The notes under the pieces: model-generated
Database searches by the model: none
What the model saw: only the letters and a program-made list of their open reading frames with translations
What the model was told of the DNA's origin: nothing
Origin: Tepidamorphaceae bacterium
Lineage (GTDB): Bacteria > Pseudomonadota > Alphaproteobacteria > Rhizobiales > JAKSCL01
Direction of reading: 5' to 3'
Length of the DNA: 64,000 nt
Assembly: GCA_028289445.1 (NCBI GenBank)
Contig: JANQPO010000016.1
Coordinates: 1 to 64,000 of the forward strand
Shown here: positions 1-64,000 of the stretch, one piece after another
Numbering within the stretch: the stretch's first letter is position 1
Layout: every line of letters begins with the position of its first letter
Made by a program: the position numbers and the translations under genes

Positions 1-198
1 CGGCCGAGCATTTTTTCAAAGCATATTGGCGCAAAATGACCCGGCCCGCAGGGTTTCGCCCCGTTGGACGCCTGATCGCGCTCAATCCTCGCCCGATGCC
101 ACGGCATCGCGCTGCGGTGCGGTCACAACCAGGCGCGCGCAACGGCTACGAAATAGAATGATCCAATAGTACCGCCCGATGCTCTAACCAGGGAGGGA

Positions 199-537
199 AT
201 GACAATGCCACACTATCTGTTCAAAGGCCGCTACACCACGGATTCGCTGAAAGCGATGGTGGACTCGCCGCAAGACCGCGAAGCCGCTGCGCGCCCGCTC
301 ATCGAGGCGGTCGGCGGTAAGCTCCACAGCTTGTTTTTCTGTTTCGGTGAAGATGACGTCATAGCCATCATCGAGGCACCGGACGACGAGGCGATGGCGG
401 CCGGCGCCCTTGTGGTCGGTGCCTCGGGTGCGTTCTCTGGCGGCTCGACCACGAAATTGATGACGGCGAGCGAGGCGATGGCTGCGATGTCGAAGGCCAA
501 AGCAGCGTCTGGAAGCTACAAACCCGCAACCGGCTAG
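199..537 (+). CDS. GYD-domain protein
   Basis: 112-aa ORF preceded by a GGGAGGG ribosome-binding site; MPHYLFKGRYTTDSLKAMVDSPQDR...FFCFGEDDVIAIIEAPDDEAMAA is typical of the GYD family. Confidence 0.85.
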   Translation: MTMPHYLFKGRYTTDSLKAMVDSPQDREAAARPLIEAVGGKLHSLFFCFGEDDVIAIIEAPDDEAMAAGALVVGASGAFSGGSTTKLMTASEAMAAMSKAKAASGSYKPATG

Positions 538-555
538 GTCGATCATCGAATACCA

Positions 556-586
556 AAGGGGCGGCACCCCAAGGACGCCGCCCCTT
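556..586. terminator. Bidirectional terminator-like hairpin between convergent genes
   Basis: Perfect 10-bp inverted repeat AAGGGGCGGC / GCCGCCCCTT between convergent CDSs. Confidence 0.6.
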
Positions 587-624
587 AAACTTGAACGCTC
601 TCGAAGAAACGACGGGCCTTCGCT

Positions 625-1893
625 CTAGCCTTTACCCTTCCATGGGATCAGGATTTTCTCGATCTGCCGCATCAGCATGTCGATGCCATAGCCGATGATG
701 CCGATCAGGATGATGCCCATGATGACGATGTCGGTGAGCTGAAACTTCGATGCCACCATGATCATCATGCCGGCGCCTTTTTCAGCCGCCACCAGTTCGG
801 CCGCAACCACCGTGCCCCAACACACGCCCATGGCAACCCGCGCGCCGGTAAAGATCTCCGGTAGCGAGTTCGGGATGATGACGTGGCGCATGATCTGCCA
901 GCGCGACGCGCCGAGCGAGTAGGCGGCGTGGACCTTTGTGATCTTCACACCGGACACGCCCGCCCGGGCCGCGATCGTCATGATCCACAGCGCCGCCAGG
1001 AACAAGAGAATGATCTTGCCGGTCTCGCCGATGCCGGCCCAGATGATCACCAGCGGGATCAAGGCCAACGGCGGGACCGGGCGCATGAATTCGACGATCG
1101 GATCGAACCAGCCACGGAACCAGCCGGACAGCCCCATCGCATAGCCGAGCGGAATGCCAACGATACTGCCGGCGATGAACCCGCCAACGACACGGAACAA
1201 GGACCAGCCCAAGTGCTGCAACAGCGTTGAGTTCTGATAGCCTTGCTGCGCGATCTCCGTGAGGCGGGACCAGACGGCCTCCGGCGCCGGCAGCCAGATC
1301 GGCTCCATCTGCCAGCCCTTGCTCGGTTCAAAGTTCAGCGTGCCCTTCGGCGTCATCGTGACGCGGCCTGTATCGATCTGCACTTCGCCGCCGGGCTCGA
1401 TCGACTGGCCGTTCACGGCGACGACGGTTGCACCGGCGTCGCGGCCGATCTCGTCATTGCGGTCGACGCGGATCAGCGTGCTGCGCCATGCGCCGAGTGA
1501 GGCGACATCGTTCTTGGCAAAGCCATCGTCCGCGCCCGTGGGCGTGGGGTCTTCGACCTCTTCGCCAACCCGAAAGACGCGAACGAACACCGTGGCGTCG
1601 TCGGTCTGTCCGTCCTCGGTTTGCGCTGTGTAGGAGAACGAGGTGTCGCCGATGAATGGGCCCGGCGCGTGGATCGGTGTCAATTTGGAGCCGGTGAAGG
1701 CGCCCCAAATCAGGAAGATCGCCACGACGGAGATGATCGACGCGGCGCGCGTCGCTGTCACGGCGCTTTCATCGCCGAAGGTGACCGTCTTCAGGCTCGT
1801 GAAGTCGGTTGCGTGATGGACGAATTTTTGCGCCTGGTGATAGACGACAAAGGCGATCACGAAGATCGCGACGTAGAGCAGAAGAATGGTCAT
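625..1893 (-). CDS. ABC transporter permease, TauC/SsuC type, with a large extra N-terminal extracytoplasmic insert
   Basis: C-terminal half is a canonical binding-protein-dependent permease (GASRWQIMRHVIIPNSLPEIFTGARVAMGVCW); ATP-binding and binding-protein genes adjacent. Confidence 0.88.
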   Translation of the reverse strand: MTILLLYVAIFVIAFVVYHQAQKFVHHATDFTSLKTVTFGDESAVTATRAASIISVVAIFLIWGAFTGSKLTPIHAPGPFIGDTSFSYTAQTEDGQTDDATVFVRVFRVGEEVEDPTPTGADDGFAKNDVASLGAWRSTLIRVDRNDEIGRDAGATVVAVNGQSIEPGGEVQIDTGRVTMTPKGTLNFEPSKGWQMEPIWLPAPEAVWSRLTEIAQQGYQNSTLLQHLGWSLFRVVGGFIAGSIVGIPLGYAMGLSGWFRGWFDPIVEFMRPVPPLALIPLVIIWAGIGETGKIILLFLAALWIMTIAARAGVSGVKITKVHAAYSLGASRWQIMRHVIIPNSLPEIFTGARVAMGVCWGTVVAAELVAAEKGAGMMIMVASKFQLTDIVIMGIILIGIIGYGIDMLMRQIEKILIPWKGKG

Positions 1894-2696
1894 GCGTCAC
1901 CCTCCGTCCGGCCCATGATCTCTTCTTCCATGTCCCAAATCATCGACAGGATCTCTTCACGGCGCGGGCCGAACTCCGGATGTTTCTTCACCTCGCGCAA
2001 ATCGGCGTTAACGCCCAGGTCTGCGAAGGGGAGACTATACTCCTTGTGGATGCGCCCGGGTCGCGGCGCCATGACAAGCAGGCGCTCGCCCAAGAGAAGA
2101 GCTTCCTCGACGGAGTGCGTGATCAAGATGATGGTTTTGCCGGTTTCCTTCCAAAGCTTCAGGACGAGGCCTTGCATCTTCTCACGCGTCAGCGCGTCCA
2201 GCGCGCCAAGCGGCTCGTCCATCAAGATGACTTCGGGATCGTTGGCTAGGCACCGCGCCAGTGCGACGCGCTGCTGCATGCCGCCGGACAGTTCGTAGAT
2301 CGCCTTTTCCTTGAAATCCTGAAGACCTGTGACATCGAGCAGGTGATCGACGACCTCGTCGGTTTCTTTCTTCGGCCGACCGTTCATGACCGGACCGAAG
2401 GCCACATTCTTGCGGACATTCATCCATTCGAACAATGCGCCTTGCTGGAACACCATGCCGCGCTCCTGGCCCGGTCCCGTGACGGGCTCACCGTTAAGCG
2501 TCACCTGACCCTCGGTCTGTGCTAGGAAGCCGGCAACGATGTTGAGTAAGGTCGTCTTGCCGCAGCCCGAAGGCCCCAGCACCGCCATGATCTCCCCCGA
2601 CTGCATCGAAATGGAGACATTTTGCAGGGCCTGAACATGGTCGCCGTTCGGCAGTTCAAACCGCATGGAGACGTCGTCGACGATCAGCTCTGACAC
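1890..2696 (-). CDS. ABC transporter ATP-binding protein, TauB/SsuB type
   Basis: Walker A GPSGCGKTT, signature LSGGMQQRVALARCL, Walker B VILMDEPLGALD; 4-bp overlap with the permease. Confidence 0.93.
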   Translation of the reverse strand: MSELIVDDVSMRFELPNGDHVQALQNVSISMQSGEIMAVLGPSGCGKTTLLNIVAGFLAQTEGQVTLNGEPVTGPGQERGMVFQQGALFEWMNVRKNVAFGPVMNGRPKKETDEVVDHLLDVTGLQDFKEKAIYELSGGMQQRVALARCLANDPEVILMDEPLGALDALTREKMQGLVLKLWKETGKTIILITHSVEEALLLGERLLVMAPRPGRIHKEYSLPFADLGVNADLREVKKHPEFGPRREEILSMIWDMEEEIMGRTEGDA

Positions 2697-2725
2697 GCTC
2701 GCCCTCCGTTATTGTTTTTATAGCA

Positions 2726-2754
2726 AACGGCCCGGACTTTAGGTCCGGGCCGTT
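2726..2754 (-). promoter_or_regulatory. Strong intercistronic hairpin between the binding-protein and ATPase genes
   Basis: Perfect 12-bp stem AACGGCCCGGAC-tttag-GTCCGGGCCGTT. Confidence 0.7.
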
Positions 2755-2761
2755 GCATTTC

Positions 2762-3757
2762 TTAGTTTGTTGCGAGTGCCGATAGCGGCCCCGTGTTCAC
2801 GGCGCTTTCGTAGGTGTCGCGCGCTTTGTCGATGCTGCCGGCTTCCACGAAGACGTCGGCGACGCCCTTCATGAAGTCCTGCGAACCGCCGCCGAGCCAC
2901 TTGTCGGACAGTTGGTCCTCGACAGACGGGAACACGAAGGTCGCCATGGTCGCTTCCGTGGCGGCCTCATCCATACCGGCATCCTTTGCGATGACCGGAA
3001 GCATCTCGGCCTTCTTCGACCCGTCGTTCCACGCCGCATTGGCTTCGGCCGTTACGGCCAGGAACTTCGAGACGAGGTCCGGATTCTCGGCGACGAAGCC
3101 TGCCGGCGCAGACGTCACGTCAAAGACCAGAATGCCGAGTTCTTCTTTTTCGGCACCGGTCAGAAGCGTGTTGCCGTGCTCGACCATGCGACGAAGCGAA
3201 CCGCCCCAGCCGCAGACCATGTCGAGATTGCCTTGCGCGAAGGCCGCCGCGCCATCCGGCGGGGCCATGTCGACGATGTCCATGGTCGAGATGTCGACTC
3301 CGAAATGGTCCATCTGCTTCAAGAAGCCGTAGTGCGCGGCCGTACCGATCGGAACACCGACCTTCTTGCCTTCAAGCTCCTTCACGCTGGACTTGTCGAT
3401 TTCAAGCTTTTCGGCCACGACGCAGTTGTCGTTGTCGGCATAGGATACGGCCACGTCGATGGTCTGAAGGTCCTGTCCGGCCGAAGTCGCGACCACGAAC
3501 GGCGGAACGCCCTGGCTGACGGCGATTTGAACGTCGCCGGAGGCCATAGCCGCCGACATTGCCGTACCGGTGTCGAAGCTGACCCAGTTGATCTTGACGC
3601 CCATGGCTTCATCATAGGTGCCCTTGACCTTCGCGTACTGGAACGGCATCGGCCATTCAAGGAAGTAGGCGACGGTGATTTCCTCCTGGGCCGATGCCGC
3701 GCCGATGCTCAGCACGGCAGCGGTGGCCAGACCGGAAACGAGTGACTTGAACTTCAT
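2762..3757 (-). CDS. ABC transporter substrate-binding protein, taurine-type (TauA-like)
   Basis: Signal peptide MKFKSLVSGLATAAVLSIGAASAQEEITVAYFLEWPMPFQYAK; operon context. Confidence 0.85.
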   Translation of the reverse strand: MKFKSLVSGLATAAVLSIGAASAQEEITVAYFLEWPMPFQYAKVKGTYDEAMGVKINWVSFDTGTAMSAAMASGDVQIAVSQGVPPFVVATSAGQDLQTIDVAVSYADNDNCVVAEKLEIDKSSVKELEGKKVGVPIGTAAHYGFLKQMDHFGVDISTMDIVDMAPPDGAAAFAQGNLDMVCGWGGSLRRMVEHGNTLLTGAEKEELGILVFDVTSAPAGFVAENPDLVSKFLAVTAEANAAWNDGSKKAEMLPVIAKDAGMDEAATEATMATFVFPSVEDQLSDKWLGGGSQDFMKGVADVFVEAGSIDKARDTYESAVNTGPLSALATN

Positions 3758-3927
3758 GCGTAAATCTCCTCCATCTCGCATGCAATTGACGCAGTGATCG
3801 ATTTGATCTGCCCCAATAGAGTGTTTTTATTTGTGTCTCACTCTGTGGCGACACGGTAGGGCCGTTGCGGCAAGCGCAGACAGGGCCAGACTGGCAGACC
3901 GGATTAAGCCAGTCTGAGCAAACTTGA

Positions 3928-3941
3928 CCTAACCGGTTAGG
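3928..3941. promoter_or_regulatory. Candidate operator palindrome in the divergent tau-like promoter region
   Basis: Perfect 14-bp palindrome CCTAACCGGTTAGG between the divergent transporter and MocR-type regulator genes. Confidence 0.45.
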
Positions 3942-3981
3942 CCACAGCATACTCGCTCTGCAACCGATCGGGTTCCAAGTT

Positions 3982-5487
3982 TTGGCCCAGCATTCAAGCC
4001 AGATGATGTGGTCCGGCCTGTTCCGTCTGACCCACGACGGCAGCCAGACTCTACAGTCCCAGATCCGCCAGGCCGTGGTGACGGCGGTGCTTGATCGACT
4101 TGTGCCGATCGACAAGCCGCTCCCCTCATGCCGCGCCCTGGCCGACAGTCTCGGAGTCGCTCGCGGCACAGTGGTCCTGGCCTTTCAGGACTTGGTCGAT
4201 CAGGGGTTCCTGGTTGCGCGCGAGAGACGCGGCCACTTCGTCAATCCAGACGCGCTGACCAACATCCCGCGCTTCACCGATGCTTCGCGCCTGAGCCGCC
4301 CTCCTGCGCGCTCCACCATCGATTGGGCGAAGCGCTTCGTGGCCGAGCCGTCGCGCCATACCAACATCGCCAAGCCGGCGGATTGGCAAACCTATCCTTA
4401 TCCCTTCATCTACGGACAGTTCGATCCTTCGCTGTTTCCAACGAACGCCTGGCGCGAGTGCTCGCGTATGGCGCTGGGCGTTCGGGAAATCCATGCGTGG
4501 GCGGCGGATATGATCGACCGCGACGATCCGCTGTTGATCGAACAAGTCCACGCCCGGCTCCTGCCACGCCGCGGGATTTTTTGTCAGACGGATGAGATCA
4601 TCGTCACGCTCGGTGCACAGAACGCGCTCTATATGCTGGCCTCGTTGTTGATCGGCCGGCGAACGTCGGTTGCGATCGAAGAACCGGGTTATCCCGATGT
4701 CCGCAACATTTTCGCCTCGGCCACCAACCGCATCGAGAGCATCCCCGTTGATGCGCGTGGCCTGGTGCCGGAGGCAATCCCGCCGGAGACCGATCTGGTT
4801 TTCGCGACGCCCAGCCATCAATGTCCAACGACGGTCAATCTGGACCTCGGGCGCCGCCGTCGCCTGCTTGAACGGGCGCTTGAAGATGATTTCCTGATCA
4901 TCGAGGACGACTACGATAGTCAGTTTCTAGATCCCGACGGCGCCCTGCCGGCGCTCAAGAGTCTCGATCAGTCGGAGCGGGTGATCTATGTCGGCAGTCT
5001 GTCGAAAACGCTGGCGCCCGGTCTGCGCATCGGCTTCGTGGTGGCGGCTCCGGAACTGATCCGCGAATTGCGCGACCTACGCCGGATGATCCTGCGCCAC
5101 CCGCCGGCCAACAACCAGCGGGCCGTGGCGCTGTTCCTGTCCCTGGGCCACCACGATGCGCTGGTGCGCAAACTCACGGCGGCGGCAACCGCGCGCCGGC
5201 AGGTGTTGATGGAGGCGATCGAGCGGCACATGCCGGAGCTGACGGTGACGCGTGAAACCGGCGGCACAGCGATCTGGATCACGGGACCGTTGGGCTTCGA
5301 CGCGGGAACACTCGCCGAGGCTGCGAAGTCGAGAGGCGTGCTGATCGAGCCCGGCGAGATCTTCTTCTCCACCGCGCGCCAGACCTCCGCATTCAGAATG
5401 GGCGTTTCGTCGATCGCCACCGATCGGATCGAAACCGGCGTGAAAAAGCTCGCGCAAACAGCGCGGGACCTTGGAATGATGGGGTAG
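3982..5487 (+). CDS. MocR-type (GntR HTH + class I aminotransferase) regulator, TauR-like
   Basis: N-terminal GntR wHTH (LPSCRALADSLGVARGTVVLAFQDLVDQGFL) plus aminotransferase domain with IYVGSLSKTLAPGLRIGF; divergent to the tau-like ABC genes. Confidence 0.9.
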   Translation: MAQHSSQMMWSGLFRLTHDGSQTLQSQIRQAVVTAVLDRLVPIDKPLPSCRALADSLGVARGTVVLAFQDLVDQGFLVARERRGHFVNPDALTNIPRFTDASRLSRPPARSTIDWAKRFVAEPSRHTNIAKPADWQTYPYPFIYGQFDPSLFPTNAWRECSRMALGVREIHAWAADMIDRDDPLLIEQVHARLLPRRGIFCQTDEIIVTLGAQNALYMLASLLIGRRTSVAIEEPGYPDVRNIFASATNRIESIPVDARGLVPEAIPPETDLVFATPSHQCPTTVNLDLGRRRRLLERALEDDFLIIEDDYDSQFLDPDGALPALKSLDQSERVIYVGSLSKTLAPGLRIGFVVAAPELIRELRDLRRMILRHPPANNQRAVALFLSLGHHDALVRKLTAAATARRQVLMEAIERHMPELTVTRETGGTAIWITGPLGFDAGTLAEAAKSRGVLIEPGEIFFSTARQTSAFRMGVSSIATDRIETGVKKLAQTARDLGMMG

Positions 5488-5553
5488 GGGCGTGATTGCG
5501 ATGGCAACGCCGCGCGGCGTCCGCGCGTGTGCGCGCCGCCCATCGATTCTGCC

Positions 5554-6303
5554 ATGATCCGCCTCGACACACGCCTTGCTGAGGATGGCCACTATCCATC
5601 GCGCGCGCGGGCGGCGGATGCGATAAGGCGCGGTGTTGTCAGCGTGGATGGCGTGGTGGTGACCAAAGCCGGCGCGACCGTGGCGCCGAGCGCATCGATT
5701 GCCATTGACGATCCGGCCGCCGGCTATGTCTCCCGCGCGGCCCTTAAGCTCATTGCCGGGCTCGATGCTTTCGGTTTTGACCCAGCCGGTTGCCGTGCCC
5801 TTGACCTTGGCGCTTCGACCGGCGGTTTCACGCAAGTGCTTTTGGAGCGCGGCGCCGCGCATGTGACCGCCATCGATGTCGGTATCGGTCAGATGGACCG
5901 AAGGGTCGCCGACGATCCGCGCGTCATGGCAATCGAGGGGGTCAATGCCCGCGATCTTGCGGTAGATCATCTGATCCAGGCGCCTGACGCGATTGTTGCC
6001 GATCTCTCCTTCATTTCTCTGAAGCTCGCCCTGCCGCCAGCCTTGCATTTGGCAGCACCGGGCGCCTTTTTGATGGCGCTGATCAAGCCGCAATTCGAAG
6101 CCGGCCGCGAAGCGATCGGCAAGGGCGGCATCGTTCGCGACCAAGAGGTTCACGCCAGGGTCTGTGCCGATATCGCGGTGTTCTTGGAGAAGGCCGACTG
6201 GACTGTGGGCGAGCCGGTGCCATCGCTGGTCTTGGGTGGCGATGGCAACCGGGAGTTTCTGATAGGGGCGACGAAGCCCGAGCCGCCTGGGTCCGGCGTC
6301 TGA
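5554..6303 (+). CDS. tlyA: TlyA-family rRNA methyltransferase (S4 + FtsJ-like domains)
   Basis: MIRLDTRLAEDGHYPSRARAADAIRRGVVSVDG (S4) and ALDLGASTGGFTQVLLERGAAHVTAIDVG. Confidence 0.92.
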   Translation: MIRLDTRLAEDGHYPSRARAADAIRRGVVSVDGVVVTKAGATVAPSASIAIDDPAAGYVSRAALKLIAGLDAFGFDPAGCRALDLGASTGGFTQVLLERGAAHVTAIDVGIGQMDRRVADDPRVMAIEGVNARDLAVDHLIQAPDAIVADLSFISLKLALPPALHLAAPGAFLMALIKPQFEAGREAIGKGGIVRDQEVHARVCADIAVFLEKADWTVGEPVPSLVLGGDGNREFLIGATKPEPPGSGV

Positions 6304-6444
6304 GGAATAGTGGCGCGGCTAGCTGCGCCACGCCGCGGCAGTGCGATCATGTTGCGCATTGACGTGCGCCAACGGACGGCCATATCAGAAGGCGGGTGAT
6401 GTGTTCGCTGGCGTATCCGCCGCGCAATCTGCAAGGAGGCTGGA

Positions 6445-7509
6445 TTGGCGACACCGCTTCAACGTCTGGCCCGCGCCGCCGCCTATGGCGCGAGACAGGG
6501 TCCGCGCCTTGCCTGGTATGTCGGCCATGGCATGGCAATGCGGCGCCTGTCGGCTGAGGCGCGCGCCCGCGGCCAGCAGACCCACGAACGGCCCAAGACC
6601 GACAACCCGGTGCCATCCGAACGACGTCTCTACACCGATCTGGGTGCGCTCCTGCGCCGGGATTTGGCAAATGTCGAGGCGGGCCTTTACCCGATTCCGG
6701 CAGATCATGACGGCAGCCTGCCCGAAATCCTTCGCCGCTCCCGACTCTTCTTCAACGACCTGCCGAGCGTCAATCGGCGCCGGGAAGAAAACGACAATGC
6801 CGAGGTCTTCACGGACGAAACCAAGGGCAAGCGGCCGCGCTATTATCTCCAGAACTTTCACTTCCAAAGCGATGGCTGGCTCTCGGACGACTCCGCCGCG
6901 CGTTACGACACCCAGGTCGAAGTGCTGTTTAACGGCACCGCCAATGCCATGCGCCGGATGGCGATCCCGCCGATCCGCGAATGGTTGGAGGGCCGCGACC
7001 AGCGCCAAGCCTCACTGGTCGATGTCGCCTGTGGCACCGGGCGGTTTCTCGATCAGTTGAAACAGAGCCTGCCGCGCTTGCCGGTTGTCGGCGTCGATCT
7101 GTCGGAACCCTACATCGCCGAGACGCGCAGACACCTGCGCCGCTGGTCCTGGGTCGACACGGTGGTCGCCAATGCTGAAGCGATGCCTTTTGCCGATGGC
7201 AGCCGGGATCTCCTCACCTCGATCTATCTGTTTCACGAATTGCCGCCCAAGATCCGCCGCGTCGTTGTTGCAGAGATGGCGCGGGTGCTGAGGCCGGGTG
7301 GCCGGGTGGTGATCGTTGATTCTCTGCAAACCGGGGACGTGCCGGGCTATGACGGCCTCCTGGATATCTTCCCGCAGAATTTCCACGAGCCGTATTTCAC
7401 GAGCTACCTGCAAGAGGACTTCGCCGCGATCGCCGCCGAATGCGGACTTCGGCTGGTCGAGAGCACCCCTGCCTTCGTCTCCAAGGTCATGGTGTTCGAG
7501 TCGGCGTAG
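6445..7509 (+). CDS. Class I SAM-dependent methyltransferase
   Basis: VDVACGTGRFLDQL, VVGVDLS, MARVLRPGGRVVIVDSLQ motifs. Confidence 0.88.
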   Translation: MATPLQRLARAAAYGARQGPRLAWYVGHGMAMRRLSAEARARGQQTHERPKTDNPVPSERRLYTDLGALLRRDLANVEAGLYPIPADHDGSLPEILRRSRLFFNDLPSVNRRREENDNAEVFTDETKGKRPRYYLQNFHFQSDGWLSDDSAARYDTQVEVLFNGTANAMRRMAIPPIREWLEGRDQRQASLVDVACGTGRFLDQLKQSLPRLPVVGVDLSEPYIAETRRHLRRWSWVDTVVANAEAMPFADGSRDLLTSIYLFHELPPKIRRVVVAEMARVLRPGGRVVIVDSLQTGDVPGYDGLLDIFPQNFHEPYFTSYLQEDFAAIAAECGLRLVESTPAFVSKVMVFESA

Positions 7510-7606
7510 GGCGCGCCGCCAATAGGACCGTCGAGAGCAGTATTTTCAGTTCAATGGGCGCCGTTCTGTGCTACGTCTGAGGCACCACGAACGAAGAGGG
7601 GGTTTT

Positions 7607-7654
7607 GTGACAGTCATTGTTTCCAGCGTGAGCTGGTTGGGTCTGGTGAGCTAA
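7607..7654 (+). CDS. Putative 15-aa leader peptide (VTVIVSSVSWLGLVS)
   Basis: GTG-initiated mini-ORF preceded by GAAGAGGGGG Shine-Dalgarno-like sequence, followed by the perfect palindrome CCGCGATCGCGG. Confidence 0.35.
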   Translation: MTVIVSSVSWLGLVS

Positions 7655-7777
7655 TCCGCGATCGCGGTGGTTTCGCTCATCGGTTTCTGACCAGCAGGTA
7701 GCCCGACGCTTCCAAGGTGCCGGCTGCTTTGATTTGTCCGCGCGCCGCAGGCGCGCTTCATATGCTGGTGAACATCA

Positions 7778-8836
7778 ATGACGTCTCAACACCCCGAACT
7801 GGCCGCTTTCGGCTGGTCCCATGTCTTTGCCTCTCAACTTGACCCTGATGAGATCGACCACGCGATGCCCGTCCGTGTGATGGCGGTCCATCGCAGCCAT
7901 CTCGCCGTCGCCGCTCCCGCGTTCGATCAACTCATTCCCACCCGCACCGCGCCCGATGCGGACGAAGACGAACGCCCGACAACCGGCGATTGGATATTGC
8001 TCGACCGCCAGTCGCTCCGTTTGGTTCGCGTCTTGCGGCGCAAAAGCGTGTTCAAGCGTCGGGCCGCCGGCACCGGCCGCGCGCTTCAGCTCATCGCTGC
8101 GAATGTTGATACTCTGTTCGTCGTGTCGTCCTGCAATCAGGATTTCAACATCGCGCGCCTGGAGCGCTATCTCGTGCTTGCCCGAGACGCGGAGGTGACG
8201 CCGGTCATCGTTCTGACCAAGGCGGATTTGGCGGAGAACCCAAAAGGCTTCACCCAAGCAGCGCACGGTCTGCAGGCGGGACTGATGGTCGAAACCGTTG
8301 ACGGGCGCGATCCGGCATCGGTCGCTGGGCTCGCCGTTTGGTGCGGTCCCGGTCAAACGGTCGCGGTCCTCGGGTCTTCAGGTGTCGGCAAGTCGACGCT
8401 TGTCAACACGCTGACGGGTGTGGATGCGATTGGCACGCAGGCCGTTCGCGTGGATGACGACAAAGGCCGTCATACGACGCGAGCGCGATCCCTCCACCGC
8501 ATGCCTCAAGGCGGATGGCTGCTCGACACGCCGGGCATGCGCGAGTTGCAACTGACCGACGCGGCCGCCGGCCTTGACGATGTCTTTGCCGACATCATCG
8601 ACCTGGCCAATGGCTGCCGCTTCAGCGACTGCACGCACGACAATGAACCCGGATGCGCGGTTCAGGCGGCGATTGCCGGCGGCACGCTTGAAGCGGACCG
8701 GCTGAAGCGCTGGCGAAAGCTTCTGGCCGAGGAGCGCCACAACACAGCAAGCCTTGCCGAGAGACGAGCCCGGGATCGTGCCTTCGGCCGGATGGTCAAA
8801 GACGCCATGCAGCACAAACGGCGAGGTGAATTCTAG
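7778..8836 (+). CDS. rsgA: Ribosome small-subunit-dependent GTPase A
   Basis: Circularly permuted GTPase: LTKADL, LGSSGVGKSTLVNTL, DTPGMRELQL, C-x-H zinc motif CRFSDCTHDNEPGC. Confidence 0.95.
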   Translation: MTSQHPELAAFGWSHVFASQLDPDEIDHAMPVRVMAVHRSHLAVAAPAFDQLIPTRTAPDADEDERPTTGDWILLDRQSLRLVRVLRRKSVFKRRAAGTGRALQLIAANVDTLFVVSSCNQDFNIARLERYLVLARDAEVTPVIVLTKADLAENPKGFTQAAHGLQAGLMVETVDGRDPASVAGLAVWCGPGQTVAVLGSSGVGKSTLVNTLTGVDAIGTQAVRVDDDKGRHTTRARSLHRMPQGGWLLDTPGMRELQLTDAAAGLDDVFADIIDLANGCRFSDCTHDNEPGCAVQAAIAGGTLEADRLKRWRKLLAEERHNTASLAERRARDRAFGRMVKDAMQHKRRGEF

Positions 8837-8938
8837 AGCATGTTCCCGAAAAGTGTGTGCGGTTTTCGGACAAGAACATGCTCAAAATCAAAGAGATAGA
8901 TCATTTCCGGTGACTCGATTTTCACCGGAATTGATCTA
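8835..8938 (+). repeat. Composite palindromic intergenic repeat, copy 1
   Basis: AGAGCATGTTCCCGAAAAGTGTGTGCGGTTTTCGGACAAGAACATGCT (self-complementary arms) followed by a second inverted repeat TAGATCATTTCCGGTGA...TTCACCGGAATTGATCTA. Confidence 0.85.
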
Positions 8939-9183
8939 AAGCGGCGGCTGTCCGGAGTCACAAAGCGCCGCACCGCCGCTGGATCTATGCGCCATACTTC
9001 AATCGGGTGTCGCCGCGCCGGATAGGGTCACATTTTCACCGTTGGTTTGAGATGGGGTTGCGATCCTTGCTATCGCGAAGATCGCAATCAGCCTGGTCGC
9101 GAAGCTGGGCTGGTGGCCGGCAGCCGACATTGGTGTGTGTCGCTTCCCTCGCTTGAATGTCCGCAATTGGGAAACGGCAAGCG

Positions 9184-10029
9184 CTATCGGGCAAATGCTT
9201 TGCGGATTGACTCGCACATCGCGTCGACAATGGGTCCCTTTGCCTCTTTGGCCCTTTGCAGGACGAGATAGGTCGGGTGTCGGCGCGGCAGTTCGGGCAC
9301 GCGCCGAAGCTCCTTTGTGTCTTCCAACTCACTCAGCAGGGCGACCGCGACTCCTGCTTGGACAGCAGCCCTGACACCGGTCGGGCTTTCGCTCGTGAAG
9401 ACAACCTGATGGCGCCGTCCGACCGCCTCCAGCGACGAAAGCGCAAGGTCCCGCCACCAACAGTCGCGGTCGAAAAGTGCGACGGGCAATGTCTTTGAGC
9501 CGGCAAAGTCGCGGTCCCGGCCGCACATCCAGACCAGATGACTTTTCCGCAAGACCCGATCGCGTTCGCGCGGCTCCGGCACCTCGTGGACGGCAATGTC
9601 GAGCACGCCGGACGCAAGGGCGGCATCAAACCCAGCGCCGAGCGCGCAGAGAACCTCCAACTCCACATTCGGGTGCCGTTCGGCGAAGTCTGCGATGATG
9701 TTGGCCAGATCGGACCGACTGTGATCGTCGGGCATACCGATCCGCAATCGGCCTTCAAGACCAGCATCGCGCAACTCCGCCAGCGTCGCATCGAGGGACC
9801 GGGTCACCTGGCGCGCGACGGGACGCAGCGTTTCTCCCGCCGCTGTCAGCGTGACACCCCGCCCATGCCGGTGGAACAGCGGTTTGCCGATAACCTCCTC
9901 GAGTTGTCGGATCTGGAGACTCGTCGCCGATTGCGAACGGCCGATGCGGCTGGCGCCGCCGGTCACGCTTCCCGCCTCATGGATCGCGAGAAAGGTGCGG
10001 AGGAGATCGCTGTCGAGGTATTGCGTCAT
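9184..10029 (-). CDS. LysR-family transcriptional regulator
   Basis: LLRTFLAIHEAGSVTGGASRIGRSQSATSLQIRQLEEVIGKPLFHR. Confidence 0.92.
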   Translation of the reverse strand: MTQYLDSDLLRTFLAIHEAGSVTGGASRIGRSQSATSLQIRQLEEVIGKPLFHRHGRGVTLTAAGETLRPVARQVTRSLDATLAELRDAGLEGRLRIGMPDDHSRSDLANIIADFAERHPNVELEVLCALGAGFDAALASGVLDIAVHEVPEPRERDRVLRKSHLVWMCGRDRDFAGSKTLPVALFDRDCWWRDLALSSLEAVGRRHQVVFTSESPTGVRAAVQAGVAVALLSELEDTKELRRVPELPRRHPTYLVLQRAKEAKGPIVDAMCESIRKAFAR

Positions 10030-10118
10030 ATTTGAAAATCCGATGGCTAAAAGAAAAATTACTTGTTTTTTAAATGCCTGTCGAGGCGCCATAGTCCAAA
10101 ACGCAATTGGAGCCTGCC

Positions 10119-11150
10119 ATGTCGGTTGCCGAACTCATTCAAGCCGCTCGTCCGAGAACCGTGCATGTCTACGGGCTCTTGGCGTCGGCGCTGGTCGCGC
10201 TTCTCGCCTGGCGTCCCACCTTCGCCATCGAGACCGCCACGTTCGTCGTCGTTGGCATGATCCAAGTCACGCCGCTCGTCGTTCCGGGAATTCTGCTGGC
10301 GGCCTGGATCACGGCCAGCGGCGCCAGCGACCGGGTCGCCGCCGTGTTTCGCGGGCGGACGGTGCAAACCGTGGTCGCGGCAACCGTTGTCGGCGCGCTC
10401 CTGCCGGTGTGTGGTGTCACGGTTCTGCCGCTGATGGCGGGTCTTCTGGCCGGCGGCGTTCCGCTGGCGCCGGTCATGGCCTTTTGGCTGGCTTCACCGA
10501 TAACCGGACCCGCGATGCTATCCGCCACCGTGGCGACGCTCGGCTGGGAGTTCGCGATTGGCAAGGCGGCTGCCGCGATCGGTCTCGGACTGTTTGGCGG
10601 CGGCGTGACCGCGCTCTTCGCCGGACGGAAATGGGCGAACTCACCCCTGCGCTCGAACCGGATTGTCGGGAGTTTGGGCGGACAGTGCGGGACCGCTTGC
10701 GAAACAGCGATGGGATTCGACGCGCGCGTGTGGCGGTCACCGGAGCGCCGAGAGCGGTTCGCGCGCGAGTGCTGGTCGATCGCCAGGCTGATCCTGCTCG
10801 TGCTGACGCCCGCCTTCGCAGCGGAATATCTGCTGAACGCTTTGCTCCAGCCGAATGCGGTGGCCGCTTACGTCGGGCAGGAGAGAGCGTTCGCGGTGCC
10901 GCTTGCCGTCATCGTCGGCGGACCGGCCTACATCGACGGCTACGCCGCTTTGCCTTTGACGCGTGCTCTGCTTGAAAACGGCATGTCGACGGGCGCGGCG
11001 ATGGCGTTCCTCGTCTCCGGCGGCGTCGTCAGCATCTGGGGCGCCATGGCAATCTTCCCAGTGCTCCGTCTCAAGCCGTTCGTGCTTTACCTCGTTCTCG
11101 CCGCCGTCGGGTCCATGCTGTCGGGGTGGGGGTTCGGAGCGCTTTACTGA
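10119..11150 (+). CDS. Permease, YraQ/DUF318-like (predicted efflux-type permease)
   Basis: Polytopic; ALLPVCGVTVLPLMAGLLAGGVPLAPVMAFWLASPITGP resembles the YraQ/permease_1 family; divergent from the LysR gene. Confidence 0.75.
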   Translation: MSVAELIQAARPRTVHVYGLLASALVALLAWRPTFAIETATFVVVGMIQVTPLVVPGILLAAWITASGASDRVAAVFRGRTVQTVVAATVVGALLPVCGVTVLPLMAGLLAGGVPLAPVMAFWLASPITGPAMLSATVATLGWEFAIGKAAAAIGLGLFGGGVTALFAGRKWANSPLRSNRIVGSLGGQCGTACETAMGFDARVWRSPERRERFARECWSIARLILLVLTPAFAAEYLLNALLQPNAVAAYVGQERAFAVPLAVIVGGPAYIDGYAALPLTRALLENGMSTGAAMAFLVSGGVVSIWGAMAIFPVLRLKPFVLYLVLAAVGSMLSGWGFGALY

Positions 11151-11350
11151 CCTGACCGACCGGAGGATGCGGCTGCCTGCGAGATAGACTCTCGTTGCGC
11201 ACCTGCGAGGTGAGGGCTTTGCTGACATCCGCACAGCGGGCGACTTTGATCCAACCGGGTGAGAAGCAATCGCTACCGTAGTACGACTTGGGATCCGCTC
11301 AACATTTCAAAATTACACATTAAGTGCGACACCTCAATTGGATAGCTTCG

Positions 11351-12082
11351 CTACAAAGGATTGACCTGAGCCGAAGAATCAACCAACGACGCGCCTCCAT
11401 CGACAAGAATTTCTGACGGGAATCCATAAATCGTTGCGCCCCCTTCGCCGGGTACCCACTTTTTCACTTTTTTAGGCTGAATGTGATTCCAATAGTAATT
11501 GGGATCGGCAATCCAAGTATCAGGCGTGTCGAATTCGACACGGAATGATGCCTCACTTTTGCCAGCTTCGATTAGACCTTTTACATCGTCGCACTTAGGA
11601 CAATGCCAGTGGGCATAGAAATCAAGCTCTGCACCGTCGCGCGCTGTGTTCGACCCGTCGGAAATATCAACTTCCCATCGCGCTACGCCCCCATTGGTTC
11701 GACCCATTGTGACCGTTGCGCCATCGACCGCGACTGTCGTACCGACTGAAACGCCGAGGCTTGGGCCACTGCCCGAAGCGCTCAACGCTCCTCCGATTCT
11801 TACACCCTGCGAGCCTGAGCGCGGTTGGAGGCTCTGAAGGGTGCATTGTATGCTGGGTGCACCCAGCCAAAGGCCGAAATCTTCCAGTTCATTGGCCGGA
11901 TCCGGTGAAATTATCACGTGTACTTGGGCGACAATGTAACATCCTTCAGGAGTGCTCCAGGCGAACCACCACTCTCTCAAGGAAAAATTCCCATCACTCG
12001 TGTCGACATCTACGCCCGAGAATGCTGATTGTTGGGCTTGAGGGACACTCACGGGCGGGTTTGCAGAATCAAGAGGGGGCAT
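11351..12082 (-). CDS. Hypothetical protein, family not recognised
   Basis: 243-aa ORF with a CPKC motif (HWHCPKCDD); flanked by AT-rich DNA. Confidence 0.6.
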   Translation of the reverse strand: MPPLDSANPPVSVPQAQQSAFSGVDVDTSDGNFSLREWWFAWSTPEGCYIVAQVHVIISPDPANELEDFGLWLGAPSIQCTLQSLQPRSGSQGVRIGGALSASGSGPSLGVSVGTTVAVDGATVTMGRTNGGVARWEVDISDGSNTARDGAELDFYAHWHCPKCDDVKGLIEAGKSEASFRVEFDTPDTWIADPNYYWNHIQPKKVKKWVPGEGGATIYGFPSEILVDGGASLVDSSAQVNPL

Positions 12083-12523
12083 GAGTAATCTCCATTCGAA
12101 ACATTATAGTTTTTGACAATGATACCATAAGATCTAGAATAATAGAAACTAGAAGATAAATCACTGAGATAATTTAATTTTTTGTCGAATATTAGGTCAT
12201 GTCTCGGAGCATATTTGGTTGCGTGGGAGTTAAATTACTGGAATATTGTGGGATAATATCGGCATTCATTTCTTCTTTGCGCGAATTGAAATTGGCGTCC
12301 CAGCCGGCGGATCATGACAACCAGGCCGCGACCCGAGCGTCGATCAACAGTCAGGATACAAGTGTCCGACTCTCGAACGCACGCCAGAAATCGTTTGTAA
12401 GCAGTAGACTGCACAGACATAGGAGCGTCGAATTCTAGTCGATGCTAAAATGAAAAGGGCAAAAACGGTTCCCAGCTGCGGATGCATCGCTTAGCCGAAG
12501 GTCTGCTGAGGCATTCACCTCAC

Positions 12524-13882
12524 TCACCCATCCAGGAATATCGTCTCCGCGATCGCGATCCCAAAGCCGGAGAGGCCGACATAGTGGCGGGACTTGGTGG
12601 TCAGGAGTCGGATTGAGGAGACGCCGAGGTCCCGCAGGATCTGCGCGCCAAGGCCGACCTCGTGCCATTGCTCCTCGCGCGCCAGGGCCGAGCGAGCGCC
12701 TGAGCCGTCCTCATCGTGGCCCGGCGCAAGCGGGGTCTGGCGAACGCCGGCCGAGTTGTCGCGCAGATAAACGACAATGCCGCGCCCTTCTGCGCCGATC
12801 CGCTCCATCGCGCTGTTGAGCGCGTCGTTTTGACCGAAGACATCGGTGAGGATCGCCTCCCGGTGGAGCCGCACCGGCACGTCATTGCCGTCGCCGATCT
12901 CGCCATAGACCAGGGCCAGATGTTGGGCGTCATCGAACGGCGTCGAATAACCGACGGCCGTCGCAGGTCCCGCGGGGGTCTCGGCGGGAAACTCCGAAAT
13001 CCGCTCGACCAGCTGCTCGCGCGCCTGGCGATAGGCGATGATGTCGGCGACGGAGACCATCTTCAGCCCGTGCAGCGCGGCAAAGTCGCTCACCTGCTGG
13101 CCCTTCATCACGGTGCCGTCGTCGTTGACCAACTCGCAGATGACGCCGATGGGCGGCAGGCCGGCGAGCCGCGCCAGATCGACGGCCGCTTCCGTGTGGC
13201 CGGAGCGCATCAAGACGCCGCCCTCGCGGGCAATGAGCGGGAAAATATGGCCGGGGCGGGCGAAATCTTCCGCGCCCGCATTGGGGTTCGCCAGCGCCCG
13301 CACCGTTGCCGAGCGATCGTCGGCGGAAATGCCGGTGGTCGTGCCGTGGCGATAGTCGACCGAAATAGTGAAGGCGGTTTTGTGCGGCGCGTCGTTGTCG
13401 GCGACCATCGGGTCGAGTTTTAGGCGGCGCGTGTCCTCCCGGGTCATCGGCGCACAGACGATGCCGCAAGTGTGGCGGATGATGAACGCCATCTTCTCCG
13501 CGGTCGCCATCGAGGCAGCGAGGATCAGGTCGCCTTCGTTTTCCCGGTCGTCATCGTCGGTGACAACGATGATCTCGCCCTTCCCGAAGGCCTTCATGGC
13601 ATCCTGTACGCGCGACCACTGGGTCATCATCGGTTCTTGTCCCTTCAACAACGGGGCGTCCGGCGGTCGCAGCAACGCTTCAGGCGTGAGGCCAAGCGCC
13701 GCGGCGAAGGCGACCAGCGTGTCCTCGCCCCAACCCCGCGTTCCGCTCTCCACGCGCGACACCGTGCTCTTGACGACGCCCATGCGGTCGGCGACCTCAT
13801 TCTGTGTCAGTCCGACATGCTCCCGCCAGGCCCGGAAATGGGCCTTGAAATGCGGGGATCCGTCGTCATGGCGACCGGTCAT
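12524..13882 (-). CDS. XRE-HTH + 3,4-dihydroxy-2-butanone-4-phosphate synthase (RibB) + degenerate RibA-like domain
   Basis: HTH: FRAWREHVGLTQNEVADRMGVVKSTVSRVESG; RibB: DDDDRENEGDL and MRSGHTEAAVDL; C-terminal RibA-like part lacks the Cys zinc-ligand motif. Confidence 0.88.
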   Translation of the reverse strand: MTGRHDDGSPHFKAHFRAWREHVGLTQNEVADRMGVVKSTVSRVESGTRGWGEDTLVAFAAALGLTPEALLRPPDAPLLKGQEPMMTQWSRVQDAMKAFGKGEIIVVTDDDDRENEGDLILAASMATAEKMAFIIRHTCGIVCAPMTREDTRRLKLDPMVADNDAPHKTAFTISVDYRHGTTTGISADDRSATVRALANPNAGAEDFARPGHIFPLIAREGGVLMRSGHTEAAVDLARLAGLPPIGVICELVNDDGTVMKGQQVSDFAALHGLKMVSVADIIAYRQAREQLVERISEFPAETPAGPATAVGYSTPFDDAQHLALVYGEIGDGNDVPVRLHREAILTDVFGQNDALNSAMERIGAEGRGIVVYLRDNSAGVRQTPLAPGHDEDGSGARSALAREEQWHEVGLGAQILRDLGVSSIRLLTTKSRHYVGLSGFGIAIAETIFLDG

Positions 13883-13933
13883 AGTGTCGATCTAAGGTCT
13901 AGTTGCCATTTTGGCAACATCGCGGGCAATCCG

Positions 13934-14938
13934 TTAGCCGCGATCAAGTCCGAGCCGAGTAAGAATCTCTTCGGCGGCCGCGCCTGGCGCTGTTTCGCCG
14001 GAGGCGACCTCACGCTCAAGGTGGGCCAGGCGATCGGCGACGCGCGTGTCGGTCTTTAAGAGGGTGTGGATAGAGTCCTCGAACATTGTCCACATCCAGC
14101 GCACACGTTGCTGGCGCCGTTTATCCCTACGCTCGCCGCTCTCCGTCAGCTTGCGACGGTGCGTCAGGATCCGGTCCCAGAGTGCATCGAGGCCGGTACC
14201 CGTTTGCCCGGACACCGTGACCACCGGCGGCGGCCAGTTCGGCGACACCGGCGTGAGGATGTTGAGCGCGGCTTGATACTCGGCCGCAGCCCGCTTCGCC
14301 GGCTCGACAGTATCGCCGTCAGCCTTGTTGACGGCAATCATGTCGGCGATCTCAATCACGCCCTTCTTCAGACCCTGCAGTTCGTCGCCGGCGCCGGCCA
14401 GCATGAGAACGAGAAAGAAGTCGACCATCTCGGCAACGGTGGTTTCCGACTGGCCGGTGCCAACCGTTTCGACCAGGATGACGTCATAGCCGGCGGCCTC
14501 GCACAAAAGCATGGCCTCGCGAGTCTTCGCCGCGACGCCGCCCAGCGTTCCAGCCGTCGGAGAGGGGCGAATGAAGGCGTTTTCGTCCCGCGACAGCCGG
14601 TCCATGCGCGTCTTGTCGCCCAGGATTGATCCGCCGGTGCGGGTCGAGGACGGGTCGACGGCCAGCACCGCGACCCGGTGCCCGGCCTCGGTCAGCTTAC
14701 TGCCGAGCGCGTCGATCAGCGTCGATTTGCCGACCCCCGGGACCCCGGTGATCCCCACCCGGATGGCGTCGGCGTTGGCGGCAAGCGCCAGGGCAATCAA
14801 GCGCTTCGCGAGGTCGCGATGGTCGGGTTTGGCGCTTTCGGCAAGCGTGATGGCGCGCGCCAATGCGGCGCGATCGCCGCCGGCCAGGGCGGCAAAGAGG
14901 CGCTCGGGATCGCTGCGTGTCCGTGTGTCCCCGGTCAT
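13934..14938 (-). CDS. meaB: MeaB/ArgK-family G3E GTPase (methylmalonyl-CoA mutase-associated)
   Basis: GITGVPGVGKSTLIDALG, LAVDPSSTRTGGSILGDKTRM, VETVGTGQSE; start chosen at MTGDTRTRSDPERLF. Confidence 0.92.
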   Translation of the reverse strand: MTGDTRTRSDPERLFAALAGGDRAALARAITLAESAKPDHRDLAKRLIALALAANADAIRVGITGVPGVGKSTLIDALGSKLTEAGHRVAVLAVDPSSTRTGGSILGDKTRMDRLSRDENAFIRPSPTAGTLGGVAAKTREAMLLCEAAGYDVILVETVGTGQSETTVAEMVDFFLVLMLAGAGDELQGLKKGVIEIADMIAVNKADGDTVEPAKRAAAEYQAALNILTPVSPNWPPPVVTVSGQTGTGLDALWDRILTHRRKLTESGERRDKRRQQRVRWMWTMFEDSIHTLLKTDTRVADRLAHLEREVASGETAPGAAAEEILTRLGLDRG

Positions 14939-15147
14939 GGCCGCGAGCGATAGCGGATTTGCAACGCGATGACCATCGCCGGCCACGATCGATGCTGTGT
15001 ATTGCATGTGGTCGACTTGTGCGGCAGGCAGCGTAGTCGGTGCCGGGTCGCTGCCAACCGGAGGGTAAGCTGTGGATGGGCTGGGGAGATAGGGGCGCGA
15101 TCGGCGCTCGCCCGGCAGAACTTGAATCACCTGTTGAAAATCTGGGT

Positions 15148-15648
15148 CTAACTATCTGCTGAATTGGGGATATCCGCGCCCTTTTCCACACGGCATTGAA
15201 AGCATCCATTCGTCGCGGACCGAATGTGGATAAAGACCACGGTGTCGCGCTGGAAGAGCATGTGGCAGGCGTTCTCCAGTTCTTCCATTCGGACCAGCGA
15301 GCCGGTTCCATCGACGATCCGTTCGTCGGCTGAATATCCCCGGATCAGGAATTGGTCCCGCTCGGCGATGACTGGCGGGACCGCACTTGCTTCCGCTGGC
15401 GGTTCGCAGGCCTTGGCATGGAGAAAGATCGGTCCCGTCTCGGCATAGGGCTGCGTCGACGCGAAGGGCTTGTGACCCACAATAAGCATCGGTTCGCCAT
15501 AGGCGATATCGCGGAGACAGGCGCGGCACGGATTGCCGCTGCCATTGCTGACGCAGGGCTCGGGCGGCCGCCCATTGGCGTCCAAACCGCCGGCGCGATA
15601 GTGCGCGACGATGTCGGGGGGCAGGGGAACGAAGGTCAGTTTGGCCAT
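15148..15648 (-). CDS. DUF1203-like protein
   Basis: PCRACLRDIAYGEPMLIVGHKPF...YAETGPIFLHA resembles DUF1203. Confidence 0.75.
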   Translation of the reverse strand: MAKLTFVPLPPDIVAHYRAGGLDANGRPPEPCVSNGSGNPCRACLRDIAYGEPMLIVGHKPFASTQPYAETGPIFLHAKACEPPAEASAVPPVIAERDQFLIRGYSADERIVDGTGSLVRMEELENACHMLFQRDTVVFIHIRSATNGCFQCRVEKGADIPNSADS

Positions 15649-15727
15649 GGTCGGTCTCCGGACATTCGGCATCCGTGACCTAGGGCCTATCGATGGCGCG
15701 ACCCACCCGATTCTTGCGCCGTGGACG

Positions 15728-15760
15728 GTCAGTAGACAGTCAGTGGACAGTCGATGGACG
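15728..15760. repeat. Short 11-bp tandem repeat, 3 diverged units
   Basis: gtcagtagaca-gtcagtggaca-gtcgatggacg. Confidence 0.6.
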
Positions 15761-15764
15761 GACC

Positions 15765-16940
15765 TTAATTCGTTTCTTCGGTCGCCGTCTCTTGGACAGC
15801 CGCGCCGACGACAACGGCGAGCGACGCCTCTGTCGGTCCAAGCTGGGCGGCTTCGTCGATCTTTAGCGGTTCGGCGTCACTTGCCGCGAAGATGAGCCGG
15901 CCCTTGGTGCCGACGGCCGCTTCGATTGTCAGTTCTCCCTCAAACCGCTTCATCGCGAAGCTTGCTTCGCCCGCTTCGCCGATCTGGGTAAGCTCCGCCG
16001 TGCCGCCGAGCGTGCCGGCCTCGTCGACGAAACGGACCGCGGCGGCGCCCTCCCTGAACCAATGATCGGGCGCCTCACCGGTCAAGGTCGCGGTCTGCGC
16101 CACTGTGCCATCCTCCGCGATGCCGTCGACGGCCACCGTGCTGAACGGCTCGCCGGTCACGCCAAGCCGCGCACCGACGCGCGGCGCGCCGCCGAAATCG
16201 TCGGTGTAGGCATCTTCGAGATGGTCGGCAAAGACCGACTGGCCGACCGTGACGGTGAACGTCCCCTCCGCGTATGGGCCGACGATGTAAGGCGCGAAAT
16301 GGAAGGTCAGGCCGCCGATCTTGCCCGGCTCCGTCGAGGGTTCGGCGGTGAACATCGACAAAAAGTCGGTGCTGGGGCGCACATCGGCCAGAAAGACGTC
16401 GCCCTCCGGGTCGAACTCTTCCGCGCCCCATCGCTCTTGCTTCTGCTTCACCAGATCGTCGTAGACCGCATCGCGGATCGCGACCAGCGCCGGCGCACCC
16501 TCCGACACATCGTCAAGCAGATCGTCGAGGCTGACCATCGCCTTCATCCGGCGGTCGAACAGGAAGCTTTCGAAGTAGGTGTTGCCGTGCGCCCCGCCGG
16601 TATACTCGTAGCTGGCCGACAGGACGCTGAGGAAATTGGCGGAGACCAGAGTGTCGTCATAGCGCACGTTCAGCGAATGGCGCTGCCAATACTCCTCTTG
16701 GCCATCTTCGGCGCGCGAGAGATCCGCTTGGGCCTGGAAGCCGTTCATGTAATGACGGGCGTCGCTTGCCAGGATGCGGAAGAAGGCCGGCTCGCGCTCC
16801 GATGCCCTGGAGAGGGCGACTTCGATCTCCGCGCTTTCCGTCTCCGATTTCAGCGTGATCGGCTGTTCATAGACGACCGCCTGCGCGTGCGCGGCAGCGG
16901 GTGCGCTCAGCGCCAAGAACAAGGCAAAGAGTCGGCGCAT
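15765..16940 (-). CDS. Secreted protein, DUF3298/RsiV-like
   Basis: Signal peptide; YDDTLVSANFLSVLSASYEYTGGAHGNTYFESFLFDRRM typical of DUF3298. Confidence 0.75.
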   Translation of the reverse strand: MRRLFALFLALSAPAAAHAQAVVYEQPITLKSETESAEIEVALSRASEREPAFFRILASDARHYMNGFQAQADLSRAEDGQEEYWQRHSLNVRYDDTLVSANFLSVLSASYEYTGGAHGNTYFESFLFDRRMKAMVSLDDLLDDVSEGAPALVAIRDAVYDDLVKQKQERWGAEEFDPEGDVFLADVRPSTDFLSMFTAEPSTEPGKIGGLTFHFAPYIVGPYAEGTFTVTVGQSVFADHLEDAYTDDFGGAPRVGARLGVTGEPFSTVAVDGIAEDGTVAQTATLTGEAPDHWFREGAAAVRFVDEAGTLGGTAELTQIGEAGEASFAMKRFEGELTIEAAVGTKGRLIFAASDAEPLKIDEAAQLGPTEASLAVVVGAAVQETATEETN

Positions 16941-17527
16941 CAGGCTTTCCAGATCATGCGGACCAGCCGCGCGGAGCGCAGTTCGTCGGGCGGCGGCAAC
17001 TGGCCGGAAGGCCCGAGATAAAGTTCCGGCGCAAAGACATAGCGGATGCGGCTGTCCGACCGGCCGCAGATCGCAAAACCGGTCCAGGGGCCGGTTCCCG
17101 CCTCGCAGGTCATCCGCCGCCCGCCGGCCTCCTCGAATGTCATGCCGATCCGCTCACCGCGCGGACCGGCCGCCGCCGGCCCGACCACCTGGATGCTGGC
17201 AATGTGCTGACGGTCCGGCGCCGCCTCGACTTGGAACGCCTGAAAGCCCTCCGAATCGAAACCGGTCAGGAGATTGGTGACCTGGCCGTCCGCCATCGTC
17301 TGCACCGTGTCGAAACGAAAGCTCGGAAACATCTGCTGCAGCGCCGATGGCGAATAGAGCGTGTCGGCCGTGATCGGTCCCGCCGCCGTTTCCGACAGCG
17401 AAAACGCCGGCTTCGACGACGCAAAGGACGACGCCGACCCGGTCTCAGTCACCCGGTCGCTGGCACACCCAGACGCAACGCTTACGGCGGCCAATCCGAT
17501 GATGGCCGCGACAAAACCTGGCTTCAT
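16940..17527 (-). CDS. Hypothetical lipoprotein
   Basis: [21 protein letters not shown] lipobox; overlaps neighbours, likely same operon. Confidence 0.7.
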
Positions 17528-17847
17528 CGGCTGACGACCACCGCGGTGCCGGACGCGCTGACCATGAGCATGGAGCCGGAACTGCCGAGCGATTCATAGT
17601 CGATATCGACGCCGATAATGGCGTTGGCCCCGATGCTCCGGGCCTTGGCCTCCATCTCCTCCAGGGCGATTTCGCGCGCCTCTTGGAGCGACTTCTCATA
17701 GCCCGCCGAACGGCCGCCGACGATGTCGCGAATGCCGGCGAACAGGTCGCGAAAGACGTTGGCACCCAAAATGGCCTCGCCGCAGACGATCCCCTTGTAT
17801 TCGGTGGTCGTGGTGCCCGAAATCTCGTGGCTGGTGGTGACGATCAT
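17524..17847 (-). CDS. YbjQ/UPF0145-family protein
   Basis: [51 protein letters not shown]...[12 protein letters not shown]. Confidence 0.92.
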
Positions 17848-18047
17848 ACGCTTTCCCTGGTGTGGCGACGGAACGAGCGGGCACCTTAATCACGGGGCAC
17901 CCGCAACGTGGAGTCGCGATTGCGTTATGGGTCGAAAAAAGCCGGCCTGATGCCCGATTTTAACATTAACAAAGTATTTCCACATTCGATCTACCGAGCG
18001 GCCTTGACCCATGCCGACCACTTAGCACAATCAAGGTACGGCAGGAG

Positions 18048-18063
18048 TGTGACCCACATCACG
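18048..18063. promoter_or_regulatory. CRP/FNR-like palindrome
   Basis: TGTGA-CCCACA-TCACG upstream of the secreted-protein gene at 18145. Confidence 0.35.
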
Positions 18064-18144
18064 CCAAGTCCGATTGAATCACACTATCTGGTTAGGCGTA
18101 GTGACCCGGCGCTGGGGCCGGGCCCGATTTGAAAGGACCGAACC

Positions 18145-18465
18145 ATGGCATCCCGTAAGACGTTCTCCGCTGCTTTGGCCTTCGGTCTGATCGCCTCCAC
18201 CGCCGCGCTGGCCGGCTCGCTGCCGAGCGTCAAACAGATCGGCTGCTGGAACAAGGTCGTGGTGAGCTGCGAGCGCACCACCGATGTCGATCAACGGGCC
18301 GTGTGCCAGTTCACCGGCTTTTCCGCCTGCAACAAGGCGATCGAATACGACGAGAGCGTTTCGATTGAGCGCATCCGCGAGGCGCTGCCTTCGGTCACGT
18401 CGACCCGCATCATCGTCAAACAATCGTCGGCGCAGGACCTGACCCAGGCGGCTGAGATTCAGTAG
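18145..18465 (+). CDS. Small secreted hypothetical protein
   Basis: N-terminal signal peptide MASRKTFSAALAFGLIASTAALAGS; GAAAGGA RBS-like sequence. Confidence 0.65.
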   Translation: MASRKTFSAALAFGLIASTAALAGSLPSVKQIGCWNKVVVSCERTTDVDQRAVCQFTGFSACNKAIEYDESVSIERIREALPSVTSTRIIVKQSSAQDLTQAAEIQ

Positions 18466-18683
18466 GGGTGGGTTGAAGAGCGGCAGGCCAACAGTTCGCC
18501 GATCAGCGATCTAATCAAACTACTTAGCGCACAAATCTGGAGTGCGCAGGCTACACTACCGGCGAGTGTCTCAGCAACGATCGCTCTCTACTTCCGCGTT
18601 TGATTTAATTCCGACAGTGTATTCGGCGTGTGATGTATGGCATCATCGCGACGTTTTCTGTTCTGGAGCTATCGTGAACATTC

Positions 18684-19223
18684 ATGACAGATGACGAATA
18701 CCATCAAGCAATTTCTGATGCGATGGATGAGCACGCGAAGCTCATCGGAAATGTATCTGTAACCTGGAACTTGGCTCAGTCCCTTGTCTTTGCAATCTTT
18801 GGACAGCTTTCTGGGTTGCCGTTTGAGAAAGCGCAGGCCGTCTTCTTCGCGCTCAAAACCGACTTTGCGCAACGTGACATTACGATCGCTGTTGTTGATG
18901 TGGAACTCAGCGAGCACCCTGAACTTTGCGACAAAATCAAAGCTCCAATTCATCGGCTTACCCAGCTTACCAATGAAAGAAATGCGGCAATTCATACTAT
19001 ATGGCGCCTTGCCGATGGTGAGGCAAAGGTTGTTCCGCAACTGCTCGTCAAGCATCCGCCCGCGTTGGATGTCGACGACCCAGCGGGTCAAATGGCTAGA
19101 TTGGAACAAAAGCTGACTAGCACGAATGATGCGCTCATCGAGGCTATCATGCAGGCAGCTCATTACACCGCGTCGCGCGATGGCCAAGATCCTGACAATG
19201 CGGGCAAGAAAGAAGAAGCATAG
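18684..19223 (+). CDS. Hypothetical protein
   Basis: 179-aa ORF, helical, no family recognised. Confidence 0.6.
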   Translation: MTDDEYHQAISDAMDEHAKLIGNVSVTWNLAQSLVFAIFGQLSGLPFEKAQAVFFALKTDFAQRDITIAVVDVELSEHPELCDKIKAPIHRLTQLTNERNAAIHTIWRLADGEAKVVPQLLVKHPPALDVDDPAGQMARLEQKLTSTNDALIEAIMQAAHYTASRDGQDPDNAGKKEEA

Positions 19224-19337
19224 CATTCTTGCCGAAAATGCACCCGTGCTGAGCACGACCCCTCAAATCGTCCCCGCTTTTGATTCTAAGCTGTGTATCT
19301 TTCGACTTTTTTGCTTAGAGATATAGGAAAAAATTCC

Positions 19338-19366
19338 TTGACAGCGTCACGCTGATCCGGTATCAC
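19338..19366 (+). promoter_or_regulatory. Predicted sigma-70-like promoter upstream of the GTA cluster
   Basis: TTGACA - 17 nt - TATCAC; perfect -35 and plausible -10. Confidence 0.55.
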
Positions 19367-19388
19367 TCAGGCATCATCCGACAGTTGC

Positions 19389-19435
19389 GGCCGCGGCGGC
19401 CTCTCTAAACGAGAGGCGGCAACGGCCTTTTCTTT
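19389..19435 (+). terminator. Terminator/attenuator-like hairpin in the GTA leader
   Basis: GCCTCTC-taaac-GAGAGGC core with outer GGCCG/CGGCC pairing followed by TTTTCTTT. Confidence 0.55.
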
Positions 19436-19453
19436 GTCTGCTAGCGAGGGCCG

Positions 19454-19918
19454 ATGGCGCCAGACCGGGACCGGACGATTGACTGGCCGGCGATCAAGGC
19501 GGCCTACGCCGTCAACGACATGACGGTCGACGATATCTGCACCACGTTTGGCGTGTCGCGCAGCGGACTTTATCAGCGCGCGCGGGCCGAAGGCTGGAAG
19601 CGTCGGATCAAGCGGCCCAACACGGACCGCAACGGCCGCAGCCGCATCGCCCGTCTTTATGCGGCCCTCGACAAACAGGTCGCCGACGTCGAGCGCCGCC
19701 TGGCGAAGGCGCAAGGCGAGGGCAACGGTTCCAAGGCCGGCGACCGCGAGCGCGACGCCCGCACCCTGGCGACTCTCGCCCGCACGCTTGAAAAGCTCAA
19801 CGCCATGACGCCCGAGGTCGATCAGGAGGACGATGAAAGCCCGCCCGAAGACATCGAAGAGTTCCGCCGCGAGCTTTCGCGCCGACTTGCTGAACTACGG
19901 CGACAGGGCGGCGATTGA
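19454..19918 (+). CDS. GTA/phage small terminase-like protein (g1 position)
   Basis: HTH WPAIKAAYAVNDMTVDDICTTFGVSRSGLYQRARAEGWKRR; immediately upstream of and overlapping the large terminase. Confidence 0.75.
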   Translation: MAPDRDRTIDWPAIKAAYAVNDMTVDDICTTFGVSRSGLYQRARAEGWKRRIKRPNTDRNGRSRIARLYAALDKQVADVERRLAKAQGEGNGSKAGDRERDARTLATLARTLEKLNAMTPEVDQEDDESPPEDIEEFRRELSRRLAELRRQGGD

Positions 19919-21197
19919 CCTTCTTGCGTCGCTTTCACCGGGCGAGCGGGCGGCGCTTTTCGCCGACTGGCCGATCTGGGCGCGGGCGGAGCAGATGCCG
20001 CCGGACGGTGACTGGACGACCTGGGTCTTTCTGGGCGGCCGGGGTGCCGGCAAGACGCGGGCCGGTGCCGAATGGGTGCGCGGCATGGCGCTGGGCCTGC
20101 CGCCTTTCGCAGATCGGCCCTGTGAGCGGATCGCCCTGGTCGGCGAGACCTATTTGGATGTGCGCGAGGTGATGGTGGAGGGGGTGTCGGGCCTCATGGC
20201 CATTCACCCGGACCACCAAAGGCCGGACTTCCAGGTCAGCCGGCGGCGTGTCGTCTGGCCGAACGGCGCGGTGGCGCAACTGTTTTCGTCGGAGGACCCG
20301 GAAGGGCTGCGCGGCCCGCAATTCGACGCCGCATGGTGTGACGAATTTTCGAAATGGCGGCGGCTCGACGAGACCTGGGACATGCTGCAATTCGGTCTAC
20401 GGCTGGGGCCGATGCCGCGCCAATGCGTGACGGCGACGCCGCGCCCGGTGCCGCTTTTGCGCCGGCTTTTGGACGACCCCAACACGGTCGTCACCCACGC
20501 GACGACACGAGAAAACGCCGCCAATCTGTCGCCGGCGTTTTTGGATACGGTGGTGAAGCGCTATGCCGGCACCAGGCTCGGCCGTCAGGAATTGGATGGC
20601 GAGCTGATCTCGGATCGCTCCGATGCGCTGTGGCGCCGCGACGCGCTCGACCGCCAGCGCTGGACCGGATCGCTGCCGGACTTGCGGCGCGTGGTCGTGG
20701 CGGTCGATCCGCCGGCCACATCGTCCGCGACGGCCGACGCGTGCGGGATCGTGTCCGCCGGGGCCGACGGTGCGGGGCGCTATTTCGTGCTCGACGACAA
20801 GTCGCTGTCCGGCGCCACGCCAGCCGCCTGGGCCGAGCGCGCGATCGCGCTCTTTCGCTGGCGCAAGGCCGACACGATCGTCGCCGAGGTCAACCAGGGC
20901 GGCGATATGGTGACGGCGGTGCTGCGCCAGGTCGACGAGACCGTGCCGGTCGACACCGTGCGGGCGACAAGAGGCAAATGGCTGCGGGCCGAACCGATTG
21001 CCGCGCTCTATGAGCAGGGCCGGGTGTTTCACGCCCGCACTTTCGCCGCGCTTGAAGACGAGATGTGCGATTTCGGACCGGACGGTCTGTCCGGCGGGCG
21101 CAGCCCCGACCGGCTCGATGCGCTGGTCTGGGCGCTGACCGCGCTTGCCGGGCCGGGCCTGGCGACGCCGCGCGTGCGAGGGCTTGCCAGTTCTTGA
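19833..21197 (+). CDS. GTA large terminase (g2)
   Basis: WTTWVFLGGRGAGKTRAGAEWVRG Walker A; AWCDEFSKWRR; VVVAVDPPATSS nuclease motif. Confidence 0.94.
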   Translation: MKARPKTSKSSAASFRADLLNYGDRAAIDLLASLSPGERAALFADWPIWARAEQMPPDGDWTTWVFLGGRGAGKTRAGAEWVRGMALGLPPFADRPCERIALVGETYLDVREVMVEGVSGLMAIHPDHQRPDFQVSRRRVVWPNGAVAQLFSSEDPEGLRGPQFDAAWCDEFSKWRRLDETWDMLQFGLRLGPMPRQCVTATPRPVPLLRRLLDDPNTVVTHATTRENAANLSPAFLDTVVKRYAGTRLGRQELDGELISDRSDALWRRDALDRQRWTGSLPDLRRVVVAVDPPATSSATADACGIVSAGADGAGRYFVLDDKSLSGATPAAWAERAIALFRWRKADTIVAEVNQGGDMVTAVLRQVDETVPVDTVRATRGKWLRAEPIAALYEQGRVFHARTFAALEDEMCDFGPDGLSGGRSPDRLDALVWALTALAGPGLATPRVRGLASS

Positions 21198-21402
21198 AGC
21201 GGAATGAGTTCAGGTGGAATCATTCCCCTCTCTCGTCGTCCCGGGCGCGGTGCAGCGTCATGACGGTGCACCGCGCCCGGGATCGCATTGTCAACAACGC
21301 AAGTGCCAGACATCGGACGATCCCGGATCAGCACAGCGGCATTTCATGCCGCAGCGCGTCCGGGATGACGCGTGAGGTGAGCGTACCTAATCTCATTCCG
21401 CT
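21198..21402. mobile_element. Structured inverted-repeat intergenic element (RIME/MITE-like)
   Basis: Ends AGCGGAATGAG / CTCATTCCGCT; internal perfect 16-bp stem TCCCGGGCGCGGTGCA / TGCACCGCGCCCGGGA; further ATCCCGGA/TCCGGGAT and GCGGCA/TGCCGC hairpins. Confidence 0.7.
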
Positions 21403-21429
21403 CTAGGCGGCATTGGCCGCAACCAGGAG

Positions 21430-22683
21430 ATGTTCATGCCAGACTTGACGCCCCGGACGGCTACCGGGCCGGGCGGCGCCTTTCGACGTTTCGCCCGCCG
21501 CGCCATGCCGGGCCGGACGGAGACGAAATCGGTGCTGACCACGCTGATGAAGCTGACCGGCTTCGCGGATCCGGAGTGGACGGCGCGAAGCTATCCAGCG
21601 TTGGCGCGGGCGGGCTTTCAGCGCAATCCGGTGGTCTATCGCTCTGTCCGGATGATCGCCGAGGCCGCCGCGGCGATGGTCTGGCAAGCGGAGGTCGACG
21701 GCGAGCCGGTCGCCGATCATCCGGTTCTGGCGCTCTTGAACGCCCCAAACGACTGCCAGTCGGGCGCGGAGTTCTTCGAGGCCGTCTTCGGGTATCTGCT
21801 GGTGTCGGGCAATGCCTACATCCGTGCCGGCACGTTCGACGGAACGGTCCGCGATTTGATGGCGCTGAGGCCGGATCGGCTGAGCATCGTCGCCGGACCG
21901 GACGGCTGGCCGGTGGCCTATGAGTACGCGGTCGACGGCGCGACGACGACCTATCCGGTCGAGCCGCCGGGCGTGTTGTCGCCGGTGCTCCATTTGAAGC
22001 TCTTTCATCCGACCGATGATCACTACGGCATGAGCCCGCTGCAGGCCGCGCAGGTGGCGCTCGACATCCACAATGCGTCGGGCGCTTGGAGCAAGGCGCT
22101 CCTCGATAACGCGGCCCGACCCTCCGGCGCCCTGGTCTACGCGGCCGAGCGCGGCAACCTGACGGAAGAACAGTTCGCCCGGCTGAAGGAAGAGTTGGAG
22201 GCCAACTTCCAGGGCGCGGATAACGCCGGCCGGCCGTTGCTGCTGGAAGGCGGGCTCGACTGGAAAGCGATGAGCTATTCGCCGCGCGATTTGGATTTCG
22301 TCGACTCCAAGAACGCCGCCAGCCGCGAGATCGCGCTCGCCTTCGGTGTGCCGCCCATGCTGCTCGGCATTCCAGGCGACAACACCTACGCCAACTACAA
22401 GGAAGCAAGCCGCGCCTTCTACCGCCAGACCGTGCTGCCCTTGGTACGCAAGACGGCCAGCGCGCTGACCGACTGGCTGGCGCCGGCCTTCGATCCGCCG
22501 GCGACGATTAGCGTTGATCTGAATCAGGTCGAGGCACTGACACCGGAACGCGACGCCGTGTGGAACCGGGTGATGAACGCCGAAGTCCTGACGGCCAACG
22601 AGAAGCGCAAGGCGGTTGGCTATCCGCCGATGGAAGGCGGCGACGACCGCCCCAACCCGGTTCGTCCCAACGGGAATGAATGA
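21430..22683 (+). CDS. GTA phage portal protein (g3, HK97 family)
   Basis: PVVYRSVRMIAEAAAAMVWQ...HYGMSPLQAAQVALDIHNA...AFGVPPMLLGIPGDNTYANYKEA. Confidence 0.95.
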   Translation: MFMPDLTPRTATGPGGAFRRFARRAMPGRTETKSVLTTLMKLTGFADPEWTARSYPALARAGFQRNPVVYRSVRMIAEAAAAMVWQAEVDGEPVADHPVLALLNAPNDCQSGAEFFEAVFGYLLVSGNAYIRAGTFDGTVRDLMALRPDRLSIVAGPDGWPVAYEYAVDGATTTYPVEPPGVLSPVLHLKLFHPTDDHYGMSPLQAAQVALDIHNASGAWSKALLDNAARPSGALVYAAERGNLTEEQFARLKEELEANFQGADNAGRPLLLEGGLDWKAMSYSPRDLDFVDSKNAASREIALAFGVPPMLLGIPGDNTYANYKEASRAFYRQTVLPLVRKTASALTDWLAPAFDPPATISVDLNQVEALTPERDAVWNRVMNAEVLTANEKRKAVGYPPMEGGDDRPNPVRPNGNE

Positions 22684-22876
22684 GATCGCGCGCGTGTTCG
22701 CGGAGCGTGGCGACCTGGCGCATCTGGCTCTGTTTCTGTGGGCCAGCAGCGCCTCGGGTCTCTTGATCTGGGTCCTGCGCGAACTTGCCGCCTCGAACCG
22801 ACGCTTCAACGATTTCGTCGCCGAAATCGCCCGTATCAATAAGGTGCTGAGCCTCCATGACGACGGACATTCTTGA
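22676..22876 (+). CDS. Small GTA protein, g3.5 position, one predicted TM
   Basis: MNEIARVFAERGDLAHLALFLWASSASGLLIWVLRELAASNRRFNDFV; 8-bp overlap with portal gene. Confidence 0.75.
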   Translation: MNEIARVFAERGDLAHLALFLWASSASGLLIWVLRELAASNRRFNDFVAEIARINKVLSLHDDGHS

Positions 22877-23000
22877 CCTTTTGCGCCGCAAGCCATGGCG
22901 CCGCCCCGATCACCGCGTGGTGTTCGCGAGTTTCGCCGGCGCACTGGGCGCCTTGATCGCACCTCCGGCGCACCCGCCGCGTATTCACAGTCTGCCGTGA
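22857..23000 (+). CDS. Possible 47-aa sORF between g3.5 and g4 (not in the ORF track)
   Basis: ATG at 22857, overlaps the g3.5 end: MTTDILDLLRRKPWRRPDHRVVFASFAGALGALIAPPAHPPRIHSLP. Confidence 0.35.
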   Translation: MTTDILDLLRRKPWRRPDHRVVFASFAGALGALIAPPAHPPRIHSLP

Positions 23001-23008
23001 GGGCTAAG

Positions 23009-23689
23009 ATGCCGCTAGATGCACGCACCGCGCCGCCGGAACGCAAATTCGCTCCGGCGCGGATCTCCACTGTCGACGCCGATGGCACATTCGAAGGGTA
23101 TGCGAGCCTGTTCGGCCGCGCTGATCTCTCCGGCGACGTCGTTTTGCCAGGCGCGTTCGCCCAAAGCATCGAAGCGCGCGGCGCCGCCGGTATTCGCATG
23201 CTGTGGCAGCACGATCCCGACGAACCGATCGGCACATGGATCGAGATCCGTGAGGACGCCGAAGGCCTTTACGTGCGCGGTCAACTGACGACGGAAGTCG
23301 TCCGGGCGCGCGAAGTGCTTGGCCTGATGCGCGACGGCGCGATCGACGGCTTGTCGATCGGCTACCGGACCGTGGAAGCGCGAAAGGATGCCCGGTCCGG
23401 AACGCGCAAGTTGATCAAGGTCGACCTGTGGGAGATCTCGGTCGTCACATTCCCAATGCTGCCGGAGGCGCGCATCCGCTCGGTCAAGGGGGGAACCCTG
23501 CCGAGCGAACGCACCTTCGAGCGATGGCTCCGGTGGGATGCCGGGCTATCGCGCTCGCAGGCGCGCCTGGTGATTGCCAAAGGCTACCGAGCGCTTTCCG
23601 TCACGCGGGACGCTGGCGGGCTCGAACCGGCCGAGGCGAAGGCGCTGCTGCGCCGGATCGCTCGCGCCAAACGCCTGATCGAACCCTGA
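23009..23689 (+). CDS. HK97-family prohead protease (g4)
   Basis: FEGYASLFGRADLSGDVVLPGAFAQSI...IRMLWQHDPDEPIG...GAIDGLSIGYRTV. Confidence 0.95.
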   Translation: MPLDARTAPPERKFAPARISTVDADGTFEGYASLFGRADLSGDVVLPGAFAQSIEARGAAGIRMLWQHDPDEPIGTWIEIREDAEGLYVRGQLTTEVVRAREVLGLMRDGAIDGLSIGYRTVEARKDARSGTRKLIKVDLWEISVVTFPMLPEARIRSVKGGTLPSERTFERWLRWDAGLSRSQARLVIAKGYRALSVTRDAGGLEPAEAKALLRRIARAKRLIEP

Positions 23690-23704
23690 TAGACGAGGAC
23701 ACTC

Positions 23705-24952
23705 ATGCCCATGACAGCGGAACCGGCGGCGACGCCGACAAGCCTGGAGGTCGTCGAAGCCTTCGACGAATTCATGCGATCGTTCGAGGCTTTCAAGGAA
23801 GCCAACGACGAACGCTTGGCGCAATTGGAGGAACAGGTCGGCACTGATACGGTGACGGAAGAAAAGGTGCGCCGGATCAACCGAGCGCTCGACGACCAGA
23901 AACGCACGCTCGACCATCTGTTGACGAAGGGTTTGCGCCCGCAGATCGGCGAGCGAGCGAGCGGATTGTCGGGCGCCGACCGGGAGCACAAGGCGGCCTT
24001 CGACGCCTATATGCGGCGCGGCGATCAAAGCCGGATCGTCCGGCTGGAGGAAAAGGCACTGTCCGCCGGCTCCGGTCCCGATGGCGGTTATTTGGTGCCG
24101 CAACCGACCGAAACGGAGATCATGCGCCGGCTCGCCGATGTCTCGCCGATCCGTGCAATCGCGGGCGTTCGCCAGATGACGTCGTCGGTCTACAAAAAGC
24201 CGTTCACGACGACAGGTCCGGCGACCGGTTGGGTTGGCGAAACGGCGGCTCGGACGGAAACGACCTCGCAGGTCCTCGACGAGCTGAGCTTTCCGGCGAT
24301 GGAGCTCTATGCCATGCCGGCAGCGACACAGACCCTGCTCGATGACGCCGCTGTCGACATGGATGCCTGGATCGCCGAAGAGGTAATGGTGGCGTTCGGC
24401 GAACAGGAATCGACAGCCTTCGTCACCGGCGACGGCGTCAACAAACCGACCGGTTTCCTCAACTATGCCAACGTCGCCGAGAATAGCTGGAGCTGGGGCA
24501 ATATCGGCTACGTCGCGACCGGTACGGACGGCGCCTTCGATGCCACCGATCCGGGCGATGTCCTGATGGACGCCATCTTCGCGGTGCGGGCCGGCTATCG
24601 ACAGAACGCGCACTGGGTCATGAACCGTCAGACCCAGGCCGAGATCCGCAAGATCAAGGATGCCGACGGCAACTATCTTTGGCAGCCGGCAGTCTCGTCC
24701 GATGCCGCGGCGACGCTCCTGAACGCGCCGATCGCGGAGTCGGAAGACATGCCCGACATTGGGTCGAACGCCTATGCCATCGCCTTTGGCGATTTCGGGC
24801 GCGGCTATCTGGTCGTCGACCGGATCGGGGTCCGTGTGTTGCGCGATCCGTTCTCATCGAAGCCTTACGTGCTGTTCTACACGACCAAGCGTGTGGGCGG
24901 CGGCGTTCAAGACTTCAACGCCATCAAGCTGGTGAAGTTCGGCGTTTCCTAA
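23705..24952 (+). CDS. HK97-family major capsid protein (g5)
   Basis: Scaffold-like N-terminal coiled coil; GGYLVPQPTETEIMRRL...AFVTGDGVNKPTGFL...VMNRQTQAEIRKIKDADGNYLWQP. Confidence 0.96.
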   Translation: MPMTAEPAATPTSLEVVEAFDEFMRSFEAFKEANDERLAQLEEQVGTDTVTEEKVRRINRALDDQKRTLDHLLTKGLRPQIGERASGLSGADREHKAAFDAYMRRGDQSRIVRLEEKALSAGSGPDGGYLVPQPTETEIMRRLADVSPIRAIAGVRQMTSSVYKKPFTTTGPATGWVGETAARTETTSQVLDELSFPAMELYAMPAATQTLLDDAAVDMDAWIAEEVMVAFGEQESTAFVTGDGVNKPTGFLNYANVAENSWSWGNIGYVATGTDGAFDATDPGDVLMDAIFAVRAGYRQNAHWVMNRQTQAEIRKIKDADGNYLWQPAVSSDAAATLLNAPIAESEDMPDIGSNAYAIAFGDFGRGYLVVDRIGVRVLRDPFSSKPYVLFYTTKRVGGGVQDFNAIKLVKFGVS

Positions 24953-25069
24953 TCGCCCGCTTGATCCGAACCGCGCGGCACCCCTTTCGCGCGGAACTCG
25001 GCGCGCCGCCGGTGTCCTCCCCACCGGCGGCGCTCACTCCCCAACGATTGCTCCACAGGACGGGCCATT

Positions 25070-25642
25070 ATGGCGCTTTACTTGAACGCTCCGCCGGCAA
25101 GCGAACCGGTCTTGCTGGCCGACGCGAAGGCGCATCTGCGCATCGATGACCCAGCCGAAGACACCTATGTCCAAGCACTGATCGTCTCGGCACGGGTGCG
25201 TGTTGAAGTCGAGACGCGGCGGGCGCTCATCACGCAAAGCTGGACGCAAACGCTCGATCGCTGGCCCGATGATGCCATTGTCGCGCTTCAGATGGCGCCG
25301 GTGCAGGCCATCACGGCCGTAACCGTCCGCGATGCCGACGATGTCCAGCAACCGGTCGACCCGACGGCCTATAGACTGGACGGTGAGAGCCATCCACCCC
25401 GCGTCGTTTTCAACGCGCCGGTCGCCGCGCCTGCGACACCGCCAGCCGGCATCGCCATCGCGTTTACCGCCGGCTATGGCGACACCGCGGCGGACGTCCC
25501 GGCCGATATCCGCCATGCAATCCTTCTGATGATCGCCGACTGGTTTGAACATCGCGACCCGTTGTTCGGCGCTTCCGATAAGGCCCGGTTACCGGCGCGG
25601 GTCGCTGCCGTATTGAACAGCTATCGCATGGTGCGCCTGTGA
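25070..25642 (+). CDS. GTA head-tail connector (g6)
   Basis: LADAKAHLRIDDPAEDTYVQALIVSARVRVEVETRRALITQSWTQTLDRWP, typical gp6-like connector. Confidence 0.92.
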   Translation: MALYLNAPPASEPVLLADAKAHLRIDDPAEDTYVQALIVSARVRVEVETRRALITQSWTQTLDRWPDDAIVALQMAPVQAITAVTVRDADDVQQPVDPTAYRLDGESHPPRVVFNAPVAAPATPPAGIAIAFTAGYGDTAADVPADIRHAILLMIADWFEHRDPLFGASDKARLPARVAAVLNSYRMVRL

Positions 25643-25980
25643 TGGCGACTGGAAGCGTCACCTCCCGTCCCGGTGCGCTGCGCCATCGCGCAGACCTGGA
25701 GGCGCGGACCGAGGCACCCGATGGCGCCGGCGGCACGACGCCGGTCTGGTCGGTCGAGGCCAGTCTTTGGGTCGATCTGATGCCGGTCGGCGCGTCAAGC
25801 GTGCTGCCGGCCGAAGGGCGGCGCCAAGCGATCAGCCATCGGGTCGTGCTGCGCTACCGAACCGACATCACCCTTCAAAAGCGGTTCCGTATCGATGGGC
25901 GGGTGTTCGCGATCCGCACGATCCGCGATCCGGATGAGCGACGCACCTGGCTCGAATGCGAATGCGAGGAGCTGTCATGA
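25642..25980 (+). CDS. GTA head-tail adaptor (g7)
   Basis: PGALRHRADLEARTEAPDGAGGTTPVWSVEASLWVDLMPVGASSVL. Confidence 0.9.
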   Translation: MATGSVTSRPGALRHRADLEARTEAPDGAGGTTPVWSVEASLWVDLMPVGASSVLPAEGRRQAISHRVVLRYRTDITLQKRFRIDGRVFAIRTIRDPDERRTWLECECEELS

Positions 25981-26123
25981 AGATCACGACCGCGGTCGAT
26001 CGGACACAGCTCGATCCAAACCGTCTCACGGCCCGGCTGGTGACCGTCGTGGAGCGAGCGCGGGCCGCCGTCGAAGACCGGCGCAATCGGCCGCTGACCG
26101 GCAAGCACGAGACAGACACATGA
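25977..26123 (+). CDS. 48-aa GTA sORF between g7 and g8 (not in the ORF track)
   Basis: ATGA start/stop overlaps at both ends: MKITTAVDRTQLDPNRLTARLVTVVERARAAVEDRRNRPLTGKHETDT. Confidence 0.6.
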   Translation: MKITTAVDRTQLDPNRLTARLVTVVERARAAVEDRRNRPLTGKHETDT

Positions 26124-26515
26124 GCACATCGTCATCGCTTGCCTTGCAGCGGGCGCTCTTCGCCATGCTGTCCGTCGAACTGCCCGGTATCGGGATCTTC
26201 GACCACGTTCCGGCCGACGCGGCCTATCCCTATGTCACGTTCGGCCCGGTCACGATGCGCGACATTGGCGGCGTTGAGGCGCCGCTCGATGAGCACACTG
26301 CGCTGATCTTCGTCTGGTCGAAGGCCGACAGTCGCGTCGAGGCGGCGGAGACGGCCGCCGCCGTGCGCACAGCGCTCGAAGAGGCAGCGGTCTCGCTCGT
26401 CGGACACACGATTGTCAGCCGGGCCGTGGAGCAGATCGAAATCACCCGCGACGCAAAAACCCGGGTCTACCGGGCGCAGCTACGCCTGCGCGCCACGACC
26501 GAACCCTTATCCTGA
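26120..26515 (+). CDS. GTA DUF3168 tail-terminator-like protein (g8)
   Basis: LALQRALFAMLSVELPGIGIFDHVPADAAYPYVTFGPVTMRD. Confidence 0.92.
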   Translation: MSTSSSLALQRALFAMLSVELPGIGIFDHVPADAAYPYVTFGPVTMRDIGGVEAPLDEHTALIFVWSKADSRVEAAETAAAVRTALEEAAVSLVGHTIVSRAVEQIEITRDAKTRVYRAQLRLRATTEPLS

Positions 26516-26530
26516 ACCGGAGTCTGACCA

Positions 26531-26941
26531 ATGGCTGCTCAAAAGGGCCGCGACCTGCTCTTGAAAATCGACAATGGGGCCGGCGGTTTCGAAACCGTCG
26601 CGGGCCTACGAGCCCGATCCTTGTCGCTGAATGCGGAAACCGTCGACATCACGCATTCGGAGTCCGTTGGCGCCTGGCGCGAATTGCTGGCTGGTGCCGG
26701 CATTCGCCGCGCGGCGCTGACCGGCAGCGGCGTGTTCAAGGACGGCGCATCCGACGAGCGGGTGCGCGCCCAGTTCTTCGATGCCACCGCACCGAACTGG
26801 CAGGTGGTCATCCCCGATTTCGGCACCGTCGAAGGTCCATTCCAGATCACCGCGCTCGATTACGCCGGCCGGCACGACGGCGAATTGTCATTCGACCTGA
26901 CGCTGGAGTCGGCTGGCGCGTTGACCTTCACGGCGGCTTGA
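26531..26941 (+). CDS. GTA major tail protein (g9, TP901-1-like)
   Basis: MAAQKGRDLLLKIDNGAGGFETVAGLRARSLSLNAETVDITHSESVGAWRELL. Confidence 0.94.
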   Translation: MAAQKGRDLLLKIDNGAGGFETVAGLRARSLSLNAETVDITHSESVGAWRELLAGAGIRRAALTGSGVFKDGASDERVRAQFFDATAPNWQVVIPDFGTVEGPFQITALDYAGRHDGELSFDLTLESAGALTFTAA

Positions 26942-26946
26942 ACCGG

Positions 26947-27258
26947 ATGGCGAACAGACACCGTGGAGAGATCGCGGCGACGATTGACGGCAAGGAGCGC
27001 GTGCTTTGTCTGACGCTGGGCGCACTCGCCGAGCTTGAGGCGGCCTTTGATGCGCCGGACCTGATCGCGCTTGCCGAACGGTTCGAGACCGGGCGGCTCA
27101 AGGCCGGCGACGCCGTTGCCATCCTCACGGCCGGGTTGCGCGGCGGCGGCGCCGATGTGACGCAGGCTGACGTGGCGGCAATGTCGATTGACGGTGGAGC
27201 GGCCGCCGGCGTTCGTCTCGTGTCGGAGTTGCTGTCGGTAACGTTCGGCGGCGAGTGA
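26947..27258 (+). CDS. GTA gp10-like protein
   Basis: NRHRGEIAATIDGKERVLCLTLGALAELEAAF; a TTG start at 26938 overlapping the g9 stop is an alternative. Confidence 0.9.
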   Translation: MANRHRGEIAATIDGKERVLCLTLGALAELEAAFDAPDLIALAERFETGRLKAGDAVAILTAGLRGGGADVTQADVAAMSIDGGAAAGVRLVSELLSVTFGGE

Positions 27259-27476
27259 GCCGGTCGCAGCTTTATCCGTTCGCCCAGGCGATGGCGATCG
27301 GCTTCGGCCTTCTACGCCTCGCGCCCGACGCGTTTTGGCGGATGACGCCGAGAGAACTGAACGCGGCGATTGGCGGCGCGACAGGACACGCCTTTCGCGA
27401 TGCGCCGAAAGAAAACGATCTAGCCGCGCTGATGCGGCGCTTTCCCGATGAACCCGAGAAAACGAGCAAGCAATGA
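27255..27476 (+). CDS. GTA g10.1, rcc01693-like / tail assembly chaperone-like
   Basis: YPFAQAMAIGFGLLRLAPDAFWRMTPRELNAAIGG; GTGA overlap. Confidence 0.88.
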   Translation: MSRSQLYPFAQAMAIGFGLLRLAPDAFWRMTPRELNAAIGGATGHAFRDAPKENDLAALMRRFPDEPEKTSKQ

Positions 27477-28048
27477 TCGTCGAAGACATGGTCGTAAGGG
27501 TGACCGCCGACACGGAGCCGCTAAAGCGCGATTTGGCCGACGTGCAAAAGACCGCCGCCCGGTTCTCGATCGATCTCTCAAGCGCCTTCGATCGGGTGGT
27601 CTTCAAGGGCAAGAGTTTCAGCGATGTCCTGCGGGACATTGCACTGAGGCTTTCGTCGCAGGCTTTCAACGCTGCCTTCCGGCCCTTGGAATCGGGGCTC
27701 TCGAACATTCTTGGCGGTCTCTTCGGAGGGCTCACCTCGTTTTCCGGCATCGGCAGCGCCAGACCCGTAACCGGCTTCGCCAAAGGCGGTGTGATAGGCA
27801 CGCCGACACTCTTTCCCATGACGCCCTCGGGCCTCGGCCTCATGGGCGAGGCGGGTCCGGAAGCCGTGCTTCCTCTGGCGCGGGGACCCGATGGGCGCCT
27901 AGGCGTGAAGGCGCCGGCCGGTGATGGCGGCGCGGTCACCGTCAATGTGTCCATCCAGACGCCGGATGTTGAGGGCTTCAGCCGTGCGCGGGGCCGGATT
28001 TCCGCCGACCTGGCACGCGCCGTCGACCGGGGGAGGCGGCACCTTTGA
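27473..28048 (+). CDS. GTA tape measure protein (g11), short
   Basis: VVRVTADTEPLKRDLADVQKTAARFSIDLSSAFDRVVFKGKSFSDVLRDIALRLSSQAF...FAKGGVIGTPTLFPM. Confidence 0.9.
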   Translation: MIVEDMVVRVTADTEPLKRDLADVQKTAARFSIDLSSAFDRVVFKGKSFSDVLRDIALRLSSQAFNAAFRPLESGLSNILGGLFGGLTSFSGIGSARPVTGFAKGGVIGTPTLFPMTPSGLGLMGEAGPEAVLPLARGPDGRLGVKAPAGDGGAVTVNVSIQTPDVEGFSRARGRISADLARAVDRGRRHL

Positions 28049-28680
28049 GCGATTTTCACGAGGTTCGTTTCCCAACCGAAATCGCACTCGGCGCGACAGG
28101 CGGTCCGGAACGGCGCACCCAGATCGTTACGCTGGCGTCCGGCCATGAGGAGCGAAATCAGCAATGGGCCCATTCCAGGCGGCGCTATGACGCGGGCTAC
28201 GGGATCAAGACGCTCGACGATATCCACGCCATCATCGCCTTCTTCGAGGAACGGCGCGGTCGGTTGCACGGCTTTCGCTGGCGAGATCCGTTCGACCACA
28301 AGTCAAGCGTGCCGTCCGATCCGCCCTTGGCTCTAAACCAGGTCCAGCCGATCACCGACGGCGAGACAACGTTTCAGCTCACCAAGGCTTATGGCGCCGG
28401 GTCGTCGGCCTATCTCAGGGCGATCACCAAACCGGTCGCCGGTACGGTCCTGATCGCGGAAGACGGTGTGGCGCTGACCGAAACCGCCGACTTCACCGTC
28501 GACCCCGCAACGGGCGTTGTCGCACGCGTGACCGGCACCTGGAGCGATGCGGTGCCGGTGACAGCCGGCTTCGAATTCGACGTGCCGGTGCGCTTCGATA
28601 CCGACAGGCTCGACATCGATCTGGCGGCTTTCGAGGCCGGCGCAATTCCGAACATTCCGATTGTGGAGCTGAGGCTTTGA
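28045..28680 (+). CDS. GTA DUF2460 distal tail-type protein (g12)
   Basis: FHEVRFPTEIALGATGGPERRTQIVTLASGHEERNQQWAHSRRRYDAGYGIK. Confidence 0.95.
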   Translation: MSDFHEVRFPTEIALGATGGPERRTQIVTLASGHEERNQQWAHSRRRYDAGYGIKTLDDIHAIIAFFEERRGRLHGFRWRDPFDHKSSVPSDPPLALNQVQPITDGETTFQLTKAYGAGSSAYLRAITKPVAGTVLIAEDGVALTETADFTVDPATGVVARVTGTWSDAVPVTAGFEFDVPVRFDTDRLDIDLAAFEAGAIPNIPIVELRL

Positions 28681-29570
28681 GGGCGCTATCGGCCGAACTT
28701 CAGGCGCATCTGGACTCCGGAATCACCACGCTGTGCTGGTGCTGGCGGGTCGAGCGCCGGGACGGGATCATGCTCGGGTTCACCGACCACGACGTGCCCG
28801 TCTTTTTCGATGCCGTCGTCCATGAACCGGATACGGGCTTCACGGCGACGGCGCTCACCGGCAATCTGGGTTTGTCCGTTGACGATGTCGAGGTTGAAGG
28901 GGCGCTAGCCTCCGACGCCATCACCGAGGCCGATCTGTCGGCCGGTTTGTTCGACGGCGCGGCTGTTCGCATCTTACGGGTCAATTGGGCTGACCCGGAT
29001 CAGCGCGTGCTGATGCGGGTTGGCGAGATCGGTGAGGTTGAGCGTGCGGGCGCGGCCTTTCGTGCCGAGTTTCGCGGTCTGACACACCAGCTTCAACAGC
29101 CGGTCGGTCGGGTTTTCCAGGCCGGCTGCGACGCGGAGCTCGGTGACGGTCGTTGCGGGGTCGACTTGGAGCAAAGCGCCTACAAGGGATCGGGAACGAT
29201 TGCCGGCAATTCCGGCGCCGGCTGGCTAAATGTCAGCGGCCTTGAAGGATACGCTGCCGGCTGGTTCGCCGGCGGAACCCTGACGATCACCAGCGGCGAA
29301 ACCACCGGCGCAATCTATCGCATTCGCAGCCATCGCCGCGACGCGGGCGGAGACACCCTATCGCTGTGGCAGACGCCGCGCGGCCCGCTGGACATCGGCG
29401 ATGGATTTGACGCCCGCACCGGCTGCGACAAAGCCTGGTCAACCTGCCGCACCAAGTTCAACAACGGTCTGAATTTTCGTGGCTTTCCTCATATGCCTGG
29501 CAACGATTTCGCGCTCGGCTATCCGCGCCAGGGCGATCCCTCGAACACGGGTGGCAGTCGAAATGCCTGA
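28677..29570 (+). CDS. GTA DUF2163 hub-type protein (g13)
   Basis: ITTLCWCWRVERRDGIMLGFTDHDVPV...CDAELGDGRCGVDL...FNNGLNFRGFPHMPGND. Confidence 0.95.
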   Translation: MRALSAELQAHLDSGITTLCWCWRVERRDGIMLGFTDHDVPVFFDAVVHEPDTGFTATALTGNLGLSVDDVEVEGALASDAITEADLSAGLFDGAAVRILRVNWADPDQRVLMRVGEIGEVERAGAAFRAEFRGLTHQLQQPVGRVFQAGCDAELGDGRCGVDLEQSAYKGSGTIAGNSGAGWLNVSGLEGYAAGWFAGGTLTITSGETTGAIYRIRSHRRDAGGDTLSLWQTPRGPLDIGDGFDARTGCDKAWSTCRTKFNNGLNFRGFPHMPGNDFALGYPRQGDPSNTGGSRNA

Positions 29571-29988
29571 TCGCGTTGCCATCGTTGCCAAGGCGCGCGA
29601 GTGGCTGGGCACGCCCTACCACCATGCCGCCTCGACGAAGGGCGTGGGCTGCGATTGTCTCGGTCTTTTGACCGGTCTGTGGCTCGAATTGTACGGCCCA
29701 CTGCCGGAGGCGGTCCCACCTTATACGCCCGATCTGGGCGAAACCGATCCGGATGAACCGCTTCTGGCCGCCGCGCATCGCTATCTCGCACCGGCCAGCG
29801 CCATCGAACCCGGCGATGTGATGCTCTTTCGCTGGCGTAGCGGCTTGGCGGCGCGGCACATGGGGGTCGCGACCGATCCGGGCCGTATGATCCATGCCTA
29901 TAGCGGCGTCGGTGTGGTCGAGGTGGCCTTGGCGGCGGCCTGGCGCCGCCGGCTGGCCGGCGTCTTTTCGTTTCCGGACGCTGCCTGA
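29563..29988 (+). CDS. GTA NlpC/P60 peptidase (g14)
   Basis: AREWLGTPYHHAASTKGVGCDCLGLLTGLW. Confidence 0.95.
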   Translation: MPDRVAIVAKAREWLGTPYHHAASTKGVGCDCLGLLTGLWLELYGPLPEAVPPYTPDLGETDPDEPLLAAAHRYLAPASAIEPGDVMLFRWRSGLAARHMGVATDPGRMIHAYSGVGVVEVALAAAWRRRLAGVFSFPDAA

Positions 29989-32900
29989 TGGCCACCCTTG
30001 TTCTCACGGCCGCCGCCGGTGCGGTTTCGAATGTTCTCGGCCTGCCGACAATCGCCGCCGGTGCGCTGACTATCGGCGCAGCTGTGGCGGGGCGGTTTAT
30101 CGACAACGCGCTTTTGTCGCGGCCCACAACGGCAGAAGGCCCGCGCCTCGACAACCTAGACGTCATGGCATCGGCCGAAGGGGCGCCGATCCCGCGGGTC
30201 TTCGGCCGCGTTCGCGTGAGTGGTCAGGTCATCTGGGCGACGAACTTCGAGGAGGTGATCACCAAGGAGACGACGACGACCGGCGGCGGAGGAGGCAAAG
30301 GCGGATCACGCAACAAGACCACGACGATTACGTATAGCTATTTTGCCAATGTCGCGGTCGCGCTCGCCGAGGGTCCCGTGTCCCATCTGGGCCGCATTTG
30401 GGCCGATGGGGAGGAGTTGTCTCTCGATGATGTCGGATATCGATTCTATCGCGGGAATGACAGCCAGACCCCGGACCCCCTGATCGAGGCGAAGGAAGGG
30501 AGCGGCGCAGCGCCTGCGTATCGAGGGACGAGCTATGTCGTGCTCGAGCGGCTGCCGTTGGAGGATTTCGGCAATCGCTTGCCGCAGTTCGCATTCGAAA
30601 TCTACCGCCCGATCGGCCGATTGGAGACAATTCTGCGGGCGGTCGACATCATCCCCGGCGCTGGAGAATTCGCCTATGACACGACGCCCGTGCGGCGCGA
30701 GGTCAATGCCGGAGAACATGAGGGCGACAACAAGACATCGTCCCGCGCGGGCGTGGACTGGACGGCGTCGATCAATGAACTGGAGGCGCTGGCGCCGGCG
30801 GTGTCGCAAGCCGCGCTCGTGGTCACCTGGTTCGGCACGGACCTGCGCGCCAACCATTGCCGGATCGAGCCGCGCGTCGATCAGCCGACCAAGGACACGG
30901 AACCGGAGACATGGTCGGTCGCCGGGCAGGCACGCATCGGAACGCCGGTGGTCTCAGCCGTCGGCGGTCGTCCGGCCTTCGGCGGCACGCCGAGCGACCG
31001 GAGTGTCGTTCGCGCCATTGCCGATCTGAAGGCACGCGGCATCGGGGTGATGTTCTACCCCTTCATTATGATGGATATTCCGTCCGGTAACGGTCGGCCG
31101 AACCCCTATGGCGGGGTGTCGCAACCGGTCTATCCCTGGCGCGGTCGCATCACCTGCAATCCGGCACCGGGCCAGCCCGGTTCGCCGGACAAGACGGCTG
31201 CCGCAGGCACGCAGATCGCCGCGTTGGTCGGGGGCGCGACCGCCGGGCATTACAGTCTCAACGGGTCCGAGGTCGTCTACAGCGGGCCGGCCGAATGGAC
31301 GCTCCGGCGCATGGTGTTGCACTATGCCATGCTGTGTGTCGCCGCCGGCGGTGTCGATTCCTTTGTCATCGGCTCGGAACTGATTGGACTCACCCAGGTT
31401 CGTGATAGCGCCTCGACCTATCCCTTCGTTCAGGCGCTCAAGAGCCTTGCCGCCGAGGTCCGCGCGATCTTGGGACCTGGAACGAAGATCGGCTACGCCG
31501 CGGACTGGTCCGAATATCACAGCCATCGGCCGAGCGATGGATCGAATGATGTCTTCTTCAACCTCGATCCGCTTTGGGCCGACGGCAATATCGACTTCGT
31601 CGGCATTGACAACTACATGCCGCTGTCGGATTGGCGCGACGGCACCGAGCAACTCGATGCGGTCGACGGTACGTTCTCCCCGCGCGACCCCGCCTATCTC
31701 GCCAAGAACATGGAGGGCGGCGAGTACTACGACTGGTACTATGCCTCCTTCGCCGACCGCCTGACGCAGACCCGCACGCCGATCGACGACACGGCCTACG
31801 GCAAGCATTGGGTCTTTCGCCAAAAGGACATCCGAAACTGGTGGTCGAACGTCCATGTCGATCGGCCCGGCGGCGTTGAGGCGAGCCAGACGGCTTGGGC
31901 GGCACAGGCCAAGCCCATCTTCGTCACGGAGTTCGGATTCCCCGCGGTCGACAAGAGCGCCAATCAGCCGAATGTCTTCATCGATCCGAAGTCGTCGGAG
32001 AGCTTCGCGCCCTATTTCTCCGCCGGCACCCGTGATGACGTCGCCCAGCGCCGAGCGCTTGAGGTCTTCATCGACCACTGGACCCAGAACAGTCCGGTCT
32101 CAACGGTTTATGGCGGGCCTATGATCCCGGCCGATCGCATGTATGCCTGGGCCTGGGATGCGCGGTCCTTTCCGGCTTGGCCGGCCAATTCCAACCTGTG
32201 GGCCGACGCTCCGAACTGGGACCGGGGCCACTGGCTGAATGTGCGCCTCGGTTCGGCGCCCGTCGACGATCTGGTGACGGCCATTCTGACGGAATATCCA
32301 TCGCCACCGATCACCACGACCGGAACGGCATCTGCTGTTGACGGCTACATCATCGACCGCGTGATGTCGGCGCGCGATGCGCTGACGCCGCTGGAACACG
32401 CCTTTGCCCTCGACATTTTCGAGCGCGGCGACTCGCTTGCCATTTCCAGCCGACTGGTGGCGTCGACGGCGACGTTTCAAGACACCGATCTGGCGCTCTC
32501 CGCGGATGCGGAGGTCGACGCACCGCCAGTCACGCGATCGCGCGCCCAGGAGAGCGAGCTTGCGGCCATCGCCCGCGTCACCATGTCCGAACCCTTCGAT
32601 GACTATCGTTCGGTCACCGTGGAGGCTCGTATGCCGGATGTGCCGTCAGACCGTGTGTCGTCGTCGACACTGCCGGCGGTCATGGCGCCGGAGATCGCTA
32701 GGACGCTTGCCGAAGAGTGGCTGCACGCGTCGCGTTCGCGCCGCGAGAGAGCCATGTTTGCGTTGCCGCCGTCGGCACTTTCGGCCGAACCGGGCGATGT
32801 CGTGACGATCGATGAAGCCGGGATTGCGCGCGACTATCGGATTGAGGAGATCGCCGATCAAGGCGAGCGCCGTGTTAAGGCGGTTTTGTCCGACCGCGCG

Positions 32901-33908
32901 CTTCACATTCAGGCGCCGGGCGATCGTCGGATCGATGTGCCCACGCCAACGGCGATTGCCGGTGCGCCCCTGTTTGCCTTCCTCGATCTTCCCTTGCTGA
33001 CGGAGCAGAGCGAGGACAACGCCCTTTACCTCGCTGCCCACGCCATTCCTTGGCAACAGGGCGTTGCCGTGTATCGTTCGCCGAGCGATGGTGGGTTTCA
33101 GCTTGAAACGCTTGTCGAGACGCCAGCGATCATGGGCGAAACGCTGACCCCGCTGGCATCTGGCCCGCTCGGTGTATGGGATAGGGCCAATTCCGTCGAC
33201 ATCGTCATTTCGGCGGGAGCGCTTTTGTCCCTCGACGACCTGCTCGTGCTGGCTGGCAGCAACGCGCTGGCCGTCGATACGGGCGCTGGCTGGGAGGTCC
33301 TTCAGTTCGCCGACGCCGAATTGATCGACACCCGCACCTATCGGCTGTCGCGCCTCCTGCGCGGGCAGCTTGGCACGGATCGCCTGCTTGGCACCACGGT
33401 CGCGGCCGGTGCGCGGATCGTCGTTCTCAACGCCGACGTGGATGTTGTCACGCTTGCCTCCGACAAGATCGGCATCCCCGCGAACTGGCGCGTTGGACTG
33501 GCCGGCTATCCGTTCGACCATGCGAGCTTCCAGACCTTGTCCTACACACCGGCGGGCGAGGGTCGGCGACCGCTCTCCCCGGTTCATGCACGCGCACGGT
33601 GGGATGTTGGCACGGGCGATATCGATCTGACCTGGATCCGTCGGACACGGCGCGGCGGCGATAGTTGGGAACAGGCCGAGGTGCCCTTGGCCGAAGAGAC
33701 GGAAGCTTACGACTTGACCATCCGCGATGGCGGCGCCATTCGCTTTGAGACCTCGGTCACCGCCCCCGGCTTCACCTATTCGAGTGCGCAGCAGACGGTC
33801 GATTTCGGCGCCCCGCTGGCAGCTGGCGATCCGCTTGACATCGAGGTCAGCCAACTTTCGGCTAGCTTCGGTCGCGGCCCCGCTTTGCGACAAGTGTTGA
33901 CGGTCTAG
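29988..33908 (+). CDS. GTA TIM-barrel-like megatron/host-specificity tail protein (g15)
   Basis: 1306 aa; GHYSLNGSEVVYSGPAEWTLRRMVLHYA...KIGYAADWSEYHSHRPSDGSNDVFFNLDPLWADGNIDFVGIDNYMPLSDWRDG. Confidence 0.95.
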   Translation: MATLVLTAAAGAVSNVLGLPTIAAGALTIGAAVAGRFIDNALLSRPTTAEGPRLDNLDVMASAEGAPIPRVFGRVRVSGQVIWATNFEEVITKETTTTGGGGGKGGSRNKTTTITYSYFANVAVALAEGPVSHLGRIWADGEELSLDDVGYRFYRGNDSQTPDPLIEAKEGSGAAPAYRGTSYVVLERLPLEDFGNRLPQFAFEIYRPIGRLETILRAVDIIPGAGEFAYDTTPVRREVNAGEHEGDNKTSSRAGVDWTASINELEALAPAVSQAALVVTWFGTDLRANHCRIEPRVDQPTKDTEPETWSVAGQARIGTPVVSAVGGRPAFGGTPSDRSVVRAIADLKARGIGVMFYPFIMMDIPSGNGRPNPYGGVSQPVYPWRGRITCNPAPGQPGSPDKTAAAGTQIAALVGGATAGHYSLNGSEVVYSGPAEWTLRRMVLHYAMLCVAAGGVDSFVIGSELIGLTQVRDSASTYPFVQALKSLAAEVRAILGPGTKIGYAADWSEYHSHRPSDGSNDVFFNLDPLWADGNIDFVGIDNYMPLSDWRDGTEQLDAVDGTFSPRDPAYLAKNMEGGEYYDWYYASFADRLTQTRTPIDDTAYGKHWVFRQKDIRNWWSNVHVDRPGGVEASQTAWAAQAKPIFVTEFGFPAVDKSANQPNVFIDPKSSESFAPYFSAGTRDDVAQRRALEVFIDHWTQNSPVSTVYGGPMIPADRMYAWAWDARSFPAWPANSNLWADAPNWDRGHWLNVRLGSAPVDDLVTAILTEYPSPPITTTGTASAVDGYIIDRVMSARDALTPLEHAFALDIFERGDSLAISSRLVASTATFQDTDLALSADAEVDAPPVTRSRAQESELAAIARVTMSEPFDDYRSVTVEARMPDVPSDRVSSSTLPAVMAPEIARTLAEEWLHASRSRRERAMFALPPSALSAEPGDVVTIDEAGIARDYRIEEIADQGERRVKAVLSDRALHIQAPGDRRIDVPTPTAIAGAPLFAFLDLPLLTEQSEDNALYLAAHAIPWQQGVAVYRSPSDGGFQLETLVETPAIMGETLTPLASGPLGVWDRANSVDIVISAGALLSLDDLLVLAGSNALAVDTGAGWEVLQFADAELIDTRTYRLSRLLRGQLGTDRLLGTTVAAGARIVVLNADVDVVTLASDKIGIPANWRVGLAGYPFDHASFQTLSYTPAGEGRRPLSPVHARARWDVGTGDIDLTWIRRTRRGGDSWEQAEVPLAEETEAYDLTIRDGGAIRFETSVTAPGFTYSSAQQTVDFGAPLAAGDPLDIEVSQLSASFGRGPALRQVLTV

Positions 33909-33994
33909 CGCGAAAGACGCTCTGGCTGTCCGACACCCCTCGACACTTAGCGGTTTTGCCGCCAGTTTTGCCGTTCACCGAGTAGGGGGCGGCA

Positions 33995-34669
33995 ATGAAG
34001 GTTTCAGACGCGATCGCGACGCGCATCTCCTGCCGCGCGTTCAAGAGCGATCCCGTACCCGAGGCGACCGTTCGCCGGATCCTTGAGTGCGCAACGAAGA
34101 CGCCGTCGGGCGGCAATCTTCAGCCTTGGCATGTCGCCGTCCTAACGGGCGCACCGCTCCAGGCGCTGGTGGCCGATATTGCCGAGAAGCGCCATCTGCT
34201 GCCCGATGGCGAGGGCAGCGATTACCCGATCTATCCCCCCAATCTGCACGAGCCCTATCGCGACCGCCGCTTCCAGTGCGGTTCCGATCTCTATGCCGTT
34301 CTCGGTATCGCCCGCGAGGACAAGGCCCGCCGGTTCGCGCAATTCTCCCGCAATTTCAGTTTCTTCGGCGCGCCGGTCGGACTGTTCTTCTCAATCGACC
34401 GGCGTATGGAAGTCGGCCAGTGGTCCGATCTCGGCATGTTCATTCATGCCGTCATGTTGCTCGCGCGCGAGGAAGGGCTGCACACCTGCGCACAGGAAGC
34501 TTGGGCGATTTGGCCGAGAACCGTCGCCCATCACATCGAACTGCCGGAAGATCGCATGCTGTTTTGCGGCATGGCGCTCGGGGTCATGGACGACGCCGAT
34601 CCGGTCAACACGCTGCGCACCGAACGCGCACCGGTTAACGCGTTCACGACATTTCATGGATGGCCCTAG
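33995..34669 (+). CDS. Nitroreductase family protein
   Basis: RISCRAFKSDPVPEATVRRILECATKTPSGGNLQPWHVAVLTG. Confidence 0.92.
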   Translation: MKVSDAIATRISCRAFKSDPVPEATVRRILECATKTPSGGNLQPWHVAVLTGAPLQALVADIAEKRHLLPDGEGSDYPIYPPNLHEPYRDRRFQCGSDLYAVLGIAREDKARRFAQFSRNFSFFGAPVGLFFSIDRRMEVGQWSDLGMFIHAVMLLAREEGLHTCAQEAWAIWPRTVAHHIELPEDRMLFCGMALGVMDDADPVNTLRTERAPVNAFTTFHGWP

Positions 34670-34725
34670 TCTGAAGGCGTCATTCATGCATCATTCAGGT
34701 GGAAACGCGTAAACCAAGCGCCAAG

Positions 34726-35010
34726 ATGACACGATTGAGACTGATATTCGGCATTCTCGCCGCGCTGGCCGTCGCTGGAGCGCAGGGCACGCCGCCGGCA
34801 ATAGCCGGCGCGGTTGAAGGCCTTGTCCTGGCACAAGGTGGCTGCGCGTCTGCCGCAGCTCAGGCCCAATCGCAGACCGGTGGCCAAGTCATCCGGGCGC
34901 AAATGTCGACACAAGGCGGCCAGAAAGTCTGTGTGGTCACCGTGCTGGTGTCCGATCCCTCGGGCGCGAAGCCGGCGACAAGAAAAACCGTTACCATCCC
35001 CGTCAACTGA
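34726..35010 (+). CDS. Small secreted hypothetical protein upstream of a two-component system
   Basis: Signal peptide; likely co-transcribed with 35025 response regulator. Confidence 0.6.
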   Translation: MTRLRLIFGILAALAVAGAQGTPPAIAGAVEGLVLAQGGCASAAAQAQSQTGGQVIRAQMSTQGGQKVCVVTVLVSDPSGAKPATRKTVTIPVN

Positions 35011-35024
35011 ACGGGTGATTCGCC

Positions 35025-35699
35025 ATGCGCATTCTCGTCGTTGAAGACGACAAGGACCTGAACCGCCAGCTCGTCGAAGCGCTGAACGACGCCGGTTACG
35101 TGACCGACACCGCGTTCGACGGCGAAGAGGGGCATTTCCTCGGCGATACCGAGCCCTATGATGCCGCGATCCTCGATCTTGGCCTGCCGCAGATGGACGG
35201 GCTCAGCGTGTTGGAGGCATGGCGGCGCGATGGCCGTACGATGCCTGTTTTGATCCTGACCGCCCGCGACCGGTGGAGCGACAAGGTCGCCGGGATCGAT
35301 GCCGGCGCCGACGACTATGTCGCCAAGCCTTTTCACATGGAGGAGGTTCTGGCGCGCGTCCGCGCGCTGCTGCGCCGCGCCTCCGGCCACGCCTCCAGCG
35401 AACTGACCTGCGGTCCGATCGTGCTCGACACCCGCACCTCGAAGGTCACGATGGACGGGCGGGCGGTGAAACTCACCTCGCATGAGTTCCGACTCCTGTC
35501 CTATCTCATGCATAACCCAGACAAGGTGATCACCCGCACGGAACTGGTCGAGCACATCTACGACCAGGATTTCGATCGCGACTCCAACACGATCGAGGTC
35601 TTTGTCGGACGCTTGCGCAAGAAGATCGGCGCCGACGCGATCGAAACGGTACGCGGGCTTGGCTATCGCCTAACGGCATCTGGCAGCGATGCGGGTTAA
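35025..35699 (+). CDS. OmpR/PhoP-type response regulator
   Basis: MRILVVEDDKDLNRQLVEAL, DLGLPQMDG, LTARD, C-terminal wHTH. Confidence 0.95.
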   Translation: MRILVVEDDKDLNRQLVEALNDAGYVTDTAFDGEEGHFLGDTEPYDAAILDLGLPQMDGLSVLEAWRRDGRTMPVLILTARDRWSDKVAGIDAGADDYVAKPFHMEEVLARVRALLRRASGHASSELTCGPIVLDTRTSKVTMDGRAVKLTSHEFRLLSYLMHNPDKVITRTELVEHIYDQDFDRDSNTIEVFVGRLRKKIGADAIETVRGLGYRLTASGSDAG

Positions 35700-37068
35700 C
35701 TCCCTCGGATTTCGGCTTTTTTCCGTTGCAGCGATCTGGGGTGTAATTGTCCTGGTAATAGCCGCCATCCTCCTATCCAGTCTCTATCGCCAGACGGTGG
35801 AACGCCGTTTCGAACGCGAATTGGCGCTTTATCTCAACACCTTGGTCGCGGTTGTTGAATTCGATGACACCGATCGCCTGGCGAGCCGCCCGGACCTTCA
35901 GGACCCGCGCTTTCAGACCTTCCTGACCGGGTGGTACTGGCTGATCATGCGACCAACCGCCGACGGCCAGTCGGTCGTGTTTCCCTCACTGTCGCTCGCC
36001 AACGAAACGCTCGCCGTCCCCAATGCCACCGACATTCCCTATGACCTCGATTTTCGGCGCAGCTTCCGGCTGAGCGACCCCATCGATCAACCTTTGTTGG
36101 CGGTGGAGCGCCAAATCCTGATCGATGACCGGCTTGCGACATTTCTGGTCGCCGGATCGCTGGATGACGTCACCGTCGACGTGGCCGAATTCGAGCGGGT
36201 GCTATTTTTGTCCCTGGGCCTTTTCGGCGCCGGGTTCCTGATCGGCACTTTCGCTGTCGTCTGGCTGGGTCTGCGGCCGCTCGCGGCGATCAGCCGCGCG
36301 CTCGGCGATATCCGCGATGGCCGGGCCGAGAAACTTGAAGGCCGGTTCCCAAGTGAAATCGAGCCGCTGGCGCAAGAGGTCAATGCTCTGATCGCGGCCA
36401 ATCGCGACATCGTCGAGCGGGCGCGCACCCATGTGGGGAACTTGGCCCACGCGCTCAAGACGCCGCTCAGCGTTTTGACTAATGATGCGGCGTCAAGCGA
36501 TGACGCATTGGCGCACGTGGTGCGCGACCAGACCGCCGCCATGAGGGAGCAAATCGATTACTACCTGAAACGCGCCCGGGTTGCGGCGGCGTCCGCCGTG
36601 ATCGGCGCGGCGCACCCCGTCGACGAGACCCTCGATGCATTGGGACGCACGCTTTTGAAGATCAATCAGGACCGCACCATCGATCTGAGCAGGGAAGGTG
36701 AAAACGACGTTCAGTTTCGTGGCGAGAAGCAGGATTTTGAGGAAATCGCCGGCAATCTGTTTGAGAACGCCTTTAAGTGGGCGAAAGGACGCGTGCACGT
36801 CTCTGTGGAAACGGGCCTTGAAACGCCAACGCATCGTTCGGCCTTTGCGCTGACGATTGAAGATGATGGGCCGGGCATCGCGCCGGCGCAGCGCGAGACT
36901 GCGCTCAAGCGCGGCCAGCGGCTTGATGAGCGGACGCCCGGATCTGGCCTCGGCCTTTCGATCGTTGCCGATCTCGTGGCGCTCTACGGTGGCAGCATCA
37001 CGCTCAACGAATCCGATCTCGGCGGTTTGTCGGTGCAGGTCGTTCTGCCGCGGGCGGTCTCATCTTAA
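35689..37068 (+). CDS. HAMP-domain sensor histidine kinase
   Basis: VGNLAHALKTPLSVL H-box, FENAFKWAKGRV, DDGPGIAPAQ, GSGLGLSIVADLV. Confidence 0.95.
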   Translation: MRVNSLGFRLFSVAAIWGVIVLVIAAILLSSLYRQTVERRFERELALYLNTLVAVVEFDDTDRLASRPDLQDPRFQTFLTGWYWLIMRPTADGQSVVFPSLSLANETLAVPNATDIPYDLDFRRSFRLSDPIDQPLLAVERQILIDDRLATFLVAGSLDDVTVDVAEFERVLFLSLGLFGAGFLIGTFAVVWLGLRPLAAISRALGDIRDGRAEKLEGRFPSEIEPLAQEVNALIAANRDIVERARTHVGNLAHALKTPLSVLTNDAASSDDALAHVVRDQTAAMREQIDYYLKRARVAAASAVIGAAHPVDETLDALGRTLLKINQDRTIDLSREGENDVQFRGEKQDFEEIAGNLFENAFKWAKGRVHVSVETGLETPTHRSAFALTIEDDGPGIAPAQRETALKRGQRLDERTPGSGLGLSIVADLVALYGGSITLNESDLGGLSVQVVLPRAVSS

Positions 37069-37165
37069 CATCCTTTCGCCGCAATCCCCGCGCACGGCAT
37101 CATTCAGCAAACGTTCATCGGCGTTCGTGCACTGTACCGGAACGCTTTTTCTCCACGAGGTCATC

Positions 37166-37651
37166 ATGAATCGATTTGGTGTCTACGCGGCCACGGCCGT
37201 CTGCGCGCTGGTTGTTGCCGGTTGCGATCCCAACACCTACAGCGCGGCCAACAGCCCGAAGCAAACGATCGGAACCATCGGTGGCGCCGTCGCCGGCGGT
37301 TTGATCGGCAACCAGATCGGCAGCGGCGAGGGACGCGCGGTTGCCACGACGATCGGCGTGATTGCCGGCGGTTTGGTTGGTAATCAGATCGGCGCCAATC
37401 TCGACGAGCTCGATCGCCGTCGTGCGCAAGACGCGGAATTCCGGGCCTTGGAGTATGGCCGATCCGGTTCGCCAGTGGCCTGGCAAAACCCGGATTCTGG
37501 CCGTTATGGCGAAGTCGTGCCAGCGGAGCCTTACCAAGTCTCTGGTCAGAATTGCCGCGACTACACCCACACGATCTACATCGACGGTCAGCCTCAAACG
37601 GCGCGCGGCACGGCGTGTCGCCAACCGGACGGAAGCTGGCGACCGGTCTAA
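37166..37651 (+). CDS. Glycine-zipper 2TM (17 kDa surface-antigen type) lipoprotein
   Basis: VVAGCDPN lipobox; GTIGGAVAGGLIGNQIGSGEGRAVATTIGVIAGGLVGNQIG. Confidence 0.92.
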   Translation: MNRFGVYAATAVCALVVAGCDPNTYSAANSPKQTIGTIGGAVAGGLIGNQIGSGEGRAVATTIGVIAGGLVGNQIGANLDELDRRRAQDAEFRALEYGRSGSPVAWQNPDSGRYGEVVPAEPYQVSGQNCRDYTHTIYIDGQPQTARGTACRQPDGSWRPV

Positions 37652-37797
37652 CGCCAGCAATCAACCGCACAGCACAGGCGCATCCTAAAACTTCGTTAAC
37701 CCAAATCCGCCTTAATACTTGATGGATCGGGCTTTTCTGCCCGCCTGACAGTCTCGATTCATGAGCCTGGCCAGTTCAAAGCAGTACCGCCGGTCCA

Positions 37798-39111
37798 ATG
37801 CCATGTTGCGACGCCGAACCTGCGGCCGAGCGTGGATTTGAGGCAAGGCGCATGATTGACAGCGTAGGGATGGATCCGAAGCGTATCGGACAACCGGCGC
37901 GCCTGTTTTGGGCCTTCGCCGAGCCGTTCCTCACGTCGGGTCTCGACACCGTGAAGCAGCGCGGTCGGATCCCGCGCGACGTCTTGAACCTGGTATGGCA
38001 CTGGATCGGCTCGGAAATCCTGCCGGGTCATTTTCCAAAACTTGAGGCCGATGTGCGGCGCGCCGTGGTCGAGGGTTCGGTCGCCGAAATCGCCTCCGGC
38101 ATTGTCAAGATGAAGCGGTTGGTCGGTCCGGTCCTGAAACAGACATTGCTGACCTGTGAGCAGACGCCGGCCGCGATCGCGAAGCTCAACGAACACACCG
38201 GCAGCCCGCACATGATCGCGCACTTGCGTGACATGAGCGATGCGCTTGAGATCGAGCCCATCCTGGCCCAATTGCACACGGCCTTTGCCGTGCCGATCAT
38301 CGAGCCGGAGATCGCAGATATCGAAGAGATGTCGCGGGTGATCGCGGCGGGCGCTGAAAAGGCGCCGGAATGCGTCGACATGATCTATGTCGGCGCCATG
38401 TCGCGCTTTGCCAATCCCGCACAAGCCCTGCGGCTGGCCTATTATGGGCTGTCCTCGAACGCTGCCAACGACGTCGAGGCGAGTGAGTTTGCCGTTTTGG
38501 CCGAAGTGATCGTCTTCGACCTGCTGGCCAAAGGTAGGGCCGTTTTGGAAACCCACAAAGTGCTGGGCTGGAGCGGCGCGCTGATCGAAAGCGCAAACGC
38601 TTACTGCGAGTTCGCAACCGGCATCCAGCGGGAAATACTGGTCACCGAGCAATCAAAGACCGGTCTGGCGATCGCCGATATGCGCGCACAGTTCGCAACG
38701 GCTCTTACGCCGGACCTGGAGGCGATCCCACGCCAGATCGCAACCTTGTTCTCCGCGCTGGACGATGCGCCCGACACCGACGGACCGGATACGGCGTTGT
38801 TCCAGCAGGTCAGCACGATCCTCCACGCCTCCGTTGCCCTTCAGGACTATGCCAAGGAAATGGGTATCGACGAGGCCGTTCAAAAGGCGCGTCGAGACGC
38901 AACGAGCCTGTTGGAAGAATCGAGTTCACGCATCATCGAAGCGATCCGCTCGAAGTCCGGCAGCGAGCGTGAACACGCCCTGTCATTCCTGGGCCTCGCC
39001 GTCGATCTAACGGAGAAGCTGCAAGGCCGTGAGGTTGCCCGCGTCGTGCGGCGCCTGGGCGAAGCCGCCGCGACCGTGGGATCGGATAACACGAAAACGG
39101 TCGCAGCTTAG
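37798..39111 (+). CDS. Hypothetical helical protein, family not identified (start uncertain; ATG at 37852 or 37870 possible)
   Basis: Long uninterrupted 437-aa ORF, strongly alpha-helical composition. Confidence 0.65.
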   Translation: MPCCDAEPAAERGFEARRMIDSVGMDPKRIGQPARLFWAFAEPFLTSGLDTVKQRGRIPRDVLNLVWHWIGSEILPGHFPKLEADVRRAVVEGSVAEIASGIVKMKRLVGPVLKQTLLTCEQTPAAIAKLNEHTGSPHMIAHLRDMSDALEIEPILAQLHTAFAVPIIEPEIADIEEMSRVIAAGAEKAPECVDMIYVGAMSRFANPAQALRLAYYGLSSNAANDVEASEFAVLAEVIVFDLLAKGRAVLETHKVLGWSGALIESANAYCEFATGIQREILVTEQSKTGLAIADMRAQFATALTPDLEAIPRQIATLFSALDDAPDTDGPDTALFQQVSTILHASVALQDYAKEMGIDEAVQKARRDATSLLEESSSRIIEAIRSKSGSEREHALSFLGLAVDLTEKLQGREVARVVRRLGEAAATVGSDNTKTVAA

Positions 39112-39113
39112 GA

Positions 39114-39731
39114 TCAGACCGCCGGCGGCGTATCGGGGCGGAAAAGCGACAGCGACCGGCCCGCGTCAGCGGCCTCTTCGAGCCAGGTCATCGCGTAGTC
39201 GGCATAGCTGCGAAATACCAGAAGATCGAACACGTCCGGATCGTCCGCCACGCAAATCATCGCGGCGGCGATTTCACCCAACGTGACGCGGCGCACATAG
39301 CCCGGCGCGATCTCGTCCGCATACATGTCAATCGGGATGCATTTCGATAGAACCGCGCGGCAGCTCTCGCCTTGCACGCGGAGAATGGCCCGCATGTCCG
39401 AGACATCCGTCAAGGCGTGACGATGCGACCCGAGCGCCTCGGCCAGCGCTTGCTCCAACGCGACGAGACCCTCGCGCGGAGCAATAATCAGCCATTGATC
39501 GATGGAAAACCAATAGGCGGCAACGTCGCTTGCGCTCGCGCTGCTGCGCGGGTCCGTCGGCAGATCGAACCCGAGTACCTTGGACGCCGCCGCCCGCGCC
39601 TTCGTGTCTTTCGATCCGATCCGCAGGTCGAGGACGCTGATGTCGGATCGATCGGCGATCTCGATATCGAGCGCGTCGGATGCCGCTGGATCGCGATGGG
39701 CAAGCGGTCCGGTCCAGGCGATGTCAGACAT
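39114..39731 (-). CDS. soxG: Sarcosine oxidase gamma subunit
   Basis: Position and sequence typical of SoxG; 8-bp overlap with soxA. Confidence 0.85.
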   Translation of the reverse strand: MSDIAWTGPLAHRDPAASDALDIEIADRSDISVLDLRIGSKDTKARAAASKVLGFDLPTDPRSSASASDVAAYWFSIDQWLIIAPREGLVALEQALAEALGSHRHALTDVSDMRAILRVQGESCRAVLSKCIPIDMYADEIAPGYVRRVTLGEIAAAMICVADDPDVFDLLVFRSYADYAMTWLEEAADAGRSLSLFRPDTPPAV

Positions 39732-42700
39732 TTTGCCGCTCCCCCTCCTTGTCATAGAACACGGGGTCCACGATCTTGCCCGCGACCAGCCGATCATCGA
39801 TCGGGAAGTGAACGGTCTCACCCATGCGCTCAGAGCCCCGCTCAATCAGCGCAAAGGCAATCGACCGATCGAGGGTCGGCGAGTAATAGGTCGACGAGAC
39901 ATAGCCAATGGGCTCGGCGGCGCTTGCGTCGGTGCCATCGATCGCCTGGACGCCATCCGGCAACACAAAGGTCGGGTCGTCGGTCTCAATCCCAACGAAC
40001 TGGCGCCGATCCGGGCGCTGAAGGGCAGGCGTTTGCAAGGCGCGCTTGCCGACATAGTCGGCCTTCTTCTTCGACACGGCCCAACTGAGGCCGAGGTCGA
40101 GCGGGGTGACCGTTCCATCGGTCTCGTCGCCGATCATGATGAAGCCCTTTTCGGCGCGCATGACATGCAGAGCCTCCGTACCATAGGGCTCAAGGCCGTG
40201 CACCGTGCCCGCGTCGATCACCGCCTGCCACAGAGCCAACCCTCGGCCGGCGGGCGTCGCGACCTCGTAGGACAGCTCGCCCGAAAACGAAATCCGAAAA
40301 ACGCGCACTGGTGCGCCGTTCAGATGTCCAGCCTGATAGTCCATGAACTTGAACGCATCGGCGGAGAAGTCGAGATCGCTGTCGAGGGATTGAAGCACCT
40401 GCCGCGCCTTCGGCCCGGCGATCGCGAACTGCGCCCACTGCTCGGTCACTGGCGTGATGAAGAGGTTTAGCTTCGGCCATTCCGTCTGGTGCCAGAGTTC
40501 GAACCATGCGGCTGTGTGATCGGCATTGCCGGAGGTCGTGTGAACCAGAAAACGATCGTCATCCAGCCGGGCAACCACGCCGTCGTCAAAGAGGAAGCCC
40601 TGATCGTTCATCAGCAGCCCGTAGCGGCAGCGGCCGACTTTCAGGCTGCTCATGACATTCGTGTACATCAGATCGAGAAATTTGCCGGCGTCCGGTCCAC
40701 TGACTTCGATCTTGCCGAGTGTCGATGCGTCGAGCAGCCCGACCTTGGTACGCACAGCCAGGACTTCGCGGATGACGGCCTGTTCGCGGGTCTCGCTTGC
40801 ACGCGGGAAGCAGTAGGGGCGGCGCCATTGGCCGACCGGCTCATAGTCGGCGCCATTGACCTCGTGCCAGCTCTGGATCGGCGTGCGCCGGATCGGCTGG
40901 AACAGCGCCCCACGCTTCTGGCCGACGAACGCGCCGAATGAGATCGGCGTATAGGGCGGGCGAAAGCGCGTCGTTCCGACCTGCGGGATCGAGATTTCAA
41001 GGGCGTCGGCGACGATCCCGAGCGCGTTGATGTTGGACGTTTTGCCCTGGTCGGTCGCCATGCCGAGCGTGGTGTAGCGCTTGACGTGTTCGACGGAGCG
41101 ATACCCCTCGCGCACGGCCAGTTCGACATCGGCCGCCGTGACGTCGTTCTGGAAGTCGAGGAAGTGCTTGTTGCCCTCGTTCTTGGCACCCTCGGCCGGC
41201 ATGAACCAGACCGGCTCCATCGGGCCTTCTGAATCGGCGCGCGCCGTTGGTGCTTTCGGCGCGCGGCCGGCCTTGCCGATAGCCGCCTTGGCTGCCGCGT
41301 GTCCGCCGGCCGTTGCTTCCTTCAGGATCGAGGGCAAGTCGAATGTTCCGTTGGCCGCCCCGACGACGCGCAGCCGTTCGTTCGTTGTCCCCGGCACGAA
41401 ACTCGCCAAGTCTTCGCTGAAGTCGAGCTTCCCCGTGACGTGGCAAAAGAGGTGAACGGCGGGGTTCCAGCCGCCGGACATACAGACCAGATCGCATGGG
41501 ATGGTCTCGACGTCGCCAACTCGACCGGACCGGCGTAGCGGCGCGACCTTGATCGCCCGCAAACCCTTGCCACCGGCCTCGCGCACGACACCGGCGATGC
41601 CGGAGGAGAACGTCAGGCGGGTCCCGAACGCCTTCACCCGATCGACAAGCGTGCCCTGTGCGTCCGGTCGGGTATCGATGATCCGTGCGACGTTGACGCC
41701 GGCCTCGAAAAGCGTCTGAGCGGTCCGATAGGCGTCGTCATTGTTGGTGATGATCACCGCGTCATGGCCGGGCGTCACGCCATAGCGCGCGACATAGCCG
41801 CGAACGGCTGACGACAGCATGATCCCCGGCGTATCGTTGTCGGCGAAGGCGAGGGGACGTTCGATCGCGCCCGAGGCCAGTACGACCTCTCCGGCCCGAA
41901 CCTTCCACAGCCGATGACGTGGCGCGCCTGCGGCGATCAGTGCCGGATTGTGATCCGCCACGCGCTCCATCATCACCGCATAATTGTGGTCGTAGTGACC
42001 CGACACCGTGGTTCGTTTCAGAACTTGCACGCGCTCGTTTGCGGCCAGTTCGGCAACGGTCGCGCGCATCCACTCGACCGGGTCGATGTCGTCAATCGTA
42101 CCGCCTTCAAGGTCGGTTATGCCGCCGAAGCGCGCGCTCTCGTCGGCAATGATTACCCGGGCGCCCGCGTCCATCGCCGCCTTCGCCGCCGCGATCCCCG
42201 CAACGCCGCCGCCGACAACAAGGACATCGCAATGGACGTGAACCTGTTCGTAACTGTCCGGGTCAGCGTCTTGCGGTGGCGGCCCAAGCCCCGCGGCGCG
42301 GCGAATGAACGGTTCATAGATGTGCTTCCAAAACACTCGCGGCCACATGAAAGTCTTGTAGTAGAAGCCGGCTGGAAACAGCCGTGAGAAGCGGGCGTTG
42401 AGTGCGCCGACATCGAAGTCGAGAGATGGCCAGCGGTTCTGGCTCTGCGCCGTCAAACCGTCATAGAGTTCGGCCTGGGTGGCGCGAATGTTCGGTTCCA
42501 TCCGCGCGCCGTCGCCGATGGCGAACAGCCCGTTCGGTTCCTCCGATCCGATGCCGATCAGGCCGCGCGGGCGGTGATATTTGAACGACCGGCCGACAAC
42601 GCGAACGCCGTTCGCCAGCAGAGCCGATGCTAGCGTATCACCAGGGTGACCGGTTAGCGTCTTGCCGTCGAAGGTGAAGGACAGCGTCTGCGAACGGTCG

Positions 42701-42762
42701 ATCAAACGGCCCGCCCGGCCGCCGAGTGCGGCCTCCGGCAGACGATGCGGCAGGCCGCTCAC
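39724..42762 (-). CDS. soxA: Sarcosine oxidase alpha subunit
   Basis: LSFTFDGKTLTGHPGDTLASALLANGVRVVGRSFKYHRPRGL; FAD motif VVGGGVAGIAAAKAAMDAGARVI; C-terminal GcvT-like domain; GTG start inside GTGA overlap with soxD. Confidence 0.95.
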   Translation of the reverse strand: MSGLPHRLPEAALGGRAGRLIDRSQTLSFTFDGKTLTGHPGDTLASALLANGVRVVGRSFKYHRPRGLIGIGSEEPNGLFAIGDGARMEPNIRATQAELYDGLTAQSQNRWPSLDFDVGALNARFSRLFPAGFYYKTFMWPRVFWKHIYEPFIRRAAGLGPPPQDADPDSYEQVHVHCDVLVVGGGVAGIAAAKAAMDAGARVIIADESARFGGITDLEGGTIDDIDPVEWMRATVAELAANERVQVLKRTTVSGHYDHNYAVMMERVADHNPALIAAGAPRHRLWKVRAGEVVLASGAIERPLAFADNDTPGIMLSSAVRGYVARYGVTPGHDAVIITNNDDAYRTAQTLFEAGVNVARIIDTRPDAQGTLVDRVKAFGTRLTFSSGIAGVVREAGGKGLRAIKVAPLRRSGRVGDVETIPCDLVCMSGGWNPAVHLFCHVTGKLDFSEDLASFVPGTTNERLRVVGAANGTFDLPSILKEATAGGHAAAKAAIGKAGRAPKAPTARADSEGPMEPVWFMPAEGAKNEGNKHFLDFQNDVTAADVELAVREGYRSVEHVKRYTTLGMATDQGKTSNINALGIVADALEISIPQVGTTRFRPPYTPISFGAFVGQKRGALFQPIRRTPIQSWHEVNGADYEPVGQWRRPYCFPRASETREQAVIREVLAVRTKVGLLDASTLGKIEVSGPDAGKFLDLMYTNVMSSLKVGRCRYGLLMNDQGFLFDDGVVARLDDDRFLVHTTSGNADHTAAWFELWHQTEWPKLNLFITPVTEQWAQFAIAGPKARQVLQSLDSDLDFSADAFKFMDYQAGHLNGAPVRVFRISFSGELSYEVATPAGRGLALWQAVIDAGTVHGLEPYGTEALHVMRAEKGFIMIGDETDGTVTPLDLGLSWAVSKKKADYVGKRALQTPALQRPDRRQFVGIETDDPTFVLPDGVQAIDGTDASAAEPIGYVSSTYYSPTLDRSIAFALIERGSERMGETVHFPIDDRLVAGKIVDPVFYDKEGERQNV

Positions 42763-43067
42763 GATTGCCCCTCGTCGAAATTCGCCAGGTCCGGCGCCTT
42801 TTGATCCATGCGATAAAACGCCTTGAACTCCATGGTCACGGTGTCGCGGACCGCATTGAACCACTTGCCGCAGCCGCGCGTGCACTGCCACATCTCGCAG
42901 TGCAGGCCGCGCGGGTTCTGGCGCAGGTAGAGATAATCGCGCAGTACCTCGTCGGAGACGTTTTCGGGATCATGGGACTGCGGGCGCACCAGATGCGCCT
43001 CGCCGCCGCAATGAAAGTCGGCTTCTTCGCCTTCGATCCCGCACACCGGGCAGTGGAGAACCAGCAC
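42759..43067 (-). CDS. soxD: Sarcosine oxidase delta subunit
   Basis: LHCPVCGIEGEEADFHCGGEAHLVRP, LHCEMWQCTRGCGKWFNAVRDTVT. Confidence 0.95.
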   Translation of the reverse strand: MLVLHCPVCGIEGEEADFHCGGEAHLVRPQSHDPENVSDEVLRDYLYLRQNPRGLHCEMWQCTRGCGKWFNAVRDTVTMEFKAFYRMDQKAPDLANFDEGQS

Positions 43068-43084
43068 GCTTTGCTCCTTTGCCT

Positions 43085-44335
43085 CTAGTGTGCCACGGCC
43101 GCGGCGGTCGACTCGTCGACCATGCGCCCTTCGAGGAACCGATTAAGCCCAAACGGTTCGGCAATCGGATGCGGCCGGTCGTTGGCGATCGAATCCGCGA
43201 AGACAAAACCCGAGCCGGGGATCGCCTTGAAGCCACCCGTGCCCCAGCCGCAGTTGACATAAAGACCCTTGACGTCAGTCTCGCCGATGACAGGCGAGCG
43301 GTCGGCGCTCATGTCGACGATGCCGCCCCACTGGCGCAGCATTCGCATGCGCGAAAACGCCGGGAACAGCTCCAGCAGTGCGGTGGCCGTGTGCTCAAGC
43401 GCCGGGATGCTGCCGCGCTGCGAGTAGTTGTTGCAAGCGTCGGCGCCGCCGCCGATCACCAGTTCGCCCTTGTCTGATTGGCTGACATAGCCATGCACGG
43501 CACCGGCCATGACCACGACGTCGAGCATCGGTTTCACAGGCTCCGACACCATGGCCTGGAGCGCGACGGATTCAAGCGGCATACGCACACCGGCCATGTC
43601 CATGATGACGGAGGTGTGGCCGGCGGCGACGACGGCGACTTTCTTCGCCTTGATCTTGCCGCGCGTGGTGTCGACGCCGGTAACCGAGCCGCCACGACGG
43701 CTGATGCCAGTTACGGCGCAATTTTGGATCACGTCGACGCCGAGCGCGTCGGCACCCCTGGCATAGCCCCAGGCAATCGCATCGTGGCGGGCCGTGCCAC
43801 CGCGCGGCTGATAGAGCGCGCCCAACAACGGATAGCGCGCGTCCGGGCTGTCATTGATCAGAGGAACCAGTCCTTTGACCTCTTCACGGGAGAGGAACTG
43901 CGTGTCGAGACCGGCGATCCGATTGGCGTGCACGATGCGCTTGAAGACGCGCAGTTCGTGCTCCGTCAGGCACAGATTCAAAAGCCCGCGCGGCGAGAAC
44001 ATGATGTTGAAGTTGAGTTCCTGGCTCAAGCCTTCGTAAAGCGAGCGGGAGAGTTCGTAGATCGCAATCGATTCCGGCTGGAGGTAGTTGGACCGGATGA
44101 TCGTGGTGTTGCGCCCGGTATTGCCGCCGCCGAGCCAGCCCTTGTCGAGGATCGCCACATTCGTGACGCCATGTTCCTTGGCAAGGTAATAGGCCGTCGC
44201 CAGGCCGTGGCCGCCGGCGCCGACGATAACGACGTCGTATTCCGATTTCGGCTCGGGCGAGCGCCACGCCTTTTGCCAACCTTTGTGGAATGTCAAAGCG
44301 TTGCGCGCGAGTGTGAATATGGAATAGCGGTTCAT
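43085..44335 (-). CDS. soxB: Sarcosine oxidase beta subunit
   Basis: MNRYSIFTLARNALTFHKGWQKAWRSPEPKSEYDVVIVGAGGHGLATAYYLAKEHG. Confidence 0.95.
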   Translation of the reverse strand: MNRYSIFTLARNALTFHKGWQKAWRSPEPKSEYDVVIVGAGGHGLATAYYLAKEHGVTNVAILDKGWLGGGNTGRNTTIIRSNYLQPESIAIYELSRSLYEGLSQELNFNIMFSPRGLLNLCLTEHELRVFKRIVHANRIAGLDTQFLSREEVKGLVPLINDSPDARYPLLGALYQPRGGTARHDAIAWGYARGADALGVDVIQNCAVTGISRRGGSVTGVDTTRGKIKAKKVAVVAAGHTSVIMDMAGVRMPLESVALQAMVSEPVKPMLDVVVMAGAVHGYVSQSDKGELVIGGGADACNNYSQRGSIPALEHTATALLELFPAFSRMRMLRQWGGIVDMSADRSPVIGETDVKGLYVNCGWGTGGFKAIPGSGFVFADSIANDRPHPIAEPFGLNRFLEGRMVDESTAAAVAH

Positions 44336-44588
44336 GACGCCCCGAAACTCAACAGTCCTCGCGGAATGGAGCGTACCCAAACATCGCTTTGTCGTTCAAG
44401 GCAAGTCCCGGCACGACGCTCGGTCGCCGCATTCGCGACATTCTGCCGCGACACAAGCGCATGTCAGGGCTTTTGATTGTTGGAATGGTTCAATTCTGTA
44501 AGGAAAGGCTCTAAGTACAGGAATGGCGAGATCGCGGCCGTAGATTGCGGGCTGCGAACGCAAAGAAGAGAGGCGAACCAGCCGTAAA

Positions 44589-45704
44589 ATGGTTCTGTGG
44601 ATTGTCTTTGCCGTGATGACGGCGGCCGCTTTGGCGGCCGTGGTGGTGCCGTTCGCGCGCAAACAAGACCAGATCGAAGCGGGCGGAACGGACCTTGCCG
44701 TCTATCGCGATCAGCTCGCCGAGATCGATCGCGACAAAGCGCGCGGCGTGATCGACAAGCGAGAGGCTGAAGCGGCGCGAGTCGAAGTGTCGCGCCGCTT
44801 GCTCGGCGCCACCGATCACGAGACCGATCCTTCGACCTCCGCAGCGCCATTGCGCCCAGTTTTGGCGGCGATCGTCCTGATCGTTCCCGCCGTGGCGCTT
44901 GCCGGCTATCTGGCGTTCGGCAGTCCAACGCTTTCAGGTCAGCCGCTCGCAGCGCGCCAACAAGAAAACCCCGCCGATCCGCGCATGGCCGAACTTGTGA
45001 CCCGCGTCGAGGCGCATTTGCGGGCCAATCCGGACGATGGGCGAGGCTGGGACGTCATTGCGCCGGTCTATATGTCCATAGGTCGCTATGATGAGTCGGT
45101 CCTGGCCTATCGGGCGGCCATTCGCTTGCAGGGGTCGACATCAAGCCGCCAGGCCGACCTGGGCGAGGCGCTTGTTCATCAGGCTGGCGGTGTGATCACG
45201 GCGGACGCTGCGGCGGCATTTCAGGCCGCGCTTCTTGGCGGCGGAGATTCGCCGAAGGCGCGCTTCTACCTGGCACAGGCCGCTGAACAGGATGGTAGGC
45301 TCACAAAAGCAAGGGAACTTTGGGCGGAGCTTTTGGAGATCTCGCCGGCCAACGCACCCTGGGTGCCGGAGGTCCGCGCTCGATTGAACCGGGTCGAAAC
45401 GGAACTGGGCGTTGCGCCGAGCGCGCCCGGACCGACGACGGAACAGGTCGAGGCCGCGCAGGACATGTCGGCCGAGGACCGTATGGCGATGATCGAAGGC
45501 ATGATCGCGCAGCTCGACCAGCGCCTGACCGACGAGGGCGGAACGGCGGAGGAATGGGTGCGCCTCATTCGATCGCTGATGGTGTTGGACAAAGCAGACG
45601 ATGCGCGCAACGCACTGGACCGCGCCCGGACCGATCTGGCCGACAACCCCGATGCCTTGGCACAGGTCAATGCGGCCGCCGGCTCATTCGGATTGGGTGG
45701 CTAG
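44589..45704 (+). CDS. ccmI: Cytochrome c biogenesis protein CcmI
   Basis: N-terminal TM, YRDQLAEIDRDKARGVIDKREAEAARVEVSRRLL, TPR-rich; upstream of ccmE/F/H. Confidence 0.9.
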   Translation: MVLWIVFAVMTAAALAAVVVPFARKQDQIEAGGTDLAVYRDQLAEIDRDKARGVIDKREAEAARVEVSRRLLGATDHETDPSTSAAPLRPVLAAIVLIVPAVALAGYLAFGSPTLSGQPLAARQQENPADPRMAELVTRVEAHLRANPDDGRGWDVIAPVYMSIGRYDESVLAYRAAIRLQGSTSSRQADLGEALVHQAGGVITADAAAAFQAALLGGGDSPKARFYLAQAAEQDGRLTKARELWAELLEISPANAPWVPEVRARLNRVETELGVAPSAPGPTTEQVEAAQDMSAEDRMAMIEGMIAQLDQRLTDEGGTAEEWVRLIRSLMVLDKADDARNALDRARTDLADNPDALAQVNAAAGSFGLGG

Positions 45705-45973
45705 GCCGTGTGGACGAATTGGATTTGGAGCATGGTATGAGGCAAAACCGGTCAGTATCAGGCGCAAAACCGCGGGAAGGGTGGTCCCCTTTCAAGGTTT
45801 TGCAACGCCATTATGGCCGGTTTTGGCCATATCCCTGCGGGACGCGGCGGATTTCGCCCCCGACGGCGTTGAAAACCCCTTGTGGTGAACCACACCACGG
45901 CGGATTTTTCGCCTTGTCAGCGACGAAATCCGTCTCGCGCCATGCCCGAAACCAGTTCGTCCACACGGCCTAG
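45701..45973. mobile_element. MITE-like element with 22-bp TIRs
   Basis: Left CTAGGCCGTGTGGACGAATTGG, right end reverse complement CTAGGCCGTGTGGACGAACTGG (21/22); CTAG at both borders; multiple internal hairpins; no transposase ORF. Confidence 0.8.
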
Positions 45974-45977
45974 CACC

Positions 45978-46427
45978 ATGACGCGCAAGCAACGACGCCT
46001 GTCCCTGATAGTGGTTGCCGGCCTGGTGCTCGCCGCCGCCTCGGCTTTGGTCCTGACGGCGCTCCAGGACGAGATCGTCTTTTTCCGCTCACCGACCGAT
46101 GTTGCCGAAAACAAAGTGACCGAGGGCACTCGCTTCCGGCTTGGCGGCTTGGTGGAGGAAGGGTCCGTGGAACGCGGTCAAGGCGAGGCGGTGCGCTTTG
46201 CCATCACGGACACGGCCAACACAATCAACGTGACCTATACCGGCATCCTCCCCGACCTGTTCCGCGAGGGGCAGGGCGTGGTGACGGAAGGCACGCTGGA
46301 CCAATCCGGCCTCTTTGTCGCCGACACGGTGCTCGCCAAGCACGACGAAACCTATATGCCGCCGGAAGTGGCCGAAGCGCTGAAGGCGCAAGGCTATTGG
46401 CAGGGTGAGGAGGGATCGACCCAATGA
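45978..46427 (+). CDS. ccmE: Cytochrome c maturation protein CcmE (in-frame upstream ATG at 45942 inside the MITE)
   Basis: [74 protein letters not shown] heme-binding motif. Confidence 0.95.
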
Positions 46428-48415
46428 TCGCTGAACTCGGTCACTACGCCTTGGTGCTTGCGCTGGCGCTCTCACTCGTTCAGTCGACGGTGCCGCTCTT
46501 GGGTGTCAGGCGCGGCGACGCAAGGCTGATGGCGCTTGCCGGCAGCACGTCGACGGTCATCTTCGCGCTGGTGCTTGTCTCGTTCGGCGCGTTGACAACA
46601 CTCTACCTCCAGTCGGATTTTTCCGTCGTCAACGTCTTTGAGAATTCCCATTCGGCGAAGCCGTTGATCTACAAGATCAGCGGCGTTTGGGGGAACCACG
46701 AAGGGTCCATGCTGTTGTGGATCCTCATCCTCGTGCTCTTTTCGGCGCTCGTCGCGCTCTTCGGCGCAAACCTGCCGGCCACGCTTCGCGCCACCGTGCT
46801 TGCGGTCCAAGGCTGGATCATCGCGACGTTCCTGCTCTTTATCCTCGCCACCTCGAACCCGTTCGCCAGGCTTGATCCGGCGCCGTTCGAGGGGCGCGAC
46901 CTCAATCCGCTTCTTCAGGACCCGGGTCTGGCGGCCCATCCGCCGCTGCTTTATCTCGGCTATGTCGGCTTCTCGATCGCCTTTTCTTTCGCGATCGCGG
47001 CGCTCATTCTCGGACGGATCGACGCGGCATGGGCGCGCTGGGTGCGGCCTTGGGTGCTGACGGCGTGGATCTTTTTGACCCTCGGCATCTCGATGGGGTC
47101 CTATTGGGCATATTACGAGCTTGGCTGGGGTGGCTGGTGGTTCTGGGACCCGGTGGAGAACGCCTCCTTCATGCCATGGCTGGCGGGCACGGCGCTGCTT
47201 CATTCCGCGATCGTTATGGAAAAGCGCGAAGCGTTGAAGGTGTGGACGCTACTCCTGGCGATTCTCACCTTTGCCCTGTCGCTGCTCGGGACCTTCTTGG
47301 TGCGTTCCGGCGTGCTGACCTCGGTGCATGCCTTTGCCACCGATCCGGCGCGCGGCGTTTTCATTCTGGCGATCATGGTGGCCTTCGTCGGCGGCGCGCT
47401 GGCGCTTTATGCTTGGCGGGCGCCGTCTTTGAAGCAGGGGGGCATCTTCGCTCCGATCAGTCGCGAGGGCACATTGGTCCTCAATAATCTCTTCCTATCC
47501 ACGATGTGCGCCGCCGTCCTCGTCGGCACGCTCTATCCGCTGGCGCTCGAAGCCGTGACCGACGAGAAGATTTCCGTCGGTCCGCCGTTTTTCAATGCCA
47601 CTTTCGCACCGCTCGCGATCCCATTGTTTGTGCTGATCCCCTTTGGACCGATGCTCGCCTGGAAGCGAGGCGATCTGAACGGCGCGGCGCAGCGCCTACT
47701 GGCCGCCGCCGCGATCGCCGCAGTCGGCGGCGCCATGGCGGCATCGCTGGTGCAAAAGGGCCCGTGGCTCGCGCCCGTCGGCTTGGCGCTTGGCCTTTGG
47801 CTGATCGTCGGCGCGTTCTCGGAAATCGCGTCGCGGGCCAAGGTACTGCAAGAGCCATTGTCTGTAGCTTGGGCGCGGGCGAAAGGCCTTCCACGCTCCG
47901 CCTGGGGCACGGCCTTCGCCCATGCCGGCGTCGGCGTTCTGGTGCTGGGCGTTGTCGGGGAAACCGCCTGGAAGACCGAGTTCATCGGCGTCATGGGGCC
48001 GGGCGACCGGATCGAAATCTCCGATCACGCCGTGACCCTCACCGATATCCGCGCCGAGCGCGGACCGAACTTTCAGGACCAGGTCGTGACGTTCTCGGTC
48101 GTGCGGCCGAACGGCGCGCGCCTGCCGGTCTCGGCCTCGAAGCGCTTTTATCCGGCGCGGCAAATGCCGACAACGGAGGCCGGGATGATCGAACGGCTGT
48201 CCGGCGATCTTTACGTCACCCTCGGCGAACCTCAGGACGATGGGAAGATCGTCGTGCGGGTCTTCTATAAGCCCCAGGTCAATCTCATTTGGATCGGCTC
48301 ACTGATCATGGCCCTAGGTGGCGTGCTGTCGTTGTCGGATCGCCGGCTCAGGGTTGGTGCGCCGCGCTCGGCCAAGGCGCACCGCGCCACCGGCCACGTG
48401 GCGCCGGCGGAGTAG
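46424..48415 (+). CDS. ccmF: Heme lyase CcmF/NrfE
   Basis: [42 protein letters not shown]. Confidence 0.97.
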
Positions 48416-48419
48416 GGCC

Positions 48420-48890
48420 ATGGGTCGAACGCTTGCTGTCTTGTTTCTGGTCCTGACCATGGCGGGGACGGCGTTCGCGGTGCAGCCGGATGAAGTGCTG
48501 GATGACCCGGCGCTGGAGGCGCGCGCACGCAGCATTTCGGCCGAACTGCGCTGCCTCGTCTGCCAAAATCAGTCGATCGACGATTCCGATGCGGAGCTAG
48601 CGCGCGATCTGCGCGTTCTGGTGCGCGAACGCCTTGTTGCCGGAGACAGCGATGACGACGTCATCGACTATGTCGTCTCCCGCTATGGCGAGTTCGTCCT
48701 GTTGCGCCCCGTCATGGGCACGCATACGGCGGTGCTCTGGTTCGCGGCGCCGGTGCTGTTCCTCGTCGGGTTCATCGGCATCCTCACCGTCTTCGTACGC
48801 CGCCGGCGTGTCCCGGCAACCGTCGCCGCCGAGTTGACGGCCGAAGAGCGCGCCCGGCTCGACGCGCTGCTCAAGGAGCGGGATCACTAA
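48420..48890 (+). CDS. ccmH: Cytochrome c biogenesis protein CcmH
   Basis: [31 protein letters not shown] (LRCxxCQ motif). Confidence 0.96.
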
Positions 48891-49029
48891 TCCGCTGGGC
48901 AAGACCGCGAATTTGGTCCCCTTCGTCAACAGTTCAATACTGCCTACAACTAAAAGTTCAGTTTCTATCTTGACTCTCGCGTTATGCGGTACACTTAGTA
49001 ATAGTGCATGTAGAACGTGGGGGGGTAAA

Positions 49030-49305
49030 ATGAAGTGCGTAGTCGTCAATCAATTTGATTTCGAAAAATGTCGACAGCAACTGCATACGATTGCAAAGCT
49101 GAAGAAGAACATCTATTTGTTGCATTCGGAGCTCGCAGAAATCGACGATACCGCAGCCCACTGCGCCGAACTTATCCTCCTACGCCTTCAGGAACTTAGC
49201 GAGCAACGTCGCCTCGACAATCGGTTTGCCGAACTCGGCGGTCGAAATTTCGCCAACGACATCCAGCAAACGATCAATCGCTCAAGCGATCCTCGATCAG
49301 CTTAG
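49030..49305 (+). CDS. Small hypothetical protein
   Basis: Preceded by GTGGGGGGGT; start chosen at MKCVVVNQFDFEKC. Confidence 0.45.
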   Translation: MKCVVVNQFDFEKCRQQLHTIAKLKKNIYLLHSELAEIDDTAAHCAELILLRLQELSEQRRLDNRFAELGGRNFANDIQQTINRSSDPRSA

Positions 49306-49701
49306 GCTCTCGGATTTGGGATTTCGAGACGCGAAGTCAGTATCACGGTGATGCGGGAGTGTCCTCAGAGCTAGCGCGAGCCGTTGAGATCGCCGTGCTT
49401 GCGATCGAGCGGCATTACATTGCCCGACGATTTCGCTTCGCACCACTAACCGGCATACCATCAACTATCTAGCAGTTACCTCTTGCGCTCCACTGTGACC
49501 ATTTTTTGTGCGGTCTCTGTATGCCTTCTGTTCCCAAATATCTCAAAAGTCCCATACGATAGACTATTGAAAGCATTAGGAAAAATAGTTCACAGGGACG
49601 GAATCACGCTGCCACGGCGAGGATCACTAATCCGCGAGCCGGCTGGCGATTTAGGCTACTCTCCCCAAATGCGCACGGCGCAGATTTGACGGGAGACCGA
49701 A

Positions 49702-50934
49702 ATGGCGGACAAACCAAACAAGATCACGTTCACCGGCGCTACTGGCGAAACATTGGCGGCGCGGCTTGACCTACCGTTGGCGCCGCCACGCGCCTTTGCG
49801 CTCTTTGCCCATTGCTTCACCTGCTCGAAAGACATTCTTGCCGCGAGCCGCATCGCCGCCGGGCTTGCCGAGCGCGGTATCGCGGTCCTGCGCTTCGATT
49901 TCACGGGTCTTGGACAATCGGACGGCGAGTTCGCCAACACGGACTTTTCGTCCAATGTCGGCGACATCCTCGCTGCCGTCGAATGGCTGCGCCAGAACCA
50001 TGAAGCGCCGAAGCTCTTGGTCGGTCACAGTCTTGGCGGCGCCGCTATCCTGGCGGCCGCCGGCGACGTGCTGGAAGCGGTCGCGGTCGCGACAATCGGC
50101 GCACCGGCCCATGCCGACCATGTGATCCACAACTTCGCCGCCGATCTGGATCGCATCGAGGCGGATGGCGAGGCGACCGTGACGCTCGCCGGCCGGCAAT
50201 TTCAGATTCGCAAGGAATTTCTCGACAATCTACGCGGCCAAGCCCTGCTTGACCGGGTCAAAACCATGGGCAAGGCGCTCATGGTGCTGCACGCGCCGCT
50301 TGACCAGACCGTGGGGGTCGAAAATGCCAGCGAGATTTTCCTGGCGGCGAAACATCCCAAGAGCTTCGTTTCGCTCGATGACGCGGATCATCTGGTCAGC
50401 AAGCGCCGCGACGCCGATTACGCCGCCGGCGCGATCGCCGCGCTGGCCGAGCGCTATATCGGCGAAACGGAAAAGAACGCGAAAAAGGGCGATCCTGCTG
50501 TCGCCCTCATCGAGGAGACGGGTTTCGGTAAGTTTCAGCAATCGGTGACTGTCGGACGCCATCAACTCACGGCCGATGAGCCGGAGCGAGTCGGCGGCTT
50601 GGACACCGGTCCGACGCCTTATGACTTCCTGTCGATCGCGCTTGGCGCGTGTACGTCGATGACGCTGCGCATGTACGCCGAACGCAAGAAGCTGGCGCTC
50701 GAGAAAGTGGCCGTATCGGTAACCCACGGCAAAGTCCATGCCGCCGACTGCGAAGGCTGCGATGACGCTGTCAAAGGTCGGGACGGCAAGATCGATCGGT
50801 TTGAACGGTCGATCAGAATTAGCGGCGACTTCGATGAGGAAACCGCCAACCGCCTCTTGGAGATCGCCGATCTTTGTCCGGTTCACAAGACGCTTGAGGC
50901 CGGCGCGGCGGTTGTGACGAAGTGCGCGGACTGA
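49702..50934 (+). CDS. Alpha/beta hydrolase-OsmC family fusion protein
   Basis: N-terminal FDFTGLGQSDGEF...LLVGHSLGGAAIL; C-terminal OsmC GLDTGPTPYDFLSIALGACTSMTLRMYAERKKL. Confidence 0.94.
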   Translation: MADKPNKITFTGATGETLAARLDLPLAPPRAFALFAHCFTCSKDILAASRIAAGLAERGIAVLRFDFTGLGQSDGEFANTDFSSNVGDILAAVEWLRQNHEAPKLLVGHSLGGAAILAAAGDVLEAVAVATIGAPAHADHVIHNFAADLDRIEADGEATVTLAGRQFQIRKEFLDNLRGQALLDRVKTMGKALMVLHAPLDQTVGVENASEIFLAAKHPKSFVSLDDADHLVSKRRDADYAAGAIAALAERYIGETEKNAKKGDPAVALIEETGFGKFQQSVTVGRHQLTADEPERVGGLDTGPTPYDFLSIALGACTSMTLRMYAERKKLALEKVAVSVTHGKVHAADCEGCDDAVKGRDGKIDRFERSIRISGDFDEETANRLLEIADLCPVHKTLEAGAAVVTKCAD

Positions 50935-50949
50935 GAATTCCGCTGCTTC

Positions 50950-50975
50950 GCGGGCCGCGCATCAGCGCGGCCCGC
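50950..50975. repeat. Perfect hairpin adjacent to repeat copy 2 (terminator-like, no clear T-tract)
   Basis: GCGGGCCGCGC-atca-GCGCGGCCCGC. Confidence 0.65.
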
Positions 50976-50988
50976 AAGGAGAACGGTT

Positions 50989-51052
50989 TATCTCTTTGAT
51001 TTTGAGCATGTTCTTGTCCGAAAACTGCACACACTTTTCGGGAACATGCTCT
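50989..51052 (-). repeat. Palindromic intergenic repeat, copy 2
   Basis: Reverse complement matches 8835..8898 at 63/64 positions. Confidence 0.9.
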
Positions 51053-51055
51053 CGA

Positions 51056-51589
51056 TCAGTTGTCCCGCCAACGGCGACGCTCGCGGCCCTCGCGGCCGCC
51101 GCGGTCGCGCCGCATCTCACTACGCTCGATCGAGCCGTCGTCATTACGGTCGAGACGGCTGAACCGTTCCTGGAACGGGTTGGCGAACTCCTCGGCTGAA
51201 ATCTGACCATTACCGTCGCCGTCGAGCCGCTCCAGCATCCGCGATTTCATCCCAGCGGCCCTTGCGGCGATAATGGCATCGACCTCGCTATCGTCGAGCG
51301 CCCCGTCATTGTTGGCGTCGGCGTTCTTGAACCGCAGATCGTGCAACAGCATGAACTCCTCCATCGACACGGCATTGTCCATGTTGGTGTCGAGCATGCG
51401 CAGCATCATGGCCTGGCCGCCGCGACCGCCACGCCGGCTATGGTGACGGCCAGGACCGCCCCATTTGCTCTCCGCGACCTGTTGCAGGACGGGTCCGCCC
51501 CCGCCATCGGAGGCGTCCTGTGCCGTGGCAAAGGTGCCAAGGCCGACGAGAACGACGGCAGCGCAGGCGATTGTGGTTGGCGTTTTCAT
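51056..51589 (-). CDS. Secreted EF-hand protein
   Basis: Signal peptide; EF-hand loops DTNMDNAVSMEE, DANNDGALDDSE, DGDGNGQISAEE, DRNDDGSIERSE. Confidence 0.92.
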   Translation of the reverse strand: MKTPTTIACAAVVLVGLGTFATAQDASDGGGGPVLQQVAESKWGGPGRHHSRRGGRGGQAMMLRMLDTNMDNAVSMEEFMLLHDLRFKNADANNDGALDDSEVDAIIAARAAGMKSRMLERLDGDGNGQISAEEFANPFQERFSRLDRNDDGSIERSEMRRDRGGREGRERRRWRDN

Positions 51590-51607
51590 GGGTATTCTCC
51601 ATTTCGT

Positions 51608-54502
51608 TCAGGGATTCCCCGCCCCTGGACGACCCGTCTCCGGCGCGGAAACGGGACCGAGGCCGCGTTCGAAAATCTCTCGAACTTTGACCTGCGATTC
51701 TTGAATGTATGCGCCGAGCCGCTCGAAATCGGGTAGCGCGGCGGCTTCGGTCAGCCGGGCGCGGAGTCCGGCCGGTGCTGTTTCGGGATCGAGGTCGCCT
51801 TCAATGCAAACCGCGACCCGGTGGGCGATTGCATCATAAAGCGCCAGCGCCTCGGTGAGCGTCTGCCCGTCATCGGCGGCCAATACACCGGCATCGCTGA
51901 GCGCGGCAATCGCTGCCTTTGTCGAGCGTGCCAGTACGTCTGGGTTGTCCGCCGCGTGGATCAGTTGCAGGCCCTGCGCGATGAACTCGATGTCGACCAA
52001 ACCGCCCGCCGCCAGTTTCAGGTCCCAGAACGAGTTGGCAACCTTGCCTTCAGCCACCTTGCGGCGCATGTCGACAATCGCCTCGCGGGTGTCATCGGCA
52101 TCGCGAGGCTGGCGCAGCACGTCGGCAATCGTCGCTTCAAGCCGGGCGCCGAGCGCCGGGTCGCCGGCTACCGGCCGGGCGCGGGTCAACGCCATGTGCT
52201 CCCAAACCCAGGCGTCTTGGTGCTGATAGGTGTCGAAGCTGTCGATGCGCGTCGCCACCGGGCCGGAGCGACCGGACGGGCGAAGCCGCATGTCAACTTC
52301 ATAAAGATTGCCGTTCGCGGTCTGGGCCGACAGTGCGGCAATCAGGCGTTGGGTCAGCCGTGAAAAATACTGGGTCGGCGCCAACGGTCGCTCGCCGCTG
52401 GACCCGGTCGCATCCGCATCGTGATCGTAGATCAGAATGAGGTCGAGATCCGAACCCGCCGTCATCTGAGCGCTGCCGAGCTTGCCCATGGCCAGCACGG
52501 ACACGGCACCGCCTGGAACATCGCCATGGATGGTGCGCAACTCGTCCCAGGCACGAGCGAGAAGCTTGTCGATCAGCAGTTCGGCGAGTGCGGAGTAGGC
52601 ACCGCTCGCCGCGTCCACCGAGAGGTTGCCGGTCAGTTGACGCACGCCGATCAGGAACGCCTGGTCCTGGCCGACGAGCCGCGCGGTGTCGAGCAGCTCT
52701 TCATAGCTCACGGCCTCGTCGAGGCTGGCGTCCAGCGCCTGGGCAATCACCGCACGGTCCGGCACTTCGCCGAAGAAGCGGGGATCGAGAACCGCGCCGA
52801 ACAGAGACGGGCGTCGAACCAGAGACTTTGCCAGGCGTGGCGCTGTGCCCAGAATAGCCATCAGGAGCGCCAAGAGCTTCGGATTGGCTTGCAGCATGGA
52901 AAAAAGCTGAACGCCGGCCGGCAGTTGCGCCAGGAAACGCTCAAATGCCGCGAATGCCGCGTCGGCGCTTCCCGTTTCACAAACCGCATCAAAGAGGGCT
53001 GGGGTCAGCTCCGTCAGCAGTTCCCGCGAGCGAGGACTGCGCATCGCCGGCACACGGCCTTGGTGCCAGCCGGCGAAACTCTGCCAAACGTGCTCGGGTT
53101 GGCTGAAGCCCATTTGAGCAAGCGTTGCGACGGTTTCCGGATCCGGGTCGACGCCCGTGAACACCAAACTTCCCTGGCCACCGGCCAAGTCCTTTTCACC
53201 GGCGAACAGCGCTTCATAGTGGCGCTGAACGGTTTCAAGCGTCGTCGTCAGCGCGGTCGCAAAGGCGTTGCGACCGTCGAAGCCGCAAAACCGAGCCAGG
53301 CCGGCCAAGCCATCCAGTTCATCCGGCAATGTGTGTGTTTGCTCATCGCGCAGCATTTGCAGGCGGTTCTCGACACTGCGGAGGAATCGATAGGCCGCCG
53401 CCATATCGTCACGCGTCTGGGTGGCAATCCAGCCGCCTTCTGCCAGCACATTGAGACCCGCGAGGGTTTCTGGCACGCGCAGGTTCGGCGCCCGCCCGCC
53501 CGCGATCAATTGCTGCGTCTGAACGAAAAATTCGATCTCGCGAATGCCGCCACGCCCGAGTTTGATGTTGTGACCCTCGACGGCGATGGCTCCAAACCCT
53601 TTCACCGCGTGGATTTGGCGCTTCATCGCATGGATGTCGGCGATCGCCGCGAAGTCCAGGTGCTTGCGCCAGATGAAGGGCTTCAGGGCCCTGAGATATT
53701 TGTCGCCGAAACGCAGGTCGCCAGCCGCGGGCCTGGCCTTGATCATAGCCGCGCGCTCCCAGTTCTGCCCAAGCGCCTCGTAATAGTTGAGCGCGCCGGC
53801 GATCGTCATGGCGACCGGCGTGGCGCCTGGATCGGGACGCAGGCGAAGATCGACCCGGAAGACATAGCCGTCCGCGGTATGGGATTGCAGGAGCTTGGCG
53901 ACCATCTGCGTGACGCGAACGAAATGCGGCGTCATCTCCTTGCCGTCAGGTGCCCGCGCGATGTCCGGGTCGAAGACCGCGATGATGTCGATGTCGGATG
54001 AATAGTTCAGTTCGCGAGCGCCGTGCTTGCCCATGGCGATCAGCACATAGCCTTGATGAAGCTCGGGATCGGCCTCGGGTACCTTGTGAATGTGCCGCAA
54101 GGTGAAATCGAGCGCTGACTGGAGCGCCGCATCGGCCCCGTCGGCCAGCGCATTGGTCACCTCTTCCAGATCCCACATACCGGTCAAATCCGCCAGGGCG
54201 GTGGTCAGAGACAGGACTTGGCGATAAGCCCGCAGCGCTGTCATGGCCGCGGCTTCGTCGGTTGCAGCGGCAATGTCGGCCTCAAGGGTGTCAATTGCCG
54301 CGCGAAGCGTCTCGTCGGGCGCCGTCGTGGCGATCGTCGCGAACCGGTCGGGGTCCCGCGTCATGAGGCCGGTCAGAAACGGCGAGGCGTCGACAATGCC
54401 AGCGACGGTATCGGCATCGACCCAGCCTTGAGCGACAATGTCGGCTCCGGCGTCGCGGTCCACCGCTGGCTCGGCGCGAGGTTGGGCGAGGGCGGCGATC
54501 AT
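51608..54502 (-). CDS. glnE: Bifunctional glutamine synthetase adenylyltransferase/deadenylase
   Basis: Two nucleotidyltransferase domains (GKHGARELNYSSDIDIIAVFD; GKLGSAQMTAGSDLDLILIYD); GRGGIREIEFFVQTQQLI. Confidence 0.97.
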   Translation of the reverse strand: MIAALAQPRAEPAVDRDAGADIVAQGWVDADTVAGIVDASPFLTGLMTRDPDRFATIATTAPDETLRAAIDTLEADIAAATDEAAAMTALRAYRQVLSLTTALADLTGMWDLEEVTNALADGADAALQSALDFTLRHIHKVPEADPELHQGYVLIAMGKHGARELNYSSDIDIIAVFDPDIARAPDGKEMTPHFVRVTQMVAKLLQSHTADGYVFRVDLRLRPDPGATPVAMTIAGALNYYEALGQNWERAAMIKARPAAGDLRFGDKYLRALKPFIWRKHLDFAAIADIHAMKRQIHAVKGFGAIAVEGHNIKLGRGGIREIEFFVQTQQLIAGGRAPNLRVPETLAGLNVLAEGGWIATQTRDDMAAAYRFLRSVENRLQMLRDEQTHTLPDELDGLAGLARFCGFDGRNAFATALTTTLETVQRHYEALFAGEKDLAGGQGSLVFTGVDPDPETVATLAQMGFSQPEHVWQSFAGWHQGRVPAMRSPRSRELLTELTPALFDAVCETGSADAAFAAFERFLAQLPAGVQLFSMLQANPKLLALLMAILGTAPRLAKSLVRRPSLFGAVLDPRFFGEVPDRAVIAQALDASLDEAVSYEELLDTARLVGQDQAFLIGVRQLTGNLSVDAASGAYSALAELLIDKLLARAWDELRTIHGDVPGGAVSVLAMGKLGSAQMTAGSDLDLILIYDHDADATGSSGERPLAPTQYFSRLTQRLIAALSAQTANGNLYEVDMRLRPSGRSGPVATRIDSFDTYQHQDAWVWEHMALTRARPVAGDPALGARLEATIADVLRQPRDADDTREAIVDMRRKVAEGKVANSFWDLKLAAGGLVDIEFIAQGLQLIHAADNPDVLARSTKAAIAALSDAGVLAADDGQTLTEALALYDAIAHRVAVCIEGDLDPETAPAGLRARLTEAAALPDFERLGAYIQESQVKVREIFERGLGPVSAPETGRPGAGNP

Positions 54503-55890
54503 GAGTCGCCTGCCGGTTGCGTTGCTGCCGGAAGTCGGATGCGGGCGCGCAGACCCGGTTCGTTGTCTTCAAGCGTCAACGTGCCGCCATGGCGCTGTGC
54601 CGCCGCACGGACCAGAGCGAGCCCCAGCCCGCTGCCTGGAACCGAGCGCGCCTCGTCAAGCCGCACGAAGCGCTCGACGACGCGCGCCCGATCGGCCTCC
54701 GGTATTCCCGGTCCGTCATCGCTTACGGTGAGTTCGATACCATCGTCGGTTTGCTCAAGTGTCATGGCGATCCGCGCGCCTTGGCCCTCCGTGTGCTTGA
54801 GCGCGTTGTCGATCAGGTTCGACAGCGCCTGGCCGAGCAGGTGGCGATTTCCGGTTAGCATCGCCTTGTCCGGAACTTCAACCGCAAGAGACAGACCCGC
54901 GTCTTCTGCCACCGGTTCATAAAGCTCGGCAATATCGCGGACCATAGCCGCCGCATCGAATTCTTCCATGCCTCCGGTCTCGCCCGCCTCCGCTCGCGCG
55001 ATCGACAGGAGCGCGTTGAAGGTCTCGATCAGCCCGTCGCACTCCGCCAGCGTTTCCTCAAGCGCGGCGCGGTAGGCTTTTGGGTCATCGTCCTTCTGCC
55101 GCAGAACGGCTTCCAGACGATTGCGGGTACGCGTCAGTGGCGTCTTCAGGTCATGCGCGACGTTATCGGAGACTTCCTTCAGCCCCGCCATCAACGCCTC
55201 GATACGGGCCAGCATCTGATTGAGGCCAAGCGCCAAGCGGTCGAATTCGTCGCCAGTGCCAGCGACTGGAATGCGGCCCGACAGATCGCCTGCCATGATC
55301 GCGCTGGATGCTTCCGTCACGCCCTCCATGCGTCGCAGAACCCGGCGCGAGATGAAGAAGCCGCTGACGACGGCCAGCACCAGCATCAGCCCGACGGCCC
55401 AGAGCGTCGCGCGGCCAACAAGTTCTCGGAATTGTTCGACCTCGGATAAGTCCCGGCCGACAACCAGGCGAAAGCCGTTCGGCATCACGAACGAACGGAC
55501 CAGCGCTGGATGATCGTCGTCATCGTCGGCAAAGCGGCGATAGGGCACCGGATAAACGCCAGGCTCCGTGAGAATCTCGGCGGGGACAGACGCGATGTTG
55601 CCGGCAAGCACCCGGCCCGTACCGTCCGTGACGAGATAAAGCCCGGCGTTCGGTCGCCGCGACTGCCGGTCGATCACTTGCACCAGGCGCCGCATGCCCC
55701 CGCGCCGATAGACGTTTGTCAGCGCACGGGTTTCCCGCTCCATGGCATCGACATGTTGGCGTGACAGGAGTTCTCCGGTGTTGTGCGCGAAATAAACGAT
55801 CAGGAAGCCGGCAAACGCCGCAAAAACCAGGAGGTAGATGAGCGACAGCTTGAACGCGGTCGTTTGGTAGAACTTAGCGATCGCCGACAC
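54499..55890 (-). CDS. HAMP sensor histidine kinase
   Basis: VSDNVAHDLKTPLTRTRNRLEAVL, LIDNALKHT, SDDGPGIPEADR, GSGLGLALVRA. Confidence 0.95.
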   Translation of the reverse strand: MSAIAKFYQTTAFKLSLIYLLVFAAFAGFLIVYFAHNTGELLSRQHVDAMERETRALTNVYRRGGMRRLVQVIDRQSRRPNAGLYLVTDGTGRVLAGNIASVPAEILTEPGVYPVPYRRFADDDDDHPALVRSFVMPNGFRLVVGRDLSEVEQFRELVGRATLWAVGLMLVLAVVSGFFISRRVLRRMEGVTEASSAIMAGDLSGRIPVAGTGDEFDRLALGLNQMLARIEALMAGLKEVSDNVAHDLKTPLTRTRNRLEAVLRQKDDDPKAYRAALEETLAECDGLIETFNALLSIARAEAGETGGMEEFDAAAMVRDIAELYEPVAEDAGLSLAVEVPDKAMLTGNRHLLGQALSNLIDNALKHTEGQGARIAMTLEQTDDGIELTVSDDGPGIPEADRARVVERFVRLDEARSVPGSGLGLALVRAAAQRHGGTLTLEDNEPGLRARIRLPAATQPAGDS

Positions 55891-56554
55891 GGACGATATA
55901 CCCTGCGCCGCGCACCGTATGGAGCAGCGGTGCGTCGAAAGACTTATCGATCTTGCCGCGCAAGCGGGACATGTGAACGTCGATCACATTGGTTTGCGGA
56001 TCGAAGTGATAGTCCCAGACCCCTTCCAGAAGCATGGTCCGCGTGACCACCTGGCCGGCATGTTTCATCAGATATTCAAGCAATCGGAACTCGCGGGGCT
56101 GGAGAACGATGTCCTGCCCGGCGCGCGTGACGGTACGCGCCAGCCGGTCGAGTTCGAGATCGCCGACGCGATAGACCGTTTCTCCTTCCTCCGGTGCCGC
56201 GCGCCGGATCAGCGCTTCGACGCGGGCGAGCAGTTCGGAAAACGCGTAGGGCTTGGTCAAATAGTCGTCGCCGCCCGCCCGCAATCCGAGCACGCGGTCG
56301 TCAACGGCGCCAAGTGCGGACAGGATCAAGGCAGGCGTTCGGTCGCCTTCGGCGCGCAGCGCGGAGATAATGGACAACCCATCCCGCTTCGGCAGCATGC
56401 GATCGACAACCAGGACGTCATAGTCCTCGGCCTTGGCGATGGCGAACCCCTCGTCGCCGTCTTGGGCGTGGTCGACCGCATGGCCCGCCTCTCGCAACCC
56501 TTTGACGAGAAAGCCGGCGGCCTGATTGTCGTCCTCAATGACCAAGATTCGCAT
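55874..56554 (-). CDS. OmpR-type response regulator
   Basis: MRILVIEDDNQAAGFLVKGLREAGHAVD; VVDRMLPKRDG; overlaps the kinase gene. Confidence 0.95.
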   Translation of the reverse strand: MRILVIEDDNQAAGFLVKGLREAGHAVDHAQDGDEGFAIAKAEDYDVLVVDRMLPKRDGLSIISALRAEGDRTPALILSALGAVDDRVLGLRAGGDDYLTKPYAFSELLARVEALIRRAAPEEGETVYRVGDLELDRLARTVTRAGQDIVLQPREFRLLEYLMKHAGQVVTRTMLLEGVWDYHFDPQTNVIDVHMSRLRGKIDKSFDAPLLHTVRGAGYIVRVGDR

Positions 56555-56698
56555 AAGCGCGCAGTCTACAGGAACGTTTGATGGTCGCCAGTGCCTGTCG
56601 TCCTGGGAGGAAGTGGACAGCCGGCCGGTCTGGCCGGCTGTCCGGATCAAGCCATGATCCGCGGGGGCGGGGGGAGCGTCGCGAAGCATGGCCGACCG

Positions 56699-58273
56699 TT
56701 AGGCGTCTTTAAGGTCGAGCGCGACGAAGCGGGGGCGCTCGCCGGACTGGACGAGGAAGAGGACGGCGGTGCGCCCTTCGCGCTGCGCGTCGTCGACCGA
56801 TGACATCACGTCAGCTGGGCTGGTAACGTCCTCGCCGTTGACCTGCAAAATCCGGTCGCCCGGCCGAAGACCCTTTTCACCGGCCTCACCGCGCGGGTCG
56901 ACATCGGCGATCACGACGCGGCCGGCGGAGTCCGTCGTCAGGTCGAGGCCGAGATCGGCCAGTGACGTGGGCTCGGTTTCAGGCTCCGCGTCCTGCACCG
57001 ACGCGCGGGCGATCTGGCCAGGCAGCTCGCCAAGCTCGACCGTCACGGTCTCGCGGGCGCCATCGCGCCACACAACAACGTCGACCCGCTCGCCGGGATC
57101 GAAGGCGGCAATTGTGCGCGCCAGATCCTTCGGACCGTCGATCGTCTCGCCGTCAACGGCAAGCACCGTGTCGCCGGTCTCCAGTCCGGCCTCTTCCGCC
57201 GGACTATCCTCGGTCACCTCGGCGACAATGGCGCCGCCGTCGTCATCGAGGCCCAGACTTTCGGCGATCTCCGGCGTCACCGGCTGGATCTGCACGCCGA
57301 GCCAGCCGCGCGTCACGGCGCCGTTTTCGATCAAGTCGGCGACGACGGAGGACGCCGTTGCGGCGGGAATGGCGAACGCGATTCCGACATTGCCGCCATT
57401 GGGCGAAAAGATCGCCGTGTTGACGCCAATCACCCGGCCATCGATCGAAAAGGTCGGACCGCCGGAATTGCCCCGGTTCACGGCCGCGTCGATCTGCAGG
57501 AAGTCGTCATACGGTCCAGCGCCGATATCGCGGCCGCGCGCCGAGACGATGCCGGCCGTTACCGTGCCGCCTAGGCCGAAGGGATTGCCCATCGAGACAA
57601 CCCACTCACCAACGCGGATATCGGCGTCGGAGAACGCGACATAAGTGAAGTCGCGGTCATCGTCGATCTTCAGCACGGCCAGATCGGTGCGCGGATCGGC
57701 GCCGACCAGCGTCGCGTCCAATTCCTCGCCACTATCGAGGACGACTACGATGCCCTGGCCGTTCTCGATCACGTGGTTGTTGGTGACCACATAGCCGTCT
57801 TCGGAAATGATGAAGCCCGATCCCTGCGATTGGCCGAAGCGGTGGGGCTGGCCACGGCCGCGCCGACCGTCGCGGCGATCGTTCTCGCCGTAGCGGCGGA
57901 AGAAGCGGTTGAGGGGATGGTCTTCGGGCAGGTCCCGGAATTCGGGAAACGAGTCAAAGGGTGCGCCGCGCTCACGAAAGCGGCCCTCGAGCCGGTCGGC
58001 ACGCACGCGTTGCTTGACCCGAACGCTGACAACAGCCGGCCGGACGGCATCGACGACATCGGCGAAACTCGGAGCGGTCACCGTTTGTACGCTAACCGGC
58101 GCGGCGTTCGCTGGAATATGCGAGGACTTCGGCGTCAATGCCGAGCCAACGCCAAGCGCGATCACGGCGACAGAACTCGCCAATGCGGCGCGGCGCAGCG
58201 TGTGAACAAGGCCGCGACCGACGCCGACGGTTGGATTGCTGTTTCTAGACTGAGCGGTGTTCTGGTGATCCAT
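56699..58273 (-). CDS. Do/DegP-family periplasmic serine protease
   Basis: GSGFIISEDGYVVTNNHVI, RTDLAVLKID, VNRGNSGGPTF; two PDZ domains. Confidence 0.95.
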   Translation of the reverse strand: MDHQNTAQSRNSNPTVGVGRGLVHTLRRAALASSVAVIALGVGSALTPKSSHIPANAAPVSVQTVTAPSFADVVDAVRPAVVSVRVKQRVRADRLEGRFRERGAPFDSFPEFRDLPEDHPLNRFFRRYGENDRRDGRRGRGQPHRFGQSQGSGFIISEDGYVVTNNHVIENGQGIVVVLDSGEELDATLVGADPRTDLAVLKIDDDRDFTYVAFSDADIRVGEWVVSMGNPFGLGGTVTAGIVSARGRDIGAGPYDDFLQIDAAVNRGNSGGPTFSIDGRVIGVNTAIFSPNGGNVGIAFAIPAATASSVVADLIENGAVTRGWLGVQIQPVTPEIAESLGLDDDGGAIVAEVTEDSPAEEAGLETGDTVLAVDGETIDGPKDLARTIAAFDPGERVDVVVWRDGARETVTVELGELPGQIARASVQDAEPETEPTSLADLGLDLTTDSAGRVVIADVDPRGEAGEKGLRPGDRILQVNGEDVTSPADVMSSVDDAQREGRTAVLFLVQSGERPRFVALDLKDA

Positions 58274-58512
58274 GTCTTTCCTTCTCCATCTGGATAGCCG
58301 GACATCGCTTGCCCGTTGTCGATCTAGATGGGGCACGTCGCCTTACGGCGACCTGACGGGAAGATTAAATTTTGGACAGGTTGGCGAGCGATGATCTGCC
58401 ATGCTGCCGAACCACTTGATCTCGCCGCCGTAATCGGCACAGTCGAGCAGCCGATGTTTCGGTCTGGGATCGGAAGCGTCATGCTCGGTTCTTTTGGCTT
58501 GGGAGTGCGCCG

Positions 58513-59760
58513 ATGAGCCTTCTCGCCGACCTTTTGTCCACTGTGTTCGAACGCCGCTATCGTGCCGGTGGTCCTGCTTTTTGGGACGATCGACCGATCA
58601 GTGCGATTGCCGACGATCTCGTCAGCAGCCGAGGCGAAGTATCGGGGTTGGCGCTGGCGCGGCAGATCCTGGAACGCTTCGAAGATATGGAAGACGCCGA
58701 CAAGCGCGCGTTCTTCCGTCATTTGGCCACCGCGATGGATCTCAATCCAGCTGCGGTTCGCGACGCGCTCAATGCCTATGAGGCGACGCCGGACAGGGCA
58801 AACTATCGCGCGTTCATCGAGTCGGCCGAACCAATGCGGCAGGAGCTGATCCGACGCCTTAATCAGGTTCCAGGCGCCACCGGAAAGCTGGTGGCGATGC
58901 GCCACAATCTCCTCCGCATGGCAGCCGAAAACGGCGAATTCCTCGCACTCGATTTGGACTTCCGGCATCTCTTTGCGTCCTGGTTCAATCGCGGCTTTCT
59001 GGTTCTTCGACCAATCAACTGGGAAAGCCCGGCGCATATCCTGGAAAAGATCATCGCGTATGAGGCCGTGCACGCCATCGACAGCTGGGACGATTTGCGG
59101 CGCCGTCTGCAACCGGCCGATCGTCGCTGTTTCGCGTTCTTCCATCCCTCAATGCCCGACGAACCCTTGATCTTCGTCGAGATCGCGCTGACCCGAGGCA
59201 TTCCAAGCTCAATCCAAGACGTACTGTCCGACGAGCGTGCCGAAATCGACACGTCAAACGCGAACACAGCGGTGTTCTACTCCATCTCGAATTGCCAGGA
59301 GGGCCTTGCCGGCGTGTCGTTCGGCAACTCCCTGATCAAACAGGTTGCCGCCGATCTGTCCGCCGAACTGCCCGGCCTTCGGACCTTTGTCACCTTGTCG
59401 CCCATTCCCGGCATGGCGCGCTGGTTGACGGAAAGCGGGCGTGACATCGAGAGCGTTGCGGCTGCTCAAATCCCCGGCCTTGCGGCGCACTATCTCTTGC
59501 TGGCAAAGCGCTCCGATGGTCTGCCGCTCGATCCGGTCGCCCGGTTTCATCTCGGCAATGGCGCACTCGTCCACGCCATTCACGCCGACGCCGACACCTC
59601 GCGAAAGGGACGGGTCCAATCCGGCGGCGCCATGGTGAATTACCGCTATGATTTGTCGAAGATTTCGCAAAACCATGAGCGCTATGCGACGAAACAGATC
59701 GTCGCCGCGTCGTCTCAGGTTCGCGCGCTGAGCCGCACGGTCGACAAAGCGGCGGCCTGA
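58513..59760 (+). CDS. Malonyl-CoA decarboxylase
   Basis: KLVAMRHNLL...LFASWFNRGFLVLRPINWESPAHILEKIIAYEAVHAI...CFAFFHPSMPDEPLIFVEIALT. Confidence 0.95.
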   Translation: MSLLADLLSTVFERRYRAGGPAFWDDRPISAIADDLVSSRGEVSGLALARQILERFEDMEDADKRAFFRHLATAMDLNPAAVRDALNAYEATPDRANYRAFIESAEPMRQELIRRLNQVPGATGKLVAMRHNLLRMAAENGEFLALDLDFRHLFASWFNRGFLVLRPINWESPAHILEKIIAYEAVHAIDSWDDLRRRLQPADRRCFAFFHPSMPDEPLIFVEIALTRGIPSSIQDVLSDERAEIDTSNANTAVFYSISNCQEGLAGVSFGNSLIKQVAADLSAELPGLRTFVTLSPIPGMARWLTESGRDIESVAAAQIPGLAAHYLLLAKRSDGLPLDPVARFHLGNGALVHAIHADADTSRKGRVQSGGAMVNYRYDLSKISQNHERYATKQIVAASSQVRALSRTVDKAAA

Positions 59761-59770
59761 CGATGGCGTC

Positions 59771-61282
59771 ATGAGCAATCCGCTTTTCGACAGGCTGTTC
59801 GCCCGGCATGCTGGCCAACCGACACCGTTTCTCCATTTGCCGGATGGACGCACACTGACCCATGCGGGCTTTCTCGCGACGACGGCGCGCTTCGCGCATG
59901 CGCTTGCGGCAAATGGCCTCAGTCCGGGCGATCGCGTCGCCGCCCAAACCGCCAAATCGCCGGAGACCTTGACGCTTTACGCCGCATGCGTGCAGGCCGG
60001 GCTGATCTACTTGCCGCTTAATCCGGCGTACACGGCGGATGAGGTCTCCTACTTCTTGGAGAACAGTGGCGCGCGCCTCTTCGTTTGCGACGATGGCAAC
60101 AAAGACGCGCTGACGCCTGTTTCGAAGGCCGCCGGTGCAACGCTTTTGACCTTGAACGGCGATGGCAGCGGAACGCTGCCCGAATGCGCTGCGTCATTGT
60201 CGGAGATCTTTGACACCGTCGAACGCGCGCCCGACGATCTGGCCGCGTTCCTCTACACGTCCGGCACCACGGGCCGGCCGAAGGCCGCCATGTTGACGCA
60301 GGAGAACTTGCTTTCAAATGCCGTCACTTTGACCGACCATTGGCGCTTCACGGCCGAGGACGTACTCCTCCACGCCCTGCCGATCTTTCACACCCACGGT
60401 CTTTTTGTGGCAACGAATGTGACGCTGGCCGCGGGCGGGTCGATGAGTCTTCTGCCGAAATTCGATCTCGACGCCGTCATCGGCGCGTTGTCGGGCGCGA
60501 CGGCGATGATGGGCGTGCCGACATTTTATACGCGGCTTTTGGACGATCCCCGCTTCACGCGCGATCTTGTCGGTCACATGCGCCTTTTCATCTCCGGCAG
60601 CGCGCCGCTTCTTGCCGAGACCCACAACCGGTTCGAGGACAGAACCGGCCACCGTATTCTTGAGCGCTACGGCATGACCGAAACGAACATGAACACGTCG
60701 AATCCCTATGACGGCGAACGCCGCGCCGGAACCGTCGGCTTCCCGCTGCCTGGCGTCGACGTGAAGGTCACGCAGCCGACCACGGGGGAAACGGTCGCCG
60801 ACGGGACGGTCGGGCAGATCGAGGTGCGTGGACCGAACGTCTTCAAGGGATACTGGCAAATGCCGGACAAGACGCGGGAGGAGTTGCGGCCGGATGGCTT
60901 CTTCATCACCGGCGATCTCGGCAAAATCGATGAAGACGGCTATCTCCACATTGTAGGGCGCAACAAGGATCTGGTGATTTCGGGTGGCTTCAATATCTAT
61001 CCAAAAGAGATCGAAACGGTTCTCGACGCGCAACCGGGTGTCTTGGAAAGCGCTGTCATCGGCGCGCCACACGCCGATCTAGGCGAGGCAGTGATCGGCG
61101 TTTTGGTGCCGGAACAGGGTGCCACGGTCAATGTCGACGAGATCAACGATGCGCTCGCCAAGGCGGTTGCCCGGTTCAAGTGTCCTCGCAAGCTGATCAT
61201 CGTTGAGGCACTGCCGCGCAACGCGATGGGGAAGGTTCAAAAGAACGTGCTGCGCGATCAATATCGGGATGCGTTCTCGTAA
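59771..61282 (+). CDS. Malonyl-CoA synthetase (MatB-like AMP-forming ligase)
   Basis: LAAFLYTSGTTGRPKAAMLTQENL; YGMTETNMNTSNPYDGERRAGTVGFPLPGV; paired with malonyl-CoA decarboxylase. Confidence 0.93.
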   Translation: MSNPLFDRLFARHAGQPTPFLHLPDGRTLTHAGFLATTARFAHALAANGLSPGDRVAAQTAKSPETLTLYAACVQAGLIYLPLNPAYTADEVSYFLENSGARLFVCDDGNKDALTPVSKAAGATLLTLNGDGSGTLPECAASLSEIFDTVERAPDDLAAFLYTSGTTGRPKAAMLTQENLLSNAVTLTDHWRFTAEDVLLHALPIFHTHGLFVATNVTLAAGGSMSLLPKFDLDAVIGALSGATAMMGVPTFYTRLLDDPRFTRDLVGHMRLFISGSAPLLAETHNRFEDRTGHRILERYGMTETNMNTSNPYDGERRAGTVGFPLPGVDVKVTQPTTGETVADGTVGQIEVRGPNVFKGYWQMPDKTREELRPDGFFITGDLGKIDEDGYLHIVGRNKDLVISGGFNIYPKEIETVLDAQPGVLESAVIGAPHADLGEAVIGVLVPEQGATVNVDEINDALAKAVARFKCPRKLIIVEALPRNAMGKVQKNVLRDQYRDAFS

Positions 61283-61301
61283 AAGGTCAGACCAAGAGCG
61301 C

Positions 61302-63686
61302 TCAGGCCGGTGCGCTCTCCGTCGTCTCAAACTCCATTGAGTCCTTGGCGGCGATGGCGGTGTTTTCCTTCATCTTTTGAACGACAGCATCCGGCGGCGT
61401 CAGCGGCAGTCGCGCCGTGACGATGGTGCCCACGTCCTCGGTCGAATAGACCTTAAGCGAGCCGCCGTGGAGATCGCAAAGCGATTTCGATATCGCCAAG
61501 CCTAGCCCCGATCCCTTGTGCACTTTCGTGAACTGGTTGGCCACTTGCTCGAACGGTCGGCCGATACGGCGCAGCGCCTCGCGTGGTATGCCGATGCCCG
61601 TATCCTCCACGCTAATGGTGATCGCTGCCTTTGAGCGACTGGCGCGAACGGTGATGCGGCCGTTGTCTGCTGTGAACTTCACCGCGTTAGACAAGATATT
61701 CAAAAGGATTTGTTTGACGGCTCGTCGATCGGCGACCAGGCCGAGATCCTTACCGATATCGGTAAGGATCCTCAGGTCCTTGTCGGCTGCTGCCCGCGAC
61801 GTGACGCGCAGCGCGTCGGCCATGATCTCGCCGGCTTCAACGGATTCGAACGTGAGCAGGACGCGCCCTTCCTCGATCCGCGACATGTCCAAAATGTCGT
61901 TGATGACCTCCATCAGATAGAGGCCGCTTTCGTGAATGTCGCGGCAATACTCATCGTACTTCTGGGACCCGAACGGCCCGAACATGCCGGTCGCCATGAT
62001 TTCGGAGAAGCCGATGATGGCGTTGAGCGGTGTGCGCAGTTCGTGGCTCATATTGGCGAGGAAATTGGACTTCGCCCGGCTGGCCTCTTCGGCACGCTCC
62101 TTCTCTTCGGCGTATTTGTCGGCCAGCTCGATGAGCTGTTGCGTCTGCCGCTCCATGGTCTGGCGCGAGTGACGCAGATCGGCGATCGTCGCCATAAGTC
62201 GCCGCTCGCTGTCGATCAGTTTTTCCTCGTGTTTCTTCAGGTCGGTGATGTCCATGCCGACCGAGACGAAGCCGCCGTCCTTTGTCCGCCGTTCGTTGAT
62301 TTGAAGCCAGGTGCCATCTTCCATCTGGGCTTCCATCGAGTGCTCGTCGAGGCCGGCAAGACGCTCGGCCATCAGCGAGCGAATATGCGGCTGTGCTGCG
62401 GCCGCGACGATGTCCTCATAGGGCGTTCCGGGTTGGACGAGGGAGGCGGGAAGCTTGTGGAACTCACGATACTTTGAATTACACATAACCAGTCGATTGC
62501 CCGAGTCCCAGACGACGAAGGCCTCCGACACGGCCTCGATTGCGTCGCTGACCCTCAGGTCCGCGCGCTCGGTGCGCTCGGCGAGTTTGTACTGCTCCGA
62601 TACGTCTATCGCAAAACCGGCCAGGTGTGTGCTGCCTTCGCTTGGATCGCGCACGATGTCGGCGCGGACCCTTAGCCACACCCAGTGCCCCTCGACGTGT
62701 CGAGCCCGCAGCGTTGTGTCGATTCCGGCTTCGCCTTTCTTGATGATGGCGTCGAGATCGTCGATCACCCGGGCATCCTCCGGGTGGAGCAGCGAGCGGA
62801 CCTCGCCATAGCTCATCGCGCGGTCGACCGGCGCACGTCCCAAAAGTGCGAAAAGTGAGGACGACCAGAAAATCCGACCCCGCCCGACATCCCAGTCCCA
62901 CATGCCGCAATGGGCGCGATCGAGCGCCGCGTCGATGCCGGTCCTGATTGTCTCGGCAGTTCGTAGCGACTGTTCGGTACGCCGCGCCTGCCAGACATAG
63001 GCATAGGTTAAAAGCAGGATCACGAAACCGATGGCAAGGAAGCGCAGCGTGCGATTGCGGGCGTCGACGCGCCATGCCGATAAAATGGCATCCTGTGTTT
63101 GATAGACAAGAACGCTCGCCTTCCGATCGCCAACGACGCGTAAGGCAGCAAAGGCATCCGTGCCATCGGCCAGGACAATCGGTCCCGCCGAACCGTCGGA
63201 TCTGAACTGCGGCGCGAGCGGTCCGCTTTTGAGAATCGAGTCGAGCGAAACGCGCTCGGCCACGTCGGCGCTGGTGCGCGGCTGGCTCAACACGATGCGG
63301 TCGAGTGCATCGAAGATCACGACCGTCCGTTCGAAATCCAATGCACCTGGTGGAATGGCGCCGTTAAGCCGATCGGCGACGGCGGCGCGCGGTTCGGTCG
63401 TGATCGTCATGGCGGGCAGGGTATCGATACGCGCGCCCACGGCATGGGCGGTCATCGCAATCAGCCGGGTGCTTTCAGCGATCTGAGTGGCACGGTCATT
63501 GGTGATCGACAGGTAGCCGATGAGACCGTTTATGACGATGAAGGCGATAGCAAGCGTCGGAATCGATCGGCGCAGGAACGCTTCCAGCGCCTGACGATCC
63601 GGAAAAACCGGTCTCGCAATCGTTTCTGCCAATCCTCGATAGTTACGCGCTACAACGGGACCGTTAGCCTCTTCAGCCCGTGCCAT
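61302..63686 (-). CDS. PAS-domain membrane sensor histidine kinase
   Basis: FLANMSHELRTPLNAIIGFSEIM H-box; ILLNILSNAVKFT; two PAS domains; start at MARAEEANG likely. Confidence 0.93.
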   Translation of the reverse strand: MARAEEANGPVVARNYRGLAETIARPVFPDRQALEAFLRRSIPTLAIAFIVINGLIGYLSITNDRATQIAESTRLIAMTAHAVGARIDTLPAMTITTEPRAAVADRLNGAIPPGALDFERTVVIFDALDRIVLSQPRTSADVAERVSLDSILKSGPLAPQFRSDGSAGPIVLADGTDAFAALRVVGDRKASVLVYQTQDAILSAWRVDARNRTLRFLAIGFVILLLTYAYVWQARRTEQSLRTAETIRTGIDAALDRAHCGMWDWDVGRGRIFWSSSLFALLGRAPVDRAMSYGEVRSLLHPEDARVIDDLDAIIKKGEAGIDTTLRARHVEGHWVWLRVRADIVRDPSEGSTHLAGFAIDVSEQYKLAERTERADLRVSDAIEAVSEAFVVWDSGNRLVMCNSKYREFHKLPASLVQPGTPYEDIVAAAAQPHIRSLMAERLAGLDEHSMEAQMEDGTWLQINERRTKDGGFVSVGMDITDLKKHEEKLIDSERRLMATIADLRHSRQTMERQTQQLIELADKYAEEKERAEEASRAKSNFLANMSHELRTPLNAIIGFSEIMATGMFGPFGSQKYDEYCRDIHESGLYLMEVINDILDMSRIEEGRVLLTFESVEAGEIMADALRVTSRAAADKDLRILTDIGKDLGLVADRRAVKQILLNILSNAVKFTADNGRITVRASRSKAAITISVEDTGIGIPREALRRIGRPFEQVANQFTKVHKGSGLGLAISKSLCDLHGGSLKVYSTEDVGTIVTARLPLTPPDAVVQKMKENTAIAAKDSMEFETTESAPA

Positions 63687-63902
63687 TCTGCGTCCTGAAC
63701 TGATCGAATAGTCGTGCCGCACGGCGACGAATCAGCGCCATTTGAATCCGCTCGCTGACTCGTGTCCAGGTGCGGACATGGCGGCGTCGGGAAGAAATCG
63801 AAGGTGATGCCAGATTGCCACACTAACACTGGGCAAGCTGCACGCATAAAGTGCAATTCCGGCGCGGGATGTGGATTTAGATTATTGATTTATATGAAGA
63901 AA

Positions 63903-64000
63903 TCATCCAGAGAGCGTCCGGTCGACAATGTCGCGGACATCCGGCGAGAGACCGTCGATATCGGCGATCCGCCTCAGTGTGTGCTCCGCCGCCTTCCGTC
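63903..64000 (-). CDS. Partial CDS running off the window (C-terminus RKAAEHTLRRIADIDGLSPDVRDIVDRTLSG)
   Basis: Open reverse frame ending in TGA at 63905-63903; identity not determined. Confidence 0.4.
   Translation of the reverse strand, partial: RKAAEHTLRRIADIDGLSPDVRDIVDRTLSG

Follow-up and report, generated by a model that had tools for sequence, protein, structure and literature searches.

A probable IS5-type MITE in the stop codon of ccmI, and its relatives of fixed length and conserved two-armed fold

The DNA analysed here, referred to as the window, consists of the first 64,000 nucleotides of contig JANQPO010000016.1 from a Tepidamorphaceae bacterium (assembly GCA_028289445.1). It contains ccm genes, of which ccmI (TPR domain of CcmH/CycH), ccmE, ccmF and ccmH were confirmed with Pfam. 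Adjoining them on the minus strand (39724-44380) are open reading frames that resemble, by eye, sarcosine oxidase alpha, delta and beta. The element under study separates ccmI from ccmE, and its parts are given in Table 1.

Table 1. Features of the ccmI-ccmE interval, in window positions
Feature	Positions	Strand	Basis or remark
ccmI (CcmH/CycH TPR domain)	44589..45704	+	frame intact; stop codon re-made by insertion
TA target duplication, left copy	45702..45703		with 45704, TAG stop of ccmI
left terminal inverted repeat GGCCGTGTGGACGAATTGG	45704..45722	+	first ~17 bases identical to ends of IS5-family IS
inner stem, left strand (ATTTGGAGCATGG)	45723..45735	+	kept across families with differing outer repeats
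hairpin arm 1 (~96 nt)	45736..45831	+	fold
central mini-hairpin (around CCCTGCGGG)	45832..45842	+	fold
hairpin arm 2 (~97 nt)	45843..45939	+	common to second 266-268 bp family of own genome (L003, L004, L007)
inner stem, right strand	45940..45951	+	alignment and common structure
right terminal inverted repeat GGCCGTGTGGACGAACTGG	45952..45970	-	inverted-repeat search
TA target duplication, right copy	45971..45972		flanks of copies
ccmE	45978..46427	+	frame intact; start codon 5 bases past right TA copy

A preliminary description of the window had placed a 273-bp MITE-like element between the two genes, with CTAG at both borders. Kind and location stood, and the length had to be corrected: the exact element spans 45704-45970, that is 267 bp, between two copies of TA in a CTAG target. 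CTAG is present at both borders, but only its TA is duplicated, as the flanks of other copies include aTAa and tTAc. The near-perfect terminal repeats of that description were recovered as inverted-repeat arms of 29 nt (45700-45728 and 45946-45974), 90% complementary, within which the terminal repeats themselves measure 19 bp and differ at one position. The 19-mer GGCCGTGTGGACGAAYTGG has two sites in the 64-kb window, one at each end of the element, for a chance expectation of 0.07, and was absent from the rest of the window when up to 3 mismatches were allowed. The internal hairpins already listed were found as well, and the 267 bp contain no transposase frame, as had been stated.

ccmI ends at the CTAG itself, its TAG stop being formed by the target TA and the first G of the element. 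Because the element begins with G, TA followed by G gives back a TAG stop whichever way the element is oriented, and the upstream protein is therefore unchanged. In the predicted ccm mRNA, the element should fold as a stem, at the base of which the ccmI stop and the region of the ccmE start are brought together, and the likely Shine-Dalgarno sequence of ccmE, GGTGG, pairs with CACC before the ATG. No promoter was found within the element, and it gave one terminator-like match, for 0.5 expected.

Among 25 relatives with a CcmE match, ccmI and ccmE were separated by -4 to 180 bp, with these repeats absent, in 23; the two other junctions were not counted as empty. The CcmE of the nearest relative compared is 69% identical, none being close enough for a base-exact empty site. 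The two genes lie closer in most of these relatives, as had been expected, and the comparison of junctions revealed no sequence conserved at this place across distant genera.

In the genome to which the window belongs, neither a second copy of the window's terminal repeat nor a DUF4096 transposase was found, and the full-length IS with these repeats that had been envisaged there was not found either. The idea of further copies held in part: interior homologues exist, one of them full length but bearing another outer repeat (L002/L057, GGCTGTATCGACATACATG), and no copy with the same ends was seen. Six more places match arm 2 only, most of them visibly within elements that have a third end type, GGGTCC.... 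A second element family, about 266-268 bp long and with ends GGGTCCATACTCAATTA..., was observed on contigs C18, C8 and C14 (L003, L004, L007, L008); its arm 2 is common with the window element and its arm 1 unrelated, an instance of arm shuffling between families.

The same ends were recovered in other genomes. When 85,462 species genomes were scanned with TAGGCCGTGTGGACRAAYTG, 84 stretches were obtained, chiefly in Roseibium, Brucella, Mesorhizobium, Shinella and others, in which paired ends were spaced either by about 874 bp, enclosing two overlapping transposase frames, or by 266-267 bp. The longer type, found in Brucella, Shinella, Mesorhizobium and Roseibium, is an IS5-family IS bounded by terminal repeats identical to those of the window element; its frames match NF033580 (IS5) with 150.9 bits for a cut-off of 110, and are also above cut-off for PF01609 and PF13340. 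Since these frames overlap, the partner IS would belong to an IS427-like group with frameshifting. The shorter type corresponds to MITEs of 266-267 bp bearing the window's ends, in Roseibium/Labrenzia. YTAR is the target of nearly all full-length MITE copies and IS copies. The proposal that the element is IS5-related and non-autonomous was borne out by these complete elements of other genomes, which share its ends and YTAR targets, and we conclude that it is very probably a non-autonomous transposable element (MITE) of IS5 type. The IS reading frame closes with ...FVHTA, its stop codon being supplied by the target TAR: in copies L103, L109, L118, L119, L127 and L144, the transposase frame extends to the final base of the IS, the TAA or TAG coming from YTAR.

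Relatives of the interior are more widely spread. Of 398 genomes of the order, 23 matched, about 10 of them with clear interior homologues, each having its own outer repeat. At least five other outer repeats accompany these homologues in other genomes (among them GGCTGTATCGACAGTCAG, GGGTCTGTTGAGAATCAG, GGGCCAATCGACATTCAG and GGACCAATCGACCGTCAG), and in several genomes the homologues are dispersed over many unrelated loci. Copies were also present on plasmids of Terrarubrum, Roseibium and Rhizobium; phage sequences gave no match to the element. About 30 partial or full copies were counted in genome G061. Several contigs end within such elements (contig ends of G061; L005/L006), so that copy numbers in draft genomes are underestimated. 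Two elements of 262-263 bp, L027 (1330-1592, ends GAGCCTTATCC..) and L046 (1332-1593, ends GAGCATGATCC..), have no more than a short interior part in common with the window element and may represent a further branch of this kind. CcrM sites (GANTC) are absent in most copies, and no Rfam covariance model matched the element up to an E value of 1.

What these elements have in common is a fold. The window segment folds end to end, with an RNA energy of -157.8 kcal/mol (z -12.1 relative to shuffles) and a DNA fold of z -10.9, also relative to shuffles. Seventeen full-length members, aligned over 270 columns, measure 266-269 bp and follow one layout, namely a terminal stem of about 31, an arm of about 97, a mini-hairpin and a second arm of about 97. 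Their common structure comprises 100 pairs, with 96.4% of cells paired; 49 of these pairs have changed on both sides, versus 25.6 in shuffles, and double-changed cells amount to 175, versus 53.9 in shuffles and 8-18 when the partner was slid. This layout, 266-268 in total, keeps identical domain coordinates in the Roseibium elements and in L004 and L007, the arms of which are unalignable or half alignable with those of the window. In most copies the two strands are about equal in how well they fold. At common pairs predicted on both strands G-U (22) and A-C (21) are equally frequent, so that selection on one RNA strand is not claimed; the fixed pairs lean towards G-U on the plus strand, a few being of that type. 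Some unpaired arm positions are conserved. An inverted-dimer origin, with arm 1 as the reverse of arm 2, was considered and rejected, the signal exceeding shuffles in the window element and L057 only, and not in twelve others.

Derivatives found in G061 (L257, L254, L256, L245, L249) point to a way in which such a fold may be kept. One element of 63 bp is a foldback of one end with no arm; two elements of 161 bp contain arm 1 alone or arm 2 alone, with long near-perfect stems; and elements of 303-304 bp share a 36-base hairpin insert and differ by an inversion of arm 2. As such products would arise when a strand under replication folds back and serves as its own template, the 63- and 161-bp derivatives and the arm flips suggest intrastrand template switching. 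Such switching would by itself render ends and arms complementary, with no need for selection. It leaves the conserved unpaired arm positions unexplained, and purifying selection probably acts on these few unpaired motifs.

The position of the insertions was also non-random. In 18 of 31 insertions, a few of which share a locus or genome and are not fully independent, the TA lies exactly in a stop codon; 5 others are at most 100 bases past a stop, 4 elsewhere in intergenic DNA, and 4 in called coding sequence. The background, 400 kb drawn from five of the family's host genomes, contains 409 non-coding YTAR sites, of which 42 (10%) are stop codons (p 5×10−11 for non-coding sites). The figure was obtained with a home-made codon-score gene caller that assigned 79% as coding, which somewhat inflates the intergenic background. 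A comparison limited to sites no more than 100 bases past a gene is safer, and gave 18:5 versus 42:74 (p 4×10−4). In a second scoring, 16 of 31 non-coding insertions were at stop codons, versus 8.8% (p 6×10−9); for IS copies the count was 0 of 12. The orientation relative to the upstream gene was about 7 to 3, from few cases, and 19 of 29 insertion sites lie between co-directional genes. An independently annotated case was provided by Terrarubrum flagellatum, where the element splits the TAATG that joined the soxB stop to the soxD start: soxB now ends with TAG, using the G of the element, and soxD has retained its ATG. In the ccm and sox copies, the next ATG lies 0-5 bases past the target duplication. 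That the Terrarubrum copy sits between soxB and soxD while sarcosine oxidase-like frames adjoin the ccm genes of the window is a coincidence. Survival bias surely contributes to the excess at stop codons, because such insertions spare the upstream protein. This placement and the family-wide conserved fold had been overlooked in the preliminary description.

Several known systems resemble this one in part. IS5 likewise has a transposase of the DDE family and a Py-T-A-Pu target, most commonly CTAG, but it duplicates four bases and is autonomous (PMC5493358). Closer is IS711 of Brucella, in the Alphaproteobacteria as well, which has two overlapping frames, inserts at YTAR with duplication of TA, and is linked to the palindromic repeats Bru-RS1 and Bru-RS2, of 103-105 bp (PMC2266754, PMC2267715). 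Bru-RS has been presented as a place where IS711 may insert preferentially, a possible hot spot, whereas the palindromes here are part of an IS-ended, two-armed element with a fixed 267 bp. According to the relevant passages of PMC2229807, RUP of Streptococcus pneumoniae is also non-autonomous, with a TA target and ends matching IS630-Spn1, which is held to move it, but it measures 107 bp and is of the IS630 family, and these passages mention neither a two-armed modular fold nor a stop-codon bias. The same passages give Correia/NEMIS elements of Neisseria terminal inverted repeats, TA at the termini and hairpin-forming transcripts, as here, with sizes of about 107 and 155 bp, other ends and other hosts. 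The words stop codon, Brucella and Rhizobi do not occur in a 2024 review of prokaryotic MITEs (PMC10969869), and the open-access papers searched yielded no description of the family, its modular fold or its stop-codon bias. The MITE is a known kind of element; the fixed length, the modular two-armed fold and the stop-codon placement of this family appear to be new.

We propose that a 267-bp MITE transposed into the CTAG ending ccmI, the transposase being provided by an IS of about 874 bp that the host genome lacks or has lost. An IS5-family DDE transposase would have recognised the outer repeats of about 17 bp, linked the element to YTAR with duplication of TA, a step we infer because ends and targets match. 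The element would belong to a widespread two-armed foldback family of fixed length, whose arms may be kept complementary, flipped and lost by apparent intrastrand template switching.

Other readings of the locus were weighed. One of them, a conserved regulatory RNA that acts in cis in the ccm operon, such as a ccmE attenuator or leader that arose with the operon, would suit the strong sense-strand fold, the extensive compensatory change across the family and the position between two genes of one operon. It is nevertheless very improbable, given that 23 of 25 relatives lack the element at this junction and that it has relatives at unrelated loci (soxB-soxD and, by eye, rpsP-rimM), lacks an Rfam match, and possesses a target duplication and terminal repeats. 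Even less credit can be given to a palindrome of the REP/BIME or ERIC type, or an integron attC-like site: the element is indeed palindromic and intergenic, but its terminal repeats match those of IS5-family IS, it has a YTAR target with TA duplication, no gene-cassette array surrounds it, and its length greatly exceeds that of a REP (20-40 bp, PMC3733652).

A MITE is also assumed in the reading that the fold is kept because transcripts must fold, with operons tolerating insertions only when the RNA forms a neat loop-out and holds the upstream Shine-Dalgarno sequence or the terminating ribosome by the downstream start codon. The frequency of sites between co-directional genes, the close ATG in ccm and sox, the conserved unpaired positions, and the similar folding of both strands, needed if either orientation is transcribed, all agree with it. 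We nevertheless consider it rather unlikely, since G-U and A-C are equally frequent at shared pairs and variable sites have no sense-strand preference, the likely ccmE Shine-Dalgarno sequence is itself paired in the predicted mRNA, and template switching accounts for complementarity without selection.

Returning to the IS5-type MITE, a more ambitious extension, which we put forward with considerable doubt, is that these elements form an Alphaproteobacterial superfamily specialised to stop codons. YTAR and the leading G would always rebuild a stop, and the fixed-length two-armed fold would keep the insert looped out of the mRNA and let operons survive insertion, even those with stop-start overlaps such as TAATG; the arms would be interchangeable modules, and the outer repeats would be swapped to follow different IS transposases. 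It is an unusually clear non-autonomous case, in that families whose transposase-recognition ends differ have conserved length and fold, not sequence, and in that the element accumulates at stop codons. It makes testable whether selection or template switching keeps the pairing in palindromic mobile DNA, and how operons tolerate an insert that separates a stop codon from the start codon following it.
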